DNA of 35,975 nt from positions 119,534 through 155,508 of the forward strand of contig NZ_JAAHHW010000016.1 of assembly GCF_010692325.1 (NCBI RefSeq). Direction: 5' to 3'. This document shows, piece after piece, positions 1-35,975 of the stretch (positions are counted from its first letter, which is position 1; each line of letters begins with the position of its first letter). Position numbers and translations under genes: made by a program. This DNA is from Moorena sp. SIO3I8 (GTDB lineage: Bacteria; Cyanobacteriota; Cyanobacteriia; Cyanobacteriales; Coleofasciculaceae). The notes beneath the pieces were generated by a model. The model worked only from the letters and a program-made list of their open reading frames with translations, had not been told where the DNA came from and did no database searches.

Positions 1-85
1 CGAAATATTGGGCAGCAGGCAAAAAATATTGTAGATTATAGCGGTTCTCATAGTAATTAGAGACATACAATATTTTTATCAATTT

Positions 86-568
86 TTGCGTGAGCAAGGG
101 GGAGTCTCATCACTGGTAATTACCCATCGGGGTGGTATTGGTAAAGCAAAGGAAATTCAGGAGAGTATGGGGTGCCAAGTCCTGATTCAAGAACAAGAGG
201 CTTACTTACTGCCGGGATTAGACCTAGTTACATTTCACCAGGAGTTGACTATAAATCCCTACTGCTACGTCATTTGGACTCCTGGTCACTCTCCTGGTTC
301 TTCTTGTCTTTACTACACTGGTGCCGGGGGTGTGCTATTTTCTGGGCGTCATTTGCTTCCTAGTAAACAAGGAGAACTGTTGCCCCTGCGAACCCCGAAA
401 ACATTTCATTGGCCGAGACAGATTCGGAGTCTGCAATCGTTGCTTGAGCGTTTTACCCCAGAGACTCTTCAATTTATCTGTCCTGGTGCCAATACTGGTT
501 TTTTGCGAGGCAAAGGCGTGATTGACCAAGCTTATCAGCATTTATCAGCAAGTTTGGGCGAAGTTTAA
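86..568 (+). CDS. MBL-fold metallo-hydrolase-like protein, 5'-truncated
   Basis: The protein resembles the C-terminal two thirds of a cyanobacterial metallo-beta-lactamase-fold protein: THRGGIGKA where the family metal motif would sit, then a TPGHSPGS stretch and FSGRHLLP. The usual HxHxDH metal motif is absent, so catalysis is doubtful. The frame is open back to about position 35 but no ATG is available. TTG at 86 is the first usable start and would remove the whole N-terminal beta-sheet. The sequence just upstream (36-68) begins TATAGCGGTT and resembles a dispersed repeat seen elsewhere in the window, which suggests an insertion replaced the 5' end. It may be a pseudogene. The MBL assignment is reasonably sure; function is unknown. 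Confidence 0.6.
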   Translation: MREQGGVSSLVITHRGGIGKAKEIQESMGCQVLIQEQEAYLLPGLDLVTFHQELTINPYCYVIWTPGHSPGSSCLYYTGAGGVLFSGRHLLPSKQGELLPLRTPKTFHWPRQIRSLQSLLERFTPETLQFICPGANTGFLRGKGVIDQAYQHLSASLGEV

Positions 569-637
569 AAACCCAGAAGAGCTATATATCTGACGCCCTG
601 ACCCCCTGATGCTCTGACGCCCTAATCTACAGATAAT

Positions 638-1873
638 CTAACTTGCCTTAGCAAGAAAAGTATCAGAGGTTAACAACTTGATTGCTTCCTGATACTGAGT
701 ATCTGCTTTTGTTCCCACTTCGCTCAAACTAATTGCTTCTAAAGGCACTTCCAAGTCTGGCTCAATCCCTAATTTATTAATATCCCGGTGATTGGGGGTC
801 TCGTACTTGGCAACGGTAACTGCTAATCCTGACCCATCTATTAGTTCAAATAAGGACTGAATTAACCCTTTGCCAAAGGTTTTTTCCCCGACTAGCTTTG
901 CCCTACCATTGTCCTGTAAAGCCCCAGCTAGAATCTCACTAGCACTGGCGCTGCCTTGATTAACTAATACAACCAAGGGGTCTTCCGTAAGAGCGTCACC
1001 ATAGGCTTCAAAGCTACCAATGGTGCCTTGGCGGTTAACGGTGTAAACAATAGTGCCTTGATCTAACCAGAGGCGAGCAATTTCAATACCTGCCTGCAAG
1101 AGACCCCCTGGATTATTCCTGAGATCAAGAATATAGCCATCTGCACCCATCTCCTTGAGTTTAGCAACGGCGTGGGCAACTTCCATTGGGGCGTTGGCAC
1201 TAAATTGAGACAGGCGAATATAACCGACTGGGTCTCTATTGTCCTGGGTATCGAGGACAGAATACACTGGGTTTAGGGAAATGCGATCGCGTACTATTTC
1301 CACCAATTTTGGCTGTTCTTTCTGGCTTTGAATCTTCAAGGTAACTGTTGTACCAATTGGTCCACGCATCCGCGCTGCCGCTTCATCTAGAGTCATGTCC
1401 CTAGTCAGCATGCCATCAATTTCTAGGATGTGATCCCGTGGTCGGATACCGGCTAAATCCGCTGGTGATTGAGCAATTGGGGTGATTACTTCTAACTGAC
1501 CAGTTTCCACATCAATGGCAATTTGTAGCCCGACACCGGAGAGTTCACCAGAGGTGCTGATTTGCAAACTATGATATTGTTCAGGTCTGAGCAATCGTGT
1601 GAAGGGATCCCCAAGACTCCCTAACATTGTTTCTATGGCAGTATAGGTAGCTTCACGATTAGGCAGCCGCTTTTTCAAGGTCTTCTGACGTAACGACCAC
1701 CAATTTTGATGGTTAAAGGTATCATCAACGTAGGATTGAGAGACAATCCGCCATGCTTGGGAGAAAAGCCTTTCCTCCTGAGAGAAGGCAGCCGCTTTTG
1801 GTGTCCAGCAGGCAGACAATAGCATGATTGGCAAGATTAGTAACAGTCCAACCCACAAGGATCGTTTGTGCAT
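638..1873 (-). CDS. ctpA: C-terminal processing peptidase, S41 family (CtpA-like)
   Basis: Serine protease of the tail-specific/CtpA family. CtpA in cyanobacteria removes the C-terminal extension of the photosystem II D1 precursor on the lumenal side. Visible parts: a hydrophobic N-terminus ending in LLSAC (a lipobox, suggesting a lipoprotein), a PDZ domain at about residues 110-190 (GVGLQI, then GIRPRDHILEIDG), and the peptidase core with GSASASEI and TFGKGLIQ. These give the Ser/Lys pair near residues 310 and 335, spaced 25 apart as in plant and algal D1 protease. ATG at 1873 is preferred over TTG at 1879. It is divergent from petB across a shared 220-base region. The paralogues CtpB/CtpC are alternatives; the neighbourhood and photosynthetic context favour CtpA. 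Confidence 0.8.
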   Translation of the reverse strand: MHKRSLWVGLLLILPIMLLSACWTPKAAAFSQEERLFSQAWRIVSQSYVDDTFNHQNWWSLRQKTLKKRLPNREATYTAIETMLGSLGDPFTRLLRPEQYHSLQISTSGELSGVGLQIAIDVETGQLEVITPIAQSPADLAGIRPRDHILEIDGMLTRDMTLDEAAARMRGPIGTTVTLKIQSQKEQPKLVEIVRDRISLNPVYSVLDTQDNRDPVGYIRLSQFSANAPMEVAHAVAKLKEMGADGYILDLRNNPGGLLQAGIEIARLWLDQGTIVYTVNRQGTIGSFEAYGDALTEDPLVVLVNQGSASASEILAGALQDNGRAKLVGEKTFGKGLIQSLFELIDGSGLAVTVAKYETPNHRDINKLGIEPDLEVPLEAISLSEVGTKADTQYQEAIKLLTSDTFLAKAS

Positions 1874-2093
1874 GATCAAAATTATTAGAGTACTTGTTAA
1901 GTTATATTACCTGTAACCGCTATCAGGTATAATATTAGGGCTGTAACCGCCAGAGTTTACGGCAAATTAATGAAGCAAGTCATGTTAAAATTAACATCAT
2001 GTAACATATAGGCTGTATTCGTTGTAACTTAGGGAGTTGAAGACTCCGACATTCAACGTCTGACGGCAAAATCCTTTCGGAAACTCTGGCCTC
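1874..2093. promoter_or_regulatory. Divergent intergenic region between ctpA and petB
   Basis: This 220-base gap must hold both the ctpA (minus) and petB (plus) promoters and the petB leader. It contains two copies of GCTGTAACCGC-like/CTGTAACCGC sequence (about 1911-1950) and the AT-rich stretch GTTAAAATTAACATCATGTA. I cannot place -35/-10 boxes with confidence. Confidence 0.35.
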
Positions 2094-2762
2094 ATGTTTT
2101 CTAAGCAAATCACTGACTCGAAAGTATACGACTGGTTTGAGGAGCGTCTGGAAATTCAGGCACTTTCCGATGACATCACTTCAAAGTACGTACCTCCCCA
2201 CGTTAATATTTTTTACTGCCTGGGTGGAATTACTCTAACTTGCTTTATAATCCAGTTTGCTACTGGATTTGCCATGACCTTCTACTACAAGCCGACGGTC
2301 GCTGAGGCATTTAGCTCTGTACAGTACATTATGACTGAAGTGAGCTTTGGCTGGCTGATCCGCTCTGTTCACCGCTGGTCTGCCAGCATGATGGTGCTGA
2401 TGATGATTCTGCACGTCTTCCGGGTCTATCTGACTGGTGGTTTCAAAAAGCCCCGTGAACTGACCTGGGTGACAGGGGTAGTTTTAGCAGTAATTACAGT
2501 CTCTTTCGGTGTGACTGGCTACTCCTTGCCTTGGGACCAAGTTGGTTACTGGGCGGTCAAGATTGTATCTGGCGTTCCTGAAGCTATTCCCGTAGTTGGT
2601 TCTTTAATCGTCGAACTGCTGCGCGGTGGTACTAGTGTAGGTCAGGGTACTCTGAGTCGCTACTACAGCCTACATACCTTTGTTCTACCCTGGTTTATCG
2701 CTGTCTTCATGCTGCTGCACTTCCTGATGATTCGCAAACAGGGCATTTCTGGTCCGTTGTAA
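2094..2762 (+). CDS. petB: Cytochrome b6 of the cytochrome b6f complex
   Basis: Di-heme membrane subunit of the cytochrome b6f complex, which passes electrons from plastoquinol to plastocyanin/cytochrome c6 in the thylakoid. It is 222 residues, the usual cyanobacterial length, and near-identical to the family consensus throughout. Four heme-ligand histidines sit at positions equivalent to H86/H100/H187/H202 of the 215-residue form (here H93, H107, H194, H209). The cysteine for covalent heme c' is present in FYCLGG (C42). Four transmembrane helices are evident. It ends with the conserved KQGISGPL. petD follows 99 bases later on the same strand, so co-transcription is expected. Confidence 0.98.
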
Positions 2763-2861
2763 ATCTGTACTGACTAAAAGTCAGGAAAGTGTTAAAACTA
2801 AATGCAAACCTTCCTGCTGCCACCTGCTTACCTTTACTTATTAAGGAGAATAATTTAAGCA

Positions 2862-3344
2862 ATGTCAGTTCTTAAAAAGCCGGATCTAGACGATCCCATT
2901 TTACGTGCCAAACTAGCCAAGGGGATGGGTCATAATTATTATGGCGAGCCAGCTTGGCCTAATGACCTCCTCTACGTTTTCCCAGTGGTAATCATGGGTT
3001 CCATTGCTCTATGCATTGGTTTAGCTGTGCTCGATCCAGCTATGATTGGTGAGCCAGCAGATCCCTTTGCCACACCGTTAGAAATCCTCCCGGAATGGTA
3101 TCTATATCCTGTTTTCCAAATTTTGCGGATTCTCCCTAATAAACTTTTGGGTATTGCTGCTATGGGATCAGTTCCCTTGGGTCTGATGCTGGTTCCCTTC
3201 ATCGAAGGTGTTAACAAATTCCAGAACCCATTCCGCCGTCCAGTGGCAACTACGGTATTTTTATTTGGTACCCTAGTCACCATCTGGCTTGGTGTTGGTG
3301 CTACCTTCCCCATTGATCAGTCTTTGACTTTGGGTCTGTTTTAA
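2862..3344 (+). CDS. petD: Cytochrome b6f complex subunit IV
   Basis: Subunit IV pairs with cytochrome b6 to form the equivalent of mitochondrial cytochrome b and contributes to the quinol oxidation site. It is 160 residues, exactly the family length, starting [12 protein letters not shown]. The conserved PEWY motif (quinol-site loop) is present in [10 protein letters not shown], followed by three transmembrane segments. A good ribosome binding site (AAGGAG) lies about 15 bases upstream of the ATG at 2862. It forms the standard petB-petD operon. A TnpB transposon end begins about 30 bases after the stop codon, so the original operon terminator has probably been displaced downstream. Confidence 0.98.
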
Positions 3345-3535
3345 GATAAGCCTAACCATCAGGCTGATCCTACAACTAGAGTTTGAACAAGACGTGAGAC
3401 GCATTCCCCCACCTCGTCCAGGTGGGGGTTAGTCCACGCCAACAACAATAGCTAAAAACCTAAAACATCAATCAATCTATTGTCGTCTACATTTTTAGAG
3501 GTTAAAATATTAACTAACAATAGAATCATAGACTA

Positions 3536-4882
3536 GTGAAAACGCCGACCAAAGTCATCAGGACTGATAAATGGAAGCTTAATCCGTCTCCCGGACAAAA
3601 AATCTTGTTTTCGGAGACGGTTAAAGTTTATCGTCAGGCTTGTAGGTACTTAGTCGGTATTATCTATACTCATTGGTCTGAGCTTGGTGGCTTGACTGCT
3701 GTACAGCTAACTCCTGCTGTCGAAAAGTTGATGCATAAAACAGCCAAGCGTCCAAATATCAAATATCCACAATTCAACAAGGCTTTTTACAAGTTCCCTA
3801 GTTACTACCGTCGAGCTGCGATAGCATTTGCCGCTGGACAGGTTAGTAGTTATGTGACTCGATACCGTGAATGGCAGTCTGGTAGTCGAAAAAGAAAAGA
3901 TAGCAAGCCACCAAGATTAAATGCTGATACTGGCTGCTATCCAGCTTTGTACAAAGGTCAATGTTACAAGCTACATGGTTTTGACCAAATCGAAATCAAG
4001 GCTTTTAATGGTAAAGATTGGGTTTGGACTACAGTTCAAATAACTGGTCTAAGAGAGCGTCATAAGATAGCTACAAACAAGATGATGTCCCCTTCGTTGA
4101 TTTTTAACGTACGGTACTGTCATCTGTCTGTTCCGTTTACTTGCAAACCAGAAAAACGCCAGCCATTGGCTAACATAACTGCGGTAGATTTAGGGATTAA
4201 TACTACCGCTACCGTAGCAGTTGTAACCCATAGTGGCACTGTAATCCATCGTGATTTTATTCATCTTGGAAGAGACATAGACCGCAGGGACAAACGACTA
4301 AAGTCCGTATCAGCAAGAGCATCGAAAACGATGGGAAAAGGAGGAAAACTACATAAAGGTTTTTGCTCTTTGACTTATCAAAAATGCCAAAGAATCAATA
4401 ACCAAATTGGCCATATTGTTTCCAAGCGGATTGTTGAGATTGCTGAAAAGTTTAACTCGGAAGCCATTGTATTCGAGAATCTTAAAGGGTGGAAGCCCAT
4501 TGGTGGACGAAAGCGGTCTAATTTAAAACAAAGATTCCACGGATGGCTCAAGGCAAAAATCCGCGACTTCACAGAAATGAAATGGGCTGAATTGGGTGGA
4601 AAAGTGATAGAAGTCGTTGCGTCTTATACCTCTAAACTTGCTTTTGATGGCTCTGGTACGGTTAAGAGAAATTCTCAAAAATACTCTTTGGCAACCTTCC
4701 CTTCAGGTAAGCGGTTTAATGCCGACTTAAACGGCGCTTACAACATCGGTGCTAGAGGTGTGTTTAAACTCACTCGCAGAAATGACGGTGAGGGTCGTTC
4801 CAGCAAAAGTTCTGGACGACCACCTAGAAGCTGGGTTTGCTTGTGTGATTTGTGGGCTGCGGCTAGCCCTAGATTAGCATAA
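3536..4882 (+). CDS. tnpB: TnpB, RNA-guided RuvC nuclease/transposon protein
   Basis: TnpB proteins are RNA-guided DNA nucleases of IS200/IS605 elements and the ancestors of Cas12. The RuvC triad is complete: D218 (AVDLGINTT), E314 (VFENLKGW) and D397 (NADLNGAYNIG). Length is 448 residues from a GTG at 3536. The usual zinc ribbon (two CxxC pairs between the E and last D) is missing. Its place holds SYTSKLAFDGSG and SLATFPSGKRF, with no cysteines. The C-terminal tail after the triad is about 45 residues and arginine/serine-rich. I infer a guide RNA from the 3' end of the gene and the right hairpin. Activity without the zinc ribbon is an open question. Confidence 0.92.
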   Translation: MKTPTKVIRTDKWKLNPSPGQKILFSETVKVYRQACRYLVGIIYTHWSELGGLTAVQLTPAVEKLMHKTAKRPNIKYPQFNKAFYKFPSYYRRAAIAFAAGQVSSYVTRYREWQSGSRKRKDSKPPRLNADTGCYPALYKGQCYKLHGFDQIEIKAFNGKDWVWTTVQITGLRERHKIATNKMMSPSLIFNVRYCHLSVPFTCKPEKRQPLANITAVDLGINTTATVAVVTHSGTVIHRDFIHLGRDIDRRDKRLKSVSARASKTMGKGGKLHKGFCSLTYQKCQRINNQIGHIVSKRIVEIAEKFNSEAIVFENLKGWKPIGGRKRSNLKQRFHGWLKAKIRDFTEMKWAELGGKVIEVVASYTSKLAFDGSGTVKRNSQKYSLATFPSGKRFNADLNGAYNIGARGVFKLTRRNDGEGRSSKSSGRPPRSWVCLCDLWAAASPRLA

Positions 4883-4946
4883 GACACCACCACCTGGCTA
4901 TCGCCACGCTACGCGAACGGTGATAACCAGGTGGTGGAAGCTTCAT
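4780..4946 (+). ncRNA. Candidate omega (right-end guide) RNA of the TnpB element
   Basis: In TnpB elements the guide RNA overlaps the 3' end of tnpB and ends at the right transposon boundary, reading its guide from flanking DNA. Here the matching region carries the strong right-end hairpin (4887-4937). The hairpin loop contains CCACGCTACGCGAAC, a motif dispersed elsewhere in this genome. Extent is inferred from family organisation, not from the sequence alone. Confidence 0.4.
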
Positions 4947-5004
4947 CTAGAGTTTGTGGGATTTCGAGTGGTAGCGTAATTAGTCTTTTAAAAAAGCTTT
5001 TCTG

Positions 5005-5037
5005 AAAATCCCACGTACTTTGAGCCGTGGGATTTTT
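5005..5037 (+). terminator. Rho-independent-type hairpin, probable former petBD terminator
   Basis: Stem AAATCCCAC (5006-5014) pairs with GTGGGATTT (5027-5035) across a 12-base loop and is followed by TTTTGCTT. It lies just beyond the right end of the TnpB element and no other plus-strand gene intervenes, so it probably served petB-petD before the insertion. Confidence 0.55.
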
Positions 5038-5192
5038 GCTTGATAGCAATTTCAAAGAATTTCCTCAGTGCCAAGTATCGTAACCCTGTCTCCCATGGCT
5101 ACAAGTTCTTGGTTGTTTTTCCCTAATATCCCTAATGCTTTTAGAAATAGTTCGAGGGTAAGATAGGTGAATCGAATTCAAAACTAACGAAT

Positions 5193-6338
5193 TTGAGCGA
5201 CACACAGAAAACCGCATCTAACTACGTATTCATTTTCCTAGAGATTTTTGAGTGTGAAGGGGGCATCCAATCCTACGTCAAAGATATTTTCGAGGCATAT
5301 TTGTCTGTTGCTGCTAAGACTGTTACCAGTTCTAGCGCTCAAGTATTTTTGCTGCGGGATGGTCTAGGTTGTGACAATCCCTTTGATGTCTACCCACTCA
5401 AATTCCATTACCTGAAAACTAAGTCTCCTGTGCTAGGGCGTGTTCGCTTAACAATAGCGCTATGGTTTTATTTATGGCAAAAACGTCCCAAGCATGTTTT
5501 CTGCGGTCATATCAAACTGGCTCCCCTGACTCAGCTGTTGTGCAATAGTCTGGGGATTCCCTATACAGTTTTGACCTATGGCAAAGAGGTTTGGCAACCC
5601 TTACCCCTAAAAGAACGTAATGCCCTAGACCGGGCAGGAGCAATTTGGACTATCAGTCGTTACAGTCGCGATCGCGCTTGTGCTGCCAATAAGCTAAATC
5701 CTGAAAAGGTAAAGATGTTGCCTTGTGCTGTTGATGGGAATACTTTTACTCCTGGTCCGAAATCACCAGCCTTAATCGAAAAGTATGGTCTGGCTGGTGC
5801 TAATGTGTTGATGACCGTTGCCCGTCTGTGGTCTGGGGATATTTATAAAGGAGTAGATGTTACCATTCAAGCACTTCCTGCGATCGCAAAAATCTTTCCA
5901 GAGGTTAAATATCTAGTCATTGGTCGTGGTGATGATCAACCTAGACTGGCACAGCTAGCGAAAGATTTGGGTGTTGCCGATCAGGTGGTTTTTGCTGGTT
6001 TTGTCCCTACACCAGAATTAGTGGAACACTACCGAGTGGCTGATGCCTACGTCATGCCCTCCCAAGAAGGCTTTGGGATTGTATACCTAGAGGCCATGGC
6101 TTGTGGTAAACCTGTCCTTTCTGGGGATTCTGATGGTTCTGCTGATCCGTTGCAAGATGGTCAGCTTGGTTGGCAAGTTCCCTATCGAGACCCTGATGCA
6201 GTTGCTGCAGCTTGTATTGAAATTCTCAAGGGAGAGGATCAGCGCTGTGATGGTCAGTGGTTACGAGAACAATCCCTAGGATTATTTAGTAAAGAGGCTC
6301 TGACAAAGCAGTTAAAAGAGTTCCTCGATTTTGCTTAA
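5193..6338 (+). CDS. Glycosyltransferase family 4 (GT-B fold)
   Basis: Retaining sugar-nucleotide-dependent glycosyltransferase, cytoplasmic or membrane-associated, for polysaccharide or glycolipid assembly. It has 381 residues. The N-terminal Rossmann half starts YVFIFLEIFECEGGIQSYV (the acceptor-side GG loop). The C-terminal half carries the GT4 donor-site motif EGFGIVYLEAMACGKPVL (EX7E type), preceded by VARLWSGDIYKG. The start is TTG at 5193; no ATG or GTG fits the conserved N-terminus better and no clear Shine-Dalgarno is visible. It stands alone, so its substrate cannot be deduced from neighbours. Confidence 0.88.
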   Translation: MSDTQKTASNYVFIFLEIFECEGGIQSYVKDIFEAYLSVAAKTVTSSSAQVFLLRDGLGCDNPFDVYPLKFHYLKTKSPVLGRVRLTIALWFYLWQKRPKHVFCGHIKLAPLTQLLCNSLGIPYTVLTYGKEVWQPLPLKERNALDRAGAIWTISRYSRDRACAANKLNPEKVKMLPCAVDGNTFTPGPKSPALIEKYGLAGANVLMTVARLWSGDIYKGVDVTIQALPAIAKIFPEVKYLVIGRGDDQPRLAQLAKDLGVADQVVFAGFVPTPELVEHYRVADAYVMPSQEGFGIVYLEAMACGKPVLSGDSDGSADPLQDGQLGWQVPYRDPDAVAAACIEILKGEDQRCDGQWLREQSLGLFSKEALTKQLKEFLDFA

Positions 6339-6907
6339 ACACAGAGACATCAAGCGAGAGTTAGCCACTCAATAAATTAAGTGGCCGGGGAGCTTACCGG
6401 GATTCCCATACGGCCATCGTGTTAGAATAGAATCGTGAGTAAGAACAAGGTTGGTCGCGTTTATATTTTGCTAGTACGGTGAGATTCCGGCCAGGAGGAG
6501 ACGGGGTAATTCCTACGACCATGGTACAGGCAAGTAATGCAGCAAAAGGTAGCGATTTATTGCCCTGATCTGTTTGGTACAACCACTCCGAAAGCTATTC
6601 AAATTAAAAGTAAATCCACAGGTTGACTTTTTGTTAATTCGTTCGCGTAGCGTGGCCTACGGCCAGGGAGGTAGGGCAGTTTTGAGTCTGCCACAACAGT
6701 ACAGACTGGATTTTTTTCTAGTCAGTATTGTAAGCTTCGTGGAGAGGCGCTTTCCAATGGCGAATCTCATTCGCCATTGGAAAGCGCGCCAAGCGCGGTT
6801 TTAACCCGCGTAACGACACGACTCTTAGAATTCCTGCGTTTTCAAACCAGGGAGAACTCAATAGGATATAACTACCCGATCATATTTGTTATTGTTAAAA
6901 GAAAACT
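6339..6907. other. Non-coding stretch with repeat fragments
   Basis: No convincing gene. About 6389-6570 is a GC-richer block. Its plus-strand frame encodes PGGDGVIPTTMVQASNAAKG shortly before a stop, which may be the 3' remnant of a mobile-element ORF; I cannot name it. The block 6640-6672 holds a GCGTAGCGTGGCCTACGGCC repeat, and 6747-6787 is a near-perfect palindrome listed separately. Confidence 0.4.
6747..6787. repeat. Perfect 18-19 bp stem palindrome
   Basis: GCGCTTTCCAATGGCGAA (6747-6764) is the exact reverse complement of 6770-6787. One further T-A pair leaves a 3-nt loop. It has no T-run afterwards, so it is more likely a palindromic repeat element than a terminator. Confidence 0.8.
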
Positions 6908-7288
6908 GTGAATCAGAATACCCCGAGACAGTTCCAGTTCAACCTGTCAGGTATGGGCTGTTGGCTAGCGTTCTTCTTAACTTGTTTCTTGCTAGGCACA
7001 GTTGGCTTGGGATGGGTAGTCAATGGTTTTTTGATTTTGATTGCTTTTTTAATCATCTCACCAGTGATTGCCTGGTTCGGAGTTCGCTGGTGGCTCAGAC
7101 GTAATCTAGTGGAAGATCAATGTCCAGTCTGTGCCTATGAGTTTACTGGGTTTAATAATACCCAGTGTCAGTGCCCCAGTTGCGGGGAAGTTTTGAAGAT
7201 AGAACAGGGTCGTTTTAACCGCTTAGCAGCTCCAGGCACCATTGATGTGGAAGCGGTTGAGGTATCGGTTCAGCAGATTGAAGATTAG
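6908..7288 (+). CDS. Small membrane protein with C-terminal zinc-ribbon-like motif
   Basis: Not recognised as a named family. The 126-residue product starts at GTG 6908. It has two adjacent hydrophobic segments (about residues 17-58: LAFFLTCFLLGTVGLGWVV then FLILIAFLIISPVIAWFGV). A cytoplasmic tail follows, with CPVCAYEF and CQCPSCG, which resembles a CxxC...CxxC zinc ribbon (about residues 74-97). The tail end is acidic. It looks like a conserved cyanobacterial hypothetical protein. Neighbours give no functional clue. Confidence 0.7.
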   Translation: MNQNTPRQFQFNLSGMGCWLAFFLTCFLLGTVGLGWVVNGFLILIAFLIISPVIAWFGVRWWLRRNLVEDQCPVCAYEFTGFNNTQCQCPSCGEVLKIEQGRFNRLAAPGTIDVEAVEVSVQQIED

Positions 7289-7403
7289 AGTAATCGCTAA
7301 TCACCAATAGACTTCGCTGCAGTTGTCAGGCAAAAGGCTTGCACCCAAAAGCCTTACGTACAATAATTATTGACTGTTGAACTTTTCATTCTGCACGCTG
7401 GTA

Positions 7404-7835
7404 CTAGGGAGTTTTAGTGATCGATAAGGTATAAGGATGCTGTTCACCATTGCGATCGCCGACGTAGAATGAGTAGCTGCCTTGCTCCCAATATCCCATT
7501 TTAACAATATTCCCCCCAGATAAATTATCGGCCTGTGTACATGAGGTACCATTGGGCTCCTGAATCAATAGAGTGGGCTGGCCCTGGCTTTCTAGGTTGA
7601 AGCGCAAGTAGGTAAAATCTTGGTTCAAATTAATGACATGATTGGGCTGGTTACTAATCATACCGCATTGGCTCTTGTTTGATCCTCCAGAGTTTCCAGT
7701 AACTACGATGGGATCAGGCTGGAATTCAGGCTCAAGGTTGATGGTTTCGGCGCTGGCGACACCAGCGCTACTTAAGCATACAGCTATGGTGATCGGAACA
7801 ATCATCCAGTGTGGGAATAGTTTAGTCATTGTCAT
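7404..7835 (-). CDS. Secreted hypothetical protein
   Basis: A 143-residue protein with a clear signal peptide (hydrophobic IVPITIAVCLSSAGVA, cleavage predicted after ASA at about residue 29). The mature part is beta-rich: YLRFNLESQGQPTLLIQEP, then GYWEQGSYSFYVGDRNG. This is reminiscent of small pre-peptidase C-terminal-like (PPC) beta-sandwich domains, but that is only a resemblance. Two cysteines (in SQCGM and TSCTQ) could form a disulphide. The role is unknown; it is probably periplasmic or extracellular. It is transcribed opposite to its neighbours and followed upstream by a heptamer array. Confidence 0.7.
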   Translation of the reverse strand: MTMTKLFPHWMIVPITIAVCLSSAGVASAETINLEPEFQPDPIVVTGNSGGSNKSQCGMISNQPNHVINLNQDFTYLRFNLESQGQPTLLIQEPNGTSCTQADNLSGGNIVKMGYWEQGSYSFYVGDRNGEQHPYTLSITKTP

Positions 7836-7914
7836 CCCCTAAAGTCTTGTGTTCTATTACTAATACACTTGTTCTAGATTACTTGACTATCTCCATTTGA
7901 ATTTGTTTCGGGTA

Positions 7915-7984
7915 AGCTATCAGCTATCAGCTATCAGCTATCAGCTATCAGCTATCAGTTATCAGCTATCAGTTATCAGCTAGC
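7915..7984. repeat. Heptamer array, AGCTATC x10
   Basis: Ten contiguous 7-mers: six AGCTATC, then AGTTATC/AGCTATC alternation, ending AGCTAGC. It is an STRR-type short tandem repeat of a different sequence class from the GGGARYN arrays. Confidence 0.95.
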
Positions 7985-7992
7985 ATTAAAAT

Positions 7993-8048
7993 GCTGAAGG
8001 CTGAGGGCTAAGGGCTGAGGGCTGAAGGCTGACTGCTGATAGCTGACG
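7993..8048. repeat. Heptamer array, GCTGARG x8
   Basis: Eight 7-mers (GCTGAAG, GCTGAGG, GCTAAGG, ... GCTGATA, GCTGACG) eight bases after the AGCTATC array. Two unrelated heptamer families lie side by side. Confidence 0.9.
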
Positions 8049-8289
8049 GGTACCTCACCCAATTTAAAACTGCTATATAATGATGAGGCTTGATTTCATA
8101 GCAGTTCAGTGCTATTGCCGATATTCAACTGGTTAAGTCTAGACATAGTTAAACATAGTCATCAGGTGTTTGCAAAAAAAAATGGTATCAAGCAAAATCT
8201 GCTATAATCTCGGGGAATTTGCTTACTGATCCTTGAAATCAGCGTTTAAAGTCATTACAAAGCAACCATAAGCAGCCTGGTAATTAAAT

Positions 8290-10560
8290 ATGGCTAGCCC
8301 CACTCTAAAAACAGGTCAACATCGAGAAGGTAGCTGGTATTTTCCGCTGCGACTGAACTTGGTTCTGCCACTGGTGACTAGGCGTTGCGTGGCAGCGCTT
8401 TTGGAAGTATCGCTGGTAACTACTAGTGCATTGCTCCCTTACGGGATTGGTTTGTATGCAGAAAAATACTCGAAGGCAGAACCGGTTCCCCTTAACCCAG
8501 TGTTGGGGGCAACCCAGAATGCGATCGCAAAAACTCTAGCTTACCCGCGCCTACAACTAACCAAGCGAGTCACTCCCCTGACCAATTTTTTTTGGTGTGC
8601 TTCGTTAGTGATGCCAGTAGGAGTAACCCTATGGCAACTTTATCTGCTGGGAAAAACTGGTCAAACTATTCCCAAAGGTTGGTTTGGAGTGCGAGTGGTT
8701 ACCGCTTCGGGAAAACCGCCTGGTTTGATCGGTGCGGTGTGGCGTGAGGCAGTGGGACGCTGGGGATTACCACTGGGAAGTGCTTATCTACTCTGGCGCT
8801 ACACTGGAGCGTTTCCCGACTTGTTAATTTTGTTGGGATTGGCAGGATTGATGCTATTGGCAGAGAGTTTTAGTTCTGTATTAAATGCTCAACATCGCAG
8901 CCTCCACGACTACATAGCCGGAACTTATGTGTCGGATTCCTCTCGGTTGCTCTTGCCGTACTGGTCAAGTTTTGAATCCTCCCCCTCACCAGAGTATGAA
9001 GAGGTAGAGCTAGAGGAGGAGACTGATGGGCAATGGTCTCAAGAGTATGAAGAGGTTGAGCTAGAGGAGGAAACTGATGGGCAATGGTCTAATCACCAGA
9101 AAGCTACCTGGGGTTACCGTAGCGCAACAGTTAATCCCATTACCCTGTACTCAAAATCTCAACAGCACTCCCCCAATCTTTGGTTGTGGATGCGCCGAAA
9201 TCCTGGTCTTACTCTGCTAATTGTTACCTTTGGCGGGATGGGTTCTGTACTCGGCACGTTTGTGGGTACCCAAATCTATATTCAAAGTCAGGCCAATTGG
9301 CGAGCGTTCAATCAGCAGAAAAATCAGGTCTTTCTGACCTTAGTGAAACAATTAAGCTCCACTGATAGCACTGCTCAAGAAGAACGTTTGGGATCAATTC
9401 TGGCTCTAGGTAGGATAGACGACCATCGTGCTGTACCGTTTCTGGTGGATTTGCTGGGTCAGGAAAATACCCCTAGCTTGATTGATACCCTCCAACAAAC
9501 CTTGGTCAGTAAAGGTGTTCAACCCCTTCCCCATCTACGAATATTGAATCAATCTTTGGCCAACGACCAGAAAACCCTAACCAGGGAAGGTAAACCAGGG
9601 GTTGGGGGAGTGCTAGCGGTGCGGCACCGAGCAACTAAGCAAGCTATCTCGAAAATTCTGACTATCTACGACGGTCAAGTGCATAATGCTAACCTGAGCT
9701 ATATTAACCTCAGTAAGGTTAATCAGGGTTATGGCTATTTTAATCCAATTCTGAACAATCTGAATTTGTCGGGCATTAATTTCCGCTACGCTAATTTGTC
9801 CGGTGCTAATTTGCAGGGTAGTCGCTTCTATGGCCCTGGTGAGGATGAACATTTTGGCACTTTTGATGATTGGGTCAGTGACTTCAGCGGAGCTGATCTC
9901 AGAGAAGTTAACCTAACTGGTGCTATTCTCGACAATGTCTTGATGAATCGCACCAATTTAATCGGGGCAACCCTGAACCGAGCAAGGTTTTATAACGGTA
10001 GCCTGATCGGTGCTAATCTCAGCAGTGCCCAGCTGATTAATGCTGATTTCCGTAGAGCTATCTTAGAAAATGCTAGCCTCACAGGAGCTAATTTGGGGGA
10101 AGCAAAATTCAGTCTCTCTAGTCTTCATGGTGCTCGTTTGGGCAAAGTTAGTGCTGTGGGGAGTGATTTCTCTTCTGCTGATTTAAGTCAATCAAGCTGG
10201 CAAGGAGCGAATCTTTCTAGGGCAAATTTGAGTAATGCTAATCTCAAAAATGTTGATTTCAATTCAACCCAATTGGTAGGGGCTAATTTACGCAATGCCC
10301 AGCTGTACAATGCTAAGCTACGTCACGCTAATCTAAGTGCTGCGGATTTGCGAGGGGCTAATTTAGCTGGAGCAGATTTTCTGGGAGTTACCTTTGCTAT
10401 GGCTAAACAGAACAAGGCTAATCAATTTATTACCTTGCCACCACCTAAATCGAATTTAGCCCGGATTAAGGGGGTGAATTTTACCAATGTTAAAAATTTA
10501 GATGAGCAGCAACTTCGATATATTTGTACCTATGGTGGACTTCATCCTAGATGTTTGTGA
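8290..10560 (+). CDS. RDD-domain / pentapeptide-repeat membrane fusion protein
   Basis: A 756-residue multidomain protein. Residues about 20-225 form an RDD-type membrane domain: a hydrophobic helix near RRCVAALLEVS, then GQTIPKGWFGVRVV and HRSLHDYIAGTYV. Residues 235-268 are an acidic linker made of two tandem 17-residue units (EYEEVELEEETDGQWS, encoded by a 51-bp duplication at 8992-9093). A third membrane helix lies near residues 300-322. A HEAT-like patch (LGRIDDHRAVPFLVDLLG) follows, then a long pentapeptide-repeat domain (A(N/D)LXX) from about residue 463 to 715. The repeat domain should form a right-handed quadrilateral beta-helix. Function is unknown; it is likely a membrane-anchored scaffold. 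ATG at 8290. Confidence 0.85.
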   Translation: MASPTLKTGQHREGSWYFPLRLNLVLPLVTRRCVAALLEVSLVTTSALLPYGIGLYAEKYSKAEPVPLNPVLGATQNAIAKTLAYPRLQLTKRVTPLTNFFWCASLVMPVGVTLWQLYLLGKTGQTIPKGWFGVRVVTASGKPPGLIGAVWREAVGRWGLPLGSAYLLWRYTGAFPDLLILLGLAGLMLLAESFSSVLNAQHRSLHDYIAGTYVSDSSRLLLPYWSSFESSPSPEYEEVELEEETDGQWSQEYEEVELEEETDGQWSNHQKATWGYRSATVNPITLYSKSQQHSPNLWLWMRRNPGLTLLIVTFGGMGSVLGTFVGTQIYIQSQANWRAFNQQKNQVFLTLVKQLSSTDSTAQEERLGSILALGRIDDHRAVPFLVDLLGQENTPSLIDTLQQTLVSKGVQPLPHLRILNQSLANDQKTLTREGKPGVGGVLAVRHRATKQAISKILTIYDGQVHNANLSYINLSKVNQGYGYFNPILNNLNLSGINFRYANLSGANLQGSRFYGPGEDEHFGTFDDWVSDFSGADLREVNLTGAILDNVLMNRTNLIGATLNRARFYNGSLIGANLSSAQLINADFRRAILENASLTGANLGEAKFSLSSLHGARLGKVSAVGSDFSSADLSQSSWQGANLSRANLSNANLKNVDFNSTQLVGANLRNAQLYNAKLRHANLSAADLRGANLAGADFLGVTFAMAKQNKANQFITLPPPKSNLARIKGVNFTNVKNLDEQQLRYICTYGGLHPRCL
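8992..9093 (+). repeat. 51-bp in-frame tandem duplication
   Basis: Units 8992-9042 and 9043-9093 differ at only a few bases. They encode a doubled acidic 17-residue segment in the linker of the RDD/pentapeptide protein. Confidence 0.92.
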
Positions 10561-10570
10561 CACTATTTTA

Positions 10571-10668
10571 GAGTAGGGAGTAGGGAATAGGGAGTAGGGA
10601 GTAGGGAGTAGGGAGTAGGGAATAGGGAACAGGGAATAGGGAATAGGGAGTAGGGAGTAGGGAGTAGG
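10571..10668. repeat. STRR heptamer array GAGTAGG/GAATAGG x14
   Basis: Fourteen 7-mers (GAGTAGG, GAATAGG, one GAACAGG) begin 11 bases after the stop of the RDD/pentapeptide gene. Confidence 0.95.
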
Positions 10669-10779
10669 AATAAAATCATGTTTACCTGATAACTATGAGA
10701 AACGCTATAAACTTTTAATCATATAAATTGACCACGAAAAAAATCAGCCTACTTGATTTTTTTCTATTGTCAAAAAATT

Positions 10780-10813
10780 AGCGATGCTCTGAAAGATCCG
10801 CTACGCGAACGCA
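10780..10813. repeat. 34-bp inverted repeat, left copy
   Basis: This 34-base sequence (begins AGCGATGCTCTGAAAGA, ends GCTACGCGAACGCA) recurs in inverted orientation at 11870-11903 with one mismatch. The pair brackets the outer-membrane protein gene. The rest of 10669-11146 is AT-rich non-coding DNA with a hairpin at 10737-10763 (AAAAATCA/TGATTTTT). Confidence 0.9.
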
Positions 10814-10995
10814 TAAATTCAAAAGCTACTGAGTCGATTGACTATCTTCGAGTTGACTTGAGTTGAAAACCCCCTTAACCAGAATAGATTGCTTAATGGA
10901 TTGCGTTGATTTAAAGTTAACTATCAACAGTGAACAAAACATCAACCTGTATATAGCGGTTTATATTATAATCAAATAATTTTTACTTTCTTGCC

Positions 10996-11058
10996 TGTTC
11001 CCTGTTCCCTATTCCCTGTTCCCTATTCCCTGTTCCCTATTCCCTGTTCCCTATTCCC
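10996..11058. repeat. STRR heptamer array TGTTCCC/TATTCCC x9
   Basis: Nine 7-mers alternating TGTTCCC and TATTCCC, the reverse-complement class of the GGGAACA/GGGAATA units. Confidence 0.95.
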
Positions 11059-11146
11059 TTTGCTATATTAGTTTCACCAAAGCAATTAAGCTAATATGAG
11101 CGAGAAAGCAGCCATCATTAGAATTAGGTATTGAGGAGTTGAGGAA

Positions 11147-11665
11147 ATGGGTAATGCTATTGGTTTATTGTCCACACTAGGAACGCTGGTGCTGGGGAGT
11201 CTGGCTAGTTTAATGATTAAGTCGCAACCAGCATTTGCTCAAGCTGCCTACGGAAGTTATGTGGGAATCGGTCCTACCTTTGGTATTACAAAGGATGATG
11301 ATGGAGAAGGTCAGCAAATTGGTGGATTAATTGCGTTTCGCTACAAATTCCTAGAAATCCCGATTTCCTTCCGGACACAAGCCCTGATTGGTGCTGGCAC
11401 TGCTATTGTGCCAACAATTAGTTACGATTTCCCCCTTAACTGGCAAACCGATGCTTACGTGGGAGCAGGGGCTGTATTTGCTAGCGGTCACTCTCCCTCA
11501 CCAGTAGGAGATAAAACGAGTTTTGCTATACAACCTGGTATTGATTTTATGATCCCTAATAGCCAAACGGTTTTGTTTGGTAATGCGATTATTGCTTTTG
11601 ATGCCTATCGGGAGGGTGGCGGCGTGGCTGCTTCTGTTCAAGGTGGATTTGGTTTAAGATTTTAG
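11147..11665 (+). CDS. Outer-membrane beta-barrel protein, probable
   Basis: The 172-residue product has a signal peptide (GLLSTLGTLVLGSLASL..., cleavage after AFA near residue 31). Alternating amphipathic strands follow: YVGIGPTFGI, IGGLIAFRYKF, YVGAGAVFAS, and the C-terminal VQGGFGLRF. A terminal aromatic (F172) in such a strand is the hallmark recognised by the BAM assembly machinery. The size fits a small eight-strand barrel of the OmpA/OprD-like surface type. The ligand is unknown. ATG at 11147 has GAGGA about 8 bases upstream. The gene is bracketed by inverted 34-bp repeats. Confidence 0.7.
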   Translation: MGNAIGLLSTLGTLVLGSLASLMIKSQPAFAQAAYGSYVGIGPTFGITKDDDGEGQQIGGLIAFRYKFLEIPISFRTQALIGAGTAIVPTISYDFPLNWQTDAYVGAGAVFASGHSPSPVGDKTSFAIQPGIDFMIPNSQTVLFGNAIIAFDAYREGGGVAASVQGGFGLRF

Positions 11666-11673
11666 TTTGAATC

Positions 11674-11737
11674 GTCGGGAGTCGGGAGTCGGGAGTCGGG
11701 AGTCGGGAATAGGGAGTAGGGAGTAGGGAGTAGGGAA
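11674..11737. repeat. STRR heptamer array GTCGGGA then GTAGGGA
   Basis: About nine 7-mers start just after the stop of the barrel gene, first as GTCGGGA and then as GTAGGGA/ATAGGGA. Mixed unit types within one array are typical of this window. Confidence 0.92.
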
Positions 11738-11869
11738 TATGGCATCAAAAATTCTCACAATTCCGACACGGATTGCTATATTACTTTATAATCACCTGGC
11801 GTTAGCGATGGTGTAGTCTTGACCATGCCAGGCTTTTGCCTTGATCAAGGATAGTTTGGATTGGGAAAA

Positions 11870-11903
11870 TGCGTTCGCGTAGCGGCTCTTTCAGAGCATC
11901 GCT
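11870..11903. repeat. 34-bp inverted repeat, right copy
   Basis: Reverse complement of 10780-10813 with 33 of 34 matches. It is followed at 11904-11932 by a tandem TCTTTTCGTTTTGC pair. The stretch 11738-12063 has no credible gene. Confidence 0.9.
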
Positions 11904-11952
11904 CTTTTCGTTTTGCTCTTTTCGTTTTGCTCAGAAGTCCTGAATCGAGTAA

Positions 11953-11995
11953 TATAGCAACTCTCATAGTCATAAAGTACACAGGATTTTTTCCG
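11953..11995. repeat. Dispersed TATAGC...ACAGGATTT repeat, copy 1
   Basis: TATAGCAACTCTCATAG, then TACACAGGATTTTTTCC, leading directly into a CCCTGCTCC-type array. Similar units precede arrays at 28179 and 31386. Confidence 0.65.
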
Positions 11996-12063
11996 TTCTC
12001 CCTGCTCCGAAGTCCCTGCTCCGAAGTCCCTCCCCTCTCCCCAAACTCTTCGCCCTGTTTGCT

Positions 12064-12519
12064 TCAATTCAAAATAGCCCCGTCCGGTATAGTTTCCTGT
12101 TTCATTGCCCAAAACTTGCTCAGTACATGAATTTGCTTTAATCCCACTATTAAATTTAAGCCAGGTATAAAAATCCACCACACTACCAGAGGTTCTGTCA
12201 TTCCTTCTCGTCGATACAGTTCGTTTACTGTGCGATAAAGCCTAAACTGCACAATGTAAATCCAAACTATACCGACCAGGGAAAACCAACCAAACCAGCC
12301 AGGAACATCGGGATCTAATATCCATAAGGCTTGTGGAACGGCGACACCTAAAACGAAAGGTAGTAAGCACAGGGTACCGGACCAACCATAACTGTTATAG
12401 TGTCGCAACTCTTCCTGAATGATCCACTTGTACCAACCGTAGTACAACATTAATGTGGCTACCGATAGCAGCATCACTTTTACCAGAGGACGGGGTTTAC
12501 CAAGAGGTTGGTCAGACAT
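12064..12519 (-). CDS. Integral membrane protein, DUF4234-like
   Basis: A 151-residue protein with about four hydrophobic segments: VMLLSVATLMLYYGWYKW, TLCLLPFVLGVAVPQALW, WFSLVGIVWIYIVQF and VVWWIFIPGLNLIVGL. YGWYKW near the start and the short loops resemble DUF4234-type membrane proteins, whose function is not established. ATG at 12519. It is divergent from mtnP (115 bases apart). There is no catalytic signature. Confidence 0.7.
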   Translation of the reverse strand: MSDQPLGKPRPLVKVMLLSVATLMLYYGWYKWIIQEELRHYNSYGWSGTLCLLPFVLGVAVPQALWILDPDVPGWFGWFSLVGIVWIYIVQFRLYRTVNELYRREGMTEPLVVWWIFIPGLNLIVGLKQIHVLSKFWAMKQETIPDGAILN

Positions 12520-12634
12520 AAGCCAAAACTATTGCATCGGAACATCAGTCTGTATTGTAAAATCCCTTAACAAAAATTAATACAATTGGTAAAATAACAA
12601 AGCGTTGGACTGAGGCACAGCAAGCACAAACACC

Positions 12635-13507
12635 ATGGTAAAAGCACAAATTGGGATTATTGGCGGTAGCGGACTTTACAAAATGGCTGCTCTCAAGGAT
12701 GTGCAGGAGGTACCGATTGAAACCCCCTTTGGTCCTCCGTCCGATGCCTTGATGGTGGGAACCCTAGAAGGAACTACTGTGGCTTTCTTATCTCGTCATG
12801 GTCGCAATCATCATTTGATGCCTTCGGAGTTACCCTTCCGAGCCAATATCTATGCCATGAAGCAGTTAGGCGTGGAGTATATCATTTCTGCCTCAGCAGT
12901 AGGTTCTCTCCAGGAAGAGGTCAAACCCTTAGATATGCTGGTACCGGATCAGTTTATTGACCGGACGAAGAATCGGGTTTCGACCTTTTTCGGGGAAGGG
13001 ATTGTGGCTCATATTGGGTTTGGACACCCGGTGTGTAACCAACTGGCGGGAATTTTAGTGGATGCGATCGCAAGTTTGGAGTTACCAGAGGTGACCGTAC
13101 ATAACGGTGGGACTTATCTGTGCATGGAAGGTCCAGCATTTTCCACCATGGCGGAATCTAATCTCTACCGCAGTTGGGGCGCAAAAGTAATTGGCATGAC
13201 CAATTTGCCAGAGGCCAAGTTAGCACGGGAGGCGGAAATTGCCTATGCTACCCTCGCCCTAGTCACGGATTATGATTGCTGGCATGAGGATCATGACCAT
13301 GTCACCGTGAATATGATACTTGATAATCTACAGCGCAATGCGATTAATGCTCAGAAGGTGATTCAAGAGACAGTGCGCCGGTTAGTTGAAAATCCACCCG
13401 TTTCTAAAGCCCATTCCGCCTTGAAGCATGCTATTTTCACTCCCTTAGATCAGGCTCCAGAAGCAACTAAGGAGAAGTTGGAGTTGTTGTTGCAGAAGTA
13501 TTTGTAA
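12635..13507 (+). CDS. mtnP: S-methyl-5'-thioadenosine phosphorylase
   Basis: Cytosolic phosphorylase that splits methylthioadenosine with phosphate into adenine and methylthioribose-1-phosphate, the entry to the methionine salvage pathway. It is a class II purine-nucleoside-phosphorylase-type protein of 290 residues. Visible motifs: the N-terminal [10 protein letters not shown], phosphate-site [37 protein letters not shown], and [14 protein letters not shown] (the base-binding NLPE fits MTAP rather than PNP). DYDCW follows. It is complete from ATG 12635 and adequately isolated to be monocistronic. I see no SAM riboswitch upstream. Confidence 0.96.
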
Positions 13508-13540
13508 AATCGCAAATATCGAAAGGTGGCGCAGGATATA

Positions 13541-13649
13541 TATAGCAATTCTCTTTCCCATGAGGTACAAAGGGATCCCCCTAAATCCCCCTTAAAAAGG
13601 GGGACTTTGAGGTTGATAATTGTACCTCATACATGCAATAAACGCTATA
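13541..13649. repeat. MITE-like dispersed repeat, copy A
   Basis: About 105 bases beginning TATAGCAATT and ending AAACGCTATA. A central CCCCCTTAAAAAGGGGG hairpin follows CCATGAGGTACAAA. A close relative sits at 35016-35121. TATAGC/GCTATA gives short terminal inversion. Confidence 0.8.
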
Positions 13650-13833
13650 TATAGCGTTTTTATCAAGGGAGCAGGGAGCAGGGACTTCGGAGCAGTAGGA
13701 AAGACCTTGGAAAATTTTTTGGTGTTATAGGTACAAGGAAATAGGGAACAGGGAATAGGGAACAGGGAAAAGTAGGAAAGAGCTTGGATAATTTTTTCCC
13801 ACTCCCCACCCTCCCCAAACTTCCCACACTCCC

Positions 13834-13876
13834 CACTCCCTACTCCCTACTCCCTACTCCCTACTCCCTACTCCCT
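13834..13876. repeat. STRR heptamer array TACTCCC
   Basis: About six TACTCCC units just upstream of the chorismate-lyase-like gene. The remainder of 13650-13833 holds GGGAACA/GGGAGCA pieces and a repeated AGTAGGAAAGA-CTTGG motif (about 13694 and 13772). There is no gene. Confidence 0.9.
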
Positions 13877-13923
13877 AAAACCCAAGAATTTATACCTCAC
13901 CCCAATAATAATTGCTATTAAAA

Positions 13924-14475
13924 ATGAGAAATGATCTACAGCAATCCCTAAATCGAAGTTATATAGACCCCTCGACTCTGAGTATTTTCCAAAGAATTCT
14001 CTTAACGACAGATGGCACAGTAACCGATATGTTGGAAGCCTATCTGTTTGAACAGATTCGTCTAGTTAAGTTGTCGGAAGAATTGGTAACGACAACTGAT
14101 GATATAGATCCAATGCAATTAAATAAAGGAAGCTCAGTACTTGATAGGAAAATACTATTACAGGGTAAAATAAGTCGCAAGAATTATATCTATGCTGAGT
14201 CAATTATTGTTATTGATCGTCTAGATGAGTACTTTCAAAAAGATTTACTTAAAACTAAAACCCCCATTGGCAAAATCTGGCGAGAGCAGAGATTCGAGAC
14301 CTTTAAAGAAATTGTGGATACTGGAAAAAAGCCAGCTAAGGAATTAGCTGATTATTTCCAGATTGAACCGGAAGCAAATTTGCTTTTTCGTACCTATTGC
14401 GTCTTTTCTAATCGCCAATCCGTAATGATGATTAGTGAATATTTTCCTGAAAGCTATTTTTTGAATAGAGTATAG
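13924..14475 (+). CDS. Chorismate pyruvate-lyase-like protein (DUF98 family)
   Basis: The family converts chorismate to 4-hydroxybenzoate plus pyruvate; in cyanobacteria this feeds plastoquinone synthesis. Family features seen: early DGTVTDMLEAYL, then YIYAESIIVIDRL (family acidic residue in YAES), IGKIWREQRFETFKEI, and a C-terminal ISEYFPESYF with the second conserved Glu. ATG at 13924 is preferred over TTG 13912, giving 183 residues, slightly short of the roughly 200 usual for cyanobacterial homologues. The TAG stop is the first three bases of a heptamer array, so the natural C-terminus may have been trimmed. Assignment is good at family level; activity is inferred. Confidence 0.8.
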   Translation: MRNDLQQSLNRSYIDPSTLSIFQRILLTTDGTVTDMLEAYLFEQIRLVKLSEELVTTTDDIDPMQLNKGSSVLDRKILLQGKISRKNYIYAESIIVIDRLDEYFQKDLLKTKTPIGKIWREQRFETFKEIVDTGKKPAKELADYFQIEPEANLLFRTYCVFSNRQSVMMISEYFPESYFLNRV

Positions 14476-14542
14476 GGAGTAGGGAGTAGGGAGTAGGGAG
14501 TCGGGAGTCGGGAGTCGGGAGTCGGGAGTCGGGAGTCGGGAG
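14473..14542. repeat. STRR heptamer array TAGGGAG x4, TCGGGAG x6
   Basis: Ten 7-mers. The first unit supplies the stop codon of the upstream gene. The array ends 16 bases before the IS630 left end. Confidence 0.95.
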
Positions 14543-14558
14543 GGTGGGAAGAGGCGTA

Positions 14559-15808
14559 GTGGACTGGCACAGCTAAAATAGTGCAATAGAAGGATCATTA
14601 TTTGAGGTCAAAAAAATGGGAAGAGGTCGTAGAGATAAAGTGCTGCTGACAATCGAACAAAGACGAAGACTAGAAAACATCAGTCGCAATGGCTATGCTC
14701 CTGCCAAGAAAATCCTCCACGCTAGGGTTCTTCTGATGTGTGACGAAGGAGAACAAGCGATAGATACATGGACAGATGAAGGGATAGCCAAAGCTTTAAA
14801 TCTACATCGAAATACCGTAGGGCGTATCAGAAAAAGATATCTGACCCAAGGAGAAGAACCAGCACTCAATAGAAGGTTAAGAAAGAAACCACCAACTCCG
14901 CCAAAAATAGATGGCGCGACAGAAGCCCAAATCATTGCCATGTGTTGTTCAGACCCTCCAGAAGGAAGAGCAGATTGGACGATTAGACTACTGACATCGG
15001 AACTGAAAAAGCGAAGAGTAGTCACAGAAATCTCTCGTGAAACGGTACGTCGCACTTTAAAAAAAACCAGCTACGTCCTTGGAAAGTAAAACGTTTCTGT
15101 ATTCCTGAACGAGATTTGGCCAGATTTGTCGCCCAGATGGAAGTAATTTTAGACCTTTACTGTTCTGAGCATTGTCGAGATCAGCCATTGATTTGTATGG
15201 ATGAAGCATCAGTCCAACTCCTAGATCATCTCTATAAACCGATTAAAATGCAACCTGGTCAAGACCAGAAAGAAGATTATCACTATACTCGTGAAGGGAC
15301 ACAAGCCCTGTTTATGTTTTTTGACCCTAATGCTGGATGGCGGCGAGTTAGCAATCGAGACCATCGGTCTCGTGTAGACTGGGCGGAAGAAATTCGCCAA
15401 TTACTGGATGTTGACTATCCCCATGCTAGTAAAGTCAAATTAGTCTGCGATAATCTCAATACTCATGTGGATTGCTTCTCTTTATGAAGCTTTCCCGGCT
15501 GATGAAGCTCATCGTCTTGCCAGACGACTAGAAATTTATCATACTCCTCGTAATGGCAGTTGGTTAAATGTAGCAGAGATTGAACTAAGCATTTTAACCA
15601 AACAATGTTTAGCCCGCAGGATTTCTAGTCCTGAAAAATTGGAAAAGAAGTTAAAAGCTTGGGAACAAGAGCGAAACAAAACAGCCAGTCAAGTAATTTG
15701 GCATTTTTCAACCCCGGATGCCAGAGTCAAACTTAAACACCTTTATCCAGTGTTTGAAGATGAAGAGATGGCAGATTCTAATGCACCAAATTAGCTGTGC
15801 CAGTCCAG
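14559..15808 (+). mobile_element. IS630-family insertion sequence, about 1250 bp, complete ends
   Basis: The left end 14559-14590 and right end 15777-15808 are inverted repeats matching at 27 of 32 positions, with the core TGGACTGGCACAGCTAA identical. TA dinucleotides flank both ends (14557-14558 and 15809-15810), the TA target duplication of IS630/Tc1-mariner elements. The internal transposase is frame-disrupted. It is inserted at the edge of a heptamer array. Confidence 0.93.
14616..15794 (+). pseudogene. IS630 transposase, two frame changes
   Basis: Three successive frames make up one IS630 transposase. 14616-15066 encodes the N-terminal HTH part (HARVLLM, RNTVGRIRKRYL). 15065-15470 encodes the DDE core start (MDEASVQLL and VCDNLNTH, the two Asp). 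15466-15794 encodes the remainder with the catalytic Glu (GSWLNVAEIELSIL). The first shift is -1 at an A8 run (15059-15066, reading TTA AAA AAA ACC). That is a plausible programmed slippage site of the kind used by some IS630 members. The second shift, after NTH at about 15468, needs an extra base to be removed and has no slippery sequence, so this copy is probably dead. The stop lies inside the right terminal repeat. Confidence 0.9.
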
Positions 15809-15811
15809 TAG

Positions 15812-15886
15812 GGTGCGTTAGGGACGGGCGAGCCCTGATTTTCCACATTTTTGCCAGTGTTGGGACAGCCCGTCCCGTAACGCACC
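15812..15886. repeat. 75-bp palindromic element
   Basis: GGTGCGTTAGGGACGGGC (15812-15829) pairs with GCCCGTCCCGTAACGCACC (15868-15886) apart from one extra base. MITE-like; it abuts the IS630 right end. A short GGGAGTC array follows at 15918-15940. Confidence 0.8.
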
Positions 15887-16002
15887 ACCGGGTCAAACAG
15901 AAAAAATGAGATGCACCCGTCGGGAGTCGGGAGTCGGGAGTTGGTATAATAAACGCTATAGTTTTAATTTATTATTTTATTGCTTAATAATTCAACTGAA
16001 CT

Positions 16003-17091
16003 ATGAAACTAACAGGACCGCAATATCAACAATTAACCGATGCTTTACTTAAGGCGTTCCCATCAAAATCAAGACTTGCTGAATTAGTTGAATATAAATT
16101 CAGTAAAAATCTAGATGCTATTTCAATGGGAGACGACTTAAAAGAAATTGTATTTAAGTTAATTAAAGCTGCCCAAGCAGAAGGATGGGTTGATAACCTG
16201 ATTGCAGGTGCCCGTGAATCAAATCCAGATAACTCAGCCTTATTCGCCTTTGCCCAGGAGTTTAATCTTGCTATTGCTATGCCGCAACCGCTATCAGCAA
16301 GAGGTAGATTAGAAAGACTGATTAAGAAAACCAATTCTTTTTTAGATGTAAATCAGTGGCGGGAGAAGTTAGGTCAAATTGAAGGGCAAGTCTGTCGTGT
16401 AGAAGTTACGAATAACGATAATAGTCAGGAATTTGGGACAGGTTTTCTGATTGCGCCCAATGTGGTTATTACTAATTACCATGTGGTGGAATCGGTAATT
16501 TTAGAACAAGCAACGTCTAGTAATGTTATCCTGCGTTTTGACTACAAGCAGTTAGGGGATGGTAAAGTTATCAACCCAGGTACAGAGTATCGCTTAGTAG
16601 AGGATGACTGGCTAATTGATCAAAGTCGTTATACCAACAATCCGTTACCAACCCCTGACGAATTGGATTATGCCTTGCTGAGAGTAGATGGAGTTCCTGG
16701 GGAAGAACCGATTGGGAAAAATCCCGATCCCGATTCTCCCAAGCGCCAGTGGATTGAGTTACCACAAGAGCCTTATCAGTTTGTGCCCAATACTCCACTG
16801 TTTATCGTGCAGCATCCCAAGGCCGAACCCTTAAAAATAGCCTTTGACACCGAGGCTATTATTACTATTAACGAGAATGGGACAACGGTTAAGTATAAAA
16901 CCAATACCGAACCCGGTTCCTCTGGTTCTCCATGTTTTGATATTAACTGGAATTTAGTAGCCCTGCATCATAGTGGTGACCCAAGCTGGAAACCTAGTTA
17001 TAACGCTGGCAGCCCCTTCAGTGCTATTTGTGCGCGGTTAGAGAAGCAAGGGTTATTGACAGATTTACTTAAAGGTGAAGCAATGTGGTGA
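16003..17091 (+). CDS. EAD1 domain - trypsin-like serine protease (conflict-system effector)
   Basis: Two domains in 362 residues. Residues 1-90 form an effector-associated domain 1 (EAD1): a helical region with AFPSKSRL, LKEIV and NPDN. Residues about 125-350 form a trypsin/HtrA-like peptidase with the triad H160 (ITNYHVV), D222 (LDYALL) and S307 (PGSSGSPCF), all intact. There is no signal peptide, so it acts in the cytoplasm. EAD domains are known to recruit effectors to partners carrying the same EAD. The next gene carries a matching EAD1 with the same AFPSK/LKEIV/NPDN signature. It is the first gene of the 16.0-22.3 kb cassette, 150 bases upstream of the VMAP gene. I infer that it is the lethal or regulatory effector released on activation. 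Confidence 0.88.
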   Translation: MKLTGPQYQQLTDALLKAFPSKSRLAELVEYKFSKNLDAISMGDDLKEIVFKLIKAAQAEGWVDNLIAGARESNPDNSALFAFAQEFNLAIAMPQPLSARGRLERLIKKTNSFLDVNQWREKLGQIEGQVCRVEVTNNDNSQEFGTGFLIAPNVVITNYHVVESVILEQATSSNVILRFDYKQLGDGKVINPGTEYRLVEDDWLIDQSRYTNNPLPTPDELDYALLRVDGVPGEEPIGKNPDPDSPKRQWIELPQEPYQFVPNTPLFIVQHPKAEPLKIAFDTEAIITINENGTTVKYKTNTEPGSSGSPCFDINWNLVALHHSGDPSWKPSYNAGSPFSAICARLEKQGLLTDLLKGEAMW

Positions 17092-17241
17092 ATGGTTGTC
17101 TGAACCTGTAAGCCGCCACCAGGTTGCCAAATACCAGCAAATAAAGCAGAATTTAGGGAAGTAGTTATCATCAGAGTGTAGATACTTAATTAGAGTCAGA
17201 GTATTAACTTCTATTGTTCACAGGTCTTGAAGTAACCATCA

Positions 17242-18708
17242 ATGAATGCTGGAAATCCCCCTGGTTATCTCCTCAAAAAGATAAACAAAGCACTGTGTAG
17301 TGCTTTCCCTAGTAAACCTGACTTAAAAATGATGGTGCTGTATCAATTCAGTATACATCTTGAAGAGGTTGCTGGTGGTAAAAATTTAAAAGAAATTGTT
17401 CAGGAATTAGTTGACGATTTTAATAATCAAAATAAATTAATAAAATTAATTAACAAAGCCCTTAAAGAAAATCCAGATAATCCTGACTTAAAGGCAATCA
17501 AGGAAAAATTTAAAATTACCACTAGTTTAGTCAAATTATTGCTTCCTTTAGAAAAAAACTTTATCAACCAAATGCAACAAGCTTATAGAGCTTGCTGTCC
17601 CGATGAATTATTGGATGATTGGGAAGACGAACTCCCTGAAAGTTTAGCTGAAATCCTAGGGAATTTGGATGATATCCCTCAACAAAATGATGATGAAAAA
17701 CTTATTGTACAATTTGTCGCTCGTTTATTAAAAACTGGTGATATTCCCAAATCTCATGGTGATAAACTCAAGCAATGGATAAAAGAAAATGCTAATAACC
17801 CTTCTGATTTATTATCTCAGAGTAGCAGTAACTCTCAAAATCATCAGCAACAAAATTTACATGCACAACCTTATCTGCTTGTCAAGGTAGATCCCAGTAA
17901 GCAATATCACCAACAACGTCAACCTAGTTATTTCGTTTCAGCTTGGTTTATTCCTGACATAAGTAATTATGATTACTTCCGAAATCATCAAGACTGTAAA
18001 TTTTTAGAGACTCCACTAGCTGATGGAGAATCTGAACAAGATGTCTTCTCTCTTGAAGACTTGCAAAAGTTAATAAAATTTTTTCTAAATCAGTCAAACC
18101 AATATTATAAAAAATCTTCCTGTAAACCAAGTATTGTATTTGTTTTGCCTTATCAACTCTTGAACTATGAATTTGAAAGAATTGAAATTAAAAATAATTT
18201 TGATTTAACACTTCCTATTGGTAGCCAGTATTGCGTAGTTATTCGCTCTCTTAAACGTTTGGATAATTTGAAAGAAATTCCTTACCGAACAAATTGCATC
18301 ACAAAATGGGAAACAATCAAATCTAGTTGTCAAAATAGATGCGCCCAAAAATTTGTTGATGTTACTAATTTTAATGACTGGAATAAATTATATGCTTATT
18401 TAGAGACAACAAATGCGGCATTAAAATTAAATAAATCACCATGTAATAATATATTTAGAGTAATTGACACGACGGCAATACCAGTTGCTTTATGGCTCAG
18501 GAAAAATAATTTTACAACTATTAATTGTCAATATGAACTCGAGCAATTACTCAATTCTCAAATAAATCAGCTTCCCGAAAAGGTAAAACAACAACGTTTA
18601 GACGCTTTTGGAAAAGGGAATAAACAAGAACATATCGGACACCATCTTTCTCTTTTGTGGGAAGACCCCTATCTACTACCACCCCAGATTGACTATACAA
18701 CCTTATGA
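17242..18708 (+). CDS. EAD1 domain - VMAP (vWA-MoxR associated protein)
   Basis: A 488-residue protein. Residues 8-95 form an EAD1 like that of the upstream protease ([26 protein letters not shown]). A middle helical part (about 100-195) and a glutamine/asparagine linker follow. The C-terminal part (about 215-485) is a VMAP-C-like region, starting [13 protein letters not shown] and ending [15 protein letters not shown] proteins link the effector to the MoxR/vWA pair in ternary conflict systems. Its stop overlaps the next start (ATGA at 18705-18708), implying translational coupling to the MoxR gene. It is visibly more AT-rich than the housekeeping genes around it. The VMAP call rests on context plus the C-terminal motif; moderate confidence. 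Confidence 0.75.
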
Positions 18709-19676
18709 CTAATAACTCTTGGAAAATCTTTCGCGGAACTCCCGAAGAACCCCACAATGGCATTGAACGCCTTCCTGAGCCTCCTAGCTGGCGGAAATTT
18801 GACAAAACAGAACGGGGTACAACCTATCAGACCAGGCCAGAGGAAATAGAGTTAGTCAATGCAGCGTTGTATCTGCGTCGTCCTTTATTAGTAACCGGAA
18901 AACCAGGCACAGGAAAAACATCGTTAGCCTATGCAGTCGCTCAAGAGTTACAATTAGGAGAAGTGTTACGTTGGAATATTACCACTCGCTCCCATTTACA
19001 GCAAGGACTTTATAGTTATGATGCCATTGGTAGATTACAAGATGCTCAAGGAAGCGGCAAAGATAATTTAAGGAAAATTGGTAAGTATATTCAATTGGGT
19101 CCCTTGGGAACAGCGTTACTCCCCTCAACTTACCCGAGGGTATTATTAATTGATGAAATGGATAAAAGCGATATTGATTTACCCAATGATTTATTGACTA
19201 TTTTTGAGGAAGGAGAATTTGAAATCCCGGAATTAACACGACTAGTTGAGCAGTTTCCAAAGATTGTTGTCAAAACCTGGGATAATCAAAGTACAACCAT
19301 CGACAAAGGAAAGGTAACCTGTGATGCATTTCCTTTTGTAGTCCTGACCAGTAACGGAGAGAGGGAATTTACCCCGGCTTTTTTACGACGCTGTTTAAGA
19401 TTAGATTTACGGAAACCAACTCGGGAGGAATTAGAAGCAATTGTCAAAGCTCATTTAGGGGATAGTCTTGAACAAGCTGAACCGATTATTGAAACCTTTC
19501 TCAAGCGACGGCAGAAAGGAAACTTGGCTACAGACCAATTGCTTAATGCCATTTATATATTAACTAACACAGTCAATACAGACGATGCTCCCATGGTTGA
19601 CTCTCAAGAAGAAGACAAAGACCAGAACAAAGAAAGGTTAATTGACCGATTGCTGCAGTACCTCAGTAGTACCTAA
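18705..19676 (+). CDS. MoxR-type AAA+ ATPase
   Basis: A 323-residue AAA+ ATPase. Walker A is GKPGTGKT (65-72), Walker B is VLLIDEMDK (146-154), then [19 protein letters not shown] (MoxR-type insertion after Walker B), sensor-1 VLTSNGERE and an arginine-finger FLRRC. MoxR ATPases act as chaperones that load or remodel vWA-domain partners, here encoded by the next gene. It starts inside the VMAP stop codon (4-bp overlap) and ends 5 bases before the vWA/lectin gene, so the three form a tight operon. Cytoplasmic. Confidence 0.93.
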
Positions 19677-19681
19677 GGGAT

Positions 19682-22315
19682 ATGGTTGAAAAAGCGATCG
19701 CTATTCTACAACAAGCAGGATTTGATTTAACTGCTCGGGAAATAGCAGAAATTTTCTGGTTGGCTGTTCATCTAGACCAGCCCATAGACCAGTCAGAGGA
19801 ACCACAGCAGCCATTACCACAGCAGCCATCGCAATCATCAACGGTATCCCAAGACCAATCACAGCAACCACAAAAGCGATCGCAATCATCAACGGTATCC
19901 CAAGACCAATCACCGCAACCCCCAAATCAAACTCCAGATATCCAACCAGATACCCAAGAATTACCGTTACCTGAAGTCACAGAACCTGGTGCTGATGTTG
20001 GTCTTGCCTCTTCCAAACCTAAAAAGACTAAAGCAAGTGGAGAAGCAATTCCGATTAAAGTGCCAGCAGCGGTAGCATTGAGAAATAGTCTGGCGTTGGG
20101 ACGGGCACTTCGTCCGTTAAAGCGGAAAGTCCCATCTGCTACAGAAACGATATTGGATGAAGAAGCTACTGTTTACCAAATTGCCGAATCAAACATTTGG
20201 CTACCAGTTCTGAAACCCGCTTCCGAACGATGGTTAGAGTTAGCGTTGGTGGTTGAAAAAACTAGTTCAACTGCGGTTTGGAAACAGACAATCATTGAAC
20301 TGCAACATTTAGTCAAGCATCATGGAGCGTTTCGAGATGTACGCACGTGGGAATTAAGGATTACTGAAACACAAGACATCAATAAACCAAAGGTAGACTT
20401 ATTTCCTCAAACTAGCACCGGTCGGTATGACTCCACGCCCTATCCTCCCCAGGTCTTAATTGACCCGAAGAAACAACGTTTAATTTTATTGGTGAGTGAT
20501 TGTATTTCTGTGGCTTGGCGCAGACAATTAATTCATCCAGTGCTAGAGTTTTGGGGACGCAATGGTTTACTGACTATCCTTCAGCTACTTCCTGAACGGC
20601 TTTGGGAACGCACGGCTTTAGGTTCAGAAACACCAGTGCAACTGCATTCTTTTAGTCCTGGAGTTGTCAATTCTCAGTTTATTGTTAAACCTTGGGATGA
20701 AGATGACATTGGACTTCTTTCAGAAGTCGGGAACAGGGAACAGGGAACAGGGAACAGTAAGTCTATTCAGAATAAATCCTCTGTCAATGTTCCCGTCGTT
20801 ACGTTAGAACCCTACCCGCTGCTGGCGTGCTCACAGGTAATAGCTGGTCAGGGAAATGTTAGTACAGTGGGGTTTAACTTTGATGTATCCCAAGACCCCC
20901 AAGCAGAGAGAACAGGGGTAGATGCTAAACCCAGTCAACCCCAACTCGAAGCACCAGCATTAGTTAGTCGATTTCGTGCGACGGCTTCTCCGATGGCGCG
21001 TCGGTTAGCTGGATTAATGGCAGCTGCTCCAGTTAGTTTACCTGTAGTGCAACTAATTCAGCAAACCCTGCTACCAAAATCTGCCCAAATTCACGTAGCG
21101 GAGGTGTTTATGAGTGGACTGCTCCAGTCTATAACCCCTGTAGACCAAGATTCAAATCCGGATTATATTGAGTACGAATTTAAGCCAGGGGTAAGGGAGT
21201 TATTAGTAGATTCTGTACCCATTAGTAAAACCGTTTCAGTTCTTGATAAAGTATCTGAGTTTATTGCTAAAAAGTTAGGGTTATCAGTAAAGGAATTTGA
21301 AGCGCTTTTACTTAAACCGGCAACTGCAAGTAATGATTGGTTAGACCAAAAAATTCGTCCCTTTGCACACCTCAAGGCTCAAGTTTTACAGCGATTAGGA
21401 GGGGAGTATGCTCGTTTAGCTGAAGAACTACTCATCTCACAAACCCCTACCTCAGCTAATCCCTCAGGGTTAAAGCAGTTTTCCTTTGAAGTAGTAACAG
21501 TTAACCGTAAAGGAGTAATAATCAAGAAAGAAAATAAGCAAGCGGATTATTTCACTCAAGATCTGGGGAATGGAGTAGACCTAGATATGGTGTATATCCC
21601 AGCAGGACCCTTCTTAATGGGTTCCCCGGAAACTGAGAGGGGGAGTTATCAAAGGGAAAGACCTCAACACCAAGTAACCATCCCACCCTTCTTCCTAGGG
21701 AAATATCAGGTAACCCAGGCGCAATGGCGAGCTGTGGCCAACAACCTCCCAAAAGTTAACCGGGACTTAAAGCCAGACCCCTCTCACATTAAAGGAGACA
21801 ATCGACCAGTAGAGCAAGTAAGCTGGGACGATGCGGTGGAATTCTGCGATCGCCTTTCTGAATATACAGGAACCGAATACAGATTACCGAGTGAAGCGGA
21901 ATGGGAATACGCCTGTAGAGCAGGAACTACCACGCCATTCCATTATGGAGAGACCATTAGCAATACATTAGCTAATTATGACGCTTCCTATACCTATGCA
22001 CAGGAAGCAGAAGGGGAATATCGAGCAGAAACCACCGAAGTAGGAAGTTTTCCCCCCAACCGCTTTGGCTTATACGATATGCACGGCAATGTTTGGGAGT
22101 GGTGTGAGGATCCAAGGCATGATAATTACGAAGGAGCCCCTATAGATGGGAGTGTATGGCTTAATAATAATAATGATTATCGCAGACTGCGGGGCGGGTC
22201 CTGGGACGTCAATCCTAGGCTTTGCCGTTCTGCCTCCCGCAACTACTATCACGCGCGCGATTTCCTCTACCTCTTTGTCGGTTTTCGTGTGGCGAGGGGT
22301 GTTGGGAGGAAATAG
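19682..22315 (+). CDS. vWA-like (SAV_2336-type) protein with C-terminal FGE/C-type-lectin domain, probable DGR variable protein
   Basis: An 877-residue protein. Residues 1-35 are helical. Residues 38-80 are a PQS-rich linker with a duplicated 17-residue unit. Residues about 120-340 are a SAV_2336/vWA-like domain (WLELALVVEKTSSTAVW); its MIDAS is E192-x-T194-x-S196 instead of DxSxS. A linker with in-frame heptamer repeat lies near 348-357. A helical region follows, then an FGE-sulfatase/C-type-lectin fold from about 630 (VYIPAGPFLMGSPE, EWEYACRAGT, YDMHGNVWEWCED, RRLRGGSW, VGFRVARG). It lacks the GGSYMC/SYC copper cysteines of catalytic FGE, so it is a binding module. The stretch 842-865 has the codon pattern of a DGR variable region. 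It is the last gene of the operon; I infer it is the sensor. Confidence 0.9.
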   Translation: MVEKAIAILQQAGFDLTAREIAEIFWLAVHLDQPIDQSEEPQQPLPQQPSQSSTVSQDQSQQPQKRSQSSTVSQDQSPQPPNQTPDIQPDTQELPLPEVTEPGADVGLASSKPKKTKASGEAIPIKVPAAVALRNSLALGRALRPLKRKVPSATETILDEEATVYQIAESNIWLPVLKPASERWLELALVVEKTSSTAVWKQTIIELQHLVKHHGAFRDVRTWELRITETQDINKPKVDLFPQTSTGRYDSTPYPPQVLIDPKKQRLILLVSDCISVAWRRQLIHPVLEFWGRNGLLTILQLLPERLWERTALGSETPVQLHSFSPGVVNSQFIVKPWDEDDIGLLSEVGNREQGTGNSKSIQNKSSVNVPVVTLEPYPLLACSQVIAGQGNVSTVGFNFDVSQDPQAERTGVDAKPSQPQLEAPALVSRFRATASPMARRLAGLMAAAPVSLPVVQLIQQTLLPKSAQIHVAEVFMSGLLQSITPVDQDSNPDYIEYEFKPGVRELLVDSVPISKTVSVLDKVSEFIAKKLGLSVKEFEALLLKPATASNDWLDQKIRPFAHLKAQVLQRLGGEYARLAEELLISQTPTSANPSGLKQFSFEVVTVNRKGVIIKKENKQADYFTQDLGNGVDLDMVYIPAGPFLMGSPETERGSYQRERPQHQVTIPPFFLGKYQVTQAQWRAVANNLPKVNRDLKPDPSHIKGDNRPVEQVSWDDAVEFCDRLSEYTGTEYRLPSEAEWEYACRAGTTTPFHYGETISNTLANYDASYTYAQEAEGEYRAETTEVGSFPPNRFGLYDMHGNVWEWCEDPRHDNYEGAPIDGSVWLNNNNDYRRLRGGSWDVNPRLCRSASRNYYHARDFLYLFVGFRVARGVGRK
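19829..19912 (+). repeat. 51-bp-period direct repeat in the vWA/lectin gene linker
   Basis: GCAATCATCAACGGTATCCC recurs exactly 51 bases apart (19831 and 19882), encoding SQSSTVSQDQS twice. The unit contains a GCGATCGC site in the second copy. Confidence 0.9.
20728..20757 (+). repeat. STRR heptamers inside a coding sequence
   Basis: Four GGGAACA-type units (CGGGAACAGGGAACAGGGAA...) sit in the vWA/lectin gene and are translated in frame as NREQGTGN. The same unit is otherwise intergenic in this window. Confidence 0.92.
22205..22279 (+). other. Probable DGR variable repeat (VR) core
   Basis: Codons 842-866 of the lectin gene, between GGSW and GFRV. Candidate hypervariable codons are GAC, GTC, AAT, CTT, TCC, AAC, TAC, TAT, CAC, GAT, TTC, CTC, TAC, CTC, TTT. 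All end in C or T and each is one or two changes, only at A positions, from AAC or AAT. Interspersed scaffold codons (P, R, C, R, S, A, R, A, R) are the ones usually constant in DGR lectins. A GC-rich stretch (22286-22311) after the variable codons fits the position of an initiation-of-mutagenic-homing sequence. No template repeat or reverse transcriptase is seen in this window. Confidence 0.75.
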
Positions 22316-22715
22316 CCCTTGCGCAAGTCAGAAGTTAGAAGTCAGAAGTCAAAAGTAAGCGATTACTTACGTTTCGGAGTTTAGGAGCGATGCAGCGCGG
22401 TCTTGGGGGTTTCCCCCATGAGCGACTGCATCAAGACAATGTCCTAAGCTTAATGCCTAGTGCAATACCAATAAAAAAAAATCGGTCAAGTTCTGGTTAA
22501 CCCCAATGCTTGACCGATTTCTATTGTGTAAGCCACCACAAATACAGCGCAGCTCAACTCAAATCTAGATACTGCTGATCAACGAATACATTCATCAGTG
22601 GTCAGCTTTGTGGCACAGGCTTCCAGCCTGTGACCTAACCCATAAGCTGATCGCTTCAAAATAACCTCCACAATTCCTAGTCGCCAGGGCGTCAAAACCC
22701 TGGCAAAATCCTATC
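22316..22715. other. Non-coding region after the conflict operon, with hairpins
   Basis: Contains a GTCAGAA heptamer run (22327-22356) and a GATGCAGCGCGGTCTTGGGGGTTTCCCCC repeat (22389-22417) whose inverted copy is at about 29125-29158. A 12-bp stem hairpin lies at 22479-22520 (AAATCGGTCAAG/CTTGACCGATTT), a possible bidirectional terminator for the operon. CACAGGCTTCCAGCCTGTG lies near 22614, and GCCAGGG/CCCTGGC at 22683-22704 just past the minus-strand small gene. No gene. Confidence 0.6.
22479..22520 (+). terminator. Hairpin, candidate transcription terminator of the conflict operon
   Basis: Perfect 12-bp stem with an 18-nt loop. It is flanked by an A-run on the left and CTATTG on the right; the A-run would serve as a U-tract on the minus strand. 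Confidence 0.4.
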
Positions 22716-22949
22716 CTAGTCTACATAAAAATATCGAATCAAAAAGGTCATAACCTCACCAGGCTTTTCAGTAGGTTCTGGAGTGCTCCACTCGTCGGGA
22801 TAGGCGTATTTCAGGCCATAGATGGCATTAATCGTATTCCGAACTTGTTCAGGAGAACCGATCAAAACGTACTTGACTTTCTTAGGTTTACGACCAGGGT
22901 TTTCAGGAGTTTGATTGTCATCGGAGTTAGGCGGAATGTTTTTAGTCAT
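22716..22949 (-). CDS. Small conserved protein, EPT-x-x-PGEV family (paralogue of 35338-35538)
   Basis: 77 residues from ATG 22949 (AAGGA ten bases upstream; the longer TTG start at 22955 is less likely). The N-terminus is polar and proline/lysine-rich. The core is YVLIGSPEQVRNTINAIYGL, then DEWSTPEPTEKPGEV and a hydrophobic MTFLIRYFY. The same layout (short hydrophobic helix, EWSxxEPTxxPGEV, aromatic tail) occurs in the 66-residue protein near the window end. No known function or domain comes to mind. It has its own near-consensus promoter, so it is expressed independently of the conflict operon, which it faces tail to tail. Confidence 0.75.
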   Translation of the reverse strand: MTKNIPPNSDDNQTPENPGRKPKKVKYVLIGSPEQVRNTINAIYGLKYAYPDEWSTPEPTEKPGEVMTFLIRYFYVD

Positions 22950-22982
22950 GATCAACAGTATCCTTAAATGTTGTACATTATT

Positions 22983-23011
22983 AATATATAAATAAATTAA
23001 TCAAGTGTCAA
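22983..23011 (-). promoter_or_regulatory. Sigma70-type promoter of the 77-residue small protein
   Basis: On the minus strand: TTGACA (23006-23011), a 17-base spacer, then TATATT (22983-22988), about 34 bases upstream of the ATG at 22949. It is preceded by AACCCC, as at the paralogue. Confidence 0.75.
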
Positions 23012-23164
23012 GGGGTTTAGGAATTTTTTTTATTACGAAATTTAAAATTGCTATAATAGTAAATAGGGCATAAATAAGAGAGTAATGTGGTTAGTATGGG
23101 GAGGGTATTTAGTGTAGCTATCAAAAAATATATTAGATTTTTTGCCTAATTCAAAAAGCGATAA

Positions 23165-23225
23165 TCCCTGCTCCCTGCTCCCTGCTCCCTGCTCCCGACT
23201 CCCGACTCCCTACTCCCTACTCCCT
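23165..23225. repeat. STRR heptamer array TGCTCCC/GACTCCC/TACTCCC
   Basis: About eight 7-mers in three successive unit types, immediately upstream of the Uma2 gene. 23012-23164 is AT-rich and empty. Confidence 0.92.
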
Positions 23226-23256
23226 AAACTAAAACTGTAGATGGAGGATTTTAATA

Positions 23257-23808
23257 ATGCCTAGTTTAACGGTCAAAGATTTAGAAACGCTGCAAGCACA
23301 GCATCCTGATTATCAGATAGAATTAATAGGGGGAGAAATTATTTTTATGAGTCCTTCAGGGTTAGAATCCGATGAAGTAGCCATAGAAATCGCTGCTCAA
23401 CTTCGTAACTGGGTAAGACCCCGCAAATTAGGAAGAGTTTCTGGTTCTAGTGGTGGTTTTCGCTTACCGAATAAAGATGGGGATGTTCGTGCCCCGGATG
23501 CGTCTTTTATCTTAGCTGAACGTCTACCTCGCACTACGGAAGATTACGCCGAATTAGTCCCTGATTTGACATTTGAGGTAAAATCTAAAAGCGATAGCCT
23601 ACCAAAATTGCGCCAGAAGATACAGCAATTTCTGGAATTGGGAACTACAGTTGGGGTGTTAGTAGATCCGAGAACTCGCACGATGGAAGTTTATCGCCTC
23701 AATCAGGATAAAGTTGTGCTGGGGGATGGGGATGTGCTGCAAGTACCAGAATTGCTTCCTGGTTGGGAATTACCTATTGTTGAAGTGTGGGCACCGGAAT
23801 TTGATTGA
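23257..23808 (+). CDS. Uma2-family endonuclease-like protein (DUF820, PD-(D/E)XK)
   Basis: 183 residues with the restriction-endonuclease-like fold of the Uma2/DUF820 family, greatly expanded in cyanobacteria. The motifs are YQIELIGGEIIFMSPSG (beta hairpin start), then DVRAPDASFILAERL (catalytic Asp) and LTFEVKSKSDS (the E-x-K pair), followed by KIQQFLELGTTVGVLVDP. The catalytic residues are intact. The cellular role of the family is not settled; mobile nuclease or defence roles are proposed. ATG 23257 with GGAGG about 14 bases upstream. It lies near an Rpn nuclease, in repeat-rich DNA. Confidence 0.93.
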   Translation: MPSLTVKDLETLQAQHPDYQIELIGGEIIFMSPSGLESDEVAIEIAAQLRNWVRPRKLGRVSGSSGGFRLPNKDGDVRAPDASFILAERLPRTTEDYAELVPDLTFEVKSKSDSLPKLRQKIQQFLELGTTVGVLVDPRTRTMEVYRLNQDKVVLGDGDVLQVPELLPGWELPIVEVWAPEFD

Positions 23809-23817
23809 GTATATACA

Positions 23818-23886
23818 AGGGAACAGGGAATAGGGAATAGGGAAGAGGCAATAGGCAATAGGCAATAGGCAATAGGCAATAGGCAA
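23818..23886. repeat. STRR array: GGGAACA/GGGAATA passing into GGCAATA
   Basis: After the Uma2 stop, the array changes from GGGAATA units to at least five GGCAATA units, a unit-type transition within one array. Confidence 0.9.
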
Positions 23887-23901
23887 GAGTGAGATTATAA
23901 A

Positions 23902-23967
23902 GTAGGGTGGGCAAAGTAATATAATCATTAATACTCAACAAAACCAAACTGTTTTTGCCCACCCTAC
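23902..23967. repeat. Palindromic MITE-like element, copy 1 (upstream of rpn gene)
   Basis: 66 bases with 14-bp terminal inversions GTAGGGTGGGCAAA/TTTGCCCACCCTAC and an internal ATAATCATTAAT. It is followed by TACTCTCCCC and a heptamer array. Copy 2 is at 24947-25008. Confidence 0.88.
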
Positions 23968-24031
23968 TACTCTCCCCTATTCCCTATTCCCTGCTCCCTG
24001 TTCCCTGCTCCCTATATAAAGCTGTAAAACC

Positions 24032-24910
24032 ATGAGATTCATCAGCCCGAAAACTGACTTTGCTTTCAAGAAAATCTTTGGCTCAGATCAGAGTAAGGAT
24101 ATTCTGATTTCCTTCCTCAATGCCATGATATACTCTGGTAATTCCGTCATCCAGGATTTAGAAATTATTGATTCCTATAGTGACGAGTATTTGGTAAATT
24201 TCAAAGATACTTATCTGGATGTTAAGGCAGTATTAGAGGATGAAACGACTGTCCTGATTGAAGTGCAAATCTGGAATGTAAAGGATTTCGAGAAGCGAGT
24301 GGTTTATAACTTGTGCCAAACCTATGGAAATCAACTTAAATCGGGAAAGATATATTTCGATATCAATCCGGTCATTGCTTTAACCATCACGGATTTTAAG
24401 TTATTCCCCTCAACCGAAAAAGTCATTAGCTGTTTTTACTTTCAAGAAGAAGAAGACCACTTGCCTTATCAGGAAAATGAATTAAAGCTGGTGTTTGTGG
24501 AACTCCCTAAATTTACTAAGCAACTGGAAGACTTGGAAAGTGTGATCGATAAGTGGATCTTTTTTATCAAAGAAGCACCCAACTTAGAAATCATTCCTGA
24601 CCAGCTCAAAGAAATCCCACAGCTAGAAAAAGCTTTAACTATAGCGAATCAAGCGGGGTTTAGTGAGTCAGAATTGGAAAAGATTTGGAAACAGGAAATG
24701 GCCTTGTGGGACTGGCGAGGTGCATTGAATTTTGCGAAAAGGGAAGGACGAGAAGAAGGACGAGAAGAAATAAGGCTAGAAGGACGAGAACAAGGTAGAC
24801 TTGAAGGAAAATACCAGATTGCTAAACAGATGAAGGCCGCTGGGTTACCCCTGAGTGATATTGCTCAATATACGGGGTTGACTATCGATGAAATTAATCA
24901 GTTGTCCTAA
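24032..24910 (+). CDS. Rpn-family recombination-promoting nuclease / PD-(D/E)XK transposase-like
   Basis: A 292-residue protein of the Rpn/TIGR01784 family, whose Escherichia coli members are DNA endonucleases promoting RecA-independent recombination. N-terminal signature: ISPKTDFAFKKIFG. Catalytic Asp in YLDVKAVL and E-x-Q in VLIEVQIWN, then RVVYNLCQTYGNQL. The C-terminal tail has degenerate repeated (R/L)EGREEGR units and a short helical AAGLPLSDIAQYTGL end, typical of the family. ATG at 24032. It is bracketed by two copies of the same palindromic element plus heptamer array, in direct orientation, suggesting a repeat-bounded cassette. Confidence 0.93.
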   Translation: MRFISPKTDFAFKKIFGSDQSKDILISFLNAMIYSGNSVIQDLEIIDSYSDEYLVNFKDTYLDVKAVLEDETTVLIEVQIWNVKDFEKRVVYNLCQTYGNQLKSGKIYFDINPVIALTITDFKLFPSTEKVISCFYFQEEEDHLPYQENELKLVFVELPKFTKQLEDLESVIDKWIFFIKEAPNLEIIPDQLKEIPQLEKALTIANQAGFSESELEKIWKQEMALWDWRGALNFAKREGREEGREEIRLEGREQGRLEGKYQIAKQMKAAGLPLSDIAQYTGLTIDEINQLS

Positions 24911-24946
24911 GAGAGTAATAAAAAGTTCAAAAAAATACCAATTAAC

Positions 24947-25008
24947 GTAGGGTGGGCAAAATAGTATAATCATTAATAATCAAAAAAAACTATTTTTGCC
25001 CACCCTAC
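24947..25008. repeat. Palindromic MITE-like element, copy 2 (downstream of rpn gene)
   Basis: 62 bases, same termini and same ATAATCATTAAT centre as copy 1, again followed by TACTCTCCCC and a GATTCCC array (25015-25053). Confidence 0.88.
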
Positions 25009-25070
25009 TACTCTCCCCGATTCCCGATTCCCGATTCCCGATTCCCGATTCCCCTTCCTATATCCCTTAA

Positions 25071-26525
25071 CTAATCCATTCGTTTCAACCGCACCATAAA
25101 AAAACCATCCATCTGGTCTCGATAGGGCACAACTTTGAGCCAACCTTCCGGTCTTGAAAACCCCTTAAGAAACGAAAGAGTAGGGGGTTCAATTTGCCAC
25201 TGAGAATGACCTTCCAGAAACCATTGTATTACCCCCTCATTTTCTTGAGGATTTAAGGTACAGGTAGCATAAACTAAAACACCTCCGGGCTTGACCCAAG
25301 TTGCGCTATGCTCTAACAATTGTTTTTGCAAAACAGTAAGTTCCTGGACTTTTTCTGGAGTCATGCGCCAACGAATATCAGGACGTCGGTGAAGGGTACC
25401 ATTACCGGAACAGGGAGCATCTAATAACACAGCATTAGCGAGGTTAGTAAATTCAGGGCAATCCCGACTATCACCAGTAGTAATGTGAATCGATTGTAAT
25501 TGTAACCGTTCGGCATTCTGTTGGACTTTTTTGAGGCGGGAAGCTGAGCGATCGCATGCCCAAATCTTGCCCTGATCAGCCATTAATTCCGCAATATGAG
25601 TTGTCTTGCCCCCCGGTGCCGCACAGGCATCAATCACCACATCACCAGGTTGAGGGTCCAGCAGATAACTGACCAGCTGGGCACTACAATCTTGAACAGT
25701 CCACCAACCTTCCTTAAATCCTGGTAGCTCTTGAATCGCACCAACACCACCCACAATCCGCAGTGCTTGGGGTACCTGAGCTGCATTGCTGAAAATAGGG
25801 ATAATCTCACCATTCCCCTCGTCCTGGTGGGAGACCAAGGTCGGTACCCGCTGAATAGCCAGTTCAGCAGATTGCATCCCTGCCTCCACCTCCTCCATGG
25901 ACACCTTGAGGGGATTTACCCGTAAGTCAATAGTAGGAGATTGGTTAAACCATTGACACAGCTGTTCTGTTTCCTCTGCTCCCAGCTGTTGTAACCACAG
26001 CTGGATCATCCAATCGGGAAAACTGTGTAAAATGCCCAAACCCTCGATATCCCCTTCTGGCAACTGCAAAGGGTCAGGGGAATTGGCAGCTAAACGGGCA
26101 TAGTTTCGTAATAAACCATTAACCACCCCTGCCAGTCCTTTGAAGCCATTGTTCTTAGCTAGCTCAACGGTGGTATTGACCGCTGCTGAAGCAGGAATTC
26201 GGCCTTGATAGCGCAGCTGATATAGTCCAAGGTGAAGTATAGTGCGCAAATCTGGAGGTTGTTGATTCGCTTTCTTTTTGCCCAACTGGTCAAGTAGAGC
26301 ATCCAAAGTGCGCTGTCGTCGGACACTACCATAAACTAATTCTGTCACTAAGCCCCGATCAGCACCAGTTAACTGAGCAGTGTGTAGCACTCGATTCAGG
26401 GCAATATCAGCAAAAGCACCCCGCCGATGAATATCCCGGAGAGCTAGGAATGCTAACTGGCGAGGATTTTGTTTATCAAAGGTTGACGGTTGACCCTTGA
26501 CCGTTGACGATTTATATTGGCTCAC
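25071..26525 (-). CDS. rsmB: 16S rRNA (cytosine-967-C5)-methyltransferase
   Basis: SAM-dependent m5C methyltransferase acting on C967 of 16S rRNA. 484 residues. The N-terminal NusB-like domain spans about 20-145 (RQLAFLALRDIHRRGAFADIAL). The Sun/NOL1 methyltransferase domain follows: DACAAPGGKTTHIAEL (SAM site, about 299-314), DAPCSGNGTLHRRPDIRW (C372) and YATCTLNPQENEG (C422, nucleophile/helper pair). The start is GTG at 26525. The first 18 residues are odd: 26481-26508 is four heptamers (GGTTGAC-type), translated in reverse as STVKGQPST. The conserved domain only starts at about residue 20, so the repeat added or replaced the N-terminus. Confidence 0.95.
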   Translation of the reverse strand: MSQYKSSTVKGQPSTFDKQNPRQLAFLALRDIHRRGAFADIALNRVLHTAQLTGADRGLVTELVYGSVRRQRTLDALLDQLGKKKANQQPPDLRTILHLGLYQLRYQGRIPASAAVNTTVELAKNNGFKGLAGVVNGLLRNYARLAANSPDPLQLPEGDIEGLGILHSFPDWMIQLWLQQLGAEETEQLCQWFNQSPTIDLRVNPLKVSMEEVEAGMQSAELAIQRVPTLVSHQDEGNGEIIPIFSNAAQVPQALRIVGGVGAIQELPGFKEGWWTVQDCSAQLVSYLLDPQPGDVVIDACAAPGGKTTHIAELMADQGKIWACDRSASRLKKVQQNAERLQLQSIHITTGDSRDCPEFTNLANAVLLDAPCSGNGTLHRRPDIRWRMTPEKVQELTVLQKQLLEHSATWVKPGGVLVYATCTLNPQENEGVIQWFLEGHSQWQIEPPTLSFLKGFSRPEGWLKVVPYRDQMDGFFMVRLKRMD

Positions 26526-26858
26526 AAACTCTGTACTCCTCTGGATGTCAACTGATCAGCTAATATGCAGTTATAACAGTTATTAATTCGGTTCGGAACA
26601 AAGTCCTGGGTTTTAGGGAGTAGGGAGTAGGGAGTAGGGAGTAGGGAGGAAAAGGAAGACAAGTCCAATCACCCCACACCCCACACCCCAAAGTTGATAC
26701 TCACGTCTTTGTTAAAAACCTACCCTGATCAGCTCCTCCCTGTTCCCAGATCCGCTGTTCCCTATTCCCTGTTCCCGACTTCTGCAAGAAGTCTAGTTAT
26801 CAATTCGGTATTGAGAACTGCTATAAATAAAATGGTTAATCCTTTTTAAACATTGGGT
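26526..26858. other. Intergenic repeats between rsmB and sufE
   Basis: Five TAGGGAG heptamers (26614-26648), a CACCCCACACCCCACACCCC microrepeat (about 26673-26692), and TGTTCCC/TATTCCC units (26757-26777). The phrase TCCCAGATCCGCTGTT also occurs at 33130. No gene. Confidence 0.8.
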
Positions 26859-27311
26859 ATGTCAGCCACCTCAAGCCCTTTACCAGAAGCTCTTGCTCGG
26901 ATTGTAGAACGCTTTCAGCGCCGCAAAGACCCCAAGCAACGGTATCAGCAGTTGCTGTGGTACGCCAAGAAGCTTCAGACAATGCCAGAAACTGATAAAG
27001 TGCCAGAAAACAAGGTTCCTGGCTGCGTGTCCCAGGTTTATATCACTGCTAACTTGGATGATGGCAAAGTCTTGTATCAGGGAGACTCAGATGCCCAATT
27101 GGTTAAAGGATTAGTAGCGTTGTTGATTGAAGGCTTGAATGGACTGACGCCGACAGAGATTGTCAACCTATCTCCTGACTTTATTCAAGACATAGGATTG
27201 AACGCTAGTTTAACCCCTTCTCGCGCTAATGGATTTTACAACATTTTCCAGACCATGAAGAAGAAGGCCCTGGGATATCAGTTGGGAATGTCTTCCAGAG
27301 AATTGAATTGA
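26859..27311 (+). CDS. sufE: SufE-like cysteine-desulfurase activator
   Basis: SufE accepts persulfide sulfur from the SufS cysteine desulfurase and passes it to the SufBCD scaffold for Fe-S cluster assembly. 150 residues from ATG 26859 (TTG 26853 would add two). Family motifs: KQRYQQLLWYAKKL, then VPGCVSQVYI with the sulfur-accepting Cys (C56), GDSDAQLVKGLVALL and a C-terminal RANGFYNIFQTMK. All expected elements are present. Monocistronic by context. Confidence 0.94.
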   Translation: MSATSSPLPEALARIVERFQRRKDPKQRYQQLLWYAKKLQTMPETDKVPENKVPGCVSQVYITANLDDGKVLYQGDSDAQLVKGLVALLIEGLNGLTPTEIVNLSPDFIQDIGLNASLTPSRANGFYNIFQTMKKKALGYQLGMSSRELN

Positions 27312-27398
27312 GGGATTTTCCCTTCTATTTTCCCCACACCCGGTCACCCACCCCGGACCGGGGATTAACTGACAAGACCCTTGAAATGCTGATTCTCC

Positions 27399-27477
27399 CG
27401 TAGGTTGGATTACGCGATCGCTAACCCAACGAACACCTCACGCTTTGTTGGGTTTCGTTGCCTCAACCCAACCTACG
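27399..27477. repeat. Palindromic element with CGTAGGTTGG ends
   Basis: CGTAGGTTGG (27399-27408) and CCAACCTACG (27468-27477), with inner CTAACCCAACGAA/TTGTTGGGTTTCG inversions and a GCGATCGC site. MITE-like. Confidence 0.8.
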
Positions 27478-27505
27478 CCATGATCTAAAGTCACTCAACC
27501 AGCTC

Positions 27506-27610
27506 TGTTCCCTATTCCCTGTTCCCGATTCCCGATTCCCGATTCCCGATTCCCGATTCCCGATTCCCGATTCCCGATTCCCGATTCCCGATTCCCGATT
27601 CCCGATTCCC
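27506..27610. repeat. STRR heptamer array, 15 units (12 consecutive GATTCCC)
   Basis: TGTTCCC, TATTCCC, TGTTCCC, then twelve GATTCCC in perfect register. It is the longest uniform run in the window. Confidence 0.97.
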
Positions 27611-27636
27611 TAGATTTGGCTCCTGATTAAATTAAG

Positions 27637-27675
27637 CCTGAAACCCTTGTATAAACAGGGTTTCAGGTGTTTTTC
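27637..27675 (+). terminator. Rho-independent-type terminator
   Basis: Stem CCTGAAACCCT (27637-27647) pairs perfectly with AGGGTTTCAGG (27657-27667), with a 9-nt loop, then TGTTTTTC. The only plus-strand gene upstream is sufE, 330 bases away. Confidence 0.65.
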
Positions 27676-28024
27676 TATGACAAAGCTACTTGAATTCCAG
27701 CCTAGCATGGGCAATTTGCCCTTGACTTATCCACTGGAGTTTCAGTACAATCAAGGAGAACATTTGTACTACTATAGTCTTTCCTCTTAACCATTGCACC
27801 CACACCCCTAGAGGCATCACATCCCTCCTACAACGAACGATTCTAGAGCAGCGATTGGCCTACGGCCACGCTACGCGATCGCGTATCGCTGTGGGTAGTT
27901 TCGGGTACTTGCCATTAGCCACTGGCTGATAGGGAAACCTCTTGTTTGGGAATTATCTCAAATAAGAGCATTGTCAATACTGCGTGGCTTTTGGATAAAT
28001 TCCCCCAACCCCCCGTCGGGATCC

Positions 28025-28142
28025 TCACAGGGGTAGGTTTTTTACATTTGGGTCGGGAGTCGGGAATCGGAACCCACCCCTAACCCCTCCCAGGAGGGGA
28101 ACGGGAATCGGAACCCACCCCTAACCCCTCCCAGGAGGGGAA
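28025..28142. repeat. Inverted-repeat cassette, left copy, with 41-bp tandem duplication
   Basis: TCACAGGGGTAGGTTTTTTA... (28025-28054) and a following heptamer/AACCCACCCCTAACCCC block are reverse-complemented at 29232-29336. The 41-base unit 28061-28101 is repeated exactly at 28102-28142; it contains the hairpin CCCCTCCCAGGAGGGG. Confidence 0.9.
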
Positions 28143-28250
28143 CGGGAATATTATATTTGAGATATCAAAGCAAAATGCTATAGCAATTCTGATACTCATC
28201 AGGTAAACAGGATTTCTTCCCGATTCCCGATTCCCGATTCCCGACTCCCG

Positions 28251-28295
28251 TTCCCCTCCTGGGAGGGGTTAGGGGTGGGTTCCGATTCCCGACTC
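28251..28295. repeat. Third copy of the CTCCTGGGAGGGG block
   Basis: Same TTCCCCTCCTGGGAGGGG...GGGTGGGTTCCGATTCCC block, in the orientation of the right-hand copy (29232). It is flanked by GATTCCC and TACTCCC heptamers leading up to gloA. Confidence 0.9.
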
Positions 28296-28399
28296 CCCGA
28301 TTCCCTACTCCCTACTCCCTACTCCCTACTCCCTGCTCCCTCTAACAACTGCTATACAATAGAACGGAATTAGCTGATTCAACAGGAGACACTAAGCTA

Positions 28400-28828
28400 A
28401 TGCGAATGCTACACACAATGCTGCGAGTCGGCAATCTTGAGGAATCGATCAAGTTTTACTGCGATGTCCTAGGCATGAAGCTGCTCCGTCAGAAGGACTT
28501 TCCAGGGGGAAAATTTACCTTAGCATTTGTAGGCTACGGGGATGAATCTGACAACACAGTTATTGAACTAACTTATAACTGGGGGGTTGATCAGTACAAC
28601 ATCGGGGATGCTTTCGGTCATATTGCCCTTGGTGTAGACGATATCTACCAAACCTGCAACCAAATTAAATCCCTTGGTGGTAAGGTAGTGCGAGAGCCAG
28701 GACCGATGAAGCACGGTTCAACAGTGATTGCTTTTGTGGAAGACCCGAGTGGATACAAGATTGAACTGATCCAGCGCAAAGATCAGGAGTCTGCCCAGAA
28801 ACCAGAAGCAACAGCAGTAGCTGGGTAA
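28400..28828 (+). CDS. gloA: Lactoylglutathione lyase (glyoxalase I)
   Basis: Glyoxalase I isomerises the hemithioacetal of methylglyoxal and glutathione to S-lactoylglutathione, detoxifying a glycolytic by-product in the cytosol. 142 residues. The four metal ligands of the bacterial Ni-type enzyme are at H5 (MLHTML), E56 (VIELTYN), H74 (FGHIAL) and E122 (KIELIQ), exactly as in the Escherichia coli numbering. [13 protein letters not shown] and [11 protein letters not shown] are diagnostic. The C-terminus has a 15-residue alanine-rich tail. It is flanked on both sides by inverted copies of a repeat cassette. Confidence 0.96.
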
Positions 28829-29040
28829 TAACTATCGGGAGTCGGGAGTCGGGAATCGGGAATCGGGAATCGGGAGTCGGGATAAGAAAATTGAATCTAG
28901 CTGGTAAGTATGGGAAACCCTATAAAAATGTTTCCCATCTCCCCATCTCCCTATCCTCATAAGGGTAGGTTTTTTACAAAGGGGCGAGTAGGTACTTTGA
29001 TTGTCTTGATGCAATAGCGAGTGGTTTGAATTTACCGTAA

Positions 29041-29112
29041 GATAGTGGAGCCTTATTAAAAAATATTTAACCCTTTTCTGCATAACCTGCTAACTATAAA
29101 GGCTCCACTATC
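29041..29112. repeat. 72-bp unit with 14-bp perfect terminal inverted repeats
   Basis: GATAGTGGAGCCTT (29041-29054) and AAGGCTCCACTATC (29099-29112), extending imperfectly outward (CCGTAA/TAAGG). MITE-like. Confidence 0.85.
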
Positions 29113-29231
29113 TAAGGTTTTGTCTCCGGGGGAAACCCCCAAGACCGCGCTGCATCGCTACGTAGAAATTCCTAAAAATATGTATCAAAAGACACACTAG
29201 TTTCCGGGATAATTCTCCCCATTTCCCGCTC

Positions 29232-29336
29232 TTCCCCTCCTGGGAGGGGTTAGGGGTGGGTTCCGATTCCCGACTCCCGATTCCCGACTCCCGATTCCCG
29301 ACTCCCGACCCAAATGTAAAAAACCTACCCCTGTGA
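29232..29336. repeat. Inverted-repeat cassette, right copy
   Basis: Reverse complement of 28025-28101 at both ends (30-base match at the CTACCCCTGTGA end). It differs mainly in the number of heptamer units in the middle. Confidence 0.9.
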
Positions 29337-29412
29337 GATCTCCCTATCTCCCCATCTCCCTATCTCCCCATCTCCCCACACTCTTACCCCTGTTCCCTAT
29401 TCCCTTTGAAAA

Positions 29413-30840
29413 ATGATCACTCAAGCATCTACTACAAAAGGCTGGGCGAATGCGATCGCAAAACCCGCAACTGAATTTCCGCCTACTGCCCTCCCGGTCA
29501 TCTCTGGCAAAATTCCAGAAGGGTTGCGAGGTTCTCTGTATAGAAATGGTCCTGGACGGTTAGAGCGAGGTGGTGTAACGGTTGGACATTGGTTTGATGG
29601 TGATGGGGCAATTTTAGCAGTACATTTTACCCCTGCTGGTGCCACAGGAGTTTATCGCTACGTCCAAACCTCTGGCTATCAAGCAGAAGCAGCTGCTGAC
29701 AAATTACTGTACCCCAACTATGGCATGACAACACCAGGACCAATCTGGAAACGCTGGAGTAAGCCAGTTAAAAATGCTGCCAATACCTCAGTGCTACCAT
29801 TACCTGATAAATTGTTAGCCCTCTGGGAAGGTGGTCATCCCCATGCCTTAGACCTGCAGACCTTAGAAACCAGAGGCACTGATGACTTATCTGGCCTAGG
29901 CAAAGGAGCAAGCTTTTCTGCCCATCCCAAGATTGATCCCAAAACTGGAGAGATTTTCAACTTTGGACTGACCCCTGAACTTAATAGCAGACTCAACATT
30001 TACAAGAGCAACTCCACTGGCAAAATTATCCAACAAGGGTCAGTACAGCTAGAGGGTTTCCCCTTCATCCATGATTTTGTCCTCGCAGGGCAGTATCTAG
30101 TATTTTTTGTACCCCCAGTGCGAGTGAATTTCCTGAAAGTAGCTCTAGGTTGGTGCAGCTATGGTGATGCTATGGAGTGGCACCCAAATAAGTCAACCCA
30201 AATTATTATTGTAGACCGTGACAGCCTTAGTGTAGTCAGTCGCGGTGAAGCTGAACCCTGGTATCAGTGGCACTTCAGCAATGGCTATGTGGAGAAAGAT
30301 GGCTTGATCGTGATTGATTTTGTCCGTTATGGTGACTTTCAGACCAATCAGTATTTGAAAGAAGTTCCCACTGGTCAAACTAAAACCAAAGCGAAAGGAA
30401 CCCTTTGGCAAGCCCGACTCAATCCTGACACTGGTCAGGTAGTGCAGTTACAACAGTTGTTCGATAGAAGCTGTGAATTTCCTGTGGTGCCGCAACAGCG
30501 AGTAGGACAATTCTCATCTCATACTTATCTATCACTACATCGCGAAGTCGTCGATATTAGTAAAGAATTGCATGGTGCAATTGGATGTTTTGAGCACAAA
30601 ACTGGCACCTTGATTGTGGCTGATTTAGGGGAAAATCGCTATCCCTCGGAACCAGTCTATGCACCGGATAGCCTGAATCATGACCAGGGTTGGATATTAA
30701 CAGTTGTGTATGACGGAAATTCTGATACCAGTGAAGTGATGGTATTTAGTAGAAACACCCTAAATCAAGAACCTATATGTCGTCTGGGATTACCAAAGGT
30801 TATCCCCTTCAGCTTTCATGGTCAGTGGAAATCCAGGTAG
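29413..30840 (+). CDS. Carotenoid/apocarotenoid oxygenase (RPE65/CCD family)
   Basis: Non-heme Fe(II) dioxygenase that cleaves carotenoids or apocarotenoids; the cyanobacterial archetype is apocarotenoid 15,15'-oxygenase producing retinal. 475 residues. Seven-bladed-propeller signatures: GSLYRNGPGR, HWFDGDGAI, EGGHPHALD, FSAHPKIDP. The four iron-ligand histidines are identifiable as H171 (FSAHPK), H220 (FIHDFVL), H287 (YQWHFSNG) and H469 (FSFHGQW), so the enzyme is likely active. Substrate specificity cannot be read from sequence. ATG 29413 directly follows an octamer repeat and TGTTCCC units. It is adjacent to a small exported peptide gene in opposite orientation. Confidence 0.93.
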   Translation: MITQASTTKGWANAIAKPATEFPPTALPVISGKIPEGLRGSLYRNGPGRLERGGVTVGHWFDGDGAILAVHFTPAGATGVYRYVQTSGYQAEAAADKLLYPNYGMTTPGPIWKRWSKPVKNAANTSVLPLPDKLLALWEGGHPHALDLQTLETRGTDDLSGLGKGASFSAHPKIDPKTGEIFNFGLTPELNSRLNIYKSNSTGKIIQQGSVQLEGFPFIHDFVLAGQYLVFFVPPVRVNFLKVALGWCSYGDAMEWHPNKSTQIIIVDRDSLSVVSRGEAEPWYQWHFSNGYVEKDGLIVIDFVRYGDFQTNQYLKEVPTGQTKTKAKGTLWQARLNPDTGQVVQLQQLFDRSCEFPVVPQQRVGQFSSHTYLSLHREVVDISKELHGAIGCFEHKTGTLIVADLGENRYPSEPVYAPDSLNHDQGWILTVVYDGNSDTSEVMVFSRNTLNQEPICRLGLPKVIPFSFHGQWKSR

Positions 30841-30928
30841 TAATATTTTTAATTTACCTGATAAATTAACCTGAACTGTAGCTATTAATTAATGCAGTAT
30901 ATAGCCATTTTTTTAAGGATAAAGGATT

Positions 30929-31117
30929 TCAATTTAAACAATCAGAAGTATCTCGTCGTCCGGTTCCTGGAGGACAACTTTCCTCCTCTAAAGCTAGTAA
31001 TTGCTGTTCAACAGAATCAGACTGGTATCCCTTTCGAAAACTAGACTTACCTAGGTAAAAATTAATACCAACAGTAACTAGTAGAGTAGATAACAAGATA
31101 TAGCTTTTAAAACCCAT
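30929..31117 (-). CDS. Small exported/membrane peptide with C-terminal CPPGTGRRD motif (PatX-like candidate)
   Basis: 62 residues from ATG 31117 (AAGGT nine bases upstream; TTG 31135 is a weaker start). One hydrophobic segment (YILLSTLLVTVGINFYLG) is followed by a polar region and then ESCPPGTGRRDTSDCLN at the C-terminus, with two cysteines. PatX peptides of filamentous cyanobacteria have the same plan: an N-terminal export signal and a C-terminal RG[S/T]GR pentapeptide that regulates HetR. Here the pentapeptide position reads PGTGR, with R to P at the first place. Relationship to PatX is therefore suggestive only. Confidence 0.6.
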   Translation of the reverse strand: MGFKSYILLSTLLVTVGINFYLGKSSFRKGYQSDSVEQQLLALEEESCPPGTGRRDTSDCLN

Positions 31118-31595
31118 TGTGGTGACCTTGCTCAAAGTTTATACTCATTACTTCAAAACTTTCCCAGCAAAATCAGCAAAAAAAGTCAATAAATAGAAAA
31201 GGATTGTTTATAAGATAAAATCACCGTTTTTTTGCTAAAAAAAATAATTTATTAACTTATTTTTATAAAAATTAAAACGATAAATTTAGGTATATTTTAA
31301 ATAGTTTAAAAGTTAAAATACGTGTATTTACGGATACTATTAAATAGTTAAACCAGGTAAAGTAAGCATAAAAAAATCTGGTTAATATAGCGTTTATCAG
31401 AGTAATGAAATACACAGGATTTGTTCCCTACGCCCTACTCCGAAGCTCCCTGCTCCCTACGCCCTACTCCCTGCTGCCTTTGAGAAATTCTATAGATAAA
31501 TTCACCTTTGCCATAGGGATCAGAAAAAGGAGTAGGTTTGAAAATTTATAATTAGAGGAGATCCCCTGATCCAATCCTTAGCTGTTTAACGTAAG
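31118..31595. other. AT-rich intergenic region upstream of miaB
   Basis: Strongly AT-rich 31170-31380 (poly-A/T tracts, GTTTAAAAGTTAAAATAC) with no gene. A dispersed TATAGCGTTTATCAGAG...ACAGGATTTGTTCCC unit lies at 31386-31427, then CCCTACTCC/CCCTGCTCC units to about 31475. GAGGAG (31556-31561) is too far from the miaB ATG to be its ribosome site. Confidence 0.7.
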
Positions 31596-32942
31596 ATGAC
31601 CTCATTTCCCCGCCGCTACCATATCACCACCTTTGGCTGCCAGATGAACAAAGCCGACTCCGAGCGGATGGCTGGCATCCTGGAGGATATGGGCTTCCAG
31701 TGGTCAGAAAATCCCAACGAGGCTGACTTAATTCTCTACAACACCTGCACGATTCGAGATAATGCTGAGCAAAAGGTTTATTCCTACCTAGGAAGACAGG
31801 CAAAGCGCAAACACCAACAACCAGACCTGACCCTGGTAGTAGCGGGTTGTGTGGCACAACAGGAGGGAGAAGCACTGCTGCGGCGAGTTCCAGAAGTTGA
31901 TTTAGTCATGGGACCGCAACACGCCAATCGTTTGGGGGATTTGCTAGACCAGGTATTTGATGGCAACCAGCTAGTTGCTACAGAACCAATTCATATTGTT
32001 GAAGACATCACTAAACCAAGACGGGACAGCAGCATTAGCGCCTGGGTAAATATAATTTATGGGTGTAACGAACGCTGCACCTACTGTGTAGTCCCCAATG
32101 TCCGAGGTTTAGAGCAATCCCGTACCCCAGAAGCAATTCGGGCAGAAATGGAGGAGTTAGGACGGCAAGGGTATAAGGAAGTCACCCTGTTGGGACAAAA
32201 TATTGATGCTTACGGACGTGACTTACCAGGAGTGACTGAATCGGGGCGGCATCAGCACACCTTGACAGATTTACTGTATTATGTTTCCAATGTCCCAGGG
32301 ATTGAGCGGCTCCGTTTTGCTACTAGTCACCCACGCTACTTTACAGAACGGCTAATCCGCGCTTGTCACGAGTTGCCGGAAGTGTGCGAACATTTCCACA
32401 TTCCCTTCCAATCTGGGGATAACGATATTCTCAAAGCTATGGCACGGGGCTATACCCACCAGAAATATCGCCGTATTATTAATACCATTCGGGACTATAT
32501 GCCCGATGCGTCCATTAGTGCCGATGCGATTGTGGGCTTTCCTGGGGAAACGGAAGCACAATTTGAGAATACCCTAAAACTAGTAGATGATATTGGCTTT
32601 GACCAGCTCAATACCGCTGCCTATTCTCCTCGTCCTGGCACACCAGCCGCATTGTGGGAAAATCAACTCCCTGAGCAGGTCAAATGCGATCGCCTTCAAC
32701 GTCTCAACCACCTGGTTGCGGTAAAAGCAGCTGAGCGATCGCAACGTTATCTGGGACGGATTGAGGAAGTGTTGGTAGAAGACCAAAATCCCAAAGACAA
32801 GACTCAAGTGATGGGCAGAACCAAAGGAAATCGTCTGACGTTCTTCACTGGGGATATTAATCACCTGAAAGGGGAGCTAGTTCTAGTTAAAATTACCGAA
32901 GCTCGTGCCTTTAGCTTGACTGGTGAGCGAGTAGAGGAATAG
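31596..32942 (+). CDS. miaB: tRNA-2-methylthio-N6-dimethylallyladenosine synthase
   Basis: Radical-SAM methylthiotransferase modifying i6A37 of tRNAs to ms2i6A. 448 residues. The N-terminal UPF0004 domain has the three cluster cysteines C15 (TFGCQMN), C51 (YNTCTIR) and C85 (VAGCVAQ). The radical-SAM domain has CNERCTYC (C157, C161, C164), then [17 protein letters not shown] and VGFPGETE. The C-terminal TRAM domain ends at about residue 446. The final Glu codon and TAG stop fall inside the first heptamer (GAATAGG) of a repeat array, which may have altered the last residues. Monocistronic. Confidence 0.96.
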
Positions 32943-33027
32943 GGAATAGGGAGTCGGGAATAGGGAGTCGGGAGTCGGGAGTCGGGAGTCGGTAGTCGGT
33001 AGTCGGGAGTCGGGAGTTGGGAGTCGG
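32937..33027. repeat. STRR heptamer array GAATAGG/GAGTCGG overlapping miaB stop
   Basis: About thirteen 7-mers. The first unit contains the last sense codon and the stop of miaB. Confidence 0.93.
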
Positions 33028-33029
33028 GC

Positions 33030-33072
33030 GGGGGTAGGTAAACTACCCTGATCAGGTAGTTTACCTACCCCC
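33030..33072. repeat. Perfect 18-bp stem palindrome downstream of miaB
   Basis: GGGGGTAGGTAAACTACC (33030-33047) pairs exactly with 33055-33072 around CTGATCA, followed by TTAAAAA. It could act as a miaB terminator. A GATTCCC array follows at 33149-33213; 33073-33267 holds no gene. Confidence 0.8.
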
Positions 33073-33267
33073 TTAAAAATAGAAACTGAAACTATAGCAG
33101 TCGAAGTAAAGGTTAAAACATAATTTCTGCTCCCAGATCCGCTGTTTCCGATTCCCGATTCCCGATTCCCGATTCCCGATTCCCGATTCCCGATTCCCGA
33201 TTCCCTATTCCCTTTAAACCAAAAACTATGTCCTAAACTATACTTCCGTTGCTATCAAAGATGTTTC

Positions 33268-33690
33268 CTAATCTTCCCGCTGGAAGAAGCAAACCACATC
33301 CCGTATGTAAAAATCGTTATAGAGGTCGCCAGCAGAGGGGTTGGGCAAATCTACGGCTTCAACCTCCAGCTCATTATCGCCGTCCTTGAGAATTCCAGCA
33401 CCAATGTTAATGATTTGGGTAAACCAATGCTTCGGATTAGCTCCCTCGTAGGAGTAGATCTTCCCTACACTTTTACCATTGATTTTGACCTCTGCATCAC
33501 TGTCGGTTGCTGTCAATCCTTTAACCATCAACATCAGGATCGCAGCCCCGCCCTTGTAGCGTCCCCCTGTGTTGAAGGTCTTGTTCCAGAGGCTAGCACC
33601 ACCATCGCCAATTCTGCGATTGATATCTCCCTGGATCACCACAAAGTTACCGGTGACTAGTTTAGTAGACGCAGTTGCTTTCTGTTCCAT
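33268..33690 (-). CDS. Hypothetical beta-rich protein, 140 residues
   Basis: Not recognised. There is no signal peptide or membrane segment. Alternating hydrophobic strands (NFVVIQGDINRRI, AAILMLMVKGL, EVKINGKSVGKIY, WFTQIINIGAGIL, NELEVEAVDL, FYIRDVVCFF) suggest a compact all-beta fold, perhaps a jelly-roll or galactose-binding-like sandwich. GDGGASLWNKTF and GRYKGGAAI are conspicuous. The C-terminus ends QRED. ATG at 33690, preceded on the minus strand by AAGAAGGCAACAAGCT (weak AGAAGG). Codon use looks like that of real genes and a 140-codon open frame is unlikely by chance. The role is unknown. Confidence 0.7.
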   Translation of the reverse strand: MEQKATASTKLVTGNFVVIQGDINRRIGDGGASLWNKTFNTGGRYKGGAAILMLMVKGLTATDSDAEVKINGKSVGKIYSYEGANPKHWFTQIINIGAGILKDGDNELEVEAVDLPNPSAGDLYNDFYIRDVVCFFQRED

Positions 33691-34047
33691 AGCTTGTTGC
33701 CTTCTTGTTTGTAATTATCTACTTATATCAAGTTATAAGCTAGTTGGTAAGCATATGCGCTACTTGAGGTGCTACTTGATATGCAATCAGCTATCAGCTT
33801 ATGGGCTATGGGCACGCTTTTGTCAATTGTTTAAACGTTATCTTACACTCAAAGGTTAAGACACATTAGAATTATCCTGTTAGCATTCAGCATTCAGCTG
33901 TCAGCATTCAGCTGTCAGGTTTCCGTAACTCAAATTAAACTAATGTCTAACTCTTTTATTGAACGCACATCAAGTAGCCTCTTTCAGGGGTGACAAGCAG
34001 CATTCCGCGCCTTATATCATGTCAGGATAATTACCCTTAATAAAAAT

Positions 34048-34143
34048 CTCCCTATCTCCCCATCTCCCTATCTCCCTATCTCCCTATCTCCCTATCTCCC
34101 TATCTCCCTATCTCCCTATCTCCCTATCTCCCTATCTCCCCAC
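34048..34143. repeat. Octamer array CTCCCTAT x12
   Basis: Twelve 8-mers (CTCCCTAT, with CTCCCCAT/CTCCCCAC variants). The period is 8, unlike the heptamers. A shorter version is at 29338-29377. Confidence 0.95.
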
Positions 34144-34333
34144 ACCTCCCACCCTCTCCTTAATATAGCAGAAGTCAGAAGTCAGAAGTCAGAAGTCAAA
34201 CTCTTGCGCTTACTTAGGTTTGAGACTTTTGTCATGTCCGCGCCTGCCCTGGCGACTGCTATAATTATCGGTATTCAACCAGACTTGATATTACTGGGTG
34301 TGGGGTGTGGCCGGGAGCCGCACTGTTAACAAA

Positions 34334-34361
34334 AAGGCACCTATAAATTACTAGGTGCCTT
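34334..34361 (-). terminator. Hairpin with U-run on the minus strand
   Basis: AAGGCACCTA/TAGGTGCCTT, 10-bp stem and 8-nt loop. On the minus strand it is followed by TTTG. No minus-strand gene is seen upstream, so it may end an unannotated RNA or read-through from the intron remnant. Confidence 0.5.
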
Positions 34362-34717
34362 GAGCAGACCAAAAACTATAAACTATCAACAACTATTGAC
34401 TGAAGTTCCCCAGTACACATGTACTAAAGAAGTCCGAAAGTACTGCCAATTCTAGCTTTGAGGGTTGTATAACAATAGTATTACTGGGTACAGACTGACT
34501 TGGAAAACGACTGAACCTATTGCTATGAATAAATTATAGCTTACTCGTGCATTGAAGGGTGTACAGTGTTGCCATTCATTTTAGCTTGTCGCGACAGTTC
34601 AATGCAACTCCTCCGCCATGTAAAAACTTGTTTTTGGTTAGCGTACGCACTACAATTAAGGGTAATTATCCCGACATGATATCAGAAGTCATAATAATTG
34701 ATTTTCCAGGAATTTTT

Positions 34718-34830
34718 AAGATAAAGTTAGAGTCGATGCCTGGTATTACCCAGGGCACCTCTCCTTCAGAACTGGGCGTGAGACTTTCACCTCACCCAGC
34801 TCCTAGATATCCTCTCCTTTCGGAGTGCTC
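34718..34830 (-). ncRNA. Group II intron 3' remnant (domains V and VI)
   Basis: The minus strand at 34769-34802 reads as a 34-nt domain V. The 8-bp lower helix is GAGCTGGG/CCCAGTTC, the 6-bp upper helix is TGAGGT/GTCTCA, with a GAAA tetraloop and the 2-nt CG bulge on the 3' side, as in bacterial domain V. Downstream on that strand (34768-34721), GAGAGGTGCC...GGCATCGACTCTAAC folds as a domain VI-like hairpin and runs into the typical intron end CTAACTTTAT. No intron-encoded reverse transcriptase is present and the upstream sequence diverges by about 34830, so this is a truncated 3' relic. Confidence 0.85.
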
Positions 34831-34844
34831 CAGTGTATCTGTTG

Positions 34845-34973
34845 ATGGCAGCGAAATTTATTAAGTATGAGTGGATTGAAATTGATGCTTACGAAAACTG
34901 GAAAAGCTTTCTTGAATATCTCAAAAAAGTGCTTGACAATTTTGGGGAAGAATATGTAATTAATTTTGTTTAG
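34845..34973 (+). CDS. Possible small protein, 42 residues
   Basis: Short open frame with acidic/aromatic helix-forming composition (KYEWIEIDAYENWKSFLEYL, then DNFGEEYVINFV). It starts at ATG 34845, with GGAG about 22 bases upstream, which is a poor distance. It could be the tail of a degraded longer gene or a real small protein. No family is recognised. Confidence 0.35.
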   Translation: MAAKFIKYEWIEIDAYENWKSFLEYLKKVLDNFGEEYVINFV

Positions 34974-35015
34974 GTGCTTATAACCATAAATTTCATTACT
35001 TAACTAATCAAATAC

Positions 35016-35121
35016 TATAGCAATTATATTTCCCATGAGGTACAAACTGAGCCCCCGTTGGTCCCCCTTAAAAAGGGGGACTTTGAGCTTGATAAGCGTA
35101 CATAAATTCAATAAACGCTAT
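35016..35121. repeat. MITE-like dispersed repeat, copy B
   Basis: Same structure as 13541-13649: TATAGCAATT, TTTCCCATGAGGTACAAA, the CCCCCTTAAAAAGGGGG hairpin, ACTTTGAG-TTGATAA, and the ending AATAAACGCTAT. Confidence 0.85.
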
Positions 35122-35133
35122 CTTCATTTTATC

Positions 35134-35196
35134 TGTTCCCGATTCCCGATTCCCGATTCCCGATTCCCGATTCCCGATTCCCGATTCCCGATTCCC
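35134..35196. repeat. STRR heptamer array TGTTCCC + GATTCCC x8
   Basis: Nine 7-mers directly following the MITE-like repeat, the same arrangement as in other regions of the window. Confidence 0.95.
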
Positions 35197-35275
35197 TATT
35201 TAATCCCTCTAATTATAACGTTCAAATCCATTGCAACTTCTCCATAAAACTTCCAAAAAAAAATTTTTAAAACCC

Positions 35276-35304
35276 TTGACAAAATAAAATATAATAATTA
35301 TGAT
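35276..35304 (+). promoter_or_regulatory. Consensus sigma70-type promoter
   Basis: TTGACA (35276-35281), exactly 17 bases, TATGAT (35299-35304), about 33 bases upstream of the ATG at 35338. It is preceded by AAACCC, as at the paralogous gene's promoter at 22983-23011. Confidence 0.85.
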
Positions 35305-35337
35305 TATATTTATAACGTCGAGTTCAATATTTGAAAC

Positions 35338-35538
35338 ATGTCACCAGAATTTAACCCAAACCTCAAAAAATACCCTGTTGAGCACACTCTCAAAGGCTCT
35401 CGTAAAGCAGTAATCTATAGCATGCACACCCTTTATGTTTTTGGGTATGCAGAGATTTGCGAGTGGAGCCCTATGGAGCCGACGGAGGTGCCAGGGGAAG
35501 TGAAGACTACAATGATGAAGTATTGGCTGTTGCCATAA
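35338..35538 (+). CDS. Small conserved protein, EPT-x-x-PGEV family (paralogue of 22716-22949)
   Basis: 66 residues from ATG 35338. A basic N-terminus (NLKKYPVEHTLKGSRKAV) is followed by a hydrophobic helix with aromatic residues (YSMHTLYVFGYAEI), then CEWSPMEPTEVPGEV and MMKYWLLP. It matches the 77-residue protein at 22.7 kb in order and spacing: GS...V...I..LY/IYGL, EWS..EPT..PGEV, (M)K/RYW/F. There is no known domain. A textbook promoter lies 33 bases upstream and a GC hairpin follows the stop, so it is very probably expressed. Function unknown. Confidence 0.75.
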   Translation: MSPEFNPNLKKYPVEHTLKGSRKAVIYSMHTLYVFGYAEICEWSPMEPTEVPGEVKTTMMKYWLLP

Positions 35539-35548
35539 CACTTTAAAT

Positions 35549-35570
35549 TTCTGGGGGGGTTTTCCCCCCT
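35549..35570 (+). terminator. G7/C6 hairpin after the small gene
   Basis: CTGGGGGGGTTTTCCCCCCTAG, a very stable short hairpin 10 bases after the stop codon, without a U-tract. Confidence 0.5.
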
Positions 35571-35579
35571 AGCAAAGCC

Positions 35580-35703
35580 TCCTGGTCTTATAAAATAAGA
35601 TCAGATCAGGTTTGGTTTGGGATCTGACTGACATGACAATTTCAATCCACTTATTGTGGCATTGAAAAAGCCGTAGACATAATGTCTACGGCTATTTTTT
35701 TTT
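35580..35703 (+). ncRNA. Possible small RNA ending in a strong terminator
   Basis: Between the small gene and a classic terminator lies a second hairpin, TCAAT-CCAC/GTGGCATTGA (35642-35666). It could be a processed 3' UTR or an independent small RNA. There is no clear separate promoter. Confidence 0.3.
35669..35703 (+). terminator. Rho-independent terminator
   Basis: AGCCGTAGACAT (35669-35680) pairs with ATGTCTACGGCT (35682-35693), followed immediately by ATTTTTTTTTC. Confidence 0.9.
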
Positions 35704-35975
35704 CTTTTTAGACTTATTGCCTATTGCTAGCATGCCTATTGCCTATTGCCTAGTCTTGCCTATTACCTAGGGGGTGTTTTCAAAGTTTTCCGCAAGATTA
35801 TGATCCCCCCCAGCCCCCCTTAAAAAAGGGGGGAGCCATACTCAAAGTCCCCCTTTTTTAAGCTATCCATTAGGCAAAAGTAGTCGAAACGGTGATAGAG
35901 ACTAGGATTTAGGCAAGGATTGGGAGAGGAGTGGTGAGAGCCATTATTAGACGAATAGGGGTTTCCCAAGACTGC
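35704..35975. other. Non-coding window end with repeats
   Basis: GCCTATT heptamers (about 35720-35765), then two CCCCC-TTAAAAAA-GGGGG-type hairpin halves (35805-35862) related to the MITE-like repeat centre. The last 110 bases have no recognisable gene on either strand and may be the edge of an element outside the window. Confidence 0.5.

Follow-up and report, generated by a model that had tools for sequence, protein, structure and literature searches.

Introduction

Can the hypervariable tip of a lectin gene be attributed to a diversity-generating retroelement (DGR) in a genome where the retroelement itself is not found? This question is raised by a stretch of 35,975 nucleotides from the cyanobacterium Moorena sp. 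SIO3I8 (contig NZ_JAAHHW010000016.1, positions 119,534 to 155,508 of the forward strand), referred to below, at its full length, as the window. An initial annotation, made from the sequence alone, had described a probable DGR variable region (VR) at the 3' end of a conflict-system lectin gene, and had supposed that the retroelement was remote. It has been proposed that multicellular bacteria use DGR-diversified lectins to sense antigens, and a genus with strongly differing sensors, in which the mutator was not found, offers a natural experiment on whether diversification is continuous or episodic, with the mutator as a visiting mobile element.

VMAP ternary conflict systems with a DGR-diversified FGS/lectin protein constitute a published class of DGR targets, as treated in the relevant parts of Kaur 2020 (PMC7159879) and Dore 2024 (PMC10907252), and cyanobacterial DGRs with FGE/C-type-lectin targets are described in sections of Vallota-Eastman 2020 (PMC7517822). 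According to the VMAP passages of Kaur 2020 (PMC7159879), approximately 80% of the VMAP systems in cyanobacteria and gammaproteobacteria are DGR-associated, with the template repeat (TR) located nearby or elsewhere in the genome. The system analyzed here is of a known kind and not categorically new; its interest lies in the orphaning of the VR across a genus and in the possible commonness of orphan VRs.

Domain architecture of the sensor gene and its operon

The gene that carries the VR (19682..22315, forward strand) was found with the sequence, frame and coordinates originally described. It encodes a protein of 877 amino acids, with an SAV_2336 N-terminal domain (residues 17-533) that includes a vWA-like fold (183-389), and a C-terminal FGE/C-type-lectin domain (635-872; PF03781 at 207.5 bits), the VR being at the extreme 3' end of the gene, i.e. 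the arrangement of a DGR target. It is preceded on the same strand by genes for a trypsin-like protease with an EAD1 domain, predicted to be the effector (16003..17091; PF19955 and PF13365 over cut-off), for an EAD1 - VMAP-M1 - VMAP-C protein (17242..18708; PF19955, PF19963 and PF20028, each over cut-off), and for a MoxR-type AAA ATPase (18705..19676; PF00004 and PF07728 over cut-off, with the bpMoxR model of Pfam below its own cut-off). The three components by which a VMAP ternary conflict system is recognized (MoxR-type AAA ATPase, vWA component, and VMAP protein with PF19963 and PF20028) were all present, and from its domain content the operon can be classified as such a system, composed of MoxR, a vWA-FGE/C-type-lectin sensor, EAD1-VMAP and EAD1-trypsin. 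PADLOC matched the MoxR and protease genes weakly and partially, and nothing more. The published systems, in the portions of PMC7159879 and PMC10907252 that deal with them, have the same parts, namely MoxR, a vWA-lectin fusion, VMAP, an EAD adaptor and a trypsin-like effector; an anti-invader role is predicted for them in the literature.

The lectin domain resembles the Treponema denticola variable protein TvpA (PDB 2y3c), both in sequence (E 2e-21) and in Foldseek comparison (E 2.3e-15), and in both cases an FGE-type lectin fold serves as the DGR variable protein. TvpA, however, is a surface lipoprotein, while the protein analyzed here belongs to a ternary system as its sensor. Since the structure models were of middling confidence (mean pLDDT of 67.8 for the N-terminal part and of 70.9 for the FGE domain, whose VR loop scored below 50), the face taken by the variable lectin residues was left unassigned.

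Limits and codon composition of the variable region

Three intact DGRs, located on plasmids of Anabaena sp. 90, Nostoc UHCC 0926 (locus L066) and Acaryochloris MBIC10699, were used as a yardstick. Each of them comprises a reverse transcriptase (RT), Avd, FGE targets and a template near the RT, in which the variable codons are mostly AAC or AAT, and those of Nostoc and Acaryochloris adjoin MoxR and target genes homologous to the ones in the window (49-51% identity for MoxR). In the four VR/TR pairs that were aligned, mismatches within the block fell on template adenines, save for one C/T difference in Nostoc VR2; the blocks started at or near CTGCGGGG and ended at most about 15 bases from the stop codon. 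Based on these block ends, the VR of the window was placed at about 22187-22309 (forward strand), with approximate limits that are backed by homology to the intact VR/TR blocks, to a paralogue and to orthologues. The initial annotation (22205..22311) was right as to the location, although the homologous block reaches further 5', and the position of the VR at the very end of the gene was borne out by the same comparison. Similarity to the cyanobacterial FGE-target DGRs (PMC7517822, in the sections devoted to these targets; Nostoc UHCC 0926 L066) included a VR at the 3' end of the gene, the scaffold, the codon map, similar block ends, and homologous target and MoxR genes.

The window VR aligned codon for codon with the variable and template repeats of the intact elements. 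Thirteen of its codons (842-844, 847, 854-858, 861 and 863-865; 22205..22276, forward strand) lie opposite AAC or AAT (AAY) codons of the Nostoc UHCC 0926 TR (L066). Fifteen candidate codons had been proposed between the conserved GGSW and GFRV motifs, all of the form NNY; all of them do end in C or T, and 12 of the 15 face AAC or AAT in the Nostoc TR, whereas codons 852, 860 and 862 face TTT, GAC and CAC, and codon 858 had been missed. The latter is GCG in the window gene and CCG or ACG in two paralogues, and ends in G in all ten VRs compared within the genus. Stretches of 25 codons starting at codons 842-845 contained 23 NNY codons, the joint maximum among 7,508 such stretches from the 26 open reading frames of the window (overall NNY rate of 0.52), tied with the reading frame at 86-568. 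The constant, G-rich 3' end of the block (22290..22309, forward strand) lies where the TR/VR pairs of intact DGRs have their constant 3' end, and would be the site where mutagenic homing initiates.

In order to evaluate whether differences were concentrated at template adenines, the Nostoc UHCC 0926 TR, i.e. the template of a relative, was used, as none was found in the genome itself. Of its 32 adenine positions, 21 were different in the window VR, compared with 9 of its 55 other positions (Fisher p = 5e-6), and eight of these nine non-adenine differences were at third codon positions. The same bias was observed for nine further VRs of the genus (p from 1e-8 to 9e-3). Measured against a relative's template, therefore, the pattern of a DGR variable region was present, with adenine-type positions changed and the scaffold kept.

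Divergence among orthologues and paralogues

The genome of the window (G000) was compared with those of three congeneric species (G001, G002 and G003). The locus is syntenic in G001, with identities of 95-98% outside the operon, 88.5-89% in the operon and 93% in the 3' part of the target gene, and also in G003 (85-96% over the aligned pieces). Between G000 and G001, 18 of 26 first and second bases differed in the 13 AAY-derived codons, and none of 13 third bases; for the interleaved scaffold codons the corresponding counts were 1 of 20 and 0 of 10. The comparison with G003 yielded 19 of 26 and 3 of 13 in the AAY-type codons, and scaffold counts of 2 of 20 and 0 of 10. Comparison among strains had been suggested by the initial annotation as a check, with changes spread over non-adenine positions counting against its reading; in the window gene the changes were concentrated at adenine-type sites.

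The distribution over codon positions was likewise distinctive. The 26-codon VR core of G000 and G001 showed 12, 9 and 0 differences at positions 1, 2 and 3 (21 in total), versus 16, 15 and 20 (51 in total) in the other 247 codons of the domain (p = 3e-4). In 12 chosen VR pairs, 11 leaned in the DGR-like direction (p from 1e-5 to 0.04); the exception was a pair with longer loops from G002 (L198 and L203), with 11, 8 and 11 VR differences at the three positions (p = 1). These two loci (G002:C1:901820 and G002:C5:711796) are related long-loop lectin genes whose differences, equal on third positions, are not DGR-like. By itself, the codon-position test does not distinguish the work of a DGR from very intense positive selection.

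Third bases were also analyzed across the genus, where 14 VRs were aligned and the ten with a 26-codon core were used, leaving out three longer and one shorter. At 12 codons of each of these ten VRs, 42 of the 43 codons for amino acids that allow a choice had C or T as their third base, a count that excludes codon 858 (ending in G throughout) and for which window codon usage predicts 25.9; with codon 858 included, 117 of the 130 AAY-type codons ended in C or T. At a broader scale, 80 named cyanobacterial loci supplied 103 VR-type stretches, not counting 11 that were template-like. Among the first three variable codons of these stretches, a final C or T was seen in 50 of 51 cases where the locus has an RT, and in 213 of 225 where it has none.

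At the level of the variable sites themselves, the window VR matched its two orthologues at 8 and 7 of 26 sites, no more than expected by chance (permutation p of 0.82 and 0.92, six VRs), while the orthologues from G001 and G003 had 15 of 26 sites in common (nominal p = 0.014, six VRs). As these two share more sites with each other than either does with the window, not all pairs of VRs have diverged to saturation. The scaffold of the window VR is intact, and that of the VRs in G001 and G003 has changed at several residues (GGSW to GGSR, W to C, P to S, C to S, and R to C).

A search of the genome with the VR (E 0.01) retrieved three VR genes, i.e. the window gene and those at C335:45903-46043 (83%) and C68:5282-5393 (70%), in addition to nine weaker matches of 15-39 bases each, two of which were read. 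Genomes of the genus contained two to seven VR matches each at E<=0.01, with 12 further ones in the three congeners. The paralogue on contig C335 (L021; 7899-9404, minus strand) encodes 501 amino acids, with N-terminal EAD1 and VMAP-M1 fused straight to the FGE lectin; its N-terminus is 52% identical to the window VMAP protein over 228 columns, and its VMAP-C domain seems to have been replaced by the variable lectin.

Search for reverse transcriptase, Avd and template repeat

The initial annotation had noted no RT or template repeat in the window, and none was present among the window reading frames; a repeat search of the window retrieved heptamer arrays and other small repeats, with no copy of the VR and no repeat of VR/TR type. 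Genome-wide, PF00078 (RVT_1) gave 22 matches, 20 of them on open reading frames, where PQGG..SP, the motif of group II, is present in 19 and PQGSPASP in one, the remaining two (contig C1) being pieces of a single frame-broken PQGG type. The motifs were read in all 22, and none was that of a DGR RT. When the four genomes of the genus were searched with the Nostoc DGR RT, the best match reached 53 bits, and matches were 22-37% identical, as group II intron RTs are; motifs were read in the window's own genome, and the three congeners were judged on identity and score. At E<=1e-60, none of 20 genomes of the family, the four of the genus included, had a DGR RT. The same query detected one in 20 of 120 genomes of the order, the best match in each at E<=8.2e-143 and 62-72% identity, which makes the absence from genus and family meaningful. 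In this order-wide search at least three genomes (G000, G002 and G034) were scored on 17 candidates only, while genus and family were scored fully.

No template repeat was detected in the genus, either with a deduced TR or with an AAY-pattern search; in the control, six of seven RT-positive genomes gave a match to this pattern no further than about 100 bases from the RT match, the seventh (G104) being equivocal. Matches to the deduced template in genus and family were, in each case read, coding VRs or unrelated stretches; the reading left out three matches in G017 (C22, C1 and C325), of which the one on C1 shows non-AAY codons. Avd was found in none of the four genus genomes and in all seven RT-positive controls. 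Fragments of avd were detected in two of 12 family genomes tested, the copy in G007 ending early and that in G016 being stop-interrupted and running into another FGE gene, suggesting that DGRs were lost within the family. In G016, from a related genus, the locus (G016:C249, L233) consists of tandem FGE targets followed by the stop-interrupted avd, i.e. a decayed DGR. Neither this genome nor those of the three congeners thus yielded any of the three parts of a complete DGR (DGR-type RT, template repeat and Avd), and the supposition of a remote retroelement is unsupported. Such an outcome of the genome-wide template and RT search had been named beforehand as counting against a DGR origin, and for this assembly nothing was found; the VR assignment is not undone by it, because in the window gene the strain comparison had the opposite outcome.

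Mobile elements were surveyed as well. In IMG/VR, a pattern for the VR 3' end had no match, and the cyanobacterial DGR RT had 30 relatives (best identity 47%). In a plasmid collection, 18 records contained similar DNA, the one at 97% matching a 35-base constant piece only; the records read for a template were L065-L067. Within the literature on Moorea/Moorena the term DGR was absent among the matches listed, and in that on orphan VRs it occurred only in PMC10686091, again among the matches listed.

Origin of the variable region

On the orthologue, codon and template evidence, the DGR origin stands. The region at 22187-22309 is interpreted, with a probability of roughly 0.8, as the authentic DGR VR of a VMAP ternary sensor tip, the present tip being most likely a fixed variant, with the VR orphaned by loss of the mutator. 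That a conflict-system lectin gene here carries a DGR variable region is supported by orthologues, by paralogues and by intact DGRs with homologous targets, so that the original interpretation, given the lack of support for its remote-retroelement part, is partly supported overall. According to this sequence of events, an adenine-specific cyanobacterial DGR would have rewritten AAC and AAT codons of the lectin tip, probably also after the split from the congeneric species, and the element (RT, Avd and TR) would then have been lost. The variable lectin face may bind an invader molecule, whereupon the vWA/MoxR pair would relay the signal to VMAP, and EAD1-EAD1 contacts would recruit the trypsin-like protease, as envisaged from the literature on these systems.

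Loss of the DGR, as well as its timing, we infer from the missing RT, TR and Avd; against it counts that the assembly is a draft of 510 contigs, and the RT and TR may possibly lie on an unassembled replicon. Moreover, had RT loss preceded the separation of the species, ectopic VR exchange would be needed instead to explain the strong divergence of the orthologous VRs; DGR action or exchange of VRs probably took place also after the split. The scaffold changes in other VRs of the genus (GGSW replaced by GGSR or GGSC, P to S, C to S, and R to C) fit a lack of recent homing, because homing would copy the template scaffold back, and the last rewriting of the window VR, whose scaffold is intact, may be more recent than theirs. 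Comparable cases are the remnant VR without proximal RT in Nostoc PCC 7120 (all3226; PMC7517822) and the incomplete DGR loci of Thiohalocapsa (PMC10907252), in which, as in the window, a VR target is separated from or deprived of its RT. As far as the passages on these loci go, those genomes retain other DGRs or intact structural variants, whereas none was found in the four genus genomes. In the same way, the cyanobacterial FGE-target DGRs treated in PMC7517822 and at L066 keep RT, Avd and TR in the genome, and the VMAP systems covered in PMC7159879 are mostly DGR-associated with a TR, whereas the genome analyzed here yielded neither RT nor TR, nor Avd.

As an alternative, a complete DGR on a plasmid, phage or other replicon missing from the assembly would still be rewriting the VR in trans. 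The dissimilarity between the window VR sites and those of its orthologues, the intact window scaffold, the plasmid location of the intact cyanobacterial DGRs, and the trans activity inferred from metagenomes for Thiohalocapsa (in the pertinent section of PMC10907252) are all compatible with this. Yet all 20 family genomes were devoid of a DGR RT, including the four of the genus, two of which are assembled in 10-20 contigs, and scaffold bases that homing would restore are altered in the VRs of G001 and G003; we regard ongoing targeting as quite unlikely. A somewhat better case, still rather unlikely and partly overlapping with the orphaned-VR reading, can be made for reshuffling after RT loss, by which ectopic gene conversion would move tips among paralogues. 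Several VR matches per genus genome are available for it (two to seven, E<=0.01), and the window VR was nominally closest to the VR at the other locus of G001 (15 of 26, p = 0.013), and the window-locus VR of G001 was nominally near that at the other locus of G000 (14 of 26, p = 0.038). Over all pairs of the six VRs, however, the maximum was not significant (p = 0.18), and the G001 and G003 orthologues are equally close to each other (15 of 26). A reciprocal swap of VRs between the two loci was considered and set aside, the p values being nominal only.

Ordinary positive selection on the loop residues of a non-DGR FGE protein is very improbable. The FGE fold is in keeping with it, changes at first and second bases are expected when new residues are favoured, and the codon-position test alone does not exclude it. 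Against this stand the contrast between variable and interleaved scaffold codons in G000 and G001 (18 of 26 versus 1 of 20 first and second bases), the C or T endings in 42 of 43 informative codons, and a codon map identical to that of real TRs.

Frequency of possible orphan variable regions in the order

A VR signature (GGSW, three NNY codons, P, NNN NNY, CRSA), whose reversed pattern, used as a control, gave no match, was detected in 40 of 120 genomes of the order, 12 of them RT-positive and 28 without a detected DGR RT; many of these assemblies are drafts, so that in some of the 28 an RT may have escaped assembly. Conversely, 8 of the 20 RT-positive genomes failed the strict signature. A genus whose sensors differ strongly while the mutator is not found also suggests that RT-first surveys overlook many VR-bearing genes. 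It may tentatively be proposed, as a conjecture that we consider doubtful as yet, that hypervariable sensors in the order are usually orphans: mobile DGRs would arrive, diversify many lectin sensors in trans and get lost, leaving fixed lineage-specific repertoires of antigen sensors, with later diversity generated when DGRs return or when VR paralogues exchange sequence.

Other features of the window

Upstream of the operon, a transposase broken over several reading frames was present at 14522-15918, with the look of an IS630-type element. The corresponding site has about 170 bases only in G001 and about 1 kb of non-aligning sequence in G003, so the element is not common to G001. Within the coding sequence of the target gene, a short in-frame GGGAACA heptamer array was observed at about 20709-20779, where about 45 bases are missing in the alignments of G001 and G003. 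Heptamer arrays (e.g. TTCCCGA and GGGAGTA) were numerous, in both orientations and mostly intergenic (10535-11080, 13700-13890, 27490-27650, 33096-33262 and 35100-35250, among others). The reading frame at 3536-4882 appears, by eye, to encode a TnpB of the IS605 family.
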